Source: Paenibacillus sp. OK003 | GTDB taxonomy: Bacteria > Bacillota > Bacilli > Paenibacillales > Paenibacillaceae | DNA length: 64,000 bases | Assembly (NCBI RefSeq): GCF_900109515.1 | Contig: NZ_FOBD01000020.1 | Coordinates: forward strand, 1-64,000 | Direction of reading: 5' to 3' | Shown here: positions 1-64,000 of the stretch, piece after piece | How the letters are laid out: each line of letters opens with the position of its first letter | How positions within the stretch are numbered: position 1 is the stretch's first letter | Notes under the pieces: model-generated | Told to the model about the DNA's origin: nothing | Databases searched by the model: none | What the model saw: the letters and a program-made list of their open reading frames with translations, nothing else | Position numbers and translations under genes: made by a program

Positions 1-33
1 CAAAGAGCAAACTGGAAATTCACAAGGCGTTCG

Positions 34-53
34 CCAGTTCCCTCGGGAACTGG
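34..53. other. Perfect short hairpin before the first gene
   Basis: CCAGTTCC and GGAACTGG flank a four-base loop. No T-run follows on the plus strand, so this may be part of a terminator for a gene outside the window or a leader structure of the next gene. Little more can be said. Confidence 0.4.
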
Positions 54-103
54 TAATTCAGTCAAAACTGCCTTCAAAAAATACTATACGAGGAGAAACG
101 ACG

Positions 104-910
104 ATGAATTCAATTTCACCTGCCTCCAAAAGCAGCTTCACCCCCGGGAGCCAAGTCTCCAGCAGAGATAAGGAAATTCAGGGACTTATGCAGCAGAAGG
201 TCAGGCTTAATGAAGAAGTACAAGCTGTAAAATCCAATGATGAACTGGACACCAAGACCAAGGCAGCACGAATTAAATCATTAACGAGTTCCATTACGCA
301 AATTGATACCCAAATCGCTCAGATCAAAGCAGAAGAAATGGAGGAAAAGAACAAATCAAAACAGCCTGAGAAGACCAAAGAACAACAGCCTCAGCGCAAT
401 GACGAAGCTCAACCCCCATCCATGGACCATCTAATTAAGCACAGTCAGACTTACGATCAGTTAGGTAAACTGGTCGGTTTGCGAGATCGCATGAACAGCT
501 CCATACAGACCATTGAAGGTGAAACCAAGTTTGACCGACTGGTTCTGGAGATTAATGCTGGAAATGATGCTGGCAAATCGATGATGCTTGAAAATGCTGA
601 ACGTACCGTATTCCAGAAAAAAAGAGAAGTTGTTCAGGACATCAGCTCCCAAATGAGCAAAGTAGGTCAGAAAATTGGAGAACTGATAAAAGAGATACAT
701 CAGCCTGAACCAAAAGAATCGGTTTCGTCTCCTACACCTTCATCCTCTGCGGAAAAGGAAAATCAGGAAGTTGTTAAAGGAAATAAGGCTGAAAATAAAT
801 CGAAAATTACCAATGATACGCAGAATGATAAAGACCCAGGAAAAATTCAAGAGACGCAATCAAATGCATCCCCTGCCCATTCCTTTACATCGCTCGACAT
901 TCGGGTTTGA
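104..910 (+). CDS. FlxA-like coiled-coil protein
   Basis: This is a 268-residue, highly charged protein with no signal peptide or membrane segment. Residues about 20-95 and 120-200 are rich in Glu, Lys and Gln with heptad-like spacing and are probably coiled coil. They include a repeated pattern of ITQIDTQIAQIKAEE type, as in FlxA-like proteins. The last 65 residues are low-complexity (Ser, Pro, Glu, Asn, Lys) and probably disordered. A GAGGAG ribosome site at 90-95 lies eight bases before the ATG. FlxA-like proteins have no firm biochemical role. The name rests on the general look of the N-terminal half and is uncertain. The gene stands alone on the plus strand facing a minus-strand neighbour. 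Confidence 0.6.
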   Translation: MNSISPASKSSFTPGSQVSSRDKEIQGLMQQKVRLNEEVQAVKSNDELDTKTKAARIKSLTSSITQIDTQIAQIKAEEMEEKNKSKQPEKTKEQQPQRNDEAQPPSMDHLIKHSQTYDQLGKLVGLRDRMNSSIQTIEGETKFDRLVLEINAGNDAGKSMMLENAERTVFQKKREVVQDISSQMSKVGQKIGELIKEIHQPEPKESVSSPTPSSSAEKENQEVVKGNKAENKSKITNDTQNDKDPGKIQETQSNASPAHSFTSLDIRV

Positions 911-946
911 ACAGGTGACAGAGGTGATATGTAGTTTCAGACCATA

Positions 947-1447
947 TTAAAAAATGAATGTTGATTCACCATATATTTTTTTATAGTAGGCATATGTCTG
1001 AGCATAATCTAAAAAAGCTCCCGACAGCTTTCGAAGCACATAACGATCATTCTGCAACAAATAATGAGCACTGGCTGCGTTCTTGAACAAAAATACGAGC
1101 TCATTGTCGGAAACAAATTGGTCCACATTTATTCCACTGCTAAGAATGAAGCGCTGCAGATCTTCATAAAGTCCAATAGTATACTTATGAGCATCATTTG
1201 TAGAAAAGAAGAAATCTAAGCTGTCACTATGATAAGAACCGTTCTTAGTAAAAGTGACATTCGCTGACCAGCCATCAAAATCAAAAGTTAGTACTTCTTC
1301 ACTCTTACTTAACCATTGCTCATCTGAATGTTTTCTTAAATTATCAATATGAACTATTTCTTGACCAAAATAACTCATCAAATTACCTGCTTCAAGATAC
1401 TTAGAAAAGATTAGTTGTGAAATTTCAGATTTATTCAGTAAATCCAT
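947..1447 (-). CDS. Hypothetical protein, AT-rich orphan
   Basis: This encodes a 166-residue, probably cytoplasmic protein rich in aromatic residues (many Phe and Tyr) with no motif I recognise. It has no signal peptide or membrane helix. The gene is visibly richer in A and T than its neighbours, which suggests recent acquisition. The AAAGGAG sequence directly abuts the ATG with no spacer. Either translation starts poorly there or the real start lies further in, for example at a TTG-ATG pair about 22 codons downstream. It is convergent with the FlxA-like gene and sits downstream of spo0A, behind that gene's terminator. No function is proposed. Confidence 0.6.
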   Translation of the reverse strand: MDLLNKSEISQLIFSKYLEAGNLMSYFGQEIVHIDNLRKHSDEQWLSKSEEVLTFDFDGWSANVTFTKNGSYHSDSLDFFFSTNDAHKYTIGLYEDLQRFILSSGINVDQFVSDNELVFLFKNAASAHYLLQNDRYVLRKLSGAFLDYAQTYAYYKKIYGESTFIF

Positions 1448-1532
1448 CTCCTTTGCACTTCTTTTAAAGCATTAAAATTTATTTCATTATAACAGGAGTA
1501 GAGGTTGTAAATGCCTCCTACATGTATAAAAA

Positions 1533-1574
1533 AACCGTTACAAAAAGGCTATTTTAAGCCGGATTGTAACGGTT
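1533..1574 (-). terminator. Rho-independent terminator of spo0A
   Basis: AACCGTTACAA and TTGTAACGGTT form an 11-bp perfect stem. On the minus strand the stem is followed by seven T residues. It lies about 80 bases after the spo0A stop codon. Confidence 0.85.
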
Positions 1575-1652
1575 CTTTAGGTTGAATTATTTATGTTAAA
1601 TCATAAAGTTCAATCTGCTCATAATCAAGAATTGTTTTCATTCCTGATCCTT

Positions 1653-2468
1653 TCAGGACACCTTATGCTCAATTCTAAGCTTGTCAGCAACCATCGCGAT
1701 GAACTCGGAATTCGTCGGTTTCGACTTACTGATGTTGATCGTATAGCCAAACAGGTGGCTGATGCTGTCGATGTTGCCACGTGTCCAAGCCACTTCAATG
1801 GCATGACGGATGGCACGTTCGACGCGAGACGGCGTTGTTTTGAACTTTTCGGCAATCGCTGGGTACAGGGTTTTGGTGATAGCACCCAAAATTTCGATAT
1901 TGTTATACACCATCGTGATGGCTTCGCGCAAATACTGATATCCTTTAATATGCGCAGGAACGCCGATTTCATGTATGATGGACGTAATGCTTGCATCCAA
2001 ATTTTTGTGTTTACCCATCGGTACCACGTTGGACTTGTTCATAAACATCGAGGAACCGCCACCACCACCTGTGGAGATTGTGGTTTGTGTGCCAACCAGT
2101 TGACGTACACGATTCGCGAGCACTTCCATGTCAAACGGTTTCAGGATGTAATAAGAAGCCCCGAGTTGCACGGCACGCTGCGTGATATTCTCTTGTCCGA
2201 AAGCCGTAAGCATAATGACTTTGGGCTGTGGAGACAGATTCAGGTTGCGCAGACGCTCCAGTACACCAAGTCCATCCAGGTGAGGCATAATAATATCCAG
2301 AATCAGTACATCTGGTACATCGCGAGTCTGCTCCAGCAACTGAAGCACTTCTTCTCCATTGTAAGCAATTCCAGTTACTTCCATATCTTCCTGTTCGGAT
2401 ATATATTCGGCAAGCAAATTCGTAAATTCACGATTATCATCGGCCAGCAATACCTCAATTTTCTGCAA
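1653..2468 (-). CDS. spo0A: Spo0A, master regulator of sporulation
   Basis: This response regulator receives phosphate from the sporulation phosphorelay and binds 0A boxes to start sporulation. The receiver domain has the acidic pair Asp10-Asp11, the phosphoacceptor Asp58 in DIIMPHLDG and Lys110 in YILKPFD. A Gly/Ser linker leads to the DNA-binding domain, whose recognition region reads [15 protein letters not shown], nearly identical to B. subtilis. I chose a TTG start because AAAGGAGG at 2477-2484 lies eight bases before it and because the protein then begins [12 protein letters not shown] like its homologues (271 residues). An in-frame ATG at 2507 adds 13 residues and places the ribosome site inside the gene. 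Confidence 0.97.
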
Positions 2469-2525
2469 AACGGTATCCTCCTTTAATTTAAACATCGTTT
2501 CGTACATTTCCTTACAGGTTAAATT

Positions 2526-2643
2526 TTCGACACAGGGGAGGAAATTCCTTCTGTCGAAAATTATTTTTCTTTATTTTTTTTTCGCGTTGCTATATAATAA
2601 ATAATTTATTTCATTATCCGATATTATATGTTTCTATTCGACA
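2526..2643 (-). promoter_or_regulatory. spo0A control region: three 0A boxes and a sigma-H-like promoter
   Basis: The 0A-box core TGTCGAA occurs on the minus strand at 2526-2532 and 2637-2643 and on the plus strand at 2552-2558. The first and third of these by position (2526 and 2552) belong to a perfect 9-bp inverted repeat, TTTTCGACA and TGTCGAAAA. Between them, GAAGGAATT (2543-2551) and GTCGAAA (2525-2531) stand 11 bases apart on the minus strand, close to the sigma-H pattern RNAGGAWWW-N11/12-RNNGAAT. This fits the known autoregulated sigma-H promoter of B. subtilis spo0A. The promoter itself is inferred. Confidence 0.65.
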
Positions 2644-2682
2644 AAAAAACCTTAAGGAGGTTAACCCGCCTTAAGGTTTTTT
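2644..2682 (-). terminator. spoIVB terminator, stem overlapping the coding end
   Basis: CCTTAAGG occurs twice (2650-2657 and 2669-2676), flanked by A and T runs, so the stem reaches 14 bp. On the minus strand it ends in seven T residues. The promoter-proximal arm encodes the last residues of SpoIVB. Confidence 0.85.
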
Positions 2683-3992
2683 GCATGTTCCTTCTTCATC
2701 ATGACTCCTGCATCTTGTAACATCCACTCAATGAAGCAGCCATAACCTGATTTCGGATCATTCACGAAGACATGGGTCACGGCACCAATCAGTTTTCCAT
2801 TTTGCACAATAGGGCTGCCACTCATGCCTTGTACAATGCCTCCGGTCTTATCCAGCAGCTTCGGATCTGTGATTCGAAGCACCAGACCTTTGGTTGCTGG
2901 TTCGGATTGGTCTGCGACGTGAACAATATCAATCGAGAAACGTTCCACCTGCTGGCCCTCAACGACTGTGAGGATTTCTGCAGGACCTTCTTTGACTTCA
3001 TGGGAGAATGCAACGGGAATGCCTTTGGAATACAAGCTATGTTCAGGATTACCGGACATTTTACCAAAGATACCAAAAGCCGTATTGCGTTCAATATTGC
3101 CCAAAATTTTGCTTTCTTTCAGGAAATGAGCTCTTTTTTCACCTGGGTCACCGGATTCACTCTTAGAGATCGACGTTACATTAGACTGAACAATCTGACC
3201 ACTGCCAACGACGATGGAGGTCTGCGTGTTCATATCCGTAATGACATGGCCCAGTGCGCCATATACGCCTTGGTCCGGAGCATAGAAGGTTAAAGTCCCT
3301 ACACCTGCTGCGGAGTCACGAATGTACAATCCAAGCCTCCAGGCTTTATCTTCCGCATCATAAGCCGGTGTCAGACGCGTCTTAACCGTTTCTTTGCCGC
3401 GTTTTAATAAAACATCAATTCCTTTTTTGCTCTTACCTGCAAGCTCAACAGCTTCCGCTACACCCGATACACCATCAAGACGTTTACCGTCCATGTGGGT
3501 AATCAGATCTCCAAGCTTGATGCCTGCTGATTCTCCAGGGGATACACGTTCATCCTGTCCAGAACGGACAAGATGGTGCCCTACAACCAGAATACCTGCA
3601 GATTTTACTTTGACGCCAATGGTTTGTCCCCCGGGTACTACACGCAAATCCGGAATCACGTTTACGTTAACCGTTTTTACCGGAATTTTGCCCCACAACT
3701 TCAACGTTAATTTGGCATGTCCCGTTTGTTGGGGATGAAGATGCAAAGGTTGTTGCTTCGTGACGTGGACCGCAGTTTCCTTTCCATCAAAACCGACGAT
3801 GTCAGGACGATCCACAACAGCGCTTGAAGCAGCCGGTACAGCGAGATGAACGTCAGCCTGCCTGCCTTCAAAAACCTGAAGTTCATCAGGCAATGAAGCA
3901 TAACTTTGCACAGGCTGAATGGCCTGGCTGATCACACATAGAAAGAAGGCAAATAAAAGACCTAGCAATTTCTTCCTGAGGGGGGAATTCAA
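2661..3992 (-). CDS. spoIVB: SpoIVB signalling serine peptidase
   Basis: SpoIVB is secreted from the forespore and triggers SpoIVFB-dependent processing of pro-sigma-K. The 443-residue product starts with a signal anchor (KKLLGLLFAFFLCVISQAI). A PDZ domain follows at about 135-225 (GIKLGDLITHMDGK), then an S55 peptidase domain with the serine motif GMSGSP (first Ser is residue 391) and GYGCFIEWML, closely matching B. subtilis. The start is TTG: an in-frame TGA three codons upstream closes the frame, and AAAGGGAG lies 11 bases before. It sits upstream of spo0A as in B. subtilis, with its own terminator between them. Confidence 0.95.
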   Translation of the reverse strand: MNSPLRKKLLGLLFAFFLCVISQAIQPVQSYASLPDELQVFEGRQADVHLAVPAASSAVVDRPDIVGFDGKETAVHVTKQQPLHLHPQQTGHAKLTLKLWGKIPVKTVNVNVIPDLRVVPGGQTIGVKVKSAGILVVGHHLVRSGQDERVSPGESAGIKLGDLITHMDGKRLDGVSGVAEAVELAGKSKKGIDVLLKRGKETVKTRLTPAYDAEDKAWRLGLYIRDSAAGVGTLTFYAPDQGVYGALGHVITDMNTQTSIVVGSGQIVQSNVTSISKSESGDPGEKRAHFLKESKILGNIERNTAFGIFGKMSGNPEHSLYSKGIPVAFSHEVKEGPAEILTVVEGQQVERFSIDIVHVADQSEPATKGLVLRITDPKLLDKTGGIVQGMSGSPIVQNGKLIGAVTHVFVNDPKSGYGCFIEWMLQDAGVMMKKEHAKNLKAG

Positions 3993-4112
3993 TGGCTGTC
4001 ACACTCCCTTTGCTTCTTTCGCTTGACGAAAGGTGGTCGCCAATTGCGTACCTATAAGATAACCTCGCCCCCAGGCTTTTATTACTGTCAATCATTACGC
4101 CAGCCGCTCGTT

Positions 4113-5831
4113 TCACCCTTTTTTGGCTTCCGCCAAATTCAGCATTTCCTGTGCATGATGCAGCGTTTTTTCTGTAATTTCCACACCGCCCAGCATACGT
4201 GCCAATTCCTTCACTCTGCCTTCGTCTGACAGCGACTCCACTTGTGTCATCGTGCGCCCGTCATAAACATGTTTTTCGATGAGATACTGATGATCTGCCA
4301 TACAAGCCACTTGTGGCAAGTGAGTAATTGAGAAAACTTGGCAAGTGGAAGACAGACGGTATAATTTCTCCGCAATGGATTGTGCTGCTCTTCCGCTCAC
4401 ACCTGTATCCACCTCGTCAAAGATCAACACCGGAATCCGGTCATGACGTGCGAATATACTCTTCATCGCCAGCATCATTCGGGACAACTCACCACCGGAA
4501 GCAATCTTGCCGAGCGGACGTAAAGGCTCACCTGGATTCGGAGAAATCAGGAACTCCGCATTATCTGCACCCTGACGCGTAAGACGAATGCGACGCCCAT
4601 TCCATTCAATCCCTTTTGCATCTTCATAAGGAGTAATCTGAACTCGTAACGTAGTTCTCTCCATCTGCAGATCCTTCAGCTCACTTTCCACCTGCGCTGC
4701 AAGTTCCTCTGCACATTGTTTACGAACACGGCTAAGTTCCTCGGCGGACTCCATGACTAATTTGAGCAATTTGTCACGTTCATTACGCAGCTTCTCCAGA
4801 CGTTCATCTTTGTTCTCCAGCTGGTCGGTTTCATGGCTAATTTGTTCATAATAATTCAAAATAAGTTCCACACTGTCACCGTATTTCCGTCTGAGGCCAG
4901 AAATCAGATTCAGTCGCTGTTCCACTTCTTCCAATCTACCCGGGTTAAATTCGATCTTTTCCCGATAATCACGCAACTGAAACGTGGCATCTTCCAGCTG
5001 ATAAAATGCAGACTGAAGCTGTTCAACAATAGGCTGCAATCCTTTGCTGTCATATCCCGATATATCTTCAATTCTTGATAGCGCGATACTTACAGCTTCT
5101 AACCCACGTTGACCACTAAGCAGTTCATATGCACCAGCAACACTGTCCATCATTTTCTCGCTATGGGATAGTTTGACCCGTTCTTCTCCGAGTAATTCAT
5201 CCTCACCCAGCGTTAGAGAAGCAGCTGCAATCTCTTCAAGTTGAAAACGATACATGTCCAGCAATTGATATGCACGTTGACTGGATTCCTGAAGTGCTCG
5301 CAGTTCTTTTTCCGCCGTAATAAATTTACTGTAGCGTTCCTGATATACCGTTTTGACTGGACCGATGATTGCTGCCCCGTATGTATCCAGAAGCCCCAGA
5401 TGACTTTCTGCGCGCAACAAACTTTGATGTTCATGCTGTCCATGAATATTAATTAATTTTTCTCCGACTTCACGGAGCATCGTTAAATTGACCAATTGGC
5501 CGTTAATACGAGATGTACTTTTGCCTTGAGTATTCAGTTCCCGGCGAATCACGAGATGCTCCTCAGGCTCACAATGGATACCAAGCTTCTCTAGCGTTTC
5601 CCATACCGGATGGCTTGGCTCCATTTCAAACAGAGCCTCCATCTCGGCCTTCTCGCATCCATAACGGATCAGATCGGCAGAGCTTCGTCCACCTGCAATC
5701 AGACCCAAAGCATCAATAATGATCGATTTACCCGCTCCTGTCTCACCAGACAAGACATGGAATCCCGGGTGGAAAACCACATCAACTTCTTCTACAACAG
5801 CCAGATTACGAATCGATAATGTAACTAACAT
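4113..5831 (-). CDS. recN: RecN, DNA double-strand break repair ATPase
   Basis: RecN is an SMC-like protein recruited early to double-strand breaks. The 572-residue product has the Walker A motif GETGAGKS at 29-36, central coiled coils (about 150-380), and near the C-terminus the signature IASGGELSRMMLA with the Walker B motif PVLIFDEVDTGVSG. The start at 5831 was preferred to an ATG nine codons upstream because GGAGGTG (5841-5847) lies nine bases before it and the protein then begins MLVTLSIRNLAVVE, the usual RecN N-terminus. It follows argR as in B. subtilis and may be co-transcribed with it. Confidence 0.96.
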   Translation of the reverse strand: MLVTLSIRNLAVVEEVDVVFHPGFHVLSGETGAGKSIIIDALGLIAGGRSSADLIRYGCEKAEMEALFEMEPSHPVWETLEKLGIHCEPEEHLVIRRELNTQGKSTSRINGQLVNLTMLREVGEKLINIHGQHEHQSLLRAESHLGLLDTYGAAIIGPVKTVYQERYSKFITAEKELRALQESSQRAYQLLDMYRFQLEEIAAASLTLGEDELLGEERVKLSHSEKMMDSVAGAYELLSGQRGLEAVSIALSRIEDISGYDSKGLQPIVEQLQSAFYQLEDATFQLRDYREKIEFNPGRLEEVEQRLNLISGLRRKYGDSVELILNYYEQISHETDQLENKDERLEKLRNERDKLLKLVMESAEELSRVRKQCAEELAAQVESELKDLQMERTTLRVQITPYEDAKGIEWNGRRIRLTRQGADNAEFLISPNPGEPLRPLGKIASGGELSRMMLAMKSIFARHDRIPVLIFDEVDTGVSGRAAQSIAEKLYRLSSTCQVFSITHLPQVACMADHQYLIEKHVYDGRTMTQVESLSDEGRVKELARMLGGVEITEKTLHHAQEMLNLAEAKKG

Positions 5832-5888
5832 CTGCAAAAACACCTCCGGATGACTCACTCAGAAATTATGTTTTTGAACCATTATGTT

Positions 5889-6338
5889 CTAGGAAATATA
5901 ACCCATAATCCGCTCAATTACGGTCACGCTGTTACTTTCCGTCCGGCAGATGATGAGTATGGTATCATCTCCACAGATGGTGCCCATCACTTCCGTCCAC
6001 TCAATATTATCGAGCAAGGCAGCAATGGAGTTAGCTGTGCCAGGCAAACACTTCATCACAACCAGATTGTTTGTATGATCAATGTGTAAGAAGTTGTCCA
6101 CGAGGGCACGTTTCAGTTTCTGAATCGGATTATATCGTTGGTCTGTAGGCAGTGAATACTTATATCGTCCATCATCCATGGGGATTTTGATTAAAAGAAG
6201 CTCCTTAATATCCCGGGATACCGTGGCTTGAGTCACCTGAAATCCGGATTTACGTAAAGCTTCAACCAGATCATCCTGGGTTTCAATTTCGTTTTGACTA
6301 ATGATTTCACGTATCTTAATGTGTCGTTGACCTTTCAT
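5889..6338 (-). CDS. argR: Arginine repressor ArgR/AhrC
   Basis: This hexameric, arginine-responsive regulator represses arginine synthesis and activates catabolism. The 149-residue length is exactly that of the family. An N-terminal winged helix ([24 protein letters not shown]) is followed by a C-terminal oligomerisation domain with the arginine-binding motif [19 protein letters not shown] lies close before the ATG. Its place between tlyA and recN is conserved in Bacillus. No arginine genes lie in the window, so it acts elsewhere in the genome. Confidence 0.96.
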
Positions 6339-6460
6339 ACATGCCTCCAGTTAAAAGTTCAATGTATTGCAATGAAACAGCTAATTCAAATCCATAACGT
6401 TTGCCATCCTGCAATTCGTTCATTCTGTATATAAACAACTTTCAGGTTTCATAATTACCC

Positions 6461-6949
6461 TTAGTCCAGATCATCTCCATCGTAAACATCTTCCTGATAG
6501 TCCATGAGCCTGATTACCTTGATATCCGATTCCTCCATGTCTACATACAGCAACCCTTCACAGCCGGGATATAACAATAAATAATACAGGAAGCGGTCTC
6601 GCAGGGATGGCCCAGTAAGTTCAAGAGGTTGTCTGCGACGGGACGTCTTCACCAAATATCTCTCATCATCACGCTCTGCTACATAATCAATGAACAGCCT
6701 ACTGTAATAAACGGATTCATTCGCTTCAAAGGCTAAAGGAATTTTCATTTTACCTCCGATGACTTCATATCCTTCCGCTTCAAGCAGATCCACTGCGGGT
6801 GTATCCTGAATTTCTGCATTCAGTTGCATACCCGACAAGCTTACCGGAATCGGACGATTAACCCAATTCCGAAAGCCAAAGAACAGCCATATAATCAAGC
6901 AGACAGCAAGTACACCAATAACCATTGTGTCATATTGCCCATCCATCAT
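6461..6949 (-). CDS. Single-pass membrane protein of unknown function
   Basis: The product has 162 residues. One membrane segment at about 9-26 (VIGVLAVCLIIWLFFGF) is followed by a soluble, probably cytoplasmic domain with many acidic residues at the C-terminus (EDVYDGDDLD). I do not recognise a family. The ATG-ATG start follows GAGGTG. It lies between tlyA and argR, which are adjacent in B. subtilis, so it is an addition to the conserved cluster. It is same-strand with both and may be co-transcribed. Confidence 0.75.
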   Translation of the reverse strand: MMDGQYDTMVIGVLAVCLIIWLFFGFRNWVNRPIPVSLSGMQLNAEIQDTPAVDLLEAEGYEVIGGKMKIPLAFEANESVYYSRLFIDYVAERDDERYLVKTSRRRQPLELTGPSLRDRFLYYLLLYPGCEGLLYVDMEESDIKVIRLMDYQEDVYDGDDLD

Positions 6950-7030
6950 CGCTCACCTCGAAGACATATTCGAGATTCGACAACTGATTTCCTGTTAGGA
7001 TGTCACCTTTCCAGCGAAAAGAAACCCATC

Positions 7031-7876
7031 CTATGATGAGTTTCCTGTAAAAGTATGAGCAGCTTCCATTGCAACTTGATCTGCAAGTGCATCAAGTGAA
7101 GCCTGAACGTTCTCTTGTTGTGTTGCCTCTGGTTCTTCCAGACGCCAGTGAGCGAGAAATTCGATATTGCCTTCTCCGCCTGTAATCGGCGAAAATGTTA
7201 AACCTTTTAGCTTTAATCCAAGTTCATTAGCGAAACGAAGCATCGTCTGCAAAACGTCCTTGTGAACCTTCGTATCACGAACGACGCCAGACTTGCCAAC
7301 TTTCTCACGACCTGCTTCGAACTGGGGTTTTATTAACGCTACAATATCTGCCGGTTGCTTCAGAAGTGCCAGCAACGGCGGCAAAATAATTCTCAGCGAA
7401 ATAAAAGATACATCGATACTGGCAAAATTCGGCACAGGTCCATGTAGATCTTCTGGAGTCACATAACGAAAATTGGTTCTTTCCATTACAGTAACCCTTT
7501 CATCATTACGAAGGGACCAATCCAGCTGGTTGTAACCTACATCGATGGCATATACATGAGATGCACCATGCTGTAGGGCGCAATCGGTAAAACCGCCAGT
7601 GGATGAACCGATATCGAGCATTACAAGTCCATTCATATCGAGATCGAAGTGACGGATCGCTTTTTCAAGCTTTAATCCACCTCTGCCGACATAGGGATGT
7701 ACGGAACCCTTTACTTTAAGTTCGGCTTCCCGTGGAATCTTCATGCCTGCTTTTTCAATCCGCTCATTGTTGGCATATACCAGTCCAGCCATGATTGCAG
7801 CTTTTGCCTTCTCGCGACTTTCGTAATATCCCTGCTCAACCAGCAGAACATCAATTCGTTCTTTCGGGAGTGACAT
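7031..7876 (-). CDS. tlyA: TlyA-family rRNA methyltransferase (YqxC type)
   Basis: TlyA proteins carry out 2'-O-methylation of cytidine in rRNA in mycobacteria. In Bacillus the YqxC role is inferred. The 281-residue product has an N-terminal S4 RNA-binding domain (RIDVLLVEQGYYESREKAKAAI) and an FtsJ-like Rossmann methyltransferase domain with the SAM motif LDIGSSTGGFTDC and DVGYNQLDW. AGGAG lies six bases before the ATG. It follows dxs closely in the order dxs-tlyA-argR-recN, as in B. subtilis. Known members were also called haemolysins on weak grounds, and that role is not supported here. Confidence 0.9.
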   Translation of the reverse strand: MSLPKERIDVLLVEQGYYESREKAKAAIMAGLVYANNERIEKAGMKIPREAELKVKGSVHPYVGRGGLKLEKAIRHFDLDMNGLVMLDIGSSTGGFTDCALQHGASHVYAIDVGYNQLDWSLRNDERVTVMERTNFRYVTPEDLHGPVPNFASIDVSFISLRIILPPLLALLKQPADIVALIKPQFEAGREKVGKSGVVRDTKVHKDVLQTMLRFANELGLKLKGLTFSPITGGEGNIEFLAHWRLEEPEATQQENVQASLDALADQVAMEAAHTFTGNSS

Positions 7877-7944
7877 GTCTTTCTCCTATCATGAAGTAAT
7901 CCTAATTAATCAATCATGTGTTCCAGTTTCTCTAATCGTTCCAG

Positions 7945-9852
7945 TTATGAAGGGAACCGAGTTCTGGACATACCATATGAAGATTGGGCTGCCATGCTGC
8001 GCAGCTCCATGCTCACATTCTCAACCGTGAGTCCCACTTCAGCTCTTTGATCCTCAATACTGCCATGTTCAATGAATCGATCTGGAATGCCTATTAGTTG
8101 CACATGAACATCATGCAGCCCTTGTTCTGCGTAAAACTCCAGAACTGCACTGCCCATACTGCCTGCTTGTGATGCTTCTTCAAGCACAATTAATTTCGTG
8201 CCTCGAACTGCGAGATCACGAAGCATCTGTTCATCAAGCGGCTTAAGGAAGCGGGCGTTAATTACGCCAACCGTCATGCCTTCTCTTTTAACCGTCTCGG
8301 CAGCTTCTTCAGCAAGCTGTACCATCGATCCCGAAGCGATAATTGCATAGCCTTCCGATGGAGGAAGCTGTTCCCACGTACCGATTGGAATCGGAATGAG
8401 TTCATCGTCAAGAGGCACGCCTACAACATTGTTTCGTGGATAACGATAAGCAATCGGGCCTTCATTATATTCAAGCGCCGTCTTCATCATATGGCGCAGT
8501 TCATTCTCATCCTTAGGCATCATCAGAACGATATTCGGAATATGACGCATAAACGCCACATCATACACACCTTGATGTGTTTCACCATCCGGACCGACAA
8601 ATCCGGCACGGTCAATGGCGAACATGACATTGGCATTATGACGACAAATATCATGTACAATCTGATCATACGCACGTTGCATAAACGTCGAATAGACGGC
8701 AAATACCGGCTTTAACCCTTCCATAGCCAATGCTGCACACATGGTTGCTGCATGCTGTTCGGCAATACCCACGTCAATCATGCGATCAGGGAATTCTTTA
8801 CTGAAAGGAATGAGACCTGAACCTGTTGGCATGGCTGGTGTTACCGCAACAATTCGTTTATCCTGCTTGGCAAGATCAATCAACGTTTTACCGAACACTT
8901 CCGTATACATCGGTTTGCCTACAGCCTTAAGCACTTGACCTGATTCAATTTTGTACGGAGAAATTCCGTGCCATTTGTGTGAATCGGCCTCAGCTGGCTG
9001 ATAGCCTTTACCTTTGGTTGTCAGTACATGAACCATTACAGGACCATCGACGTTATCCGCCTGTTTGAACGTTTCAATCAATTTCGGAATGTCGTGTCCA
9101 TCAATGGGTCCCAAATAGGTGAAGCCCAGCTCTTCGAACAGAACTCCTGGAACCATCATGTATTTGACGCTATCTTTAATCCAGCTCGCCGATTTGGCCA
9201 GACGATCCCCTATGGCAGGAATTTTTTTGAGCATTCCTTCCACGTCATCCTTGGCTTTCAAATAATGGCGATCGGAACGAATTTTGCTCAAATATTTGTG
9301 CATAGCCCCGACGTTCGGAGCAATGGACATTTCATTATCGTTGAGGATAACCATCAGCTTTTTCTGTTCATGACCAATGTGATTGAGAGCTTCAAAGGCC
9401 ATACCACCTGTAAGCGCTCCATCCCCGATCATCGCGATTACCTGATTGTCTTCACCCTTAAGATCACGGGCAAGCGCCATGCCCATCGCAGCAGATAACG
9501 ATGTACTGCTGTGGCCCGCTTCCCATACATCATGTTCACTCTCGTTACGTTTAACAAATCCGCACAAGCCATTATGCTGACGCAGTGTATCGAAGCGATC
9601 CATTCGCCCCGTTAGAACCTTGTGCACATAAGCCTGATGCCCTACATCGAAAATCATTTTGTCCACTGGACTGTTATAGCAATAATGCAGGGCTACCGTG
9701 AGCTCAACCACTCCTAAGTTGGGTGCGAGATGGCCCCCTGTAACGGACAGCTTCTCAATCAGAAACTGCCGGATCTCTGCCGACAAAAGAACGAGATCAT
9801 CCTGAGACATCGACTTTAGATCACTGGGTTGTTTAATTTGTGGAAGCAGCAC
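7945..9852 (-). CDS. dxs: 1-deoxy-D-xylulose-5-phosphate synthase
   Basis: DXS condenses pyruvate and glyceraldehyde 3-phosphate in the first step of the MEP isoprenoid pathway, using thiamine diphosphate. The 635-residue protein is full length. It shows [17 protein letters not shown] at the N-terminus, the thiamine-diphosphate motif [15 protein letters not shown], and the transketolase-like middle domain with DVGIAEQHA and [18 protein letters not shown]. The start is GTG with GGGGAG six bases before. It lies 281 bases downstream of ispA, which uses the resulting isoprenoid units. Confidence 0.97.
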
Positions 9853-10133
9853 GAGAATCTCCCCGCTTTCCTAGATTGTTTGATTTGGTGTAATCCATAT
9901 ATACACAGTTTATTAAATGACATTAAAACATTATAACATAAAAGAACAAGAATCATAATTTACGGCACTATACTCCTGATAACGAGCATTTTCGCCAGCA
10001 AGGTTCGTATGATCTTCCTCAATATGTATTCCCAAACCCACTTGGAACAGACTCTCTTCATGAAGCCCAGAAAAAGCACATTAAATTGATTACACGATTC
10101 TGGGTGATTTGAAACAGTGACACTCAAACGAAA

Positions 10134-11039
10134 TTAATGATCTCGACTCATCAGATAATCAGCAATTTCCATCAGTCTGGAAGGGTCAGGTAACTCGGCT
10201 CTGCCGAGTGCATCTTTAGCAGATTGCGTAAGGGACTTCACCTCTTGAAGAGAGGCATCCATACCAATAAAATAAGGGTATGTGACCTTTTGCTGATTCA
10301 CATCACTTTGCGTCTTCTTGCCCATTTTCTGCTCGTCACCCGTCAGGTCCAGAATATCGTCCTGAATCTGGAATGCCAACCCCAAGTCTCTGCCAAATAC
10401 GCGCAGCGCCTCCAACTGTCCTTCTGTCGCACCACCAATACGAGCACCAGCAATGAGGGAAAACACAATTAAATCTCCGGTCTTGTGCAGATGAATATAT
10501 TGCAATTGGGCAAGATCTGTCATGCCCTGCTCGCCTTCCATATCAGCCACTTGTCCTCCAACCATGCCTCTTGCTCCAGCCAGTTCGGACAAATCCTCCA
10601 CAATGGACAACAACGCTTCTGCTGACACACCACTGCGACGACCTGATTGAACAATACTATAAAAAGCATGCGTTAGCAGTGCATCACCAGCCAATATAGC
10701 TGTCGCTTCACCAAACACTTTGTGATTCGTTAATTTTCCCCTGCGATATTCGTCATTATCCATAGCAGGCAGGTCATCGTGGATCAACGAATACGTATGA
10801 ACCATCTCCACGGCGCAGGCTACCGGCAATGCAGCTGTACGCTGTGCACCGAAGGCTTCCGCCGCAGCAACGACCAGAAGTGGACGAAGGCGTTTGCCCC
10901 CGGCCATAAGTGAATACTGCATCGCGTCAACCAGTGACTGAGGAACATCCCAGTGAACAGGAAGAGTCTGCTTCAACTCTCCCGTCACTTCAGCTGTGAC
11001 TTCCTCAAGATACGTTTCAAACGAAGGACGATTACTCAT
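10134..11039 (-). CDS. ispA: Farnesyl diphosphate synthase (polyprenyl synthetase)
   Basis: This enzyme condenses isopentenyl and allylic diphosphates to farnesyl diphosphate, the precursor of undecaprenyl phosphate and quinone tails. The 301-residue product has both Asp-rich motifs, LIHDDLPAMDND (first) and FQIDDDILD-like (reads QIQDDILDLTG), plus the GGKRLRP motif. The ATG at 11039 overlaps the xseB stop codon by eight bases (ATGAGTAA), giving translational coupling and the usual start. A longer frame adds 19 residues antisense-like to no homologue. The xseA-xseB-ispA order is that of B. subtilis. Confidence 0.96.
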   Translation of the reverse strand: MSNRPSFETYLEEVTAEVTGELKQTLPVHWDVPQSLVDAMQYSLMAGGKRLRPLLVVAAAEAFGAQRTAALPVACAVEMVHTYSLIHDDLPAMDNDEYRRGKLTNHKVFGEATAILAGDALLTHAFYSIVQSGRRSGVSAEALLSIVEDLSELAGARGMVGGQVADMEGEQGMTDLAQLQYIHLHKTGDLIVFSLIAGARIGGATEGQLEALRVFGRDLGLAFQIQDDILDLTGDEQKMGKKTQSDVNQQKVTYPYFIGMDASLQEVKSLTQSAKDALGRAELPDPSRLMEIADYLMSRDH

Positions 11040-11289
11040 TGACTTCACCGCTTTCGTCGACGGCAGCGCCGAACGGTTTTTTGCGAAGTTCCCCATCCTC
11101 TTCTACGATCATCTCGATCTTACGTTCCACTTGTTCCAGCTTCAAACCACAAAGTTGGGAAAGCTTCATTCCGCGCTGAAACAAATCGATGGCCTGTTCC
11201 AGTGGGACATCACCATGCTCAAGCTGACCTACGATGTCTTCCAATGCCGCCATTGCCTCTTCAAAATTCAATTCCGGTTCATTCGCCAT
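11032..11289 (-). CDS. xseB: Exodeoxyribonuclease VII small subunit
   Basis: XseB assembles with XseA into exonuclease VII, which degrades single-stranded DNA. The 85-residue protein has the family pattern NFEEAMAALEDIVGQLEHGDVPLEQAIDLF (helical hairpin) at residues 8-37. Its start lies inside the last codons of xseA (11-base overlap), and its end overlaps ispA, so the three genes are tightly coupled. Confidence 0.96.
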   Translation of the reverse strand: MANEPELNFEEAMAALEDIVGQLEHGDVPLEQAIDLFQRGMKLSQLCGLKLEQVERKIEMIVEEDGELRKKPFGAAVDESGEVNE

Positions 11290-12643
11290 GGGTATTGTCG
11301 TCCTCCTTCATTCCCCAAACCTGACAGTCCAGCTGTCCGTCTGTTAATTTAATCTTTATTGAATCTCCAGGCTGTACATCCTTCATCGATTTGATCAATC
11401 GTTGCTCCTGCTCGTCGTATACAAGGCTGTATCCGCGTGACATGACTTTGAGCGGGCTTAGCGCATCCAAATGACGTACAGATGATTTCCACTGCTGCTG
11501 CTTCGCTCTCGTAATGGATCGGATTGCAACCTCCAGCTGACGCCGGGCTGATGCATTCTCCCGTCTTGCAGCATTCACCTGTTCACGTGGATTGAACCGC
11601 TGCAGCGCTGCACGCAAACGCTCCTGTTTCTCGGTCGTCCATTTCATACGTGTATCTACAGTTCGCAGAAGACGCTGTTGCAGCATATCCAGCCGCTCCG
11701 TATGCTGCATTAAGGTACGTCTAGGATGCACAAGCACAGGTGATCGTTGCAATCTGGCCAGTCGCTCCCGATTATGAACAGCACGCTGACGTAAACTGTG
11801 CTGCAGCTGACGCTGGCGCTGAGCGATCTGATCAAGCAGCTCAGCTCGATTGGGTACTGCCAGTTCGGCAGCAGCCGTAGGCGTTGCCGCACGCAGGTCA
11901 GCAGCAAAATCGGCAATCGTAAAATCCGTTTCATGCCCAACCGCTGAAATCACAGGAATGGCAGAACCCACAATTGCTCTTGCCACGATCTCCTCATTAA
12001 AAGCCCATAACTCCTCCAGTGATCCGCCGCCTCGTCCAACAATCAGCACATCGGCTTCGCCCATTCGATTCAAGTTGTTGATGGCCTTCACAATGGAAGG
12101 AGCGGCACCTTTACCTTGAACGAGTACAGGATATAGAATCACTTGGGCAGAAGGATATCTGCGTTGCAATGTAATCATAATATCCCTTACGGCTGCACCT
12201 GTAGGTGAAGTGACCACACCGATCGTCTGTGGAAAACGGGGAATCTGCCTTTTTCGTGATGCAGAGAACAGCCCCTCGTCTTCCAGCTTTTTTTTCAGCT
12301 GCTCATAGGCCAAATACAGACTTCCAATACCGTCCGGTTGCATGTGTGTGGCATAGAACTGATATTGTCCATCCCGCTCATATACCGAAACATTACCACG
12401 AGCAATAACCCTTGCACCCTCCTTCGGTACAAAGGGCAAGCGTTGATTATGGGAAGCAAACATAATGGACTTAATTCGGCTGTCCTTGTCCTTCAATGTA
12501 AAATACATATGACCGCTGGAGTGATGTGTAAAATTGGAGATCTCTCCGCGCAGCCATACATCCGACAGTACCTGATCCGATTCCAGTTTCATCCGGATGT
12601 ATCGGTTCAGGTCTTTGATGGAGTAAATTTTTTGATCTGCCAC
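11279..12643 (-). CDS. xseA: Exodeoxyribonuclease VII large subunit
   Basis: This is the catalytic subunit of exonuclease VII. The 454-residue protein has an N-terminal OB fold (VWLRGEISNFTHHSSGHMYFTLKD), a catalytic core with GRGGGSLEELWAFNEE and SAVGHETDFTIADF, and a long helical C-terminal part that binds XseB. The start is GTG ten bases after the folD stop; only a weak AGGTAA precedes it, so it may depend on coupling to folD. Confidence 0.96.
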   Translation of the reverse strand: MADQKIYSIKDLNRYIRMKLESDQVLSDVWLRGEISNFTHHSSGHMYFTLKDKDSRIKSIMFASHNQRLPFVPKEGARVIARGNVSVYERDGQYQFYATHMQPDGIGSLYLAYEQLKKKLEDEGLFSASRKRQIPRFPQTIGVVTSPTGAAVRDIMITLQRRYPSAQVILYPVLVQGKGAAPSIVKAINNLNRMGEADVLIVGRGGGSLEELWAFNEEIVARAIVGSAIPVISAVGHETDFTIADFAADLRAATPTAAAELAVPNRAELLDQIAQRQRQLQHSLRQRAVHNRERLARLQRSPVLVHPRRTLMQHTERLDMLQQRLLRTVDTRMKWTTEKQERLRAALQRFNPREQVNAARRENASARRQLEVAIRSITRAKQQQWKSSVRHLDALSPLKVMSRGYSLVYDEQEQRLIKSMKDVQPGDSIKIKLTDGQLDCQVWGMKEDDNTHGE

Positions 12644-12653
12644 AGACAGTTAC

Positions 12654-13511
12654 CTAGGCCAATCCGTGAGCGCGTTTGGCGGCGATCAATGTATTTTGCA
12701 TCAACATGGTAATCGTCATTGGACCAACGCCACCAGGAACCGGAGTAATTGGTCCAGATACCGTCTTCACACTCTCGAAATCTACATCTCCTGCCAGTTT
12801 GCCGTTATCCAGACGGTTCATCCCCACATCGATTACAACGGCACCCGGTTTGACGAAATCGGCATCCACAAAGTTTGCACGACCGATAGCAACCACAAGA
12901 ATGTCTGCCTGACGAGTGATATCTTTCATGTTCGCTGTACGGGAATGACACATGGTTACCGTTGCGTTCTCACGTTGAAGCAGCAAGGATACCGGTTTGC
13001 CGACAATATTGCTGCGACCGATAACTACGGCATGTTTGCCTGACATTTCGAGACCCGTGCGCTTGATTAGCTCAATTACGCCCGCAGGGGTACATGGCAA
13101 CAAACTATCGTCTCCAATGACGAGGTTCCCCACATTAACCGGATGGAATCCGTCCACATCCTTGTCCACGGCGATTGCATCAATAACCGCTTTCTCTTCG
13201 ATATGCTTCGGCAAAGGGAGCTGAACCAAAATGCCGTTAATGGATTCCTGTTTGTTCAGCTTGTCCACCAGCGCGAGCAGATCCGCTTGGGAGGTGCTTG
13301 CATCCAGACGATGAACTTCGGAATAGAAACCGAGGTCGTGACATGCTTTTTCTTTGTTACGCACATATACCTGGGATGCCGGATCTTCCCCGACGAGCAC
13401 AACAGCCAGACCAGGTACTACCCCCTGTTCGCTAAGCTGTTTTACTTCTGTCGTCATGCTTGCGCGGATCTCTTGGGATACTTCTTTACCGTTAATAATA
13501 GATGCTGTCAC
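12654..13511 (-). CDS. folD: Bifunctional methylenetetrahydrofolate dehydrogenase/cyclohydrolase
   Basis: FolD interconverts 5,10-methylene- and 10-formyl-tetrahydrofolate with NADP, feeding purine and formyl-Met synthesis. The 285-residue protein shows [14 protein letters not shown], with the catalytic Lys in the YxxxK motif, [19 protein letters not shown], and the nucleotide-binding [16 protein letters not shown]. It ends with [16 protein letters not shown]. The GTG start is preceded by AAGGGAGAG. It lies downstream of nusB, as in B. subtilis, and immediately upstream of xseA. Confidence 0.97.
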
Positions 13512-13551
13512 TGTACTCTCTCTCCCTTATGTGAACATATATTTAGAGGTT

Positions 13552-13599
13552 GTTCCAAAAGTCCCATCTTCTCGGTACTGAAAACCGGTCTTTTTGAAC
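13552..13599. repeat. Imperfect intergenic palindrome between nusB and folD
   Basis: Arms at 13552-13565 (GTTCCAAAAGTCCC) and 13585-13599 (CCGGTCTTTTTGAAC) pair with a few mismatches, and an inner CGGT/ACCG pair lies in the loop. It recalls a dispersed palindrome I associate with Paenibacillus intergenic regions. That is memory, not a search, and no second copy was found here. It could also act as a processing site or weak attenuator. Confidence 0.45.
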
Positions 13600-13621
13600 A
13601 CGCACTATAGTTAATTGTAAC

Positions 13622-14074
13622 TTAAGAAAGTTTTGCTTTAATCGTGCTGACTTCCTGAATCATGCGCCCAAGTACGCCGTTAACGAACTTACCGGATTCA
13701 TCTGTACCAAAATACTTGGACAGTTCAATCGCTTCATTGACGGACACTTTTGCCGGAATATCATCACGGAAAACCATTTCATACGTGGAAAGCCGTAAAA
13801 TCTGGCGGTCTACACGCGACAGACGGCTAATCTGCCAGCCTTTCAGATAATCGACGAGTAATCCGTCAATGGCTTCTTTATTGTTCCATGCGCCCTGTAC
13901 CATTTCGGTCACGTAGGTACGCATTACATCTGCATCATGAATAACCACTTCAGTTTCATTATCTTCTGCGGCTTCATTAATCAGCATATTCACGGCTTCA
14001 GCTGCGCCCACTTCATTCATTTCCATCTGATACAGACTTTGTACTGCAATTTCCCTTGCCAAACGTCTTTTCAT
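13622..14074 (-). CDS. nusB: Transcription antitermination factor NusB
   Basis: NusB binds boxA RNA with NusE and promotes antitermination, mainly of rRNA operons. The 150-residue protein is all-helical with the family start MKRRLAREIAVQSLYQMEMN, the motif LKGWQISRLSRVDRQILRLSTYEM and VSVNEAIELSKYFGTDESGKFVNGVLG. The start at 14074 follows GGAGG by six to seven bases. An ATG 13 codons upstream lacks a ribosome site. Confidence 0.96.
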   Translation of the reverse strand: MKRRLAREIAVQSLYQMEMNEVGAAEAVNMLINEAAEDNETEVVIHDADVMRTYVTEMVQGAWNNKEAIDGLLVDYLKGWQISRLSRVDRQILRLSTYEMVFRDDIPAKVSVNEAIELSKYFGTDESGKFVNGVLGRMIQEVSTIKAKLS

Positions 14075-14184
14075 GTCCTGCCTCCTGCAGCGCTCCCTGT
14101 GGAGCGTCATCATGCTTATTTTAAATTATAAAATCTTTGATGGAATCAGAGATCTTATTATATTGTTATCCCTTTTCACAAAAA

Positions 14185-14261
14185 AACCTGCAATCGTTTC
14201 CTCCAAAAAACGGGCAACCTAAACTACAGCTCTATTTTCGGAAGAAACATATTGCAGGGTT
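14185..14261 (-). terminator. Terminator after the Asp23/AmaP unit
   Basis: AACCTGCAAT (14185-14194) pairs with ATTGCAGGGTT (14251-14261), with a second GTTTC/GAAAC pairing inside a long loop. Seven T residues follow on the minus strand. It separates the DUF2273 gene from nusB. Confidence 0.7.
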
Positions 14262-14269
14262 CAGGTGGC

Positions 14270-14503
14270 TCACTTAAAGGGACGCCAGCGATCGCCGAGC
14301 CATTGCCCCCATTCCCTCCAGGGAATGAACGAGCCCAGCTTCGAGTCGCTTCGTCTGCCTAACGTATAACCGATGAACACCAAGAGTGCAAAGAACAACA
14401 TATCCCAAAAACCGATCCATACATAAAGAAATCCAAAAAAGATGCCGCCGACAATTCCGGTAATTCGGCCTCTGTAACTATCCCAAATCTCTCTCCACAG
14501 CAT
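14270..14503 (-). CDS. DUF2273 small membrane protein
   Basis: This 77-residue protein has two closely spaced membrane segments (about 15-32 and 34-48: IVGGIFFGFLYVWIGFWDML, FFALLVFIGYTLG) and the GxxFGF and GYTLGR patterns of DUF2273. Such proteins accompany AmaP and Asp23 in Firmicutes and are thought to help anchor or modulate the complex. It starts 15 bases after amaP ends and closes the three-gene unit. Confidence 0.85.
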   Translation of the reverse strand: MLWREIWDSYRGRITGIVGGIFFGFLYVWIGFWDMLFFALLVFIGYTLGRRSDSKLGSFIPWREWGQWLGDRWRPFK

Positions 14504-14517
14504 CAGTGAAACTCACC

Positions 14518-15066
14518 TCATTCCACTCGACTCTTGTAGTTAGGCGACTGGGTAACGTTGGCAATATACACGGTGACAAAAGAAACCGGGATACCCGTAA
14601 TCTCCTGTACATGATCATGTATTGCCTTCTGCAGATCGGCTGTCAGCGTCGGGATTGGCGTCTCGCCATCCACTACTGCACGGATCATAATCTCCAGTCC
14701 GGATTCAACCACACGAATACGAGCTTTGACATCACGTACTCCCCGGAAACGGGAAGTTGCTTTGAGACAGAGATTTTCAATCGTTTCCATCGAAATCTGC
14801 ACATCACCGTACTCGGTACGTTGATCTACAGACGGCAATGAAGCACGATCACGCCGAACCGAGATGTAGAAAAATCGCAAACTCAGGATAAACAAAATCG
14901 CTGCGGCAACAACCGCCGCAATAATGACGTTCTGTTCCTGCTGGTAATTCAATTCGTAAGGCAACACACCACTGATAAGAAGTATGACTGCTGCCGATAT
15001 TGCTCCAACGCTTATGCTGTATATAAACAACAGAAGCCGATCCAGTATTTTAGCCACGAACTGCAC
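14518..15066 (-). CDS. amaP: Alkaline shock membrane anchor AmaP
   Basis: AmaP anchors Asp23-family proteins at the membrane in staphylococci. The 182-residue protein has two N-terminal membrane helices (about 10-34 and 46-68), then a cytoplasmic domain of Asp23-like fold (residues 85-182) with VKARIRVVESGLEIMIRAVV. It stands between asp23 and the DUF2273 gene. B. subtilis has only the Asp23-like yqhY at this site, so this locus has the fuller staphylococcal-style set. Confidence 0.85.
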   Translation of the reverse strand: MQFVAKILDRLLLFIYSISVGAISAAVILLISGVLPYELNYQQEQNVIIAAVVAAAILFILSLRFFYISVRRDRASLPSVDQRTEYGDVQISMETIENLCLKATSRFRGVRDVKARIRVVESGLEIMIRAVVDGETPIPTLTADLQKAIHDHVQEITGIPVSFVTVYIANVTQSPNYKSRVE

Positions 15067-15169
15067 AGCCTCCCTTGCTCACTAACATTGCTTAACCTGC
15101 CCTTTGGCAAAAGGATAATCCTCAGGTGCAAGCCTCTGCTTCGATGAAGACCTGTCCAAGACGGGATAA

Positions 15170-15191
15170 CCCCCGGCAGTGATGCCGGGGG
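15170..15191 (-). terminator. Strong hairpin between asp23 and amaP
   Basis: CCCCCGGCA and TGCCGGGGG form a 9-bp GC stem with a four-base loop. On the minus strand only TTAT follows, so it is more likely an attenuator or mRNA-stabilising stem that keeps asp23 transcripts above amaP than a full terminator. Confidence 0.6.
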
Positions 15192-15204
15192 AATCTGTCT
15201 TCTT

Positions 15205-15615
15205 TTATTTTACGCGCTGACTGTTCAGGTCGATTTCTTCCACTTTCTCGGTGCTCTTGAACTGAACATCATGAATGTGCACATTAACTTCATTCACATT
15301 CAATCCTGTCATGTTCTCGATGGAGCGCTTCACGTTCTGTTGAATTTCGGTAGCCACCTGTGGCAGACGGTAACCATATTCAATAATAACGGAAACATCC
15401 ACAGCAGCTTCACGCTGACCTACTTCAACCTTAACACCTTTGGAAAGGTTTTTGCGACCAAGCAATTCAGCAAATCCACCAGCGAATCCGCCGCTCATGC
15501 CTGCAACACCTTTGACTTCAACTGTAGCCAGTCCAGCGATCACTTCAATAACTTCAGGTGCGATCTGGATTTCACCGATATCCGTTCGTTCAAATTCTGT
15601 CGGCAGTGTACTCAT
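15205..15615 (-). CDS. Asp23/Gls24 family envelope stress protein (YqhY-like)
   Basis: The 136-residue protein has the Asp23 domain across most of its length: IQIAPEVIEVIAGLATVEVKGVAGM near the N-terminus and NVNEVNVHIHDVQF near the C-terminus. It has no signal peptide. In B. subtilis YqhY modulates acetyl-CoA carboxylase activity, and the gene sits beside accBC there too. Here it lies directly downstream of accC, which supports the same link. Its AAAGGTG ribosome site is moderately spaced. Confidence 0.9.
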   Translation of the reverse strand: MSTLPTEFERTDIGEIQIAPEVIEVIAGLATVEVKGVAGMSGGFAGGFAELLGRKNLSKGVKVEVGQREAAVDVSVIIEYGYRLPQVATEIQQNVKRSIENMTGLNVNEVNVHIHDVQFKSTEKVEEIDLNSQRVK

Positions 15616-15841
15616 AACTGTTCAACACACCTTTCGCGAAATAAGTTTGCGGCCATCCGTCAGGGCGCTGGTGCTCAGGCCAATATGACCTTCAGAACCC
15701 TTCCGGTCCGGCTTTACCGGAACTCCTGCAACCTTCATCCGCGTATGTGCGGCGGCTTATCCTCTGCAGGAGACATGCGCTCTTATTATTACATACTATA
15801 TCATTTGGGCTACATTATGACAAACAAGCCCAATATACCTT

Positions 15842-17185
15842 TTAAATCTCATTTTCCTCAAGAAATTTGATATCAAAGTCACCCCGAACGAACGTTGGAT
15901 GCTCCAGCAATTTCTGATGAAAAGGAATCGTTGTGGAGATGCCTTCAATCGCAAATTCAGCCAATGCACGCTTCATCTTGGCGATGGCCTCTTCCCGGTT
16001 TGCTCCCCACACGATCAATTTAGCGATCATGGAGTCGTAAAAAGGAGAGATCGTGTAGCCCGGATATGCTGCACTGTCTACACGTACACCCGGTCCTCCT
16101 GGTGCAAGGTAGAAACCAATTTTGCCTGGTGACGGCATAAAGTTACGGTCCGGATCTTCTGCGTTGATACGGCATTCAATGGACCAGCCATTGATCACAA
16201 CATCTTCCTGACGGAAAGAAAGCGGATTGCCTTCAGCTACCGAAATCATTTCGCGGATCAGATCCACCCCTGTTACCATTTCCGTTACAGGGTGTTCCAC
16301 CTGAATACGTGTATTCATTTCCATGAAATAGAATTCACCGTTAGGGCTGAGCAAGAACTCAAGTGTACCTGCTCCCGAGTAATTCACGGCAAGCGCTGCC
16401 CGTACTGCGGCTTCTCCCATCAATGTACGCACATCTTCAGAGATGATTGGACAAGGTGCTTCTTCCACCAGCTTTTGACGTCGACGCTGAACGGAACAAT
16501 CACGCTCGCCCAGATGCACTGCATTTCCATGTTTGTCTGCAATGATCTGAATTTCCACGTGCTTCATGCCTGTCAGGAATTTTTCCAGATATACTCCGGC
16601 ATTGCCAAAAGCTTTCTGTGCTTCCTGCTGGGCAGCTGTAATTTGCTTGATCAGCGTTTCCTCATCTTCAGCAATACGAATTCCCTTACCTCCACCACCA
16701 GCGGTAGCTTTGATAATGACAGGATATCCAATATCTCTAGCAATCATAATAGCTTCATTCATATTTTCAACCAAACCGTCGGATCCCGGAATGACAGGTA
16801 CACCTGCATCCTGCATCGTTTGTTTGGCAACAGCCTTGTCACCCATTTTGGTAATGGCTTCCGGAGATGGGCCGATGAACGTAATATTGCAGGATTCACA
16901 GATTTCTGCAAAATCAGCGTTCTCTGCCAGGAATCCGTAGCCTGGGTGGATCGCATCACATTCCGTCAGTGTGGCTACACTCATCAGGTTTGTGAAGTTG
17001 AGATAACTGTCTTTCGAAAGTGTAGGCCCGATACAATACGCTTCATCTGCAAGACGAACATGCAGGGAGTCTTTATCCGCTTCCGAATAAACCGCTACCG
17101 TCGAAATGCCGATTTCACGACAGGCACGAATAATACGTACCGCAATTTCGCCACGGTTCGCAATCAGTATTTTTTGAAATTTCAT
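15842..17185 (-). CDS. accC: Biotin carboxylase subunit of acetyl-CoA carboxylase
   Basis: AccC carboxylates biotin on AccB using ATP and bicarbonate, in the first committed step of fatty-acid synthesis. The 447-residue protein begins with the biotin carboxylase N-domain ([20 protein letters not shown]). The ATP-grasp domain has the glycine-rich loop [13 protein letters not shown], and [15 protein letters not shown] carries catalytic residues. AAGGAGG precedes the ATG. It follows accB by 56 bases in an accB-accC-asp23 order shared with Bacillus. Confidence 0.97.
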
Positions 17186-17241
17186 TTCGTTATTGTCCTC
17201 CTTCGAAGCTCATGCAGTTGCCGTTAATGCGCCTGTAACCG

Positions 17242-17712
17242 TTATTCCGGTTTCACCAGGAACAGGGGTTGTCCATACTCAACCAGCTGTCCGTTCTCAA
17301 CCAGCACTTCAACGATCTCTCCCTTGATGTCAGCATCAAGCTCGTTCATCAGCTTCATCGCCTCAATGATACATACCGTTGTTTTCTCAACAACTTTATC
17401 ACCAGCGCTTACAAAAGGACCCGCTTCCGGCGAGGAAGCTCTGTAAAAAGTACCCACCATCGGAGATACGATTTTATGTAAATGACTTGTAGTATCGACT
17501 TGCGGAGCAGCTTCAGCTACCACTGCAGCCGGTTGCACCTGTGGTGCAGCAATCATTTGCGGTTGAATAGCAGCTGCCTGAACATACTCGGTTTTACCCG
17601 GTTTGCGAATCGACAACCGTGATCCTTCGTTTTCAATTTCCAACTCTTGAACGGAACTTTCATCTACCAGTTTGATCAGCTCTTTGATCTCACTCAATTT
17701 AAACATTTCCAT
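17242..17712 (-). CDS. accB: Biotin carboxyl carrier protein
   Basis: AccB carries the carboxybiotin between AccC and the carboxyltransferase. The 156-residue protein has an N-terminal segment with [12 protein letters not shown], an Ala/Pro/Gln linker (45-75), and a biotinyl domain ending with EAMKLMNE, in which Lys120 is the biotin attachment site. The SPMVGTFY thumb region is present. AAGGAG lies six bases before the ATG. Confidence 0.97.
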
Positions 17713-17788
17713 TATTCACTCCTTCGGCATCATGCCAGTCTCACTAGGACGGTCATATGGCTTTATGTATTATATCATAATCATTAAA

Positions 17789-17838
17789 AATGGAAAGAGC
17801 CCGAGAACTAATCCAGCTCTCGGGGCTACTTTTCCATG
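17789..17838 (-). terminator. Terminator of the spoIIIA operon
   Basis: A long stem pairs ATGGAAA plus AGCCCCGAGA with TCTCGGGCT plus TTTCCAT, and on the minus strand ends in a run of five T residues. It lies between spoIIIAH and accB. Confidence 0.75.
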
Positions 17839-17845
17839 TTTTAGA

Positions 17846-18685
17846 TTACTGTTCTGTCACGTATTGCACGCTGATTTTATTTTGGGATACAGCCAGTTCT
17901 TTCATAACCATATCCACAATGGAAACCGCCTGTTTTACATCCAGTTTGTCACTGAGAACAACGACTTTATACTTGTCGGCATCCTCTTGAACGATGGCAT
18001 TGGCAAACTGCTGCGACAGGGTTTCTTCAATCCCATTGATTTTGGCTTCTTTTTCTTCCAGCGTACGAAGCTGTTCTGTTGCTTTGGCATTTTCTTCTGG
18101 CGTTTTGCTCAGATCGCCTGCAACGGTCATGAGTTCTTCATACTTACGATTGTTGCTCTCCTCACGCTGCCACTGGTAGTTCTGGAACTGGCTGCTCGCC
18201 GACGCCGCCGTATTCTGCTCCTCCATCTCCTTGAGGACGTCCTCATCCGTTTTCGTCGTACTGCCTTCTGTTCGGGCATTTGTCTCAGGAGTGGTTGATG
18301 CGCCTTTATCTGTCCCTTTCTCGCTGCCTTTACCTGTTTCACCTTGTTTCTCTCCCGATTCCGCAGCCGGTGATTTCTCGGTGTCTCCGGCTTCTTTACC
18401 GTCTACAACCGCAGGATTATCCACAGATTCAGTTGCCGCTTGCTCTCCTTCAGTTCCTGTAACTTCGCCGCCATTGACCACTTCATTCACAACCAGACCT
18501 TCTGTTGGATCAAGGATTCCAGCCGCTTCCTTCGCTTCTCCCTGCTTCATACCATCCACCTGCGTGCTGTCAGCTACAGGCGTATTAACCGGACCGGAAT
18601 CTTCAGTGAACAGATAATAGGCGGACAAAATGACCATCAGACTCAGCATGGATACGAGCCATACCGTTTGACGTTTGTTATTCAT
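17846..18685 (-). CDS. spoIIIAH: SpoIIIAH, mother-cell half of the SpoIIIAH-SpoIIQ channel
   Basis: SpoIIIAH forms the ring that binds forespore SpoIIQ across the intermembrane space. The 279-residue protein has an N-terminal membrane anchor (TVWLVSMLSLMVILSAYYLF). Residues about 70-150 are a Glu/Thr/Gly/Ser-rich low-complexity stretch. The C-terminal YscJ/FliF-like domain (180-279) includes DKYKVVVLSDKLDVKQAVSIVDMV. The B. subtilis protein is about 218 residues, so the linker is long here. It is the last gene of the operon. Confidence 0.95.
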   Translation of the reverse strand: MNNKRQTVWLVSMLSLMVILSAYYLFTEDSGPVNTPVADSTQVDGMKQGEAKEAAGILDPTEGLVVNEVVNGGEVTGTEGEQAATESVDNPAVVDGKEAGDTEKSPAAESGEKQGETGKGSEKGTDKGASTTPETNARTEGSTTKTDEDVLKEMEEQNTAASASSQFQNYQWQREESNNRKYEELMTVAGDLSKTPEENAKATEQLRTLEEKEAKINGIEETLSQQFANAIVQEDADKYKVVVLSDKLDVKQAVSIVDMVMKELAVSQNKISVQYVTEQ

Positions 18686-18751
18686 TAGAACTTCCTCCTC
18701 GAATTGGCTTCATTCTTATGACAATCAAAACTTGTGATTCATGGTTCCGGA

Positions 18752-19390
18752 CTAATCCTGCTTGCGCGGAACAACCGAAATTCGGTAGGCCGCAACATTC
18801 AGTCCTTTTTCCACAGCATCTGTAATCAGGTCCTTCACAACCTTGTTCTCTGCACCTCTGGCAACGACAAGCACGCCCCGAATCTGTGGTTTGAGCTTTT
18901 TCGTGACAATCGGTGTCTGATTCCCTGATATTTCATACGTAATAATCTCACCATCCCGGGTATATTGCGTCATATGTCGCTTGCCCCCGTTTGCATCCGT
19001 TTCTTCGGTGAGCTGCTGCGAATCCTTCACATTACGCTGTACAACAAGCTCCTCTGTAGAATCCACGGTAACCATCACATCAACGGTTCCCACACCTACG
19101 ATATTTTCCAGCACACCCTTGATCTTGTCCTCAAATGCGATCTCTATCGCCTGAAATGGATTCTGATCCGTCGGATCCGTCTGTATGGATGCCATCGATG
19201 TAGCTGGATCAGGAGGCTCGCGACCGATATTTTCGGAATCAATCTTTTTGACATTGACGAAGGAGTTAAACAACATGATTCCCACTCCGATCAAACCCAG
19301 GATAATAAGCCAGCGAAAGGTTTGACTTCGACGTTGCCCACCTTCTCCGCCGCCGAGCCAGCTTTCCATCTTTTTGAGCCATTGCCTCAT
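18752..19390 (-). CDS. spoIIIAG: SpoIIIAG, ring-forming sporulation channel protein
   Basis: SpoIIIAG assembles into a large ring in the mother-cell membrane facing the forespore. The 212-residue protein has one membrane helix (WLIILGLIGVGIMLFNSFV, about 26-44) and an extracytoplasmic ring-building domain (VGTVDVMVTVDSTEELVVQRN, IRGVLVVARGAENKVV). AAGGAGG precedes the ATG, and its length is near that of B. subtilis (229). Confidence 0.95.
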   Translation of the reverse strand: MRQWLKKMESWLGGGEGGQRRSQTFRWLIILGLIGVGIMLFNSFVNVKKIDSENIGREPPDPATSMASIQTDPTDQNPFQAIEIAFEDKIKGVLENIVGVGTVDVMVTVDSTEELVVQRNVKDSQQLTEETDANGGKRHMTQYTRDGEIITYEISGNQTPIVTKKLKPQIRGVLVVARGAENKVVKDLITDAVEKGLNVAAYRISVVPRKQD

Positions 19391-19405
19391 CGGATACCCT
19401 CCTTC

Positions 19406-20284
19406 TTACAGCGCCGAAGCGCTTTTCTTTTCTTTCACCTGTACTTTGTTTGCATCAATATCCCACTTCTCTGTCAATAGCGTAATTATTTGTACTGCTC
19501 GTTCAGATCGGGAGGACGTCTGTCCTTGCTGAGTGTTTGTCTCTGCCTGCTCACCCGACACAGGTGTGGAGTCAGCTTCCTGTCCATTTTGCGGCTCGCC
19601 AGAGTTAACGTTACCCACGCGACTTTCACGATTGCTGCCGCTGTTCACCTCGATCTGTACGTCTGGGACCTCAATCTGACCAATCTGGATTGGCTCCTGA
19701 ACTGGAGGTGATTCAGTGGTTTGGGATTCCGGGTCAGAGTCAAATGTTGGTTTTGTAGTTGCCCCTGCTTCCTGTTGACCTGTGTTGGTACTAACTTTGC
19801 CCGCCACTGTCTCACTTGCCATCTCCACCAAAACATACTGGATCATCGGAAGTTCCACCGAAGAGGTCAAATCCGTCTCCGGCTTGGCTGTATCCATGGC
19901 GAGCTTTACCTCAACAGACTGCACTCGCTCCCCGGTTGTTTCTTCAATTTGCCCTTTCATTACGTTAGCCAGTTCTTTGGCTGTCCATTGCAGCGACTGT
20001 TCCTGTTCATTGGATTGCAGCCGCCTGCCCTGAGCCAAAATCTGTTCAAGTGTTGCATTTCCTTCAGAGGGCGAATCCATGGCGGTCATCGCTCGTTTGA
20101 GCTCGCCAACCGGATCACTTTTCAAGAGCTTCGTTATGGGCGATAACAGGGTCAGCAGGATAAGAAGGCTCAGCACAAGCTTGACATAACGTTCCATGGA
20201 TCGATTGGGCAACAGCATATCCACGAAAGTCGCCAGCAGAACGATCATGATCAATTCCCGGAGCCAGCTGCTCAGCCACCCCAT
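19406..20284 (-). CDS. spoIIIAF: SpoIIIAF, with an expanded low-complexity linker
   Basis: SpoIIIAF is needed for the feeding channel. The 292-residue protein has two N-terminal membrane helices (ELIMIVLLATFVDMLLP and YVKLVLSLLILLTLLSP), a soluble ring-like domain around 95-150 (TGERVQSVEVKLAM), then about 100 residues rich in Gln, Thr, Ser, Glu and Asn before a C-terminal helix (AVQIITLLTEKWDIDANKV). B. subtilis SpoIIIAF is about 206 residues. The extra length maps to this disordered stretch. AAAGGGG precedes the ATG. Confidence 0.93.
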   Translation of the reverse strand: MGWLSSWLRELIMIVLLATFVDMLLPNRSMERYVKLVLSLLILLTLLSPITKLLKSDPVGELKRAMTAMDSPSEGNATLEQILAQGRRLQSNEQEQSLQWTAKELANVMKGQIEETTGERVQSVEVKLAMDTAKPETDLTSSVELPMIQYVLVEMASETVAGKVSTNTGQQEAGATTKPTFDSDPESQTTESPPVQEPIQIGQIEVPDVQIEVNSGSNRESRVGNVNSGEPQNGQEADSTPVSGEQAETNTQQGQTSSRSERAVQIITLLTEKWDIDANKVQVKEKKSASAL

Positions 20285-20315
20285 CCTTCCAGCCCCTTTC
20301 CTCTTGAGCTTCCTC

Positions 20316-21506
20316 TCATCTCATCATAACGGTCAGATTGCCTGCGGTTAGCAGGATCGTGATGGCCAGAAAAAACATGAGTCCGACGGCTGCCAGTGCC
20401 GCAAATACGTAAATCATGCTTTTGCCTATGGCCTGCAGACATCCCACAATTGGCGTATCCCCTAGCGGTTGCATGATCGCGCCAGTTATGTTGTAAATCA
20501 GGGCTAGCGTCAGAATTTTAAGTGCAGGAAACGCGCATAAAAACAAGATGATGATGACACCCGTTAGTCCGATTGCATTTTTCACCAGCAGTGACGCTGT
20601 GATCACCGTGTCGGTTGCATCCGCAAACGTTCTGCCGACAATGGGAACAAAGTTGCCTGCGATGTACTTCGCCGCTTTTAGACTGACACCATCTGCCACG
20701 GAGCCCGATGCCCCCTGCACCGAAATTACGCCCAGAAACATCGTAAGCAGTATACCGAGCAGAGCTACACTAATATTCCGTAAGAGATCTGCCAGCTGTG
20801 TAAGCTTGTACTTGTCGGACAAGGAACTGACGAGATGTAATACGGCTGAGAAAAAGAGTAGCGGGAACACCAGCATGTGGATCAATGTACCGACCAGATG
20901 AATCATGAAAATGATCAGCGGATGAGTCACAGAAACGGTAATGACATTTCCCATTGAAGCCAGCAGTGTAAACAACAGGGGCACCATGGCCATCATAAAG
21001 TTGATCATGCTGGCAATGGCATCCTTGGCGTATCCAATCGCCACACTGAAGCTGTTTATGGCGATGATAATAATGACCATGTAACAGATGGAGTAAGCGA
21101 TTTTGCTAATATTGTTTTTCTCAAAAGCGGTCTGCAACGTCTCCAAAATCATGCTCAGCACACTCAGCATCACAATCGTGACTAGAAGCTTGCCGTTATA
21201 TAAAATTTCATGCAGCATGAAGGTTCCAATCGCTATAAACACCGATTTCAGGCTGAACCCTTCATTGCCGGGCATTAACATATCCATAAAGGAAGGCGTT
21301 TTTCCTTCCGGGAAAAAACCACCGTATTGTTGCATGAGTTGGTCCCAATATTTTTCCACCTGATCCTTGGGAAGCTGGTCAGCCTGCTGCTGCATCCACT
21401 CTCCCGAGGGAGAACCGGCGAATACCTGTCCCATGATTCCAAACAGAAAACACAGCGTCAGCACGAAGGTAAGGCGCCACTGCGGCTTGTGATGCATCAT
21501 TTTCAT
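20316..21506 (-). CDS. spoIIIAE: SpoIIIAE, polytopic channel protein
   Basis: This 396-residue protein has a signal peptide (LTFVLTLCFLFGIMGQVFA) and a large number of membrane helices from residue 70 on, ending with AALAAVGLMFFLAITILLTAGNLTVMMR. It is the major membrane component of the SpoIIIA complex, resembling type III secretion export-gate proteins in general layout. It lies between spoIIIAD and spoIIIAF in the conserved order. Confidence 0.95.
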   Translation of the reverse strand: MKMMHHKPQWRLTFVLTLCFLFGIMGQVFAGSPSGEWMQQQADQLPKDQVEKYWDQLMQQYGGFFPEGKTPSFMDMLMPGNEGFSLKSVFIAIGTFMLHEILYNGKLLVTIVMLSVLSMILETLQTAFEKNNISKIAYSICYMVIIIIAINSFSVAIGYAKDAIASMINFMMAMVPLLFTLLASMGNVITVSVTHPLIIFMIHLVGTLIHMLVFPLLFFSAVLHLVSSLSDKYKLTQLADLLRNISVALLGILLTMFLGVISVQGASGSVADGVSLKAAKYIAGNFVPIVGRTFADATDTVITASLLVKNAIGLTGVIIILFLCAFPALKILTLALIYNITGAIMQPLGDTPIVGCLQAIGKSMIYVFAALAAVGLMFFLAITILLTAGNLTVMMR

Positions 21507-21527
21507 ATGAAGTCCGCACGCCTCCCT

Positions 21528-21917
21528 CTACACCGGCATCAGCTTCATGACGGTTTCGATAATAATGCTGATGATCGGTATCGCGAGTACAAGGATCAGC
21601 ACCTTGCCAGCAAGTTCAATTTTGGAAGCAATGCTCTCCTGGCCTGCATCCCTGACAATCTGTGCTCCGAATTCAGCAATGTACGCTATGCCTATAATTT
21701 TCAGAACCGTTTTCAGATAAATGCTCTCCATGCCTGAATTCTCGGCAAGCCGTTTCAACACTTCGATCACCGCACCAATCTTGCCAATCAGCAGCATGAA
21801 GATTACGATGCCGGTAGCAGCAGCAATCAGAAAAGCGAACATGGGCTTCTGTTCTTTGATAACTAGAATGAGCACCGTTGCGATGAGCGCCAGACCTACA
21901 ACTTGGATAATTTCCAC
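21528..21917 (-). CDS. spoIIIAD: SpoIIIAD membrane protein
   Basis: The 129-residue protein has four hydrophobic segments, including VVGLALIATVLILVI at the N-terminus and VLILVLAIPIISIIIETV near the C-terminus. Its length matches the family (about 130). The start is GTG preceded by GGTGGTG. It is part of the SpoIIIA membrane platform. Confidence 0.94.
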   Translation of the reverse strand: MEIIQVVGLALIATVLILVIKEQKPMFAFLIAAATGIVIFMLLIGKIGAVIEVLKRLAENSGMESIYLKTVLKIIGIAYIAEFGAQIVRDAGQESIASKIELAGKVLILVLAIPIISIIIETVMKLMPV

Positions 21918-21949
21918 AGGTCACCACCATCCCGGCTTCATGACCGTTT

Positions 21950-22153
21950 TCATTGAAAAAGAAATATCGATTTGATCTCTTGCAGCAGGCTGTCCAGCAT
22001 ACGGACCACCATGAACAATACAACGACAAATCCGATCACGGTCACCCAGTGAGCCATATCTTCCTTTCCCATTTGTTTCAGCACCGTATGAATCATTGCA
22101 ATGATGATTCCGATGCCCGCAATTTGAAAGATTGCGTTCACTTCTAAATTCAT
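21950..22153 (-). CDS. spoIIIAC: SpoIIIAC membrane protein
   Basis: This 67-residue protein has two membrane helices (IFQIAGIGIIIAMIHTVL and WVTVIGFVVVLFMVVRML). It is homologous in style to the N-terminal half of SpoIIIAD and matches the family length exactly. GAGGTG precedes the ATG. Confidence 0.94.
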   Translation of the reverse strand: MNLEVNAIFQIAGIGIIIAMIHTVLKQMGKEDMAHWVTVIGFVVVLFMVVRMLDSLLQEIKSIFLFQ

Positions 22154-22182
22154 GACCTTGGCACCTCACTATCCCGGCTATT

Positions 22183-22701
22183 TCAGAAGATCAGAATGAC
22201 GATTAACGCTCCGACAAGCATCCCGAGACTGCGGCACATTCGTTCATATTTCATTTGATCGGCTTGGGCACGGGATTCCTCATGCATTAGTTGCTGAATG
22301 GCTAACGAGATGTGCTTGGTCTGATCCTGACGATCGCTGGTGCCAAGGCTGAAGCTCAATTGCAGCATGACTTCCCGCTCGTCCGCCTTCATGGCTGATC
22401 TCCCCCACGCCTCTTCTATACCAGACTGAAGACTCTCACGAGCAGTGTGTCCATGAGGTGGTTCCATCTGCTTGGCTGCGTGGAGGAACAGCGTCCGAAC
22501 AGGCTCTTTTGTCTGGGCTCCCATTTTTCCCATCGCATCAGGCAACGGAGTCAGCCCGTAGTTAATCTCTGTCATCAATCGCTGGAGAGCGGCGATTAAT
22601 TCTCGCAATTGTCGTGGCCTCAAGGCATACTGCCTTGCCTTGTAGAATCCGGCGAGGGTACTGGCCAGCAGAATGATGACGGCACCGAGCATGTTAACCA
22701 A
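22183..22701 (-). CDS. spoIIIAB: SpoIIIAB, membrane-associated channel component
   Basis: This is a 172-residue protein with an N-terminal membrane segment (LGAVIILLASTLAGFY) and a C-terminal one (LGMLVGALIVILIF). The soluble part between them carries RPRQLRELIAALQRLMTEINYGLTPLPDA. I chose a TTG start because GGGAGGTG lies six bases before it. It overlaps the end of spoIIIAA by eight bases. The next ATG, three codons on, would have a 15-base spacer. Confidence 0.92.
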   Translation of the reverse strand: MVNMLGAVIILLASTLAGFYKARQYALRPRQLRELIAALQRLMTEINYGLTPLPDAMGKMGAQTKEPVRTLFLHAAKQMEPPHGHTARESLQSGIEEAWGRSAMKADEREVMLQLSFSLGTSDRQDQTKHISLAIQQLMHEESRAQADQMKYERMCRSLGMLVGALIVILIF

Positions 22702-23698
22702 ATGCCTCACCTCCCACTTCCGTCTGCTGGAGACCACGCATTTTGCCATCGGCTAATCGAAAGGTCATGCCCCGGCTCGTCCGTTGCAGCTGTACATAAC
22801 GCTGGAACATCTGCTCGACGATCAGGGTTCTCAGTGCAGGTCTGGAAGAAAGCTCGGCCAGATCACGACCATGCGCAGTAGCGATGACAGATACGCCTGC
22901 ATGGAGTGCTTCCATGACTGCCTCCGCATCTTCCGGTCGGCCTATCTCGTCCACGATCAAGACATCGGGAGACATGGAGCGAAGCATCATCATCATGCCC
23001 TCAGCCTTTGGACAACCGTCCATGACATCGGTGCGAGGTCCCACATCAAATCCAGGTACGCCCTTGTAACTTCCAGCGATTTCGGACCGCTCATCAACGA
23101 TGCCAACCTTTAGTCGTGGACGTATACCCTGAACAAGCTCATTGACACCCGTAAGTTTGGTTCCACTACTAATCTGTCTTGCCAGATCCCGCAGTAACGT
23201 AGTCTTGCCTTGCTGCGGAGGTGAAAGAATTAAGGTGTGCATGACCTGTCCATTTTTCATGTCCAGCAGATAAGGCAGAACCCGATCAGCGACCCCGTGA
23301 ATCTCTCGGGCCACCCTGACATTGAATCCATTGATATCGCGCAAGTATTCGACGCGGCCTCCACTTAACACTGTCCGGCCAGCCAATCCGATTCTGTGCC
23401 CGCCAGGAATGGTGATGAACCCTTTACGCAGCTCCTCTTCCAATGTATAAAGCGAATGATTGCTGATCAGATCCAGCAGCCTGTGTGTTACCTCTTTTAA
23501 GGGAATATAGGCTTCATCAGGCTTCGAAGTCGGACTGCCCTGGGGTGTGAGGAAGTGATAGGTGTCTCCTGCATTGATTTCCAGTGGTCTTCCTTCACGG
23601 ATACGTACTTCCTCCACTTTATCGAATAAAGCGGGCGGCATTCTTCCCAGAATGGTTCGAATCGGTTCCGGAAAGAGATCCTTCCAGTTCACCATCAT
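22694..23698 (-). CDS. spoIIIAA: SpoIIIAA ATPase
   Basis: SpoIIIAA is the cytoplasmic secretion-type ATPase of the mother-cell channel and the first gene of the operon. The 334-residue protein has Walker A LSPPQQGKTTLLRDLAR (PPQQGKTT), the motif VGIVDERSEIAG, and Walker B VLIVDEIGRPEDAEAV. GGAGGGG lies seven bases before the ATG-ATG start. Its length is near the B. subtilis protein (307). Confidence 0.95.
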   Translation of the reverse strand: MMVNWKDLFPEPIRTILGRMPPALFDKVEEVRIREGRPLEINAGDTYHFLTPQGSPTSKPDEAYIPLKEVTHRLLDLISNHSLYTLEEELRKGFITIPGGHRIGLAGRTVLSGGRVEYLRDINGFNVRVAREIHGVADRVLPYLLDMKNGQVMHTLILSPPQQGKTTLLRDLARQISSGTKLTGVNELVQGIRPRLKVGIVDERSEIAGSYKGVPGFDVGPRTDVMDGCPKAEGMMMMLRSMSPDVLIVDEIGRPEDAEAVMEALHAGVSVIATAHGRDLAELSSRPALRTLIVEQMFQRYVQLQRTSRGMTFRLADGKMRGLQQTEVGGEAFG

Positions 23699-23760
23699 GA
23701 ATAGGCCCCTCCAACCTTGAATTCGGTTTTATTGCGTTCCTGGTGCTTGTTCATATCTCA

Positions 23761-23788
23761 AGTTTATGTGTGTACATTGAATTTATGA
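23761..23788 (-). promoter_or_regulatory. Candidate sigma-E promoter for spoIIIA
   Basis: On the minus strand, TCATAAA (23782-23788) and CATAAACT (23761-23768) are 13 bases apart. CATAAACT matches seven of eight positions of the sigma-E -10 CATACAHT. The -35 match to KMATATT is weaker, five of seven. The B. subtilis spoIIIA operon is sigma-E dependent, which supports the guess. Confidence 0.4.
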
Positions 23789-23975
23789 CGCTGAAATCTA
23801 TCATTTTCTTCAAAATAGGGAAGAGAGTTAAAAATCATAGATCAGCTTAACTGTTCTTGTTCTAGGCACCCGTCTAGATCCAAGTGCATATAGTGCTTGC
23901 AGACAGGTGATATTCATTCCGGGATAAAAAAGGACAGAACCACCTATCCCCAAATACAGAAAGGAGTTGTGGGGA

Positions 23976-24725
23976 GTGCGAGTCGATGTGGTAGGCAATG
24001 TGAATGAAGTTCGAAGAATGGATATTGCAGGACGATGTGTGGTTGTCATCGATGTGTTGCGAACGACCAGTACCATTGTTACGGCACTGGCATACGATGC
24101 AGCGGACGTCATTGCGGTAGAAACTGTTCCTCAAGCAAAACAATTGAACGTGCAGGATGCCATTCGTGGCGGGGAGCGTTTTGATAAAAAAATTACAGGA
24201 TTCGAGGTGGGCAATTCCCCCTATGAATATATGACTCCGAATATTGCGGGTAAAACCATCATTCTGACTACGACAGATGGTACACGTGCCCTGATCAAGG
24301 CTTCCAAGGCTAGACATGTGTTCGCAGGCTCATTTCTCAATGTGAAGGCTGTGGCGGCTGTTCTGTGCGAGCTGCGCCGGGATATCTTATTGTTATGCGC
24401 CGGGGATCAGGATGAGTTCGCGCTGGAAGATGGTTTATGTGCAGGCAGCATTATCGAGGAGTTATACCGACAATCCACTTTCCCCATTATGCTGAACGAT
24501 CTGGGCCTGGCGCTCCATCAGGCTGCCACTCATGCCGAGGAGAAATTACCCGATCTGGTTAGAGTATCCGCTGGTGGACGAAGGCTGGAAAGGCTAGGGA
24601 GGATACATGACGTAACGTATTGCACCCAATTGAACTTGCTGGACTGTGTTCCAGAGATGGGTGAAGGGAACCGGATGCAACCATTTAGAGGAACACGTAA
24701 GGAACGGGTGTTTAAATTGCTGTGA
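23976..24725 (+). CDS. comB: 2-phosphosulfolactate phosphatase (ComB family)
   Basis: ComB hydrolyses 2-phospho-3-sulfolactate to 3-sulfolactate. It was first defined in coenzyme M synthesis and is also present in sulfolactate-making bacteria. The 249-residue protein shows VVVIDVLRTTSTIVTALAYDA near the N-terminus, ILTTTDGTRAL, and LLLCAGDQDEFALEDGLCAGSI, all typical. I chose the GTG at 23976 because AAAGGAG ends nine bases before it; the TTG at 23967 abuts that site. It is divergent from the spoIIIA operon. No ComA or sulfolactate dehydrogenase partner lies in the window. Confidence 0.88.
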   Translation: MRVDVVGNVNEVRRMDIAGRCVVVIDVLRTTSTIVTALAYDAADVIAVETVPQAKQLNVQDAIRGGERFDKKITGFEVGNSPYEYMTPNIAGKTIILTTTDGTRALIKASKARHVFAGSFLNVKAVAAVLCELRRDILLLCAGDQDEFALEDGLCAGSIIEELYRQSTFPIMLNDLGLALHQAATHAEEKLPDLVRVSAGGRRLERLGRIHDVTYCTQLNLLDCVPEMGEGNRMQPFRGTRKERVFKLL

Positions 24726-24734
24726 ACAACCTAA

Positions 24735-24777
24735 AAAGGTGTACTGCGATCCCGGATGGGATACACAGTACACCTTT
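24735..24777. terminator. Terminator between comB and lysC
   Basis: AAAGGTGTACTG and CAGTACACCTTT form a perfect 12-bp stem. The T-run is longer on the minus strand (five T), so it mainly ends lysC. It probably also ends comB, since the two genes are convergent. Confidence 0.85.
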
Positions 24778-24805
24778 GGTGTGTCTTTACAATTATATCG
24801 GTTAT

Positions 24806-26059
24806 TTATCTGCGAACTTGCGGTCCGCCAATGACAGCCTGCTCAGCCGTATCCAGATCATACGCTGTATGCAGCGCCTTGATTACGTCATGAAGCTTCT
24901 CTCCGTCAATAACACAGGATACCTTGATCTCGGAAGTGCTGACCATCTTGATGCTCACGCCTTCGCCCGAGATGACTTTGAACATCTTCGCAGCTACGCC
25001 CGGATGGCTAACCATACCTGCGCCAACGATGGAGACTTTCACAAGATCTTCTTCAGAAGTAACTTCACGGTAAGGCAGGCGGCTATGAAGGGCTTCAATG
25101 ACACGCAGTGCGTTCTCCCGGTCGGACAGGGCAACAGAGAACGAGAAGTCTGCTTTACCGTCCATCACACCGCTCTGAACGATAATATCGACATCCAGCT
25201 GTTCTGATGCAAGGGCACCAAATACTTCAGCGAGAACCCCAGGTACGTCTGGTACACCCAGAATACTGATTCGAGCCACGTTTTTGTCATAGGCAATTCC
25301 ACTAACTACCACGCCTTGTTCCATTGTTGCTTCCTCCTTCACAACCGTTCCTTCATTATGGTTAAAGCTGGATCTTACAATCAAAGGCACACCGGAATGC
25401 TTCGCGTATTCAACTGCACGCGGATGCAACACCGCTGCTCCCAGGTTGGCCAGTTCCAGCATCTCGTCGTACGAAATTTCCTTAAGCTTGCGTGCAACCT
25501 TCACGATCCGCGGATCGGTGGAATAGATCCCATCTACATCCGTGTAAATCTCGCAAGCGTCTGCCTTAATGGCTGCTGCCAAGGCTACTGCTGTTGTATC
25601 CGATCCGCCGCGGCCTAGCGTCGTAATCTCGCCATCTTCCGTCATACCCTGGAAGCCTGCAACGATAACGATGTTGCCTTCCGCCAGAGCCTGATTCACC
25701 CGTTCCGGCTGAATATCGTTAATCCGCGCTTTGCCGTGTACCGGCTCTGTTCGGAATCCCGCTTGCCAGCCTGTAAATGAAATGGCTTTGCGTCCAAGCG
25801 CCTGAATCGCCATGGATAGCAATGAAATCGAGATCTGTTCTCCCGTAGTCAAAAGCATATCCATCTCACGTGCAGGCAGTTCACTGTTCAGCTGTTTCGC
25901 CTGATCAATCAGATCATCCGTGGTATCCCCCATGGCCGAAACCACGACTACACACTGATGTCCTTCATCCGCTTTTTCTACAACACGTCCGGCTACACGC
26001 TTCATGCGCTCTGTATCTCCGACCGAGCTGCCCCCAAATTTCATGACGTACAATGACAA
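24806..26059 (-). CDS. lysC: Aspartate kinase
   Basis: This enzyme phosphorylates aspartate at the head of lysine, threonine, methionine and diaminopimelate synthesis. The 417-residue protein has the kinase motif KFGGSSVGD, FQGMTEDGEITTLGRGGSDTTA, and two C-terminal ACT regulatory domains (VARISILGVPDVPGVLAEVF and VSIVGAGMVSHPGVAAKMF). The start is TTG, aligned with the known N-terminus of B. subtilis aspartate kinase II; GGGAG lies ten bases before. No lysine riboswitch is visible in the 190 bases upstream. It is an addition to the B. subtilis order between efp and spoIIIA. Confidence 0.95.
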   Translation of the reverse strand: MSLYVMKFGGSSVGDTERMKRVAGRVVEKADEGHQCVVVVSAMGDTTDDLIDQAKQLNSELPAREMDMLLTTGEQISISLLSMAIQALGRKAISFTGWQAGFRTEPVHGKARINDIQPERVNQALAEGNIVIVAGFQGMTEDGEITTLGRGGSDTTAVALAAAIKADACEIYTDVDGIYSTDPRIVKVARKLKEISYDEMLELANLGAAVLHPRAVEYAKHSGVPLIVRSSFNHNEGTVVKEEATMEQGVVVSGIAYDKNVARISILGVPDVPGVLAEVFGALASEQLDVDIIVQSGVMDGKADFSFSVALSDRENALRVIEALHSRLPYREVTSEEDLVKVSIVGAGMVSHPGVAAKMFKVISGEGVSIKMVSTSEIKVSCVIDGEKLHDVIKALHTAYDLDTAEQAVIGGPQVRR

Positions 26060-26184
26060 CGCAAATCCACTCCCTACCTTGTGCAGTATGCATAATTGAT
26101 GTCCACCGTCATTATTCTCTCCGAAAAATGACTTTAACCCAGTATATTACGAAAGCGTCTGATAGGCTAATCTTTTTTCGAAAA

Positions 26185-26214
26185 AACCCTTTGCCAAAGA
26201 AATGGCAAAGGGTT
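26185..26214 (-). terminator. efp terminator
   Basis: AACCCTTTGCCA and TGGCAAAGGGTT form a perfect 12-bp stem with a six-base loop and a T-run of six on the minus strand. Confidence 0.9.
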
Positions 26215-26250
26215 GAATTAACGCTTTATTTAGCTTACACCATATGAACG

Positions 26251-26808
26251 TTACGCGCGGGAAGAGTATTTACCTTCACGAGTATCGATCAGCAGAACAT
26301 CGCCTTCGTTGATGAACAATGGCACTTGTACGTTCAAGCCTGTTTCCACTTTTGCGTTTTTAGTAGCGCCTTGTGCCGTGTTACCTTTTACGCTTGGCTC
26401 TGTCTCGATCACTTTCAACTCTACGCTTGTAGGCAGGTCGATTCCGAGGATTTCACCTTGGTAGCTAACAATTTTTACGTTCATGTTTTCTTTGAGGAAG
26501 TTCAATTCCCATTCCAACTGATCACTTGTCAGTGTGAACTGATCATATGTTTCGTTGTCCATGAATGTGTGCTCTGTACCACTAGCATACAGGTAGGATA
26601 CGCCACGGTTTTCGATGATGGCACGGCCAATGGTTTCACCTGCACGGAATGTTTTCTCTACGGTGTTACCGTTGCGCAGGTTTTTCAGTTTGGAACGAAC
26701 GAAGGCAGCACCTTTACCTGGTTTAACATGTTGGAAATCAAGTACGGTATAGATGTCGTTGTCTACTTGTACGGTCAAGCCTGTTTTAAAATCGTTTACT
26801 GAAATCAC
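26251..26808 (-). CDS. efp: Elongation factor P
   Basis: EF-P rescues ribosomes stalled at polyproline stretches. The 185-residue protein has the three-domain layout: an N-terminal KOW-like domain with the loop KPGKGAAF, in which Lys32 is at the usual modified position, then two OB domains ending with [17 protein letters not shown]. The length matches B. subtilis exactly. It follows pepP, as in Bacillus, but with the long-hairpin element inserted between them. Confidence 0.97.
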
Positions 26809-26841
26809 AAAAAATCCCTCCTGATATGGTTGAAAAGTAGG

Positions 26842-27090
26842 TGATATAAGACGATGGGTTAATTTAAGTTGAACAAGTCAAACCGTCATATTACACAGAC
26901 CACTACGATGGCAGAACAACCTTTCGATCGCTGTTATCCCCAGATTTCTTTTAATCCCTATCCTAATAGGGAGAAATCCGGGGATAAAGGCGAGCGCTTC
27001 GCTTCTTCAGGTTTTTTCTGCCCTCTCCGTTATTGTGTAATTCCATGTTTACTTCATTCAAAAGCATAAATTAAAAATCGTCTTATATCA
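26842..27090. repeat. Long-hairpin intergenic element, copy 1
   Basis: Outer arms TGATATAAGACGAT (26842-26855) and ATCGTCTTATATCA (27077-27090) are perfect 14-bp inverted repeats. Inside them pair TTAATTTA/TAAATTAA, TTGAA/TTCAA, TTACAC/GTGTAA (26891-26896, 27035-27040) and GGCAGAA/TTCTGCC. A core stem pairs TTATCCCCAGATTTCT with AGAAATCCGGGGATAA, with one mismatch. The terminal loop pairs CCCTAT/ATAGGG. A relative lies at 57623-57802. It fills the gap between pepP and efp. Whether it is a MITE-like DNA element or a transcribed structure is not known. Confidence 0.75.
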
Positions 27091-27104
27091 TCGTTGGCTG
27101 TAAT

Positions 27105-28178
27105 TTAGCCGATTACGGTGAACTTCTTGTCCGAATTCGTCAAAATGTGAATACCTGTCTCGGTAATCACCACGTCATCCTCGATACGCACGCCGCCAAG
27201 GCCGTCAATGTAGATACCCGGTTCAACGGTTACCACCATGCCCGGTTTCAATACATCGTCGCTAAGCTTGGACAAACGAGGAGCCTCATGGACTTCCATA
27301 CCCAGACCGTGGCCTGTGCTGTGTCCGAATTGCTCTCCGTATCCGTGCCCTGCAATGATATCACGTGCCAATGCATCTGCTTCCCGTCCGGTCATGCCCG
27401 GTTTCAGGTTCGCCAGCGTATGTAACTGGGCTTCCAGTACGATATCGTAAATTTTACGCAGTTCAGGTACAGGTGTGCCTGTTGCGATGGTACGTGTCAG
27501 ATCTGAACAGTATCCATCCAAAAGCGCACCAAAGTCAAATGTAATTAACTCATTTTGTCCGATGACTTTGCCGCTTGCTACACCGTGAGGCATAGCAGAA
27601 CGTTCACCCGATGCCACAATGGTGTCGAACGAAGAGGAGGTTGCTCCATGTTTGCGCATGAAAAACTCCATCTCCAAATCCACTTCACGTTCAGTCATAC
27701 CCGGTTTTGCGAATTGCAAAACGTGACTGAATGTTGCATCTGCCAGATCCGCAGCTTTTTGCATTACAGCGATCTCATCTTCGTCCTTGAACATGCGAAG
27801 TTGCTCCACTATGCCGGATACAGCCTTCAATTCAATCGACTGAAGCGCTTCAGCATATGCAGTATGCGTACCATAGGTGACATGATCCTGCTCAAAGCCA
27901 ACCTGTTTGATGTTTGCCGATGCAAGCAATTCGCGTACGGATTCCAACGGTTTTGGTCCATGTTCCACAACGGTAAATCCTTTGGCTTGTTGCGGAGCTT
28001 GTGTCATGTAACGGAAATCGGTAAGCAGATAAGCTTCTTGTTCCGTAATCAGCACATATCCTGCTGAGCCTGTAAAACCCGTCATATAACGACGGTTAAT
28101 CGGATTTGTAATCAGCATAGCCGTGAGTTCATGTTTCTGCATGGCATCACGTAACTTATTTACTCGTTTGTTTTCCAT
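27105..28178 (-). CDS. Xaa-Pro peptidase, M24 family (YqhT-like)
   Basis: This metallopeptidase removes N-terminal residues next to proline. The 357-residue protein has an N-terminal creatinase-like domain (1-130) and the C-terminal pita-bread domain. Metal ligands are seen in TFDFGALLDGYCSDLTRT (two Asp), GHSTGHGLGMEVHEAP (His), VTVEPGIY (Glu) and GVRIEDDVVIT (Glu). AAGGG precedes the ATG. The aroQ-pepP-efp order is that of B. subtilis. Confidence 0.94.
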   Translation of the reverse strand: MENKRVNKLRDAMQKHELTAMLITNPINRRYMTGFTGSAGYVLITEQEAYLLTDFRYMTQAPQQAKGFTVVEHGPKPLESVRELLASANIKQVGFEQDHVTYGTHTAYAEALQSIELKAVSGIVEQLRMFKDEDEIAVMQKAADLADATFSHVLQFAKPGMTEREVDLEMEFFMRKHGATSSSFDTIVASGERSAMPHGVASGKVIGQNELITFDFGALLDGYCSDLTRTIATGTPVPELRKIYDIVLEAQLHTLANLKPGMTGREADALARDIIAGHGYGEQFGHSTGHGLGMEVHEAPRLSKLSDDVLKPGMVVTVEPGIYIDGLGGVRIEDDVVITETGIHILTNSDKKFTVIG

Positions 28179-28217
28179 CGGTTACCCTTCTTTCTCTCAC
28201 ATTCCCGGGTCCCCGGC

Positions 28218-28661
28218 TCAGGTTTGTTTGTCCAGATGACGCACGAGAGCCAGCAGCCCCAGTTCATAGCTTACTTCGCCAAATCCGGCAATTTGCCCGA
28301 TTGTTTCTGCAGCAATAACTGAATGATGTCTGAACGCTTCGCGTGCATGAATGTTGGATAGATGTACTTCTACTGTAGGAACTTTTACGGCATTGATGGC
28401 ATCACGCACAGCATAGCTGTAATGGGTCAGTGCTCCGGCATTCAGCATGATTCCGTCTGCATCGCCCATCGCTGCATGAATGCGATCAATGATGTCCCCT
28501 TCGTGATTGGATTGATAAAAAGCGATGGAGACACCAAGCTCCTCCGCCTGTCTGCGAATTTTGTCTTCAATATCCTTCAGACTAAGCGTTCCATAGATAC
28601 CCGGTTCACGTATACCGAGCATGTTCAGGTTCGGGCCATTGATTACAACAATCCGTTTCAT
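28218..28661 (-). CDS. aroQ: Type II 3-dehydroquinate dehydratase
   Basis: AroQ dehydrates 3-dehydroquinate in the shikimate pathway and is a dodecameric enzyme. The 147-residue protein has the family start [21 protein letters not shown] with the catalytic Tyr, [28 protein letters not shown], and [18 protein letters not shown]. The start at 28661 follows AGGGTGGAG. A GTG or ATG ten codons earlier is not needed. It is equivalent to yqhS. Confidence 0.96.
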
Positions 28662-28738
28662 AGCTGCTCCACCCTTTCTGCAAATAACCATCTGCTATTT
28701 TAACACAGCCATTGCCGGATTGAGAAGCTTTTTTGCGG

Positions 28739-29317
28739 CTATGCTCCCGCTTTCTCTGGCTCACGTTTCCGTTCATCCGTAAACTCCATGGCTACGGTGT
28801 AGCCAATAAACAGTCCCCACAGCAAAAAGAAACAAAACTCGGTAATGATTGAATCCCAGGTTAAGCGGTTTAGGGGCTTCACCATATCCAGTTTGGGCCC
28901 TACAAGGACAAAGATAATGAGCCACCATAAAATCCCGTAACCCATGCCCGGAAGCGGTCCTTTCCATTTTTTCAAAGTGAACGTGTAAATAAGGGAGGAA
29001 AGGACCGAAAAAACAATAAAAAACAGCCAGCCGGTCAAATGCCCTGCTGCAGTATAGATAAAGTTGTGCTTGAAAAACGGTTCAGCCAAAAATCCCAATG
29101 GCACAATCGTAAAATGAAGCAGATAGAACAGCCAATGCAAACCTCCCCAGATAAAACCTGCGAAAAAACCTAGCTCTACTGCAAAAGGGAACGGCTTGGT
29201 GAAATAATGTGCCTGGCCTTGTCGCTGGGTGGGACGTCTCCCCCGTTCCTTTTGCTCTCCTTTATCAGCACGCTGATTTTCCTTATGGGATGTGCGTTCA
29301 CCCGTGTACTCTGTCAT
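28739..29317 (-). CDS. yqhR: YqhR-like membrane protein
   Basis: The 192-residue protein has a charged N-terminus rich in Glu, Lys and Arg (1-35) followed by four to five membrane segments (for example AVELGFFAGFIWGGLHWLFYLLHF and ILWWLIIFVLVG). It matches yqhR in position, divergent from yqhQ and beside aroQ. The family has no known function. The name is by synteny and general layout. Confidence 0.8.
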   Translation of the reverse strand: MTEYTGERTSHKENQRADKGEQKERGRRPTQRQGQAHYFTKPFPFAVELGFFAGFIWGGLHWLFYLLHFTIVPLGFLAEPFFKHNFIYTAAGHLTGWLFFIVFSVLSSLIYTFTLKKWKGPLPGMGYGILWWLIIFVLVGPKLDMVKPLNRLTWDSIITEFCFFLLWGLFIGYTVAMEFTDERKREPEKAGA

Positions 29318-29532
29318 TGATATTCTCCTTCACGTCCAGTTTGCAAAACTGCGAAAAAATCTCCATTTTCGTCTTAACTCTACCGGGTAGTATGTACAAA
29401 TCAGGACAAAGTTAACAACATCACCCCTGGATCTACTCGTAAACTAGAAATTGCTCTCAAAATTCGATACAATAGGGTTATAAAACTGCCTTCGACCATG
29501 AGGGCCTAGAACAGAATAGGAAGGTGAATAAT

Positions 29533-30525
29533 TTGCCTCAACAATCCAAGCCTGTCAGCTACGGGGGGCAAGCTGTCATTGAGGGCGTAATGTTCGGCGG
29601 TAAACATGTCAACGTTACAGCTGTGCGAAGAAAAGACGGCGAAATTACGTATCTGGAAGTTCCCAAGCAAGACAAGTCCTGGGTCATGAAATTGCGGCGG
29701 ATTCCACTACTGCGCGGGATTGTCAGCATTATAGATTCGAGCGTCAAAGGAAGCAAACATCTCAACTATTCTGCTGACGCATATGCTGATGATGAACTGG
29801 AACCTGAAGAAAAAGCAAAGCAAAAAGAAAAAGAAGGTTCAGGTTGGAGCCTTAGCATGATTATCGGCGTCACCGCAGTAGCTATCCTTTCGTTCCTCTT
29901 TGGTAAAATTGTGCTTACCTTGCTGCCGGTTGTTATTGAGAATTTTCTGTTCAAAAATGCATTCGACAATCAGTTTTTGCATAATTTACTGGAAGGCGGA
30001 ATTAAGCTGATTCTGTTGCTTGCCTATCTGTGGCTGATCTCCCAGACACCGATGATTAAACGTCTGTTCCAATACCATGGTGCAGAGCATAAAGTCATTA
30101 GTGCTCATGAAGCCGGAGAAGAGCTTACACCTGAGAATGTGCAGAAGTATAGCCGCCTGCATTACCGTTGCGGAAGCAGTTTTATTATGCTGACTGTCAT
30201 TATCGGCATATTTTTGTACTCGCTCTTCACCTACGACAACCTCTGGGAACGTATGGGACAGCGGTTACTGTTGTTGCCAGTCGTACTCGGTATTTCATTC
30301 GAATTGTTGAAGATGACCAACTCGGTACGTGACATCCCTGTACTTCGTTATCTCGGATACCCGGGGCTGTGGCTGCAATTGCTGACCACCAAAGAGCCAA
30401 CGAATGAACAGGTAGAAGTATCCATTGCTTCGTTTAACCGTATGCGTGAATTGGATGCAAAACTCGCAAACGCTTCGGCCACGTCGGAAGTTCCTGTTGC
30501 AACACTTGATCCTGTGAAAGGGTGA
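29533..30525 (+). CDS. yqhQ: DUF1385 membrane protein YqhQ
   Basis: The 330-residue protein starts PQQSKPVSYGGQAVIEGVMFGG, the hallmark of DUF1385, and has membrane helices at about 110-145, 160-178 and 220-250. GAEHKVISAHEAGEELT is the other conserved block. The family is also called metal-dependent enzyme on weak grounds. I chose TTG at 29533 with AGGAAGG seven bases before. A GTG three codons earlier overlaps that site. Its role is unknown. Confidence 0.9.
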   Translation: MPQQSKPVSYGGQAVIEGVMFGGKHVNVTAVRRKDGEITYLEVPKQDKSWVMKLRRIPLLRGIVSIIDSSVKGSKHLNYSADAYADDELEPEEKAKQKEKEGSGWSLSMIIGVTAVAILSFLFGKIVLTLLPVVIENFLFKNAFDNQFLHNLLEGGIKLILLLAYLWLISQTPMIKRLFQYHGAEHKVISAHEAGEELTPENVQKYSRLHYRCGSSFIMLTVIIGIFLYSLFTYDNLWERMGQRLLLLPVVLGISFELLKMTNSVRDIPVLRYLGYPGLWLQLLTTKEPTNEQVEVSIASFNRMRELDAKLANASATSEVPVATLDPVKG

Positions 30526-30530
30526 ATGAT

Positions 30531-30863
30531 ATGAAGAAGCAGGCAATCCTATTTTGGACGTTCATCGCACTCGCTGCTATTGGAATCTTGACTAGGCTGG
30601 GAAGTGGAGGTCTATCCCAAATTATCATCCCCCTCGTCGTGTTCGGAGTTGTGTTCCTGCTCTATAAATATCCGCCCCGCCGTTGGGCACGCAACACATC
30701 ATCACCGAAGATTAAACCATCGGCTAAAACCATGGCTAAAGTTAATGCACAGTCTGGTGCCCGAAAAAGTAGCGGTTCTTCCAAAAAACGCAAGGATTAT
30801 CCTTTCCAAGTGATTCAGGGTCAAAAGGGTAAAAGTGATGAAGACGTACCCAAGTATCACTAA
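30531..30863 (+). CDS. Small membrane protein at the yqhP position
   Basis: The 110-residue product has two membrane helices (ILFWTFIALAAIGIL and IIIPLVVFGVVFLLY) followed by a very basic tail (Lys, Arg, Ser) that would sit in the cytoplasm. It starts six bases after the yqhQ stop, behind AAAGGG, so the two are co-translated or closely coupled. It occupies the place of yqhP in B. subtilis, but homology is not claimed. Confidence 0.75.
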   Translation: MKKQAILFWTFIALAAIGILTRLGSGGLSQIIIPLVVFGVVFLLYKYPPRRWARNTSSPKIKPSAKTMAKVNAQSGARKSSGSSKKRKDYPFQVIQGQKGKSDEDVPKYH

Positions 30864-30890
30864 AGCGCTTATATCAGGAAAACACACAGA

Positions 30891-30924
30891 AAAGCAATTC
30901 TCCAAACATGCGGAGAATTGCTTT
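30891..30924. terminator. Bidirectional terminator
   Basis: AAAGCAATTCTCC and GGAGAATTGCTTT form a perfect 13-bp stem with T-runs on both strands. It serves the yqhQ unit on the plus strand and the patatin gene on the minus strand. Confidence 0.9.
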
Positions 30925-30931
30925 TTTATTT

Positions 30932-31933
30932 TTATACAGGAGTCAGCGGTGGTGTTTCCGCCTGTTTTTTTCTTAGCTCTCGTTTCTGTTTGTCCAGTTG
31001 TTCACCATATATCTTGGTATTCCATCCACTGAAAAATTCAGTACCGGCGGTGACCCCAGATTGATATAAAGCTGTACTATCCTGTACGGAAAGGTGAAAT
31101 TCTGTAGGTTTAATTCCAAGGGTAGGAATTTTCACAGTACGGAATCGATTAACCTGTTCGATGTATCGCTCGTCATGAGCAGTAAGCATCGTTTCCACCA
31201 ATGCCTGAAGCATACTTAGAGGCCCTCTGATTCTAGCTGGCTCTCCTTCGGTTTTGCCAACCATTTTAAAACCGACTACAGGGATGAGATCTCCTCCACG
31301 TTCTGTACGCTCTCCATCGAACAGCCAGAGCGGAAAATTGCTCAGTAATGCGCCATCGACGATGTAAACAAACTGGTCCGCAAAACGTAAACCTTTGGAC
31401 AGGATCGGGGATCTGCGAATGGCAACCGGGTCGAAGAAATAGGGGATACTGCAGCTCATGCGTACGGCCTTGGCTACCTCCAGTTTCGAAGGATCGATTC
31501 CGAATCGTTTGATATCATCTGGAAGCACCAAAATGGTGCCATTGGAAATGTCGGATGCAATGATTAGCAACTTACCTGGAGGCAGATCAGCAAACGTCCG
31601 AACTCCCTTTTTTTTCAGCATATCCCGAATCCAGCATTCCAGCGCTTCCCCAGAATATAGACCTTTCTTCAAAAACAGCCTTGCTGCGGGTCCGATCCAC
31701 TTGGTATCAAATAGGGGGGAACGTCGCAGTAACGAAGCAAACGGCGTATTCTCGATAATGCCTTTCATCTCTTCCGCCGAATAGCCAGCCGCCAGCAAAG
31801 CAGCTACGATGGAACCCGAGGACGTGCCCGCTACGCGATTGAATTCAACACCGTGATCTTCTGCACCCTTTACGGCGCCGGCAAGCGAAATTCCCTTTAC
31901 GCCGCCACCTTCAAATACTCCATTAATCAACAC
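30932..31933 (-). CDS. Patatin-like phospholipase (YqhO-like)
   Basis: This is a lipid acyl hydrolase of the patatin family with a Ser-Asp dyad. The oxyanion motif GVFEGGGVKG opens the protein, the nucleophile elbow GTSSGS follows (GxSxG), and DGALLSN holds the catalytic Asp. I chose GTG at 31933. The ATG ten codons upstream lies inside the terminator stem of the preceding gene. B. subtilis yqhO holds the same place beside mntR and yqhQ. The substrate is unknown. Confidence 0.88.
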   Translation of the reverse strand: MLINGVFEGGGVKGISLAGAVKGAEDHGVEFNRVAGTSSGSIVAALLAAGYSAEEMKGIIENTPFASLLRRSPLFDTKWIGPAARLFLKKGLYSGEALECWIRDMLKKKGVRTFADLPPGKLLIIASDISNGTILVLPDDIKRFGIDPSKLEVAKAVRMSCSIPYFFDPVAIRRSPILSKGLRFADQFVYIVDGALLSNFPLWLFDGERTERGGDLIPVVGFKMVGKTEGEPARIRGPLSMLQALVETMLTAHDERYIEQVNRFRTVKIPTLGIKPTEFHLSVQDSTALYQSGVTAGTEFFSGWNTKIYGEQLDKQKRELRKKQAETPPLTPV

Positions 31934-31938
31934 AATAA

Positions 31939-31995
31939 AACCCCCGTTCTCCAGGCAGTCCATGCTACTACTGCCACTGTATGAGAACAGGGGTT
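31939..31995 (-). terminator. Terminator of the GHL10 gene
   Basis: AACCCCTGTTCTC and GAGAACGGGGGTT form a 13-bp stem with one mismatch, enclosing an inner GGCAGT/ACTGCC stem. TTTTATT follows on the minus strand. Confidence 0.75.
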
Positions 31996-32017
31996 GGTCA
32001 TATTACGTTAAAATGTT

Positions 32018-33616
32018 TTACAGTCCATAATAGGCTTTTAATTTGGCGATCAAGCCGAGCGGATTTTTCGTCAGGTACTGTGAACTGAAGAAAATATCCC
32101 CTTTCACCGTATCATATTTCTCATTATATATAAGCTGATCAATGATTTCTTGTGATGTCTGCCACCCGATTTCCGGTGTGCCCAGCTTATAAGGCGAGTG
32201 ACCAATGTACAATTTCACATCGGTATTAGCCACTTCATTGGCCCACCAGTCAACCACCTTGTCATATCGTGCTGCACTTAGTGTCATGCTCCAGTACACT
32301 TGGGGTGCAACATAGTCGATCCAGTCCTGCTTGATCCATGTCCGCACATCCGCATTCATGCTGTCATAAGCGGTTACTCCGGCTTTTGTATCCGAACCTG
32401 TCATATCAACCGATTTGTTACGCCATACACCAAATGGGCTAATGCCGTATTGAACGCCGGCTTTCACCTTATGGATGCTCTCTCCGAGCTGCTTGACGAA
32501 TTGATTGATATTTTCCCGGCGCCATTCTGCACGGTCACTCGTATTCAATGTGTTGTATGCTTTGAAAGTCGCATCATCATTAAACGTTACATTGGAAGGA
32601 TAGAAATAATCGTCCAAATGTACGCCATCAACATCATACTGATTAACCACTTCCATGATGGAATCAATAATGTGCTGTCTCGCTTCCGGAATGCCTGGAT
32701 TAATATACAGTTTGCCTGATGCATTAACAATCCAGTCCGGATGAAGCTTGGATACATGATTGGCTGCAAGCCCAGTTGTCGTTGCCGAATTGGTGGCCCG
32801 GAACGGGTTGAACCAGGCATGGAACTCAAGGCCACGTTTGTGGGCTTCCTCGATCATAAATGCAAGTGGATCATACCCAGGATCTTTCCCCTGTGTACCT
32901 GTCAGCACGCTATTCCACGGTACAAGACCTGATGGATAGATCGCATCCCCATTGGCTCGCACTTGAACAAATACGGCATTGATACCCATATCCTTCAACG
33001 TATCAAGCTGCTGAATGAACTCCAACTTTTGTTTTTCTACATTTCCTTTGGCACTAGATGAAGGCCAGTCTCCATTTACAGTCGAAATCCAGGCTCCTCG
33101 CATCTCATCCGTATTTGGGGTAGTTCCTGTCCCTCCAGGCTCTGCTGGTGTCACTGGGGTAGGATTAGGAGCATTTCCTGTGGCCAGATTAATCGTCTGC
33201 TCAGATTGGTTCCAGGTGACCTGAATTCCCAAGTTCTCACTGACGAATCGAATTGGTACCATGACACGGCCTTGCTTCAGTTCTACCGATGCATCAAGAT
33301 CAACCACGGTACTATCCACCGTTGCCTGCTGGCGTCCACTCGTCATCGTAATGACTGAATCGGACTTCTTGATTGTAACTGTGCGGGTAGCCTGTGACCA
33401 AAGCACAGATGCACCCAGTCCTTCGCTAATAACACGCAGGGGGACCATCGTTACATTTACTTTGGGCAAAATGTAAGGTGAGACATCCGACTCCAAACGC
33501 TGGCCATCCAAATAAATCACAATTTCCTTTTGACTAGCTGCCTGCGCTGTCAGTCCTGAGGTTTGTAAACCCAGAACAAAAATGAGCAGCAGGATCAATC
33601 CTTTACGAAGCTTCAT
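32018..33616 (-). CDS. Secreted GHL10-type glycoside hydrolase with copper-amine-oxidase-like N-domain
   Basis: The 532-residue protein has a signal peptide (LILLLIFVLGLQTSGLTAQA). Residues about 30-145 form two copies of the copper-amine-oxidase-like N-terminal fold, a cell-wall-associated module in this genus (VTMVPLRVISEGLGASVLW and VMVPIRFVSENLGIQVTW). A Pro/Thr linker follows, then a GHL10 domain (170-532) with EMRGAWISTVNGDWPSS, NAVFVQVRANGDAIYPS, YDVDGVHLDDYFYP and ISPFGVWRN. Such proteins are thought to act on cell-wall or exopolysaccharide glycans, but the substrate is not known. No equivalent lies here in B. subtilis. Confidence 0.9.
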   Translation of the reverse strand: MKLRKGLILLLIFVLGLQTSGLTAQAASQKEIVIYLDGQRLESDVSPYILPKVNVTMVPLRVISEGLGASVLWSQATRTVTIKKSDSVITMTSGRQQATVDSTVVDLDASVELKQGRVMVPIRFVSENLGIQVTWNQSEQTINLATGNAPNPTPVTPAEPGGTGTTPNTDEMRGAWISTVNGDWPSSSAKGNVEKQKLEFIQQLDTLKDMGINAVFVQVRANGDAIYPSGLVPWNSVLTGTQGKDPGYDPLAFMIEEAHKRGLEFHAWFNPFRATNSATTTGLAANHVSKLHPDWIVNASGKLYINPGIPEARQHIIDSIMEVVNQYDVDGVHLDDYFYPSNVTFNDDATFKAYNTLNTSDRAEWRRENINQFVKQLGESIHKVKAGVQYGISPFGVWRNKSVDMTGSDTKAGVTAYDSMNADVRTWIKQDWIDYVAPQVYWSMTLSAARYDKVVDWWANEVANTDVKLYIGHSPYKLGTPEIGWQTSQEIIDQLIYNEKYDTVKGDIFFSSQYLTKNPLGLIAKLKAYYGL

Positions 33617-33733
33617 CAGTGCAATCCTCCAAAATAATTATAAATTCGCGGCAAATTCTGCTAGTTTAATAGACGCTTCTAATGATTGTTAAGTTGCGAA
33701 TAATCGCCAAATTTTGGTCAAAAAAAAAGCAAA

Positions 33734-33770
33734 AGGACGCTCCCTACCGTTTTAGCGGCAGGTGCATCCT
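33734..33770 (-). terminator. mntR terminator
   Basis: AGGACGCTCCCTACCG and CGGCAGGTGCATCCT form an imperfect stem. On the minus strand a run of about ten T residues follows. Confidence 0.8.
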
Positions 33771-33821
33771 CTGATTTTGAATACATATTGTAATTTTTCA
33801 GTTGATTCTGGCTTTGCAAAC

Positions 33822-34250
33822 TTAGGATTCTGTATTGCTCATGACATCCTGAATACTTTTAAGATCACGCAGTCGAGTCTCATCCTGGCGAAAATATTCA
33901 ACCAAAGATTCGATGCAAGTAATGGAATCCCAGCTCAGATGGTGTTCAATTCCTTCAACATCCTGGTAAATATTTTCTTCCTGAACACCAATCGTCGTCA
34001 AAAACTGTTCAAGCAGATGATGGCGCTCCATCAACCGTTTGCCCATCTTTTTGCCTTTTGGCGTAAGTACCAGCCCGCGGTACTTCTCATAGATCAGGTA
34101 CTCGTCTTTGTCCAGCTTTTGGATCATCTTCGTCACCGATGAAGGATGTACTTCCAAACCTTCAGCTATATCAGACACACGAGCATAGCCCTTTTCATCA
34201 ATTAATTTGTATATACGCTCCAAATAATCTTCCATACTGGGCGTTGGCAT
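33822..34250 (-). CDS. mntR: Manganese-responsive repressor MntR
   Basis: MntR represses manganese uptake genes when Mn(II) is bound. The 142-residue product has exactly the length of B. subtilis MntR and keeps all its metal ligands: Asp8, Glu11, His77, Glu99, Glu102 and His103. The winged helix is at about 20-65 ([23 protein letters not shown]). I chose ATG at 34250, preceded by GAGGGAAG. A longer frame adds ten residues. No Mn transporter lies in the window. Confidence 0.96.
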
Positions 34251-34482
34251 CTGCTTCCCTCTCTTCTCTCTGACCGGCAATATTCTTGCCTGGTCACTAT
34301 CTTATAATGATACATGTTATCAATACGCATTGGCAAGTCCTGCACAATTCATTCACTATTTACAGACCATAAAACACTTCTCAGGCCCGATTTCTGTCAC
34401 CAATTACGCAAGTATTGGCAAGGGTGACTTATCCCTAAACGAGGCAAACTAAGCAAGGTTCCGTATTGAAAGGAGTGATTTC

Positions 34483-35553
34483 GTGAGTACAAGTGTAGCG
34501 CATCCACCCGTTCGCAAAGCAAAAGGCACTAAACCCTTTATTCCCGATTTGGTGTATTTTGAACCCGGTGCGCTGGAATATGAGAAAGGTAAACGAATTA
34601 TGGAGTGGGTTACCTCTAGGGATATCCCGTATCAGATGACGACATCCCATAATCGAATTACCAATCTCCCTGGTGAAACGGAACAGGAAAAGTACCGAAT
34701 GGCAAAGCGTACCCTTGTCGTCGGTGTGCGTAAAACACTCAAGTTTGACCAATCGAAGCCTTCGGCCGAATATGCCATTCCCATCTCCACAGGCTGTATG
34801 GGCCACTGTCATTATTGTTATCTTCAAACGACACTTGGGGCCAAGCCGTATGTCCGTGTCTATGTAAACACGGAAGAGATCATTGAGGCTGCCAAGGGAT
34901 ACATTGAGGAACGTGCACCTGAACTTACCCGTTTTGAAGCAGCCTGTACATCTGATCCCGTAGGTCTAGAGCATATTACGGGAAATCTTGGTGACCTGAT
35001 TCGTTTTATGGCGGATGAGGAACACGGGCGACTTCGCTTTGTGACCAAATACCATCATGTTGATCCTTTATTAGACATCAAGCATAACGGACACACTCGT
35101 ATCCGTTTCAGTGTGAATTCCGATTATGTGATCAAAAATTTTGAGCCAGCCACCTCACGGTTTGAAGAGCGTATTGAAGCCGCAGGCAAAATAGCGCATG
35201 CCGGTTATCCGCTCGGTTTCATTATTGCCCCAATTATTTGGTACGACGGCTGGGAAGAAGGATATAGCGAGCTTTTAGAAAAACTTGCCGATACACTTCC
35301 CGAAGAAGCAACCAAGGATCTAACCTTTGAGATGATCCAGCACCGTTTTACCAAAACGGCAAAAGCCACCATTGAGAAGCGATACCCTAAAACCAAGCTT
35401 GAGATGGATATCGAAAAGCGGAAAATGAAATGGGGCCGCTGGGGCCAGTACAAATATGTGTATAAAGATGATCAGCAGGATGCCCTGCGCGAATTTATTA
35501 CTGAGCGCATTTTTGAGCATTTCCCACTGGCCAACATTGATTACTTCACCTAA
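34483..35553 (+). CDS. splB: Spore photoproduct lyase
   Basis: SplB is a radical-SAM enzyme that reverses the thymine dimer 'spore photoproduct' during germination. The 356-residue protein has the cluster motif GCMGHCHYC (Cys105, Cys109, Cys112) with CxxxCxxC spacing, and Cys155 in FEAACTSDP, which corresponds to the catalytic H-donor Cys of B. subtilis SplB. The start is GTG with AAAGGAGTG before it. It stands alone. B. subtilis has splA ahead of splB, but no splA is seen here. Confidence 0.95.
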   Translation: MSTSVAHPPVRKAKGTKPFIPDLVYFEPGALEYEKGKRIMEWVTSRDIPYQMTTSHNRITNLPGETEQEKYRMAKRTLVVGVRKTLKFDQSKPSAEYAIPISTGCMGHCHYCYLQTTLGAKPYVRVYVNTEEIIEAAKGYIEERAPELTRFEAACTSDPVGLEHITGNLGDLIRFMADEEHGRLRFVTKYHHVDPLLDIKHNGHTRIRFSVNSDYVIKNFEPATSRFEERIEAAGKIAHAGYPLGFIIAPIIWYDGWEEGYSELLEKLADTLPEEATKDLTFEMIQHRFTKTAKATIEKRYPKTKLEMDIEKRKMKWGRWGQYKYVYKDDQQDALREFITERIFEHFPLANIDYFT

Positions 35554-35600
35554 GTGTATAGTCAGCAATGAAACCTTTGAGAATGAGCCCATTGATTAAA

Positions 35601-35652
35601 AAAGCAGGTTACATGAGCCCAGAATTGTTCTGGTTGCCATGTAGCCTGCTTT
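35601..35652. terminator. Bidirectional terminator of splB and ccdA
   Basis: AAAGCAGGTTACATG pairs with CATGTAGCCTGCTTT with one wobble pair. The T-run on the minus strand (TTTTTT) is stronger. Confidence 0.8.
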
Positions 35653-35702
35653 GTTCTTATTTAAAATAATCGTTGGGCAAAGGAAAAATCCTCGTAGATG
35701 CG

Positions 35703-36416
35703 CTAGATAATCATCCAGTCTGGTGTAATTTGCTGTAGCCAGATCGTAATTTTCGTCATCTGATCCGTGAACAACAGCACTCCGAGGAACAACATTAATG
35801 CGCCCCCGGCTTTCATCATGATATTGGAATAACGCAAGATCCAGCGTGTAGAACCGATGAAAAAGGCCAGAATGAAGAACGGTAACGCAAATCCGGCCGT
35901 ATAACCCGTAATCAATGCCAACCAGGTTGTTGGTTCGCTCGCAGCCATTGCGATGATGGCAGTCAAAATCGGTCCAATACAAGGAGACCAGCCTGCCGAG
36001 AAACCAATGCCAAAAATAAATGAACCCAAGTAACCAGCTGGTTTCCATTTCATATCCATCTTGCGCTCTTTCATCAGAAACTGAGGTTTGAACAAACCAA
36101 GCAGGAATAAACCCATTAACATAATCAAGATCGCGGATAATTGACGAATGAGATCACGGTTATCATTGAAAAATTGGCCAAACAATCCGGCCCCCAGCCC
36201 AAGCGAATAAAACACAGCCGAGAAGCCCAAAATAAACGCCAGCGTATGAGTCAATGTCTTGAAGCGAACTTCACGCTGATTACGCTCATCCTTCAACCGT
36301 TGTACCGTCATCCCCGTAATATAGGAAAGATACGATGGATACAGCGGAAGACAGCATGGCGATATAAACGAAGCTAATCCTGCTACAAAAGCCAGCCACA
36401 CATTAACATCAGGCAT
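35703..36416 (-). CDS. ccdA: CcdA, thiol-disulfide transmembrane carrier
   Basis: CcdA passes electrons from cytoplasmic thioredoxin to extracytoplasmic thiol proteins for cytochrome c maturation and spore synthesis. The 237-residue protein has six membrane helices and the two conserved Cys sites SPCCLPLYPSYLSYITGM at the N-terminus and GWSPCIGPILTA in the middle. The length is near B. subtilis CcdA (235). Partner genes (resA, ccdB) are not in the window. Confidence 0.92.
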   Translation of the reverse strand: MPDVNVWLAFVAGLASFISPCCLPLYPSYLSYITGMTVQRLKDERNQREVRFKTLTHTLAFILGFSAVFYSLGLGAGLFGQFFNDNRDLIRQLSAILIMLMGLFLLGLFKPQFLMKERKMDMKWKPAGYLGSFIFGIGFSAGWSPCIGPILTAIIAMAASEPTTWLALITGYTAGFALPFFILAFFIGSTRWILRYSNIMMKAGGALMLFLGVLLFTDQMTKITIWLQQITPDWMII

Positions 36417-36464
36417 GAAGCGGATGTCTCCCTTCCCTGGGGGCTCACTTGCTCACGTTCAGAC

Positions 36465-37268
36465 TCAGGCTCGGAACCCTTTTTTTCCAATCATCGTAAG
36501 AATCAGCATCATGATAAGCAAAAGTACAATCGTTGCTCCTGGTGCAAGGTTCCAGATCCCGGCCACAACCAGTCCAATGACCACAGCAATTTCGCCAATG
36601 ACCACAGACAATATAATCGCCGATTTGAAACTTCGGGCCATCAGCAAGCTTACGGCTACCGGAATGGTCAGCAGTGCTGATACCAGCAGTGCCCCCACGA
36701 TTTTGATCGCCGTACTAATGACAAGGGCTGTCATCACGGTAATCAGCATGTTAAGCAGTTTCACAGGCAATCCGGTAACCGCTGCGGCATCCTCTTCAAA
36801 GCTGAGCAGGAAAAACTCCTTATGTAACAGCGCCACAACGATAACCACGATCAGCGTAACCACACCAACCAGCTTCAAATCTGTGGAGTCCAGTGTATAA
36901 ATACTCCCGAACAGGTAACTCATTACATCTGTATTATATCCTTTGCCCAGCGTGAAGAACAACGAAGCCAGCGCTACTCCACCAGACATGATGATTGCGA
37001 TCGATAACTCGGCGTAACTCTTATACGCCTTACGCAGTTTCTCGATTGCAAATGATGCGAGCACGGCAAAAATAAGTCCCACCGCAATCGGATACACTTC
37101 AATCAGAAATCCGAGTGCAACCCCGGCAATAGTCACATGAGACAGGGTATCCCCGATCATGGATAAACGGCGCAGCACCAGAAACAATCCGATCAACGGT
37201 GCGGTGATGCCGATTAGCAGTCCGCCCGCCAGCGCCCGCTGAAAAAAATCACTCATTAAAATTTCCAA
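36465..37268 (-). CDS. znuB: Zinc ABC transporter permease
   Basis: This is the membrane subunit of the zinc importer. It has eight to nine hydrophobic segments over 267 residues and the family motif LRRLSMIGDTLSHVTIAGVALGF near the N-terminus. The start is uncertain: GTG at 37277 lies two bases from AAGGAG, TTG at 37268 lies eleven bases away, and ATG at 37256 is far from any site. It is the third gene of znuA-znuC-znuB. Confidence 0.9.
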   Translation of the reverse strand: MEILMSDFFQRALAGGLLIGITAPLIGLFLVLRRLSMIGDTLSHVTIAGVALGFLIEVYPIAVGLIFAVLASFAIEKLRKAYKSYAELSIAIIMSGGVALASLFFTLGKGYNTDVMSYLFGSIYTLDSTDLKLVGVVTLIVVIVVALLHKEFFLLSFEEDAAAVTGLPVKLLNMLITVMTALVISTAIKIVGALLVSALLTIPVAVSLLMARSFKSAIILSVVIGEIAVVIGLVVAGIWNLAPGATIVLLLIMMLILTMIGKKGFRA

Positions 37269-37318
37269 AACACACACGACTCCTTCGGCCTTGCTCTAAT
37301 CTGGTTGCGCACTCGCGT

Positions 37319-38077
37319 CTAACGTACCTGGGTGGTGGTATGCTGCAAATTAGTCTCGGCACAATCTTCCACCTCATGGGAATGACGTACATGGAAATGT
37401 ATCTTTCCGTTCGTCACCGCTGCTTTGGAACCGAGATAACTCTCCATCCGGTCCATATCATGTGATACCATCAGGAATGTCATCCGGTGGTGTTCATGCA
37501 TATGGGTAATGAGTTCAAAAAAGCTGGCCTGGGATTCGGCATCGATACCCACCGTCGGTTCATCCAGAATCAGCAGATCAGGGTGATTAATAAGCGCCCG
37601 TGCCAAAAACACACGCTGTTGCTGTCCGCCGGACAGTTGTCCGATCCGTTTGTTCGCCAAATCCTCAATCCGCATCACTTGCATAGCATCTGTGCACTGC
37701 TGCTGACATTTACGAGACATTCTGCGGAACATATTCTTGTTGTTGTACAAGCCGGACATCACAACTTCCCGCACCGTCGCAGGGAACAATGGGTTAAACG
37801 CATTTTTTTGCGGAACATAACCAATCCGTTCCCAATCCTTAAATCGGCGGATCGACTGTCCGAATAGCTTGATATCTCCCTCGGCTGGAGGCAAAAGTCC
37901 CACCAACATCCGCAACAATGTCGTTTTGCCCGCCCCGTTTGAACCGATAATCCCGACAAAATCCCTTTCCTGGACCATAAAATCAAGATTTTCGATCACT
38001 CGCTGGTCGCCGTAGGAAAATGATAATTTATCGATCTCTATAATTGGATCATGACATAATGGCATGATTTGCTGCAT
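37319..38077 (-). CDS. znuC: Zinc ABC transporter ATP-binding protein
   Basis: The 252-residue ATPase has Walker A GSNGAGKTT, the signature LSGGQQQRVFLARAL, and Walker B LLILDEPTVGIDAE with the H-loop MVSHDMDRM. I chose ATG at 38077 with AAGGGCGG before it. It drives the ZnuB permease. The C-terminal HFHVRHSHEVEDC is His-rich, which is not needed for ATPase function and may sense or chelate metal. Confidence 0.93.
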   Translation of the reverse strand: MQQIMPLCHDPIIEIDKLSFSYGDQRVIENLDFMVQERDFVGIIGSNGAGKTTLLRMLVGLLPPAEGDIKLFGQSIRRFKDWERIGYVPQKNAFNPLFPATVREVVMSGLYNNKNMFRRMSRKCQQQCTDAMQVMRIEDLANKRIGQLSGGQQQRVFLARALINHPDLLILDEPTVGIDAESQASFFELITHMHEHHRMTFLMVSHDMDRMESYLGSKAAVTNGKIHFHVRHSHEVEDCAETNLQHTTTQVR

Positions 38078-38132
38078 GGCAAAGCCGCCCTTCATTATAT
38101 ATAAGGATTACACACGAATCCTTCAGTCTATC

Positions 38133-39122
38133 TTATTTTAATGCGATCAGCAGATTTTGCAAATTTTTCTCCATCAGGGTGAAATAATCATCCCCGTTGG
38201 TAGCCTGTTCTTTGGTTAAGCCTTCTACCGGATTCAGGACCATGGTCTCTACACCCGCTTCGTTGGCGAGGGTTTTCGCCAGTTTATCTGATACCAGCTC
38301 TTCGAAGAAAATGTATTTAATCCCCTCATCCTTCACCAACTTGGCCAACTTCACCATATCTTGACCTGTGGGTTCGGAATCTGGAGAAAGTCCCATAATG
38401 GCATGCTGGGTCAATCCATAATCACGTGCAAGATACCCAAAGGCTTGGTGTGATACGACAATTTCCTTATTGGGTACGTTGGACAATTCATCCGTAAAGT
38501 GCTGATCCAACGTTTCCAGCTTGGTCCGCAGCTCTTCATAGCGTTGTTCATATCCTTCTTTATGTGCAGGGTCTACTTCAACCAGGCTGTTTTTAATATT
38601 CTCAGCCATTACCATTGCCGATTTTGGACTTACCCACGTATGAGGGTCCACATGATGGTTCGCAATGTCCTCTGCGTTAGCTTCATCTGCATGTTCGTCG
38701 CTATGTTCATCCACCTGTTCTTCACCATGACCGTGTCCATCATCACCTTCAGCAGTCAATAGAGTAACCCCTTCACTTACTGCAACTGACTTCACCTTGG
38801 TATCGCTATTCAGTGACTTTAGGAAGTTGGGGACCCATCCTTCCAGTCCTGCACCATTGTATAGAAACAACTGGGCTTTGGATGTATTCACAATATCTTG
38901 ACTCTTCGGCGTCCAGTCATGTGGTTCAACACCTGTTGGCAGCAAATTAATGACATTTGCATCTTCTCCGCCAATTGTCGCCGTAAACGCATAGACAGGA
39001 TAGAAGCTGGTGATCACATTCACTTTGCCTTCCACCAGCTTGGCATTCTCCGAATTATTCTGACCGCATGCCGATAATATGAGCAAACTAAGAACAAGCA
39101 GACTGCTGAGCAACCATTTCAT
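38133..39122 (-). CDS. znuA: Zinc-binding lipoprotein ZnuA/AdcA
   Basis: This substrate-binding protein captures Zn(II) for import. The 329-residue protein begins with a lipoprotein signal (LLSSLLVLSLLILSACGQ, lipobox LSAC). A His/Asp/Glu-rich loop at about 132-160 (DDGHGHGEEQVDEHSDEHADE) is typical for zinc-specific cluster A-I proteins. Metal-site residues appear in VEPHDWTP, HHVDPHTWVSP and VSHQAFGYLA. ATG at 39122 follows AGAAGG; a longer frame adds 23 non-signal residues. It is first in its operon. Confidence 0.94.
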   Translation of the reverse strand: MKWLLSSLLVLSLLILSACGQNNSENAKLVEGKVNVITSFYPVYAFTATIGGEDANVINLLPTGVEPHDWTPKSQDIVNTSKAQLFLYNGAGLEGWVPNFLKSLNSDTKVKSVAVSEGVTLLTAEGDDGHGHGEEQVDEHSDEHADEANAEDIANHHVDPHTWVSPKSAMVMAENIKNSLVEVDPAHKEGYEQRYEELRTKLETLDQHFTDELSNVPNKEIVVSHQAFGYLARDYGLTQHAIMGLSPDSEPTGQDMVKLAKLVKDEGIKYIFFEELVSDKLAKTLANEAGVETMVLNPVEGLTKEQATNGDDYFTLMEKNLQNLLIALK

Positions 39123-39215
39123 ATGCCTTCTTCTACCTGTCGCTAGAGTCCGGTTTACCTGGTCTGGATTTCTTCCATTATAAAGTTTCACTAGTATTCA
39201 CTCCGCATCTCTTAA

Positions 39216-39264
39216 TCGTAAACATTACTGAAAGAATTATAGGTAACCTGCACGAACTTGTCAA
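39216..39264 (-). promoter_or_regulatory. znuACB promoter with Zur-like operator
   Basis: On the minus strand TTGACA (39259-39264) and TATAAT (39236-39241) are exactly 17 bases apart, a full-consensus sigma-A promoter. TCGTAAACATTAC, just downstream (39216-39230), matches the Zur box TCGTAATNATTACGA at about 11 to 12 positions and would overlap the start of transcription. With zur itself at 42.6 kb, repression by zinc-loaded Zur is a strong inference. The 312-base gap between znuA and metS otherwise holds only the metS terminator. Confidence 0.8.
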
Positions 39265-39362
39265 GCCGCTCTGTCCTATTCATTCTTTCCTTGAGCACGG
39301 AGTTCATAACAGTATATGCTTGTTTTCTTTGCCTCAGATCCGATTTCATTCCAAAATAAAAA

Positions 39363-39386
39363 GTGACCCGATTCTCATCGAGCCAC
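39363..39386 (-). terminator. metS terminator
   Basis: GTGGCTCGAT and ATCGGGTCAC form a 10-bp stem with two wobble pairs, followed on the minus strand by TTTTTATTTT. Confidence 0.8.
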
Positions 39387-39434
39387 CTCATATTACAGCT
39401 ATATCAATATTTCCCTGGTTACAGGGTCAAAGTC

Positions 39435-41513
<2,079 letters not shown>

Positions 41514-41529
41514 CTAAAAAAGAACACAA

Positions 41530-41815
41530 AAAACTCCCGTCCCTATATGGGACGAGAGTTGCTCTCACGTGTTACCACCCAAATTCCCCGTGCTTTTCAC
41601 AAACCACAGGCTCTGCCGGTCCTTCGACCGCCCATTAACGCTGGATCACGCCTCAGCCTTACGACAGCCGTTCTAATCAACGTCTGCACGCTCGAAAGAG
41701 GTTCCTCCGGGACCATATTCCATCCTCCTCCCAGACCGGTTCTCAGCTCATCCGGCTCTCTGCACTGGGGGTGTGTCTGTACTTATCCCTTCACTGGAAA
41801 TCATTATACCAAAAA
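41530..41815 (-). promoter_or_regulatory. T-box riboswitch leader of metS, Met specifier
   Basis: Read on the minus strand, the leader ends with the T-box sequence TGGGTGGTAACACGTG (41566-41581), then the terminator arms AACTCTCGTCCC and GGGACGGGAGTT (41549-41560, 41532-41543) and a T-run. The one mismatch in this stem is a G-U pair in the minus-strand RNA. Stem I has AGAGAG (K-turn side), and a candidate specifier ATG (Met) at 41714-41716 inside GGAATATGGTCC. Uncharged tRNA-Met would favour the antiterminator. TATAAT lies upstream near 41805. Confidence 0.88.
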
Positions 41816-41895
41816 TATACTGAAATACTGCCTCCTTTGTCAAGTGGACAGCAGTCTTAAATCAACTCAACCCGGCAAAAACGATTATTGGATCG

Positions 41896-42147
41896 TTAAT
41901 CGGATACCATGACAGACTTTTCAGCCTTCGGTGGCACCAGATCCACTCCGCCTGGATGAAACGGATGGCATTTCGCAATACGTTTTGCCGCAAGCAGCGA
42001 TCCTTTGAACGCACCGTGCACCTCAATCGCCTCCATCGCGTAAGCCGAGCAAGTAGGATAGAAACGACATGTTGGCGGCTTCAATGGAGAGATATAGCTG
42101 CGATACACCCGAATGGGAGCCTGAACCAGTCTGCGAGATAACTTCAT
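41896..42147 (-). CDS. yidD: Membrane protein insertion efficiency factor YidD
   Basis: The 83-residue protein has the family core [31 protein letters not shown] with its conserved Cys residues and [10 protein letters not shown] near the C-terminus. YidD aids insertion of inner membrane proteins. It follows zur by two bases and is likely translated from the same mRNA, though the pairing has no obvious functional link. Confidence 0.93.
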
Positions 42148-42149
42148 CG

Positions 42150-42614
42150 TCAGTGCTTCCCATGAGTGTGCTGATGTCCGGATGACACTTTGGCTGGCAC
42201 ATGTTCGGCACAGTCCTTACAGTACCCGAAAACTTCAAATTTATGATCGACAACCTGGAATTGCTCAGGCGCATCTGCAAGCTGCATTGGGCAAAAAACG
42301 ATTGGATATGTTTTCTGGCATTTCAGACAAATCATATGATGGTGATGGTGATCCTCGCTGCAATGTGCTCTGAACTTCACCCCATCTTCAAAGATGACCT
42401 GCTCCAGCACACCCAATTCTTGCATGACACGTAAATTCCGATACACCGTGTCAAAACTCAGTCCGCTGTAAGTCTTACCCATATATTCATAGACGTCCTT
42501 GGGTGTCAAATACCCAGGGGATTCAGCAAATAACCGAGCCAGTGTCTTCCGCTGATCTGTAATGCGGAGCCCCTGCGAGGACATGGTAGTAATAATCTGT
42601 TCTGTCGACAGCAT
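42150..42614 (-). CDS. zur: Zinc uptake regulator Zur (Fur family)
   Basis: Zur represses zinc uptake genes when Zn(II) is bound. The 154-residue protein has a winged helix with [20 protein letters not shown], a His-rich metal segment [14 protein letters not shown], and a structural CxxC pair (CLKC and CKDC). It resembles B. subtilis Zur (HHHHHFICL, CPMDKL, GHKFEIYG) more than PerR or Fur. The znu operon is 3 kb away with a matching operator. The C-terminal tail has further His residues (GHQHTHGKH). Confidence 0.9.
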
Positions 42615-42858
42615 GATCTAAAGCACCTCCTGTCATCCAGCATTCTGCATAAATCCAAAGAGCGAATTCATTTCAGCAATACTTAGTTCGAAATGGTTTT
42701 ATTCGTCTAGGTATTGTACCCGTTAGCCTGTGGAATCAAATTATGCAAATGCTGATACTTATCCTTGATTTATATACTTCTAATAATGCCTTAAATGAAG
42801 TTCATAGTCAACGAAAGCGCTTGGATACCCGCTAATTACAAACTGAACTAAAAAAGAA

Positions 42859-42890
42859 CTGCCCCGGTCAATTGCATGACTTGGGGACAG
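42859..42890 (-). terminator. Terminator of the PKD protein gene; note on gap 42615-43005
   Basis: CTGTCCCCAAGTCA and TTGACCGGGGCAG form a stem with a T-run (TTCTTTTTT) on the minus strand. The rest of the 391-base gap holds the presumed zur promoter, in which I see no clear sigma-A match, and a GAAAGCGCTT stretch at 42812-42822 discussed under rejected items. No gene is visible there. Confidence 0.7.
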
Positions 42891-43005
42891 CTCCATCTTC
42901 TGACGGTTCAGATGTTTAATCCTTCGGGCGACTTTTGGGGTGACAGGATATATTGCATATTAGCTTTCACTCCAAACCGTCCGTTTCTGGTGACAGGAGA
43001 AGTAA

Positions 43006-45264
43006 TTACTTCTCTGCCGGAAGCGGTGTGAACAGCAGGTTAACAGGAAGATTGCTTCCTGGTGCAGCCGAGAACACAATCGTTACAGCTTCGCCGTACG
43101 AACCTGTGCGATAGAGTACACTTTGTTCATTTGGTGCACTTAAGGATTTGCTGCCATTCGAAATCTGCACAACCTTACCATTAACGAGTGCCACACCCGA
43201 GTATCTACCACCACGAGGGTTGAATGAGATCAGCGTGCGCGGAGCCACATTGTTCAGGGTAATTTTGTAAAGTACGCCGAAGTTGCCCGCGTTAGAAGCT
43301 TCCGTATAGGCCATAGGGTCTGTGCCGACCAGATTCGGGTCACTTGCATTATCCCCAAGCGGCAAACGAGCGGGCTTCGAACCTACTTCTTGGTCATATG
43401 TAATGACACGGGTTGCATTCGGATACGTACCACGGTTGTGTACACCATCACGATCCAGAACAGGCAGTGTGGACCATACAGCCATCGGATCTTTATTTTC
43501 TTCGATCATGATAATGTTGTAATCCAGCCTGTAGTCGCTGAAAACATCAGAATACAGAGAAATTACTTGCCCTTGCTTCATAGGAAGAGCATTGAGTTCA
43601 GTAAGAATCAATTTGCTCTCTCCTGGCTGCAACACAACATTCAATTTTCCAGTGCCATCTTGCATGGACTGGAACCAACGCTCAATCGATAACCTTCCGG
43701 CTACGGTTGCGAATGGCGAAGGACCCGCAAAGCCCATATTTTGCTGCTCTAATGTTGCTGCGTACATATTATTATTCGTAGCAACAACGTACATTTTCAC
43801 GTTTTTGCCTGTGTTATTTACATGGTGAACCATGAAACGGGTCTGACCGATTGAAGACTCTTTGTACACAATCCCTTCCGAATTAACGGTTTCCGGGCTG
43901 TTACTACGAATCAGCACACTTTGCTCATCGTAATAAGTGTACGGAACTTTCTCCATAGCAGGAACTTCACTGCCGTTGAAGCTGAACTTGTCACCTACCG
44001 GTGTAAACAACTGATTAAAATCAGAGATAGTATACAGTGTTTCATTAGTGATATTGACATTCTTGGTATAGCTGTTACTAGCACCATGTTTGTCCGTAAC
44101 GGTGATCGTTACTGTTTTTGGTCCCGGAACAAAGAATGCCAGAGCATTGTTTTCCCATTCAGTTTTCACAATAGCATTTTCGTCATCGGTGCTTTGATCA
44201 ATGTACGTGATCTTTTCACCCATTTTGTATTCTTCCTTGTCTGTCGTAAACATCGCTACAGGGGGAAGATTCGGTTTCTGAACTTGAATCGTAACAGAGT
44301 ACGGATCACTCCATTGTCCGCTCGAATCCTGGACAGCATACGTTACCGTATATGTACCTGGTTGGTCAAACGAATCCTGACGGCCAGTCCAGCGCTCGTC
44401 GACGATGTCCAATCCCTTGGGAGAGCTGGATTTAGTGTTGTATGTCACCGTGTCTCCTACAAAAATCTCTTTTGGTACCGTGAAGCTGGCTGCCGGTTTG
44501 GTATTCAGGTTCAGTACAACAGTCTTCGCAGACTGATTAACTTTATAAGTAATGTTAAGTGCCTGAGTAATCGACGTCAGTGGCACCATGAACGTATTTT
44601 TTTGTTGATAGGCAGGGCCCTTCATCGTTCTGGATTCACCGTTCACTGTATAAACGCTACTATTCGTTTTGAAGCGAAGCTCATCTTCGCCACTAATAAT
44701 AATGGTTTCTTTGGTTGTATTGTCATATTTCACTTCATAACCAACCCGATCAACCAGTGCGCGGATCGCTACATAAGATACTCCATTTTTAACAGCCATC
44801 GGCTGTCCGGCAAGATATGTTTTGCCGTCTTGTACCATTTTGTTGCTGTTCATATAAAGTGTCAGATCTCCGCCTTTACTTCCGGCTACAGATTGACCGC
44901 TTGTAGATGGTTGCTTAACCTCAACTGGAGCTGTTGGGACTGTTGTTTCCTCTCCCGCATCCTCTTCATCAACAGGGTCTGTAACAGAATCAACCGGAGT
45001 AACGTCTGTACCTGTAGGTTCATTGGTCACCGGGTTTGTTCCTTCGACTGCATTATTATCAGACTGTTTTGAATCTGACCCGGACTTTACATCCGATTCC
45101 GCGATCGTTTGTTCTTTCTTCACAACCTCCACGGATTTAACATTGGCTGTATTTGTTTTTGTTGTATCACTTTGATCGGCTGCTAGTGCATTCGCTGGAA
45201 TCGCTGCAAACGCTTGGAATACAGCTAAAGCGGTAAGTATGGATAATTTCTTCTTCAAATTCAT
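43006..45264 (-). CDS. Large secreted protein with copper-amine-oxidase-like N-domain and PKD domains
   Basis: The 752-residue protein has a signal peptide (SILTALAVFQAFAAIPANALA), a Thr/Glu/Asp/Val-rich stalk (28-130), then the copper-amine-oxidase-like domain (about 133-255: KNGVSYVAIRALVDRVGYEVKY, TFMVPLTSITQAL). Two PKD-like repeats follow (262-330 and 332-405), and the remaining 340 residues are an unrecognised beta-rich domain. It is probably displayed at the cell surface. No catalytic motif is seen, and it has its own terminator. Confidence 0.85.
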   Translation of the reverse strand: MNLKKKLSILTALAVFQAFAAIPANALAADQSDTTKTNTANVKSVEVVKKEQTIAESDVKSGSDSKQSDNNAVEGTNPVTNEPTGTDVTPVDSVTDPVDEEDAGEETTVPTAPVEVKQPSTSGQSVAGSKGGDLTLYMNSNKMVQDGKTYLAGQPMAVKNGVSYVAIRALVDRVGYEVKYDNTTKETIIISGEDELRFKTNSSVYTVNGESRTMKGPAYQQKNTFMVPLTSITQALNITYKVNQSAKTVVLNLNTKPAASFTVPKEIFVGDTVTYNTKSSSPKGLDIVDERWTGRQDSFDQPGTYTVTYAVQDSSGQWSDPYSVTIQVQKPNLPPVAMFTTDKEEYKMGEKITYIDQSTDDENAIVKTEWENNALAFFVPGPKTVTITVTDKHGASNSYTKNVNITNETLYTISDFNQLFTPVGDKFSFNGSEVPAMEKVPYTYYDEQSVLIRSNSPETVNSEGIVYKESSIGQTRFMVHHVNNTGKNVKMYVVATNNNMYAATLEQQNMGFAGPSPFATVAGRLSIERWFQSMQDGTGKLNVVLQPGESKLILTELNALPMKQGQVISLYSDVFSDYRLDYNIIMIEENKDPMAVWSTLPVLDRDGVHNRGTYPNATRVITYDQEVGSKPARLPLGDNASDPNLVGTDPMAYTEASNAGNFGVLYKITLNNVAPRTLISFNPRGGRYSGVALVNGKVVQISNGSKSLSAPNEQSVLYRTGSYGEAVTIVFSAAPGSNLPVNLLFTPLPAEK

Positions 45265-45476
45265 TCTTTGTCTTTGGCTCCTTCTGCTCCCATTTTATAA
45301 ATATCCCCCTCAAAAAGTCATACTATTAGACGCTTACTACCGGGAAAAGTTGCTAAAAATATTTGATAAGAATTGTAAACATTTAATAGCGCGAAAATAC
45401 TATGAAAATAGTTATCTATTATAATTTCGATTTGCAGTGTAATCGGTATTAAAATCCGACGCATTTCCCAATAAAA

Positions 45477-45525
45477 AAATCCCTCCAGGTCATGGTTGAA
45501 TAAGCACCATGCCACAGAGAGATTT
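45477..45525 (-). terminator. Terminator of the nagZ operon
   Basis: AAATCCCTC pairs with GAGAGATTT and an inner CATGGT/ACCATG stem lies inside. On the minus strand the T-run reaches seven. Confidence 0.8.
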
Positions 45526-45541
45526 AGAGATTTTGAATATG

Positions 45542-47203
45542 CTAACGCAAACTGACAGGCAAGCGTCCTGTTGGCTGCAATTCACCTGTTAAGACGAGAG
45601 ACAATGCGCGAACCACTGCAGGAGTGTTCTCGTACGTACATATATAACTTCCCGGCGTCGGAATCTCCAATAGATCATATGGGTTACGCAGAGCAACTAC
45701 AATCAGGGAATACTTCTCACTAAGTTTTTGAACCAAATGATGTTGCCCTTTCGGAAGATGGCCTGCAGAAGTGTAAGTACATACGATGATTTGATCTGCC
45801 TCCGACACATTCTCCAATATCCGGTCCGCTTCATCATAAGTCGGCTGTGTCGTTATTTTGTGCTCCCGAATTCCGCCTCTCAGCTGCGATAACGCTACAC
45901 CAAGTGAATCCGTATGAGACCATGGTTCATCCACTTCTGTCCGTTGCACAACCTCGGGCCAGATGACATACACATTCTTTTCAGGGTGTAAGGGAAGCAA
46001 ACCATCATTCTGAACTACAGTAATGCTATTGGAGGCAATCTCATCCAACCTGGATTCGATGGAGGCCAGCGACCTTGATAATTCATCCTTCTCTTTTGTT
46101 GAGAAAATGATCTTCTCCTCATAGGATCCATCAGGTACAGTATCATCTTCTTCCATGGAAACAAACGTATGCTTCCACTGACCACAACGCGCTGCCTTCC
46201 ATGAAATAATACGCTCCAATGCCTGGTTAATGGTAGCTTCTTCAATTCGCCCAGTGCGAACGGCATCCACAACGGCTTCCACAGCAGAGATTTGATCTTG
46301 CAGTGTGTGACTGACCAGAATTAGATCAGCACCTGCCTCCACGGCACGAATGGCTGCTTCGGCCACACCATATGGCTTGGATATCGCATGCATTTCCAGA
46401 CAGTCTGTAATAATAATGCCGTCAAAGCCCATTTCTTCGCGTAACAGCCCCGTCAACACTTTACGGGACAATGTAGCTGGAATCGGCTCCGGTTCAATCG
46501 CCGGGAAGATGACGTGAGCAGTCATGATGGCATCCACTCCGGCCTCAATAGCGCGATGGAACGGCAGAAGTTCCACCTGATCCAGCCTGTTACGTTCATG
46601 AGGTACAGTGACCATCCCGAGATGTGAATCCACCGCTGTGTCTCCATGTCCGGGAAAATGTTTGGCAGTCGCAGCAACGCCTCGGGATTGATATCCTTTG
46701 ATGGCTGCTGCACCATGAGCAGCTACACTCTCCGCATTCTCGCCATAGGAGCGCACGCCGATGACCGGGTTCAGGATGTTGTTATTCACATCCAACACCG
46801 GAGCGAGGTTCATATCAATACCGATGCTTTTTAACTCATGACCTAGAATCTGTGCGCATTCAAGGGTATACTCCGGATTACCCGTTGCTCCAAGCGCCAT
46901 GTTTCCAGGAACCTGGGTTACTCCCTCTTTGTCAATCCGGGCCACCATCCCGCCCTCCTGATCCACGGAGATCATCAGAGGTAAATCCCCGGCTTCAGCG
47001 GCAATCGCTTGCAAGTCGGCAGACAGTCGATTGATCTGGTCTACACTTTCCACATTTCGTCTGAAATAAATGACGCCTCCAACATGATACTCACGGATCA
47101 GTCGTTGGATCTGTTCATCCGCATGCTGTCCATGGAATCCACACATAAACATCTGTCCTACCCGCTGTTCCAACGAAAGCTGATCGATCGAATTCATACG
47201 CAT
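45542..47203 (-). CDS. nagZ: Beta-N-acetylhexosaminidase, GH3 NagZ type
   Basis: This enzyme removes GlcNAc from chitooligosaccharides or muropeptides. The 553-residue protein has a GH3 N-terminal barrel with SVDQEGGMVARI, KHFPGHGDTAVDSH (the NagZ-type Asp-His catalytic dyad) and the nucleophile Asp in IITDCLEMHAI, and a C-terminal domain (about 380-553). It has no signal peptide, so it acts in the cytoplasm after uptake. GGGGAGG precedes the ATG. It is the last gene of a transport and regulation operon. Confidence 0.93.
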   Translation of the reverse strand: MRMNSIDQLSLEQRVGQMFMCGFHGQHADEQIQRLIREYHVGGVIYFRRNVESVDQINRLSADLQAIAAEAGDLPLMISVDQEGGMVARIDKEGVTQVPGNMALGATGNPEYTLECAQILGHELKSIGIDMNLAPVLDVNNNILNPVIGVRSYGENAESVAAHGAAAIKGYQSRGVAATAKHFPGHGDTAVDSHLGMVTVPHERNRLDQVELLPFHRAIEAGVDAIMTAHVIFPAIEPEPIPATLSRKVLTGLLREEMGFDGIIITDCLEMHAISKPYGVAEAAIRAVEAGADLILVSHTLQDQISAVEAVVDAVRTGRIEEATINQALERIISWKAARCGQWKHTFVSMEEDDTVPDGSYEEKIIFSTKEKDELSRSLASIESRLDEIASNSITVVQNDGLLPLHPEKNVYVIWPEVVQRTEVDEPWSHTDSLGVALSQLRGGIREHKITTQPTYDEADRILENVSEADQIIVCTYTSAGHLPKGQHHLVQKLSEKYSLIVVALRNPYDLLEIPTPGSYICTYENTPAVVRALSLVLTGELQPTGRLPVSLR

Positions 47204-47216
47204 GCTTTCCTCCCCA

Positions 47217-48851
47217 TTATGAACCTGCTCTTTGGTTTGACCTGAATTCTGATGGTTTCATGTGAAAATGTTTATGGAACACTTTGGAGAAATATCGCCG
47301 CTCCTTATACCCCGTTGCTTCTCCAATGGCTGTAATACTCCATTCCGTTGTACTTAATAATAAGGCTGCGCTCTCCATCCGCTTATGGGTCATATATTCA
47401 ACAAAGGTTACGCCCATCTGGTTTTTGAAAAGCTGACAAAAGTAACCCGGACTGATGCCCAGCCAATCAGCTACCTCATCAATCCCCAGATCACATTCCA
47501 GTCTGGCGTTCATATACTCACACGCAGAACTGATCAACTCAGACACAGAAGGGCGAGGTACACTTTTCTTATCATGACAAACATAAGCAAGTGCCTCCGC
47601 CAATTCGATTAATTCCTTGATGGAGGTTGCTGAATGCAATGCACTCCAGAAGTGCATTTCGTCTTGTTCAGCCATGACATGTACTTCGCGCAATTCACGA
47701 AGCATATGTACAAGCAGAAAACGCAGGCTGTTTTCGGCTACGCTATCCAGTGCACTCTTATGCTCGCTCATCCGATGTTTGAGCATCACGAGCAGGTCAA
47801 TCAATCCCTGTTTATTTCCCTGTTTGATCCAGCGGGTGATCAAGTCCAAATCCTCTTTTGTAATCCACATTGTTGTCTTTCTGGAAGGTTCTTTGGATGA
47901 CATGATGGAGTGCTCAGCAAATTCTTGTTCCAGCGTATCGCTACGCTGATTAGAATCATTCAGGATCAGCAATCGCTGACAGTGCCGATATCGCTCAGCC
48001 ATCTGATCGTCCAGTTTCACAGGCATATCATCCTGAATGACCCTTGTCTTCATGCCTGAACCCGACTCAAATGTCGCATCTAATTCCAACTGAACCTCTT
48101 GAGCCAATGCATCTGCCCGTATTTTCCATTCATCTGATGCTTCCAGCAACATGCACCATTCTCCCTTTCGGGCCGAAATCAGCAGAGTTCCTTCACAGAT
48201 CCGGTCTGTAATTTCCCTAAGCCTGGAACGGATCATTCCATGCCAGCTTTGGTGCCGGGTCCCAGACCATCCGATCGAATGTTTGAAATACCCCGACACA
48301 TCGATAAGCAGCAGGATATATCGTAACGAAGATGCCTGTGGTTCAGGGGAAGAAGGAAGGGAAGAAAATAACGAATCCTCTTCTTTTCGCATCAGGTCAA
48401 TGATATGTTTGTGCTTCACCCATACTTCCATCTCGGATTTGCGGTGGCGTTCAGCCTCCACTTCCAACCGTTTCTTCTGAATCTGACTAGCAAGCTCACG
48501 CAATTTCTGTTCCAGATCCAGGTAATCGATTGGCTTGCATATGTATTCATGGACATTGTAACGAATGGCGGTACGGGCATACTCGAACTGCTGATAACCT
48601 GTCAGCAAAATAATCTCGCAAGTTTCCCCTTGTTCCCGCAATATTCGAATCAGTTCCAGACCATCCATGGAGGGCATACGAATATCACACAACATGATGT
48701 CAGGGTGAAATTCTGCAACTTTTTCCAGTGCTTCTGACCCGCTTCTGGCCGTACCCACAATTTCAATGCCCATGTCTTCCCATGGCAAAATAAAACTCAA
48801 ATTCTCCAAAATCGGCAGCTCATCGTCAACCAGCAACGCGGTTAGATTCAT
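47217..48851 (-). CDS. YesN-type response regulator, AraC output
   Basis: The 544-residue protein has a receiver domain (1-125) with Asp56 in LCDIRMPSMDG and Lys in YICKPID, a long central linker (130-430) of unknown fold, and a C-terminal AraC double helix-turn-helix (about 440-540: DLGIDEVADWLGISPGYFCQLFKNQMG and TGYKERRYFSKVFHKHFHMKPSEFR). Its ATG overlaps the yesM-like stop (ATGA). It probably activates the transporter operon in which it lies. Confidence 0.93.
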   Translation of the reverse strand: MNLTALLVDDELPILENLSFILPWEDMGIEIVGTARSGSEALEKVAEFHPDIMLCDIRMPSMDGLELIRILREQGETCEIILLTGYQQFEYARTAIRYNVHEYICKPIDYLDLEQKLRELASQIQKKRLEVEAERHRKSEMEVWVKHKHIIDLMRKEEDSLFSSLPSSPEPQASSLRYILLLIDVSGYFKHSIGWSGTRHQSWHGMIRSRLREITDRICEGTLLISARKGEWCMLLEASDEWKIRADALAQEVQLELDATFESGSGMKTRVIQDDMPVKLDDQMAERYRHCQRLLILNDSNQRSDTLEQEFAEHSIMSSKEPSRKTTMWITKEDLDLITRWIKQGNKQGLIDLLVMLKHRMSEHKSALDSVAENSLRFLLVHMLRELREVHVMAEQDEMHFWSALHSATSIKELIELAEALAYVCHDKKSVPRPSVSELISSACEYMNARLECDLGIDEVADWLGISPGYFCQLFKNQMGVTFVEYMTHKRMESAALLLSTTEWSITAIGEATGYKERRYFSKVFHKHFHMKPSEFRSNQRAGS

Positions 48852-50689
48852 TCATCTTCCCCCTGCTCATATTGTGGAATAATACATTGAATGATGGTGC
48901 CATGCCCCGGAGATGAACATATAAACACCCCGTATCCGGCCCCATATTGAATCCTTATCCGATCTGCAACACTTCTTAAACCCAGCCCTCGACGCTCTGC
49001 CATTGAAGACAGTGGCTTCGTTCCCTCAGCCATGATGTATTCAGGTGGGTCTTCTGCCATGTATTCGAATCGAGCCAACATTTCCTGGGGAATACCGATG
49101 CCATTATCCTCAACTCGCAGCACCAGGTTATTTCGTTCCACAAATGCACTGATCCGAAGTACACCCTGATATTCAATTCCCTCAAACCCATGCTGAATAC
49201 TATTTTCCACAAGAGGTTGAAGGGTAAGCTTGAGTATAGATGAGGTGTACAGATGAGATGGAATGTCAATCTCGTACCGGAACAAATCACTAAACCTGTA
49301 ATGCTGGATCTCAAGATAACTCTGCAAGTGCCTTAACTCCTCACTGAGCGAAATCTCCTCCTGATCCTGAATACTGATCCGCAGCATATTGCCGAGGCGT
49401 GTCACCATTTCACTTACTTTACGCCCTTCTCCCCTCATGGCTAGTCCGTTAATGGATTCCAGCGTATTAAATAGAAAATGAGGTTTGATCTGGGCTTGAA
49501 GCACGCGCAGTTCTGCCTTGGCCTTCTGTTCCTGCTCTGCACGTACACGTCGGAACAGACCTCCGATCCGATCCAGCAATTCATTGAACCCTTGGGCAAG
49601 CAGCTGCATCTCATCAAAGCCACTTCCTTCGACCCGGGCATTAAAGTCCCCGTCATCTACACGCCTCATGAATCGCACGAGTACCGCAATATTGCCGGTT
49701 ATCCGGTTCATGAAGAACACATTGAAAACCATCGCAGCAAGCAGACACAGCAGAATAATAATAATCGACCAGCCTGCGAATACATTCGTCTCTGAGGATA
49801 ACGCTTCCCATGAAGCGACACTGACCAGACTCCAATTGTAGTTTTTCAGATGATATTGTGAAATGATGCTTTCACTGCCATCGAATACTGCTCTGGTGCT
49901 GCTGAACCCCGGTCCGTATATTCCAGATCTCACACCCAGATTCTCCATCTTCTCTCCGCTGTAGCGTCCGGAAGGATCGTATACGATCAGACCCTCTTCA
50001 TTGATCAGCAGGAATGAAGTATCCTGTGCAGGATCACTTATTTGCAAATGGCGGAAGATGCGGTCCATCTCCCCTTTTTTAATCTGAACGACCAGAACTC
50101 CAATATTCTGAAAATAACTGAGTTCCTTGACTAACCGAATCTGAGTAAAGACAGGCTCTACGCCCGTTAGCTCAGGATATTCCAGAGGGGCCAGCCATTT
50201 GGGCACGCCGTTGAGCTCCTGGATTTCTTTGAATATTGGATGAACTTTAAATTGTTGAAAAGGAAGTGCTTGAAAATTTTCCTTCGTAAATATAGAGACA
50301 ATCTGGTTATCCTGGGACGAACGCGGACGCAAATCATACAAGAAGGCATAACTGATGAACGGATAGTTGTATAAAAGGGAACGGAAATTACGCTGACTGG
50401 CATTCAGCGACAATTGATTACCGATTCCAAGATCCTGTTTGCTCGGATCTTTGGCGTTCAAAGCCATCTGGAATACCGATGTGGCAATGCCATTGTCCGT
50501 GACATTGTTGATCTGCTGAAAAACATTCTCGATATTATAGCTGATCGCCTGGAGTGCATATTCAGACTGCTGATTGTATTTTTTCTCAATCGTATGTGAT
50601 GTGACCAAGAACATGCCGATTCCAAGCGTGCACATCGGTACAATGATGAGCAACAGAAATGCCATGGCCAGCTTCATCCGCAAGTTCAT
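48848..50689 (-). CDS. YesM-type sensor histidine kinase
   Basis: The 613-residue protein has an N-terminal membrane helix (AMAFLLLIIVPMCTLGIGM), an extracellular Cache-like sensor (30-300), a second membrane helix (SIIIILLCLLAAMVFNVFF), HAMP (330-380), and the HisKA_7TM-like YesM kinase core with the phospho-His in KPHFLFNTLESI and ATPase motifs ENSIQHGFE and VEDNGIGIP. It likely senses a sugar or its binding protein outside the cell. Confidence 0.94.
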   Translation of the reverse strand: MNLRMKLAMAFLLLIIVPMCTLGIGMFLVTSHTIEKKYNQQSEYALQAISYNIENVFQQINNVTDNGIATSVFQMALNAKDPSKQDLGIGNQLSLNASQRNFRSLLYNYPFISYAFLYDLRPRSSQDNQIVSIFTKENFQALPFQQFKVHPIFKEIQELNGVPKWLAPLEYPELTGVEPVFTQIRLVKELSYFQNIGVLVVQIKKGEMDRIFRHLQISDPAQDTSFLLINEEGLIVYDPSGRYSGEKMENLGVRSGIYGPGFSSTRAVFDGSESIISQYHLKNYNWSLVSVASWEALSSETNVFAGWSIIIILLCLLAAMVFNVFFMNRITGNIAVLVRFMRRVDDGDFNARVEGSGFDEMQLLAQGFNELLDRIGGLFRRVRAEQEQKAKAELRVLQAQIKPHFLFNTLESINGLAMRGEGRKVSEMVTRLGNMLRISIQDQEEISLSEELRHLQSYLEIQHYRFSDLFRYEIDIPSHLYTSSILKLTLQPLVENSIQHGFEGIEYQGVLRISAFVERNNLVLRVEDNGIGIPQEMLARFEYMAEDPPEYIMAEGTKPLSSMAERRGLGLRSVADRIRIQYGAGYGVFICSSPGHGTIIQCIIPQYEQGEDE

Positions 50690-50720
50690 TTCCCGTTCTC
50701 CCTATATAACGCATCGTTAA

Positions 50721-51551
50721 TTAACCTTTAACACTACCTGCCGTTACGCCTTCAATGATTTTCTCCTGCAATATGGCGTAGATTACAACAACCGGTACAA
50801 CACTGTATACAATGCCTGCTGACATCTGGGCATAGTTCATTTGATACTGATCACGAAACTGGACCATGCCGACAGGCAGTGTACGCAGTTTATCAGTGGA
50901 TAAGAAATAGTTGGCGAGTAAAAATTCGTTCCAGTTGCCGAGGAAATTCACGATAAAGACCGTAACAATGGCTGGAACTGTAAGGGGTATCACTATTCTA
51001 GCAAAGATACCCGGAGCCCTCAACCCATCCATAACCGCGGCTTCCTCAATTTCGCCAGGGAGCGACCGCATAAAGGCAGCCAGTATAATAATCGTAAACG
51101 GAATTGCATTCGCAACATAAGGAATGATCAGCGCCAAATGCGTATCCAAAATGCCGAGCTTGCGGACAAGCAAGTAAATCGGCAGCATGAGCGCATTGTT
51201 TGGAATCAGCATACCCGCCAGAATGAGACTGTACAGTAACATGCTCCATTTGCGGTGTCTCATCCGCGTTATAGCAAAAGCAAACATGGCACCAAGTATA
51301 ATGGTTCCGACTGAAGACAAGACCGAAATGTACATACTGTTCCAGAAATACGTTCCAATCTTGGCATTTACCCAAGCCTCTACGTAGTTATTAAACACCC
51401 AAGTGGAAGGCAGACCGAACGGATTCAATGCAATTTCGTTGTTATCCTGCTTGAATGAAGAAAAGATTACGAATAAAAAGGGAAACAGAATCGCAAGTAG
51501 ATACAACATCAACAAAACATGAGGTATACTGCCTTTTATGTTCTTTGCCAT
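50721..51551 (-). CDS. Sugar ABC transporter permease (MalG type)
   Basis: The 276-residue permease has six membrane helices and the EAA motif EEAAVMDGLRAPGIFARIVIPL. Its ATG shares one base with the stop codon of the previous permease, preceded by AAAGGGTGG, so translation is coupled. No ATPase gene is in the operon. A shared MsmX-type ATPase elsewhere is expected for this class. Confidence 0.93.
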   Translation of the reverse strand: MAKNIKGSIPHVLLMLYLLAILFPFLFVIFSSFKQDNNEIALNPFGLPSTWVFNNYVEAWVNAKIGTYFWNSMYISVLSSVGTIILGAMFAFAITRMRHRKWSMLLYSLILAGMLIPNNALMLPIYLLVRKLGILDTHLALIIPYVANAIPFTIIILAAFMRSLPGEIEEAAVMDGLRAPGIFARIVIPLTVPAIVTVFIVNFLGNWNEFLLANYFLSTDKLRTLPVGMVQFRDQYQMNYAQMSAGIVYSVVPVVVIYAILQEKIIEGVTAGSVKG

Positions 51552-52435
51552 CAATATTCCACCCTTTCGTTGCGTCTCGCCACCAGCAACTGATATACCG
51601 CGGTGAGCACAAGCGTCAGAGCAAAGATCAGAACCGCAATCGTATTGCCATAACCGTATTTAAAATTGGTAATCGCGTATTTGATCATATACGTGGCAAG
51701 CACTTCGGTAGAGCCTGCGGGTCCACCTTTGGTCATAACCAGAACAATATCTGCTGCCTTCATCGCCCCGGCAATGGACAACATAATGACGACGGAAATG
51801 ATAGGTCTGATAAGTGGCAATGTAATTTTGAATGCTCTTTGTACGGCTGTTGCTCCATCTATGGCTGCCGCTTCATCCAGATCCTTGGGAATAGCCAGAA
51901 TGGCCGCCAAAACCATGACAATATAGAATCCCGTCCACTGCCAAGCATTGGTTACGAGAATGGATATCATTGCGAACCGATTATCGGATAGCCAATAGAC
52001 CGGCGAAATACCTACGGTTTCAAGTAACTGATTCAACAGGCCGATGTTAGGCTCGTAGATGAATCCCCACAGAATACCGATGACGGCCGTTGACATAATG
52101 GAAGGCAAAAAGACGGCTGTTTTGTACAATCCCTTCAATTTCTTTACGTTTGCAATGAGCAGGGAAAACAGCACAATGAGAGGCACCTGGATCAAAACAG
52201 AAAATGCGATAAAGAAACCGTTATTGCGAGTTGAAATCCAAAAACGTTCATCTGTCAGTGCCTTCGCATAATTGGACAGTCCCACAAAACGCGGCTCTGC
52301 GGATACCCCGTTCCAGCTGGTCAGACTGTAATAGAGTGAACTTCCGATAGGATACAAGAAAAACATGATAAACAAGATCAGTGCCGGCAACACAAACAAC
52401 GTATAGATCAGCGGGCTGCGGAGTGAAGTGTTCAT
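51551..52435 (-). CDS. Sugar ABC transporter permease (MalF/UgpA type)
   Basis: The 294-residue permease has six membrane helices and the EAA loop DEAAAIDGATAVQRAFKITLPL. GGAGG lies just before the ATG. It forms the membrane channel with the MalG-type permease encoded next. Confidence 0.93.
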   Translation of the reverse strand: MNTSLRSPLIYTLFVLPALILFIMFFLYPIGSSLYYSLTSWNGVSAEPRFVGLSNYAKALTDERFWISTRNNGFFIAFSVLIQVPLIVLFSLLIANVKKLKGLYKTAVFLPSIMSTAVIGILWGFIYEPNIGLLNQLLETVGISPVYWLSDNRFAMISILVTNAWQWTGFYIVMVLAAILAIPKDLDEAAAIDGATAVQRAFKITLPLIRPIISVVIMLSIAGAMKAADIVLVMTKGGPAGSTEVLATYMIKYAITNFKYGYGNTIAVLIFALTLVLTAVYQLLVARRNERVEY

Positions 52436-52524
52436 GATCTACCTCCTTCAGTGACTTCAACTTCTTATGCTCATGTATAGAGCAGATTCCTCAGCAGTGT
52501 AATTCTTTAGATTAGACCAAGGGT

Positions 52525-52555
52525 TTTACCCCGGCAGAGTTCCAACCGGGGTAAA
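52525..52555 (-). other. Intercistronic hairpin after the binding-protein gene
   Basis: TTTACCCCGG and CCGGGGTAAA form a perfect 10-bp stem between the binding-protein gene and the first permease gene. On the minus strand AACCC follows, so there is no good T-run. Stems at this place commonly protect the upstream message, allowing more binding protein than permease. Confidence 0.65.
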
Positions 52556-52606
52556 CCAGCATGGTGTTAGCAGGTACGTTTCTTTGCTTGAAAGATCGTT
52601 TATTGT

Positions 52607-53968
52607 TTATTCTACTGAAGCGTTTGCCTCTTCCTGAACCTTTTGCAATTCTTCGGCCATCTTCTCTGGCGTCGTTTGTCCACCAATCAGCTTCTGAATT
52701 TGCAGATTGCTGATCTCTGTCGTTACATCAGCCTGAACGAGCGCATCGAATGCGGGGAATGAAGTCTGCGATGCATTCAGAACAGCTACGATTTCTTTCA
52801 TCAAATCGTCGGTGATGCTGTCTGTCAGCACTTTTTCATCCAGTTTCATCGCTGGTAACACACCGTCTTCTACGAGTCCACGTACTTGCATATCTTCGTT
52901 GTAGAAGTTTTTGATAAAGGCTTTAACCGCCGCAAGCTTCTGAGGATCATCCGCAACCGCTGCGGAGAAGCCGTATCCGTTATTGACGTCACGCATCAGG
53001 GCTGTCTGATCTCCTGCACCGTTCTCTACCGGAGGCATATTGAAGAAACCAACCTTGCCAATGAGGGACTCACCGCTCTGTCCTTCCTTGAATACAGACG
53101 ATTTCCACGTTCCGTCATACATCAGAATCGCTTCACCACTCGTAAATTGAGTTGTATATTCTGCATATTCAAAGCCAAGCTCGCCTTTTTTGAAGTACCC
53201 TTTATCCACCCATTCCTTATGCTTCGCGAATCCCGCGACAACGCCTGGATCAGTCCACTTGGCTTCGCCTGTAGCAAACTTCGCCGTAATATCAGGTCCG
53301 GCGTAACGGGACCACAGGTGGTTCGTTAACATGAGTGGAACCCAGCCTGCTTTGGAAGCAGAAGCAAGTGGAACCTTGCCGTCAGCCTTGATCTCAGCGA
53401 GCATATTATCCAGCTCAGCCATTGTTGAAGGCGCTTTCCAACCTTTTTGTGCAAAATACTCTTTATTGTAGAAGAAGCCTTCACCTGATCCACCAATAGG
53501 CAGTCCGTACACTTTGCCTTCATAGGTGAATGGTTCAAGTGATGAAAATTGGTCCTGGATGCCCAGCTCTTGCAAGATCGGTGTGAGATCCAACAACATG
53601 CCTTCTTTGGCATATACTTTGGAGTCCGGACTACCGAACAATTCGAAGATATCCGGCGGATTGCCTGCTGCCATCTCACCACGAAGTTTCTCCTTGCGGT
53701 TTACATCAGATTCAACTCCGTCCAGTGTAAAGGTCAGGTTGGGTACTTCGCTCTCCACTTTGGCTACAACGTCCTGCAGAATGGCCAGCCTTTTTTGTTT
53801 GTCGGCACCCACCTGAGTGTGACGGAGAAGCATTTCAACCGGTTCCTTGCTTGTCTCAGGCGTATTGCCTGCTCCCTGTTGTGGTTCGTTGGTTGAGCTC
53901 GAACAACCCGCCAATGTCCATGATGTAATTAGCAATAATGAAAGCAGTAATGTCATTCCTTTTTTCAT
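52607..53968 (-). CDS. Extracellular sugar-binding lipoprotein
   Basis: The 453-residue solute-binding protein has a lipoprotein signal (TLLLSLLLITSWTLAGCSS, lipobox LAGC) and the family-1 fold with NPPDIFELFGSPDSKVYAKEGMLLDLTP, YEGKVYGLPIGGSGEGFFYNKE and GEAILMYDGTWKSS. GGGGGG precedes the ATG at 53968. A longer frame adds ten residues. The ligand is not set by sequence; the NagZ-type enzyme in the operon suggests GlcNAc-containing oligosaccharides. Confidence 0.92.
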   Translation of the reverse strand: MKKGMTLLLSLLLITSWTLAGCSSSTNEPQQGAGNTPETSKEPVEMLLRHTQVGADKQKRLAILQDVVAKVESEVPNLTFTLDGVESDVNRKEKLRGEMAAGNPPDIFELFGSPDSKVYAKEGMLLDLTPILQELGIQDQFSSLEPFTYEGKVYGLPIGGSGEGFFYNKEYFAQKGWKAPSTMAELDNMLAEIKADGKVPLASASKAGWVPLMLTNHLWSRYAGPDITAKFATGEAKWTDPGVVAGFAKHKEWVDKGYFKKGELGFEYAEYTTQFTSGEAILMYDGTWKSSVFKEGQSGESLIGKVGFFNMPPVENGAGDQTALMRDVNNGYGFSAAVADDPQKLAAVKAFIKNFYNEDMQVRGLVEDGVLPAMKLDEKVLTDSITDDLMKEIVAVLNASQTSFPAFDALVQADVTTEISNLQIQKLIGGQTTPEKMAEELQKVQEEANASVE

Positions 53969-54124
53969 TCGTATGACCCCCCTCAAGATATTGAGCATTT
54001 GGCTTTACACTCTGATTATAAAAAGTTGTAGCTAACATCGTAAGGATGACAATTCATCAATGGAGGGATAAAATCCTTCACTGGAGAAATAATCTTGCAT
54101 TTACAATGGATAACAGCAAAAAAA

Positions 54125-54155
54125 CAGCCCCTGCGAAACATGTTCGCAAAGACTG
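54125..54155 (-). terminator. pflBA terminator
   Basis: On the minus strand CAG-GCGAA and TTCGC-CTG arms form an imperfect hairpin, followed by seven T residues. Confidence 0.7.
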
Positions 54156-54189
54156 CTTGGTTGGAAGAAATGTATATAACTGTAGTTAC

Positions 54190-54939
54190 TTAATTAGAGC
54201 AAGTCATGCCCGCTGTTTCCGTACGACCTTGTTCAATCAAACGATACGCCCGCTCTACTTCCTCATCACTTGGAGAAGGAACTCCATCGAGCGGATAGAC
54301 TTTCCCCAGCGCCTGCCATTTGTAAATACCCATCTGATGATAAGGCAGAATTTCGAACTTCTCGACTCCATTTAGCGTTCCAATAAACCGCCCCAGATTG
54401 AGCAAGTCTTCTTCCTCATTGTGAATCCCTGGCACATACACGTGGCGAATCCACATTTTTCGTCCATTGTCCGATAACCATTGTGCGGTGCGCAATGTTC
54501 TCTCGTTGGATTTGCCTGTCAGCTTGATATGTTTCTCATCATTGATGTGCTTCAGATCCAGCAAAACGAGATCCGTGTTATCCAACAAATCATGAATCCG
54601 ATCCGGTTCATTGAAACCATTGCTGTCCAGCGTAGTGTGCAATCCCCAGCGGCGTTTCGCTTCTTTGAAAACTTCGGCTACAAAATGAGCCTGTAATGTT
54701 GGCTCCCCGCCGGATACCGTAAGTCCTCCGCCGGAACTGCGATAATAGGACAAGTACGGCTCGATTTCAGCCAGTACCTCCTCCACGCTCATTTCCCTGC
54801 CACCATCCAGTGCCCATGTATCCGGATTGTGACAATACTGGCATTTGAGCAGACATCCCTGCATAAAAAGCACGAAGCGGATGCCTGGGCCGTCAACCGT
54901 CCCGAAAGTTTCGAGTGAATGAATATGTCCATTAACCAT
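54190..54939 (-). CDS. pflA: Pyruvate formate-lyase activating enzyme
   Basis: PflA is a radical-SAM enzyme that places the glycyl radical on PflB. The 249-residue protein has FVLFMQGCLLKCQYCHNPDTW with the CxxxCxxC cluster ligands and the SAM motif SGGGLTVSGGEP. GGAAGAGG precedes the ATG. It follows pflB by 83 bases as in most pfl loci. Confidence 0.96.
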   Translation of the reverse strand: MVNGHIHSLETFGTVDGPGIRFVLFMQGCLLKCQYCHNPDTWALDGGREMSVEEVLAEIEPYLSYYRSSGGGLTVSGGEPTLQAHFVAEVFKEAKRRWGLHTTLDSNGFNEPDRIHDLLDNTDLVLLDLKHINDEKHIKLTGKSNERTLRTAQWLSDNGRKMWIRHVYVPGIHNEEEDLLNLGRFIGTLNGVEKFEILPYHQMGIYKWQALGKVYPLDGVPSPSDEEVERAYRLIEQGRTETAGMTCSN

Positions 54940-55022
54940 GCTGCCTCTTCCTTTCTGTATCGCATCCGCTGTGCGTTTAATATGGAGGTTCTACTCCTTT
55001 GAACCGTTGAGTTAAACCCGTG

Positions 55023-57281
<2,259 letters not shown>

Positions 57282-57363
57282 AGTAATCCCTCCACAAATT
57301 TGGATTTCCGGACACATGACAGAATGCTTCACTCGTCTCATCTGTGCCCAGAGCCGCGATTAA

Positions 57364-57379
57364 TGTGATAAATTTCACA
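57364..57379 (-). promoter_or_regulatory. Third Fnr-type site in the pflB leader
   Basis: TGTGATAAATTTCACA is a perfect TGTGA-N6-TCACA palindrome. Its centre is 69.5 bases downstream of the predicted pflB start of transcription, so it would not activate that promoter in the usual way. No -10 lies at the right distance for a second promoter. It also resembles a Rex operator, TTGTGAA-N4-TTCACAA. Confidence 0.6.
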
Positions 57380-57447
57380 TGTAATCCGGAACATGTTCTC
57401 TCTACTTGGGAACCGGAACCGCGGATGAATGTTTTTCTTACATTTTC

Positions 57448-57511
57448 AGTATACGTCTTCGTTCTTTCATCATCTGTGATTTTTATCACAAAGTTTGTGA
57501 CCATCCTCACT
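57448..57511 (-). promoter_or_regulatory. pflBA promoter, class II Fnr activation
   Basis: On the minus strand TATACT lies at 57448-57453, giving a start near 57441. The perfect site TGTGA-N6-TCACA at 57475-57490 is centred exactly 41.5 bases before. A second site with one mismatch, TGTGA-N6-TCACT (57496-57511), is centred 21 bases further upstream, two helical turns. There is no -35 hexamer. The 729-base gap between adhE and pflB also holds the long-hairpin elements and the site in the leader. Confidence 0.8.
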
Positions 57512-57531
57512 TCACCTGTGCTGTGTCATGG

Positions 57532-57898
57532 TGAACCCTGAACTATTCACACTTATCCACTGCGCGGGCAGAACAACTTCCGATCGCTGTTCAAATCCGA
57601 TTTCCCGAATTGAACAATATAATTTGAACGAAAGGATATGTACACTAGCCACTCCGAGGATAGAACAACCTTCCGATCGCTGTTACCCCCAGATTTTGTT
57701 GATTCCCTTTATAAAAGGTAAAATCCGGGGATAAAGGCGAGCGCTATCGCTTCTTCAGGTTTTTTCTCTCCTCTCCGTTATCGTGTACATGTATGGTTCA
57801 AACTATATAGCATAGAAGGTTGAAATCGTGCTTGAAGCAAACGCTTCGCTTCTTCCGTTTTTTCTGCCCTCTCCGTTATGGTGTGACTACTTGGTTCA
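57532..57898. repeat. Outer long-hairpin element, apparently split
   Basis: TGAAC (57532-57536) pairs with GTTCA (57894-57898), TCACA (57547-57551) with TGTGA (57882-57886), and GGGCAGAA (57566-57573) with TTCTGCCC near 57861-57871. The left half continues with CAACTTCCGATCGCTGTT, and the right half has ACGCTTCGCTTCTTC before TTCTGCCC. Both match the respective ends of copy 1. The central stem is replaced by a whole second element. Confidence 0.6.
57623..57802. repeat. Inner long-hairpin element, copy 2
   Basis: Outer arms TTTGAAC/GTTCAAA (57623-57629, 57796-57802) and ATGTACAC/GTGTACAT (57638-57645, 57783-57790) are perfect. The core stem TTACCCCCAGATTTT pairs with AAAATCCGGGGATAA with two mismatches, both of which become G-U in minus-strand RNA. 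The terminal loop pairs CCTTT/AAAGG where copy 1 has CCCTAT/ATAGGG. The segment GGCGAGCGC-TTCGCTTCTTCAGG-like also matches copy 1. Confidence 0.75.
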
Positions 57899-57950
57899 AA
57901 AAGTAACATCACGAATTCCGTGTAACCTTTTACAGGAAAGACGGCAATCG

Positions 57951-57972
57951 GGGCTCCCCTTTCGGGGAACCC
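57951..57972 (-). terminator. Hairpin downstream of adhE
   Basis: GGGTTCCCC and GGGGAGCCC form a stem with a GAAA tetraloop on the minus strand. No T-run follows directly, so termination may be weak. It is the best candidate for the end of adhE. Confidence 0.5.
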
Positions 57973-58010
57973 TGACTATATCTGCCTGAATCCTGCTGTT
58001 GCTTTAGTTG

Positions 58011-60623
58011 TTATTCAAACTTGCCATAGAAAGCATTGCGGTATACATCTGCCAGTTCAGTGACGAGTGGCAGTTTTGGATTGGCTGTTGTACATTGGTC
58101 CTCGAATGCGCGGTCTGCCAGATAATCGACATGTGCCTCAAAGTCTTTGGCATCGAATCCGATTTCCTGGAACGACTCTTCAATACCCAATGTTTTGTTG
58201 AGTTTGCGAATCGCATTGATGAGGCTGGTAACGCCTTCTTCTGTCGTACGTGCAGGCAATCCGAGAATGCGGGCAATTTCGGCATAACGCTCATCTGCAA
58301 CAAAGTGCGAATATTTCGGGAACGATGCAAACTTCGTCGGTTTTTTTGCATTGTAGCGAATGACGTGTGGCATCAGGATGGCATTGGTACGTCCATGTGC
58401 GGTGTGGTACTGACCACCCCATTTGTGTGCCAAGCTGTGGTTAATGCCCAGGAATGCGTTGGCAAAAGCCATACCGGCAATCGTTGAAGCGTTATGCATT
58501 TTCTCACGAGCCAATTTGTCACCTTGCAGCGCCGATTGCTCGAGGTATTGGAATACCAGTTGAATCGCTTTGATCGCGAGTCCATCCGTGTAATCATTCG
58601 CCATGACGGATACATATGCTTCAATGGCGTGAGTCAACACGTCCATACCTGTATCCGCAACAGCGGTTTTAGGCAGAGAGTATACGAATTCCGGGTCTAC
58701 AATGGCTACATCTGGTGTTAACTCGTAGTCTGCAAGTGGATATTTCGTATTGCCTTGATTTTTATCTGTAATAACTGCGAACGATGTTACTTCCGAACCT
58801 GTGCCCGAAGTTGTCGGGATCGCTACGAATTTCGCTTTCACGCCGAGACGTGGATATTTGTAGATCCGTTTGCGGATATCCATGAATTTTTGCTTCAAGT
58901 CATTGAAATCCGTGTCAGGATATTCATAGAACAGCCACATCGCTTTGGCAGCATCCATCGGTGATCCCCCGCCGAGAGCGATAATGCAGTCTGGCTGGAA
59001 GCGGCGCATCATTTCCGTACCGCGGTCTACCGTTGTTGTGGATGGATCGGGTTCGACATCCGAGAACACTTCAATGGCTACCGGCATTTGACGTTGACGC
59101 AGATAGTGTTCTACTTTTTCCACATAACCAAGTTTGACCATCATAGCATCCGTAATAATGGCTACACGTGTGATGTCCGGCATTTTGGCAAGATACTGTG
59201 TTGCCCCTTTTTCGAAGTAGACTTTGTTCGGCACTTTGAACCACTGCATATTCACGGTACGGCGAGCCACCCTTTTCACGTTGATTAAGTTCACAGCGGT
59301 TACGTTGGAAGAAGTCGAGTTCCGTCCATACGATCCGCAGCCAAGTGTCAGTGACGGCATGTTGGTGTTGTAGATGTCACCGATGGCGCCGTGTGTGGAT
59401 GGTGAATTTACGATAATCCGCCCGGTTTGCAGGCGATCTGCAAATTTGCCAATGACTTCTTCGTTCGTCGAATGAATAACAGAGGAGTGACCCATGCCGC
59501 CAAAAGCAACCACTTCTGCTGCACGCTCAATCCCTTCAGCTGCCGTTTTCACTTTGTAACAAGCCAGTACCGGGCTTAATTTCTCAGCCGACAATGGGAA
59601 TTTGGTACCTACCCCTTCAATCTCGGCCACGAGAATTTTGGTGCCTACTGGAACTTCAATACCACACAATTTCGCAATGCTCACCGCAGATTGACCAACA
59701 ATCGCCGGGTTCACCGCACATTTTTCAGCATTAATCGCACCTGCGGTCAATTTTGCGGCCTCATCCTTGTTGACGAAGTAACAGCCGTTCGCGATCATTT
59801 TCTTTTTCACTTGATCAAAGATCGGTTCTTCGATGATGACTGCTTGCTCGGAAGCACAGATCATACCGTTATCGAACGATTTAGACAAAATCAGATCCGT
59901 GACTGCTTGGTTGATATCTGCACTTTTCTCAATAAAGCAAGGTACGTTCCCTGGCCCTACACCCAGTGCCGGTTTACCACAGCTGTATGCCGCCCGCACC
60001 ATGCCTGATCCGCCTGTTGCCAGAATGAGCGCCACATCATTATGATTCATCAGCGCGTTTGTGCGATCCATGGAAGGATCATCAATCCACTGGATACAAT
60101 CCGCTGGAGCACCATGCTTCACCGCAGCATCAAGCAGGATTTTGGCAGCTTCCCGGCTACAGTTCTGTGCAGATGGGTGGAAACCGAAGATGATCGGGTT
60201 ACGCGTTTTGATGGAAATCAGTGCTTTGAACATCGTAGTGGATGTTGGATTGGTTACCGGGGTAATCCCCATGATGATACCGACAGGCTCCGCAATTTTC
60301 TGGAAATTTTCGTATTCGTTATCTTCAATAACCCCTACTGTTTTGTCATATTTAATGCTATGATACACATATTCTGTTGCAAATATGTTTTTGGTGATTT
60401 TATCCTCATACACACCCCGACCTGTTTCTTCCACGGCCATCTTGGCGAGCATCATATGTTTGTCCAGACCTGCCAGCGCCATCGCTTGCACGATGCGGTC
60501 AATCTGTTTCTGATCCATGGACATGAATGCTGCATGTGCTTTATTCGCTTTGTCAATTAACGTTTGAATATACTGACCTGCTGTCTCTTCTTTTACTGGG
60601 GCGACTTCGTTCTTTACAGCCAT
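58011..60623 (-). CDS. adhE: Bifunctional acetaldehyde-CoA/alcohol dehydrogenase AdhE
   Basis: AdhE reduces acetyl-CoA to ethanol in two NADH-dependent steps and re-oxidises NADH in fermentation. The 870-residue protein has the aldehyde dehydrogenase half (1-440) with the catalytic Cys in [12 protein letters not shown], and an iron-dependent alcohol dehydrogenase half (455-870) with [12 protein letters not shown] and the metal-binding [22 protein letters not shown] at 60623 follows AGGAGG by nine bases. With pflBA it makes acetyl-CoA to ethanol. Confidence 0.97.
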
Positions 60624-60677
60624 CTCCCTCATCCTCCTAAAGGTTCGTATTGGTTTGTCTCTCTTCTTTACATTCAC

Positions 60678-60720
60678 ATCGTATCATGGGGAAAGAGTTA
60701 ATTATGTGATTTTTTTCACA
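60678..60720 (-). promoter_or_regulatory. adhE promoter, class II Fnr-type site
   Basis: TGTGATTTTTTTCACA (60705-60720, TGTGA-N6-TCACA) is centred 41.5 bases before the start predicted from TACGAT (60678-60683) on the minus strand. This is the same geometry as at pflB, again with no -35 hexamer. The 430-base adhE-fnr gap also holds the fnr control region. The site also fits a Rex operator loosely, as adhE is a known Rex target in other Firmicutes. Confidence 0.72.
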
Positions 60721-60822
60721 AAGTATAACAAATTTAATTTAAGTTTTTTAGTGTCCCTTACTTAGCCAATTACACTTCCTATTTAAACTATAGGGCTGTC
60801 AGATTCATCCTCCCCTTTCGAA

Positions 60823-60905
60823 AGTGAATTTAATCACAATGTTTGAAATTTCGCCATTTTTGCCCCCTTTCCATGCCCCTCAAACGGCAAGATAAGGTAT
60901 ATACT
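60823..60905 (+). promoter_or_regulatory. Candidate fnr promoter and Fnr-type site
   Basis: AGTGA-N6-TCACA (60823-60838) has one mismatch. The nearest -10 is TATACT (60900-60905), which puts the site near -81.5. No -35 hexamer is clear. Autoregulation is possible but weakly supported. Confidence 0.4.
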
Positions 60906-61053
60906 GAACTTAAAAATTGAACCACCGCAATTTGTACCGTCCTTCCCGGCCGAGAGATGACCCTGATCAGGACGGCAACGGTTTGCGGCGAACCACGGGG
61001 GCCAGTCCAAGCTGCAGAAGGCCGTCCGATGGACACAAAGGGGAGATAGACTT

Positions 61054-61770
61054 ATGAGAGAACAACTGAGTGTACTGGAAAAACGCGGAAATACCAACTG
61101 TTTCTCGGAAGTGAATTTCAACCATCTGCTCGTAACGATGAAGGACAGAACCTATCCGGAAGGAACCCATCTGTATTGGGAGGGAGATGTCTCTGACAAA
61201 CTTTATTATATGAAACGAGGCCGGGCCCAGATCACCAAATCCACGGATGAAGGCAAGGAATTGATTATGTACATGTATCAAGCCGGTGATATGATTGGGC
61301 AGGCTGATCCGTTCTTCGGATCGAAACACAGCTTTTCGGCGGAAGTGCTGGAGGATAGTGAGATCGGCGTACTGGAGCATAAAGACCTGGAAATGCTGAT
61401 CTGCCAACACTGTGACTTTGCGATCGACTTTATGAAATGGATGGGTATCCATCACCGTTTGACCCAAACCAAATTCCGTGATCTGATGTTATATGGCAAA
61501 CCTGGCGCACTCTGCTCCACGCTGATTCGATTGTCCAATTCCTACGGCGAGCCCCATGGAGAGCATGTCATGATTCATAAAAAAATAACACACACGGATC
61601 TGTCCAATATGATTGGAGCGACCCGTGAAAGTGTCAACCGCATGTTAAGCGATCTGCGTAAAAAAGACGCCATTGAATACGATAACGGCATGATTGTCAT
61701 CAAGGATTTGCACATGCTACAGGGCATCTGCCACTGCGAATTGTGTCCTAACGAGATTTGCCGAATCTGA
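61054..61770 (+). CDS. fnr: Fnr-type oxygen-sensing regulator (Crp/Fnr family)
   Basis: Bacillus-type Fnr binds a [4Fe-4S] cluster and activates genes for anaerobic life. The 238-residue length equals that of B. subtilis Fnr. It has a cNMP-binding-like barrel (20-120), a long dimer helix, and a winged helix with SNMIGATRESVNRMLSDLRK. The C-terminal cluster Cys residues are Cys228, Cys231 and Cys236 (Cys226 is extra), and Asp143 is a candidate fourth ligand. AAAGGGGAG precedes the ATG. Its targets probably include the neighbouring pflB and adhE. Confidence 0.93.
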   Translation: MREQLSVLEKRGNTNCFSEVNFNHLLVTMKDRTYPEGTHLYWEGDVSDKLYYMKRGRAQITKSTDEGKELIMYMYQAGDMIGQADPFFGSKHSFSAEVLEDSEIGVLEHKDLEMLICQHCDFAIDFMKWMGIHHRLTQTKFRDLMLYGKPGALCSTLIRLSNSYGEPHGEHVMIHKKITHTDLSNMIGATRESVNRMLSDLRKKDAIEYDNGMIVIKDLHMLQGICHCELCPNEICRI

Positions 61771-61810
61771 CGCTTTTCCCGTCTTGTAAAACATTTGATA
61801 CGCAAATGAA

Positions 61811-61844
61811 AAAAGCCCATCTTCTATAACGAAGATTGGGCTTT
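61811..61844. terminator. Bidirectional terminator after fnr
   Basis: AAAAGCCCATCTTC and GAAGATTGGGCTTTT form a 14-bp stem with one mismatch, with T-runs on both strands. It separates fnr from the convergent lipoprotein gene. Confidence 0.85.
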
Positions 61845-61852
61845 TGTTATGC

Positions 61853-62566
61853 TTAAGATACAGTAGTCAACTCGAGCTTTACTGCATCACGTGGATTCAG
61901 TTTCATGTCCAAACCGTTTTCCATCAGTTCCTTGTCATTCACCATGATCATCCAGCGTTGGTTCATCCGGGGAATTACATTTTCAACGGAAACAACGAAT
62001 TTGTTATTCTCCGACATTCTTACAATCCCGCTGGACTTCAATACATCACGCACAGTACATTCCTGAACATACACCCCGGCATATTGACGATTGAGATTTG
62101 GCATAATATTTCCACCGCTCACCTTGAGTAATGTTGTTTGGTACGCAACATCGTCTCCCCTACTGTCAGCGGCTTTTACATATATGATCACTTCATCTTT
62201 GACATGAAGCTCCATGTCCCAATTTTCCGGGTCAATATCCTTGCCATTCAGTTTGACCGCCCAGCTAAGTGAGGAGTCCAGCGAAACTTCCCCCACGGAT
62301 TGGATCCGCTTGCCATCTGCTGTAAAATCGACAAGTCCACTGTTCAATAGTGCTTTCTTGAGCGTCAGACCTTCACTAAAATCTCTCTTAATGGACTTCG
62401 TTGCGTCAGGCAAAAAAGTACTGCCATCCACTGCCACAGTAATTGTATTCTGCGATTCGGTCTCTTTGACGATTGGCTGTTCGGAAGGCTGTGTCTCGCT
62501 ACACCCGGCTAATATAACCAGAATAAGCAGACATATACCTATGTAACCGGGGATTCTCTTCTTCAT
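61853..62566 (-). CDS. Lipoprotein of unknown function
   Basis: The 237-residue protein has a lipoprotein signal (GYIGICLLILVILAGCSE, lipobox LAGC). The mature part has two beta-rich segments (40-125 and 130-237), one with LKKALLNSGLVDF, LDSSLSWAVKLNGKDID, and the other with TVRDVLKSSGIVRM, RWMIMVNDKELMENG, similar in pattern to each other. They look like a tandem pair of DUF4430-like sandwich domains, an identification I hold weakly. ATG at 62566 was chosen for the signal peptide. Its role is unknown. Confidence 0.7.
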   Translation of the reverse strand: MKKRIPGYIGICLLILVILAGCSETQPSEQPIVKETESQNTITVAVDGSTFLPDATKSIKRDFSEGLTLKKALLNSGLVDFTADGKRIQSVGEVSLDSSLSWAVKLNGKDIDPENWDMELHVKDEVIIYVKAADSRGDDVAYQTTLLKVSGGNIMPNLNRQYAGVYVQECTVRDVLKSSGIVRMSENNKFVVSVENVIPRMNQRWMIMVNDKELMENGLDMKLNPRDAVKLELTTVS

Positions 62567-62701
62567 GTAGGTAACACCACCCTGCGTAAAATCATTCACC
62601 CTGTTGTCCATAACCTCTATTATGGCACAAAATTCATGCAAAAAAAGTGTCAATGCCGTTACTTTTCATCCAGCAGCGTCCATAACTGGTTTATACAACA
62701 C

Positions 62702-62725
62702 AAAGAGCCTGCAAGCAGGCCCTTT
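62702..62725 (-). terminator. Hairpin after the CxxC protein gene
   Basis: AAAGGGCCTGC and GCAGGCTCTTT form an 11-bp stem with one mismatch and a short loop. The T-run on the minus strand is weak. Confidence 0.5.
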
Positions 62726-62765
62726 GGCTCTAAATATCATTAAGGTCGTCTATAGAGTAGCATGG

Positions 62766-63497
62766 TTACTGGACACAAGCCTGCATGTAGGTACGGCCTC
62801 CGTCTCCATCCTTCAGATACGGATTGAGCCCAAAGAATTGTTCCTCCGACACATAAACACCTGTCAGCAAACGCCCTTCAAGTAATCCACCATCCACCTG
62901 TACACAGAACGAAGGTGCATCCACGTATTCCTGGTAGAGCGGAATCTGACCCGATGAATGGTGTACCTTGGATACCTTGCCCTGCTCATGCAGCGGCCGT
63001 TCAGAGAAATAGGTAGGTACAATATAACGCGCAATCACATCTAGCTCCTGTACAGTGTAGAAGGTGTCATCACCCAGCCAAGGCGCAAACATGCGAATCT
63101 TCTCATATTGCGACCATACAATCGCCTGAATCAGCATCTCTGCTTGAACAAAACGACCCTCGCCCAGATCCAGATACACACGTTCTTCTTGGAAAGTGGG
63201 CTCGGCCTGAACCCCAATGGAATCGGGTTGTCTCAGCTCACATCCGATACATTTCCAGCCTTTTGCTGTCTTAATCCATTTTTGCAGTACCGCCGGAGCC
63301 ATGACCTGACCATTGCTATTGGTGGAATGAGTCTTCTCTCCTGCAACATCATCCTTAACCGACGGGGAATATGAAGTTCGTTTAAACAGCTCCGCAGCTT
63401 TTTTGTAAATTAAATGTACCTGGATGGATGCGCTCTCAAGTTCTGCAATATCTTGCTTGCCGTAGCGTACTTCACGGGATAAGCTTTCTTCTCTCAT
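62766..63497 (-). CDS. Unrecognised protein with a CxxC motif
   Basis: The 243-residue cytoplasmic protein has no signal or membrane segment. Residues about 70-95 hold KGWKCIGCELRQ, a CxxC that could belong to a half zinc ribbon. The C-terminal 130 residues are rich in aromatic and charged residues. GAGGAGG lies nine bases before the ATG. I do not recognise a family. It is alone on its transcript apart from a possible link to the HxlR gene upstream. Confidence 0.7.
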   Translation of the reverse strand: MREESLSREVRYGKQDIAELESASIQVHLIYKKAAELFKRTSYSPSVKDDVAGEKTHSTNSNGQVMAPAVLQKWIKTAKGWKCIGCELRQPDSIGVQAEPTFQEERVYLDLGEGRFVQAEMLIQAIVWSQYEKIRMFAPWLGDDTFYTVQELDVIARYIVPTYFSERPLHEQGKVSKVHHSSGQIPLYQEYVDAPSFCVQVDGGLLEGRLLTGVYVSEEQFFGLNPYLKDGDGGRTYMQACVQ

Positions 63498-63665
63498 GAC
63501 AAGTGGCCTCCTCGCTCCGGCCGCCTGCGGCCATTTTATTTTACAATTATACTACAACTCGCGACAACATGTGCAGAACCCTGAAGACAAAAACTCCTGA
63601 TTTCCACTGGAAACCAAGAGCCTTTATCCCAACAGTTCCTTTAGTTTGAGCCGGGGAAGCTGTTA

Positions 63666-63983
63666 CTACTCAACCCAATGCTCTGCCCAATCTTGAATTT
63701 GATTCATAACGGGCTGTAGCGCCTTGCCTTTCTCTGTCAGTTCATATTCAATACGAACTGGCGTCTCCGGATAGACATGACGGATCAGAATTCCTTCGCT
63801 TTCCAGATCTTTCATCCGTTCTGACAGCATCTTATCACTCATCGATGGAATCAGGTTGGAGATATCCTTGAATCGCTTCGAACCACTCATCAACGTTTGA
63901 ATAATCAGACCGTTCCAGCGCTTACCCAAGAAAGAAAACGCCGTCTCAAAGCGCGGACACATCCGCAGATCTTGGCCTTCCAC
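63666..63983 (-). CDS. HxlR-family transcriptional regulator
   Basis: HxlR regulators are small winged-helix proteins that often sense thiol-reactive or electrophilic compounds. The 105-residue product has the family motif MCPRFETAFSFLGKRWNGLIIQTL with the N-terminal Cys used for sensing in several members, SDKMLSERMKDLESEGILIRHVYPETPVRIEYELTEKG and a C-terminal dimer helix. I chose GTG at 63983 with GAGGTG six bases before. GTG at 63992 or ATG at 63962 is possible. The target is probably upstream, outside the window. Confidence 0.9.
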   Translation of the reverse strand: MEGQDLRMCPRFETAFSFLGKRWNGLIIQTLMSGSKRFKDISNLIPSMSDKMLSERMKDLESEGILIRHVYPETPVRIEYELTEKGKALQPVMNQIQDWAEHWVE

Positions 63984-64000
63984 ATTAATCACCTCTTTAG

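What the first reader, a model, noticed from the sequence alone, without database searches (positions are those of the whole stretch)
26842..27090. Long-hairpin intergenic element with stem pairing kept while sequence changes
The gap between pepP and efp folds almost end to end: outer 14-bp perfect arms, four further short paired blocks, and a 16-bp core stem. A relative at 57623-57802 shares the core, the GCGAGCGC...TTCGCTTCTTCAGG part and the order of blocks, but its arms differ in sequence and still pair: TTACAC/GTGTAA becomes GTACAC/GTGTAC and CCCTAT/ATAGGG becomes CCTTT/AAAGG. This argues for selection on the structure. All three core mismatches counted across the two copies are A-C or C-A on the plus strand, that is U-G or G-U in minus-strand RNA, pointing to a transcribed structure in the efp direction. 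No coding gene fits it.
Basis: partly seen in the sequence, partly recalled or inferred. Interest (0 to 1): 0.72.

Follow-up and report, generated by a model that had tools for sequence, protein, structure and literature searches.

The report
Mobile sense-oriented structured RNA repeat
The long hairpin between two genes of this Paenibacillus is one of over a hundred copies of a jumping DNA element with a conserved folded RNA inside; in this genome it nearly always lies in the reading direction of its neighbour genes, and in related genera the same RNA rides inside an insertion sequence.

Summary
Window 26842-27090 is one copy of an interspersed palindromic element: a covariance model finds 125 places in this genome and hits in 95 of 118 Paenibacillaceae genomes. 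Rfam has no match over the copies tested. Two clean filled/empty sites show insertion at TA; window copy 2 lies inside an older copy. The core covaries strongly (475 double-change cells against 117 shuffled; other genera 414 against 117). Core substitutions make G-U on the efp-direction strand more often than A-C (57 against 11 events; outer arms 104 against 100); the apical stem goes the other way. Between co-directional genes 67 copies are sense and 6 antisense; in low-copy genera only 12 and 6. In three other genera the RNA sits inside an IS1182-family insertion sequence (9 of 11 transposase places), absent from this genome's copy. I read it as a structured RNA carried by at least two kinds of mobile element and acting in cis in host mRNA. 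What the RNA does is not shown.

The parts
26890..27041 (-). structured-RNA core of copy 1 (full-length match to covariance model R1, 164 bits)
26842..26855 (.). outermost left arm, pairs with 27077-27090; kept in most filled efp-pepP sites of relatives
27077..27090 (.). outermost right arm
26859..26889 (.). inner terminal arm (TTAATTTAAGTTGAAC..., taken as a diverged form of the family end TATAAGTTGAAC)
27042..27074 (.). inner terminal arm, other side
26925..26996 (-). core stem and apical hairpin, with the conserved G-U pair on the minus strand
26996..27010 (-). conserved junction: on the minus strand CTGAAGAAG followed by the mini-hairpin GCGNAGC
57617..57809 (-). copy 2, complete with terminal arms
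57639..57789 (-). structured-RNA core of copy 2 (160 bits)
57529..57603 (-). 3' half of an older copy, split by copy 2
57815..57904 (-). 5' half of the same older copy
26251..26808 (-). efp, downstream sense gene
27105..28178 (-).

Best explanation
A structured RNA of about 150 nt carried by mobile DNA. In this genome it is the core of a non-autonomous inverted-repeat element that inserts at TA (often C-TA-G); in other genera the same RNA also sits inside an IS1182-family insertion sequence. Copies land between genes, read in the sense of the host operon, and selection keeps the RNA fold of the core. Shown: mobility marks, covariation, strand-specific wobble in the core, sense bias in this genome, wide spread in the family, carriage by an IS. 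Inferred: the RNA acts in cis in the mRNA that carries it, most likely as a recognised processing or stability site or by preventing polarity of the insertion, which would explain why sense copies are tolerated inside operons.
For: Copies: 125 places. Insertion: L054 (and L068, same site) filled against L120 empty (91.7%): GGT-TA-GAACTC becomes GGT-TA-[TATAGGTTC...GAACTTATA]-TA-GAACTC; L335 filled against L095 empty (89%), again at TA, one end base lost. Ends C (54% of 122)-TA-TATAAG ... CTTATA-TA-G (53% of 116), of 174 copies. Covariation: A2 46 double-change cells against 12.5 shuffled and at most 28 slid; A3 475 against 116.5 and 80; A4, other genera, 414 against 117.1 and 96. Mini-hairpin XCGNAGX: G-C 160, A-T 18, G-T 2, T-C 1, A-C 0 of 181 where independence predicts 18 G-T and 16 A-C. 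Wobble: core 57 G-U against 11 A-C events, outer arms 104 against 100; on both arms C>T exceeds G>A per site (2.27 against 0.17; 2.83 against 0.18). Sense bias: 67 of 73, alike in all score thirds (22:3, 22:0, 23:3); other genomes alone 46:8. Inside transcription units: of 67 sense co-directional copies 7 have a terminator-like site on the upstream side, 2 on the downstream side; one lies between a T-box and hisS. IS carriage: core between the IS end and the transposase in 9 of 11 places; in G356 the same unit stands in different flanks.
Against: No transcript data. The apical stem has more A-C than G-U (53 against 31 events; 52 against 8), so it is unconstrained or the spectrum is skewed there. 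G-T is also better than A-C in single-stranded DNA (general knowledge). Sense bias is as strong in the most intact copies (39:1), so it may arise at insertion. In 30 loci of low-copy genera it is weak: 12:6, or 9:5 without copies overlapping a called ORF; two antisense ones are leuA-ilvC. Leading-strand concordance was 48 of 70 (origin assumed, ten best copies per genome). The IS ends (GGGGCTGTCCC) differ from the TA ends, and the IS copies of this genome (L379) and of G039 (L381) lack the RNA, so the transposase that moves the TA-ended form is unknown; IS630-type domains were not found in this genome. Downstream genes share no function. Gene calls were simple longest-ORF calls.
Confidence: 0.72

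Rival explanations
1. A plain DNA mobile palindrome: arms stay complementary through hairpin-templated repair, with no RNA role; sense bias comes from insertion into transcribed DNA.
For: TA duplication and inverted ends; outer arms and apical stem show no G-U preference; sense bias does not weaken in intact copies.
Against: Core G-U against A-C 57:11, on both arms; a conserved G-U pair in 98 of 107; conserved unpaired junction motifs in other genera.
Confidence: 0.15
2. The folded form that matters is single-stranded DNA of one strand, recognised by a recombinase or transposase.
For: The wobble asymmetry also fits ssDNA; GNA-loop mini-hairpin (that such loops are very stable in DNA is recalled); carriage inside an IS.
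Against: TA duplication points to double-strand insertion; orientation follows genes (67:6) more than replication (48 of 70).
Confidence: 0.12
3. Sense bias is only tolerance: antisense copies terminate or destabilise operon mRNA and are lost, while the sense RNA does nothing for the host gene.
For: Terminator-like sites: forward 2 of 112 copies, reverse 18 of 112.
Against: 94 of 112 copies have none in reverse; it does not explain conserved junction motifs or selection on the fold.
Confidence: 0.3
4. A gene-specific leader regulator (riboswitch-like).
For: 5' leader or intercistronic positions; conserved core.
Against: 104 downstream proteins hit 117 Pfam families, none in more than 3 members; copies sit beside unrelated housekeeping genes and inside an IS.
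Confidence: 0.04

Closest known systems
RUP / BOX / SPRITE of Streptococcus pneumoniae (PMC3049150, passages read)
   Same: Short interspersed palindromic elements, some transcribed with operons; no clear link to gene function; BOX is modular. A review gives RUP as 108 copies, TA target and ends like IS630-Spn1 (PMC2229807, passages)
   Different: There 60.8-63.3% of copies on the leading strand and over-representation between convergent genes; here 67:6 sense between co-directional genes, no excess between convergent genes, strand-specific wobble
bcr1-bcr18 of the Bacillus cereus group (PMC3446304, passages read)
   Same: Interspersed repeats often in UTRs and operon gaps; bcr1-3 MITE-like; bcr10 and bcr18 with conserved RNA structure
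   Different: In those passages MITE-like and RNA-like are different families; here both traits are in one element. No sequence comparison was made
ERIC and Correia (NEMIS) elements (PMC2229807, PMC10969869, passages)
   Same: Palindromic elements that act in mRNA through RNase E or RNase III, ERIC depending on orientation
   Different: Other lineages; no invariant junction core is described in the passages read
RNAs encoded in IS non-coding ends (IS110 bridge RNA, IscB/TnpB-linked RNAs; recalled, no call)
   Same: A structured RNA in the non-coding end of an insertion sequence, as in L377
   Different: Here the transposase is a DDE enzyme of IS1182 type, the RNA reads away from it, some copies of the IS lack it, and most RNA copies are not in an IS
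Rfam 15 families
   Same: None
   Different: No match at gathering score in the window, nor over the elements up to E = 5 or E = 1 in 7 and 10 loci

Membership tests
MITE (miniature inverted-repeat transposable element) | short, non-coding, many copies | tested here: met
   ~190 or ~227 bp, 125 places
MITE (miniature inverted-repeat transposable element) | terminal inverted repeats | tested here: met
MITE (miniature inverted-repeat transposable element) | target-site duplication at an empty site | tested here: met
   TA at two sites; the other pairs shown were too diverged or unclear at the junction
MITE (miniature inverted-repeat transposable element) | parent transposon with the same ends | tested here: inconclusive
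   end-pattern search of the own genome: 40 matches, 30 fetched, no transposon with these ends recognised
IS630-type mobilisation | TA target, CTAG preferred | tested here: met
   that CTAG is typical of IS630 is recalled
IS630-type mobilisation | IS630-type transposase in the genome | tested here: not met
   DDE_3 absent here, present in 6 of 25 genus genomes; HTH_33 absent here, in 1 of 9
IS1182 carrier | transposase of IS1182 family next to the RNA | tested here: met
   9 of 11 places in 4 of 6 matching genomes; not met for this genome's own IS copy L379
structured RNA | covariation above shuffled and slid controls | tested here: met
structured RNA | expressed | not testable with these tools
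   no reads held
Rfam family | score over gathering threshold | tested here: not met
   with lax threshold
REP / RAYT | GTAG or CGTC tag and Y1 transposase | not tested
   not searched

The most novel reading that the evidence does not exclude
A new class of transposon-borne structured RNA, shared by TA-ended palindromes and an IS1182-family insertion sequence, that works on the nascent transcript (through RNA polymerase, Rho, ribosome or a dedicated protein) or on transposition itself, and lets these elements settle inside essential operons.
Probability: 0.27. Interest if true: 0.9.

Novelty: new variant of a known kind. Interest (0 to 1): 0.74.

Why it matters
A strongly covarying RNA with over 100 copies in this genome, found in most sampled Paenibacillaceae and matching no Rfam 15 family in the searches made, would change the annotation of many mRNAs and operons, here including efp and hisS and in other genera atpA-atpG and gatA-gatB. 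It is a tractable case of mobile elements whose payload is a folded RNA, carried both by a palindrome and by an insertion sequence. The wobble test separates RNA-level from DNA-level constraint within one element.

Tried and rejected
Rejected: gene-specific riboswitch. Replication-only orientation. Strand mutation bias as the cause of the G-U excess: in unpaired core columns G>A (64 events, about 14 G columns) is not rarer than C>T (6 events, about 3 C columns). One arm being more conserved as the cause: both arms show the trend separately. Own promoter or terminator: no promoter-like or terminator-like site in window 26780-27150; in L006 one promoter-like site, fewer than the shuffle mean and outside the element. 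Phage or plasmid carrier: no phage record, one plasmid record (P. cellulosilyticus, 71%); 7 stretches of 6 IMG/VR contigs carry copies. RNAalifold over 107 copies gave only a partial structure and was set aside for a G-U-free consensus fold. TIR hits with little or no core (L236, L242, L246, L247) gave no parent transposon. Literature searches gave nothing on this element. My main odds did not change.

Full report
What is there. The efp-pepP gap of the window holds a 249-base near-palindrome that folds far better than shuffles on both strands. A DNA search of the same genome listed 41 matches, with 40 of 138 candidates scored. A covariance model R1 built from 59 of 107 short copies, chosen below 92% identity, gives 128 rows, which are 125 distinct places after three opposite-strand re-hits; 150 of 2877 first-look candidates were scored, and a few places are partial. 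Two of these matches lie in the window. The second, 57617-57809, stands inside an older copy whose halves lie at 57529-57603 and 57815-57904; relatives such as L220 have the older copy without it.

Anatomy, read on the window minus strand. Short class ~190 bp: C-TA-TATAAGTTGAACTAAACATTTACAC, then a core with a purine-rich internal loop (CGGAG/CGGAG), CTGAAGAAGCGNAGCG.TCGCC, TTTATC, a stem, an apical hairpin, GATAACAGCGATCGGAAG, CGGAGTGG, GTGTAAA, and ...TTTAGTTGAACTTATA-TA-G. A long class (37 of 144 full copies) carries an extra hairpin AGCTTTCTGAAAGAAAGCT plus CATCGGAAGCATA in the junction. Within one genome there are several sub-families whose arms differ widely but still pair, and some have other ends.

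Mobility. L054 and L068 against L120: the empty site GGTTAGAACTC carries the element between two TAs. L335 against L095 shows the same at GTTATACAG, between a T-box leader (E 3e-13, below its gathering score) and hisS; one base of the right end is missing. At the efp-pepP site, 31 of 60 genus genomes match the whole filled query and 6 have the two flanks close together. Of 40 site sequences read, 31 are filled, 5 empty, one (L212) holds only a small hairpin, and three distant ones (L217-L219) have no element and unclear flanks. The filled ones hold three core subtypes, 5 of the window type, 18 of type B and 8 of type C. Replacement or conversion between copies would explain this; it was not tested.

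Constraint on the fold. A2 (59 rows, plain MAFFT): 92.6% of cells paired, 46 double-change cells against 12.5 in shuffles and at most 28 slid. A3 (89 matches in 76 own-genome loci given, most long-class loci left out; aligned to the model): 44 of 49 pairs have double changes, 475 cells against 116.5 and at most 80. A4 (33 matches in 29 loci from low-copy genomes of other genera, three of them opposite-strand matches): 414 against 117.1 and at most 96, with 143 further pair types over 49 pairs. A3 and A4 are fitted to the structure and lean towards it. The mini-hairpin XCGNAGX is not a pair of the model, though its last base is in a model pair: of 181 copies that fit the anchor pattern, G-C 160, A-T 18, G-T 2, T-C 1, A-C 0. 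These are copies, not independent events.

RNA or DNA. On 107 short copies (orthologues of the two window sites left out), with pairs chosen without G-U, parsimony events from Watson-Crick pairs were: core 57 to G-U and 11 to A-C; outer arms 104 and 100; apical stem 31 and 53; without the most variable core pair 51 and 10. Per site the core rates on the left arm are C>T 2.27, A>G 1.10, G>A 0.17, T>C 0.62, and on the right arm 2.83, 0.50, 0.18, 0.30. Unpaired core columns show G>A 64 and C>T 6 events over about 14 G and 3 C columns. The outer arms serve as internal control. Against the reading: the apical stem has an A-C excess in three counts; helix 3 of A3 is balanced at 26 against 25, with 20 of its A-C cells from one pair; recombination between copies weakens any tree. 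The core results point to selection on the folded efp-direction strand, RNA or possibly ssDNA.

Context. Of 125 places 115 were read (10 had no fetched locus); 3 lay inside ORFs. Gap types: co-directional 73, divergent 21, convergent 14, with four at locus ends; background ORF gaps were 432, 140 and 123. In co-directional gaps, the only informative class, 67 are sense and 6 antisense. In the earlier 144-copy set (21 orthologue rows removed) it is 66 and 11, of which 46 and 8 from other genomes or contigs. Bias does not depend on score or arm integrity. Orientation follows the leading strand less (48 of 70 copies in seven genomes). Downstream proteins (104 of 124 candidates; orthologues and two others dropped) match 117 Pfam families, none in more than three members. 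In other genera copies lie between atpA and atpG, gatA and gatB, rplI and dnaB, pcrA and ligA, and before mnmE and rph. Of 18 co-directional copies among 30 such loci, 12 are sense and 6 antisense; 8 of the 30 overlap a called ORF. So the strong bias is shown for this genome and its close group only.

Carriage by an insertion sequence. Two low-copy loci (L352, L357) showed a transposase reading away from the RNA, and a third (L356) turned up by tblastn. A search of 17 genomes with its N-terminal piece gave 11 places in 6 genomes. The RNA lies 39-75 nt from the matched piece, antisense to it, in 9 of 11: four in G356, three in G439, one each in G408 and G375; three of these nine are the loci that led to the search. 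In G356, L377, L382 and L384 share one unit of about 1966 bases in different flanks, with ends GGGGCTGTCCCAAAAG/CTTTTGGGACAGCCCC, and the protein is an IS1182-family transposase (451 bits, cut-off 270). L384 lies within another RNA copy. The related IS copies of this genome (L379, with a stop) and of G039 (L381) have the same end but no RNA. So the RNA travels as part of this IS in three other genera; whether as passenger or component is open. The IS ends differ from the TA ends of the window's element.

Spread. In a draw of 299 genomes of the class all 27 with a match are of this family (16 same genus); of the 272 without a match only 20 are listed, all of other families, and stricter filters were used. 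In the family 95 of 118 genomes match, in 13 of 19 genera. Sixteen low-copy genomes have 2 to 5 matches.

Known kinds. It works like bacterial MITEs of the RUP, BOX, ERIC, Correia and bcr sort. In passages read, BOX, RUP and SPRITE have 60.8-63.3% of copies on the leading strand and are over-represented between convergent genes (PMC3049150); a review lists TA ends as common and RUP as likely moved by IS630-Spn1 (PMC2229807); bcr1-3 are MITE-like while bcr10 and bcr18 have conserved RNA structure (PMC3446304); Correia and ERIC act through RNase III and RNase E (PMC10969869). In PMC5670726 (passages), an RNA-seq study of P. riograndensis, the word repeat does not occur. I found no report of this element in searches (listings), which cover only the open papers held.

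Mechanism. Shown: TA insertion, structure, strand-specific wobble, sense bias in this genome, spread, carriage by an IS. Inferred: co-transcription (few terminator-like sites) and action in cis. Which action is unknown; I rank processing or stability and anti-polarity first, a role in transposition next.

Noticed in passing
L335:1658-1973 and following element: A T-box leader below its Rfam gathering score lies directly before the element and hisS, so the element sits between a regulator and its gene.
   Followed up: partly
efp-pepP site in L150-L179, L216: One orthologous site holds three core subtypes inside similar outermost arms; subtype order does not follow overall similarity to the window.
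   Followed up: partly
L212 (G029) efp-pepP gap: Only a small hairpin GATATGAATTATTTCATATC stands where others have the element: a relic or a pre-insertion palindrome.
   Followed up: no
L377:1198-3181 and L384: IS1182-type copies flanked by short palindromes (L377) or lying inside another RNA copy (L384), as if hairpins were targets.
   Followed up: partly
L031-L037: IMG/VR contigs carry copies; three downstream proteins of the wider set match tail-sheath families, so prophage regions are among the hosts.
   Followed up: partly
L230:361-507, L305:2010-2093, L314:2030-2113: Copies that have lost the inner core while the outer part is kept: internal deletions of the palindrome.
   Followed up: no
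L371:1089-1240 and 1501-1654: Two copies in opposite orientation within 600 bases.
   Followed up: no
minus strand of window 26925-26945: GGGGATAACAG resembles a conserved piece of 23S rRNA (recalled, not compared); probably chance.
   Followed up: no
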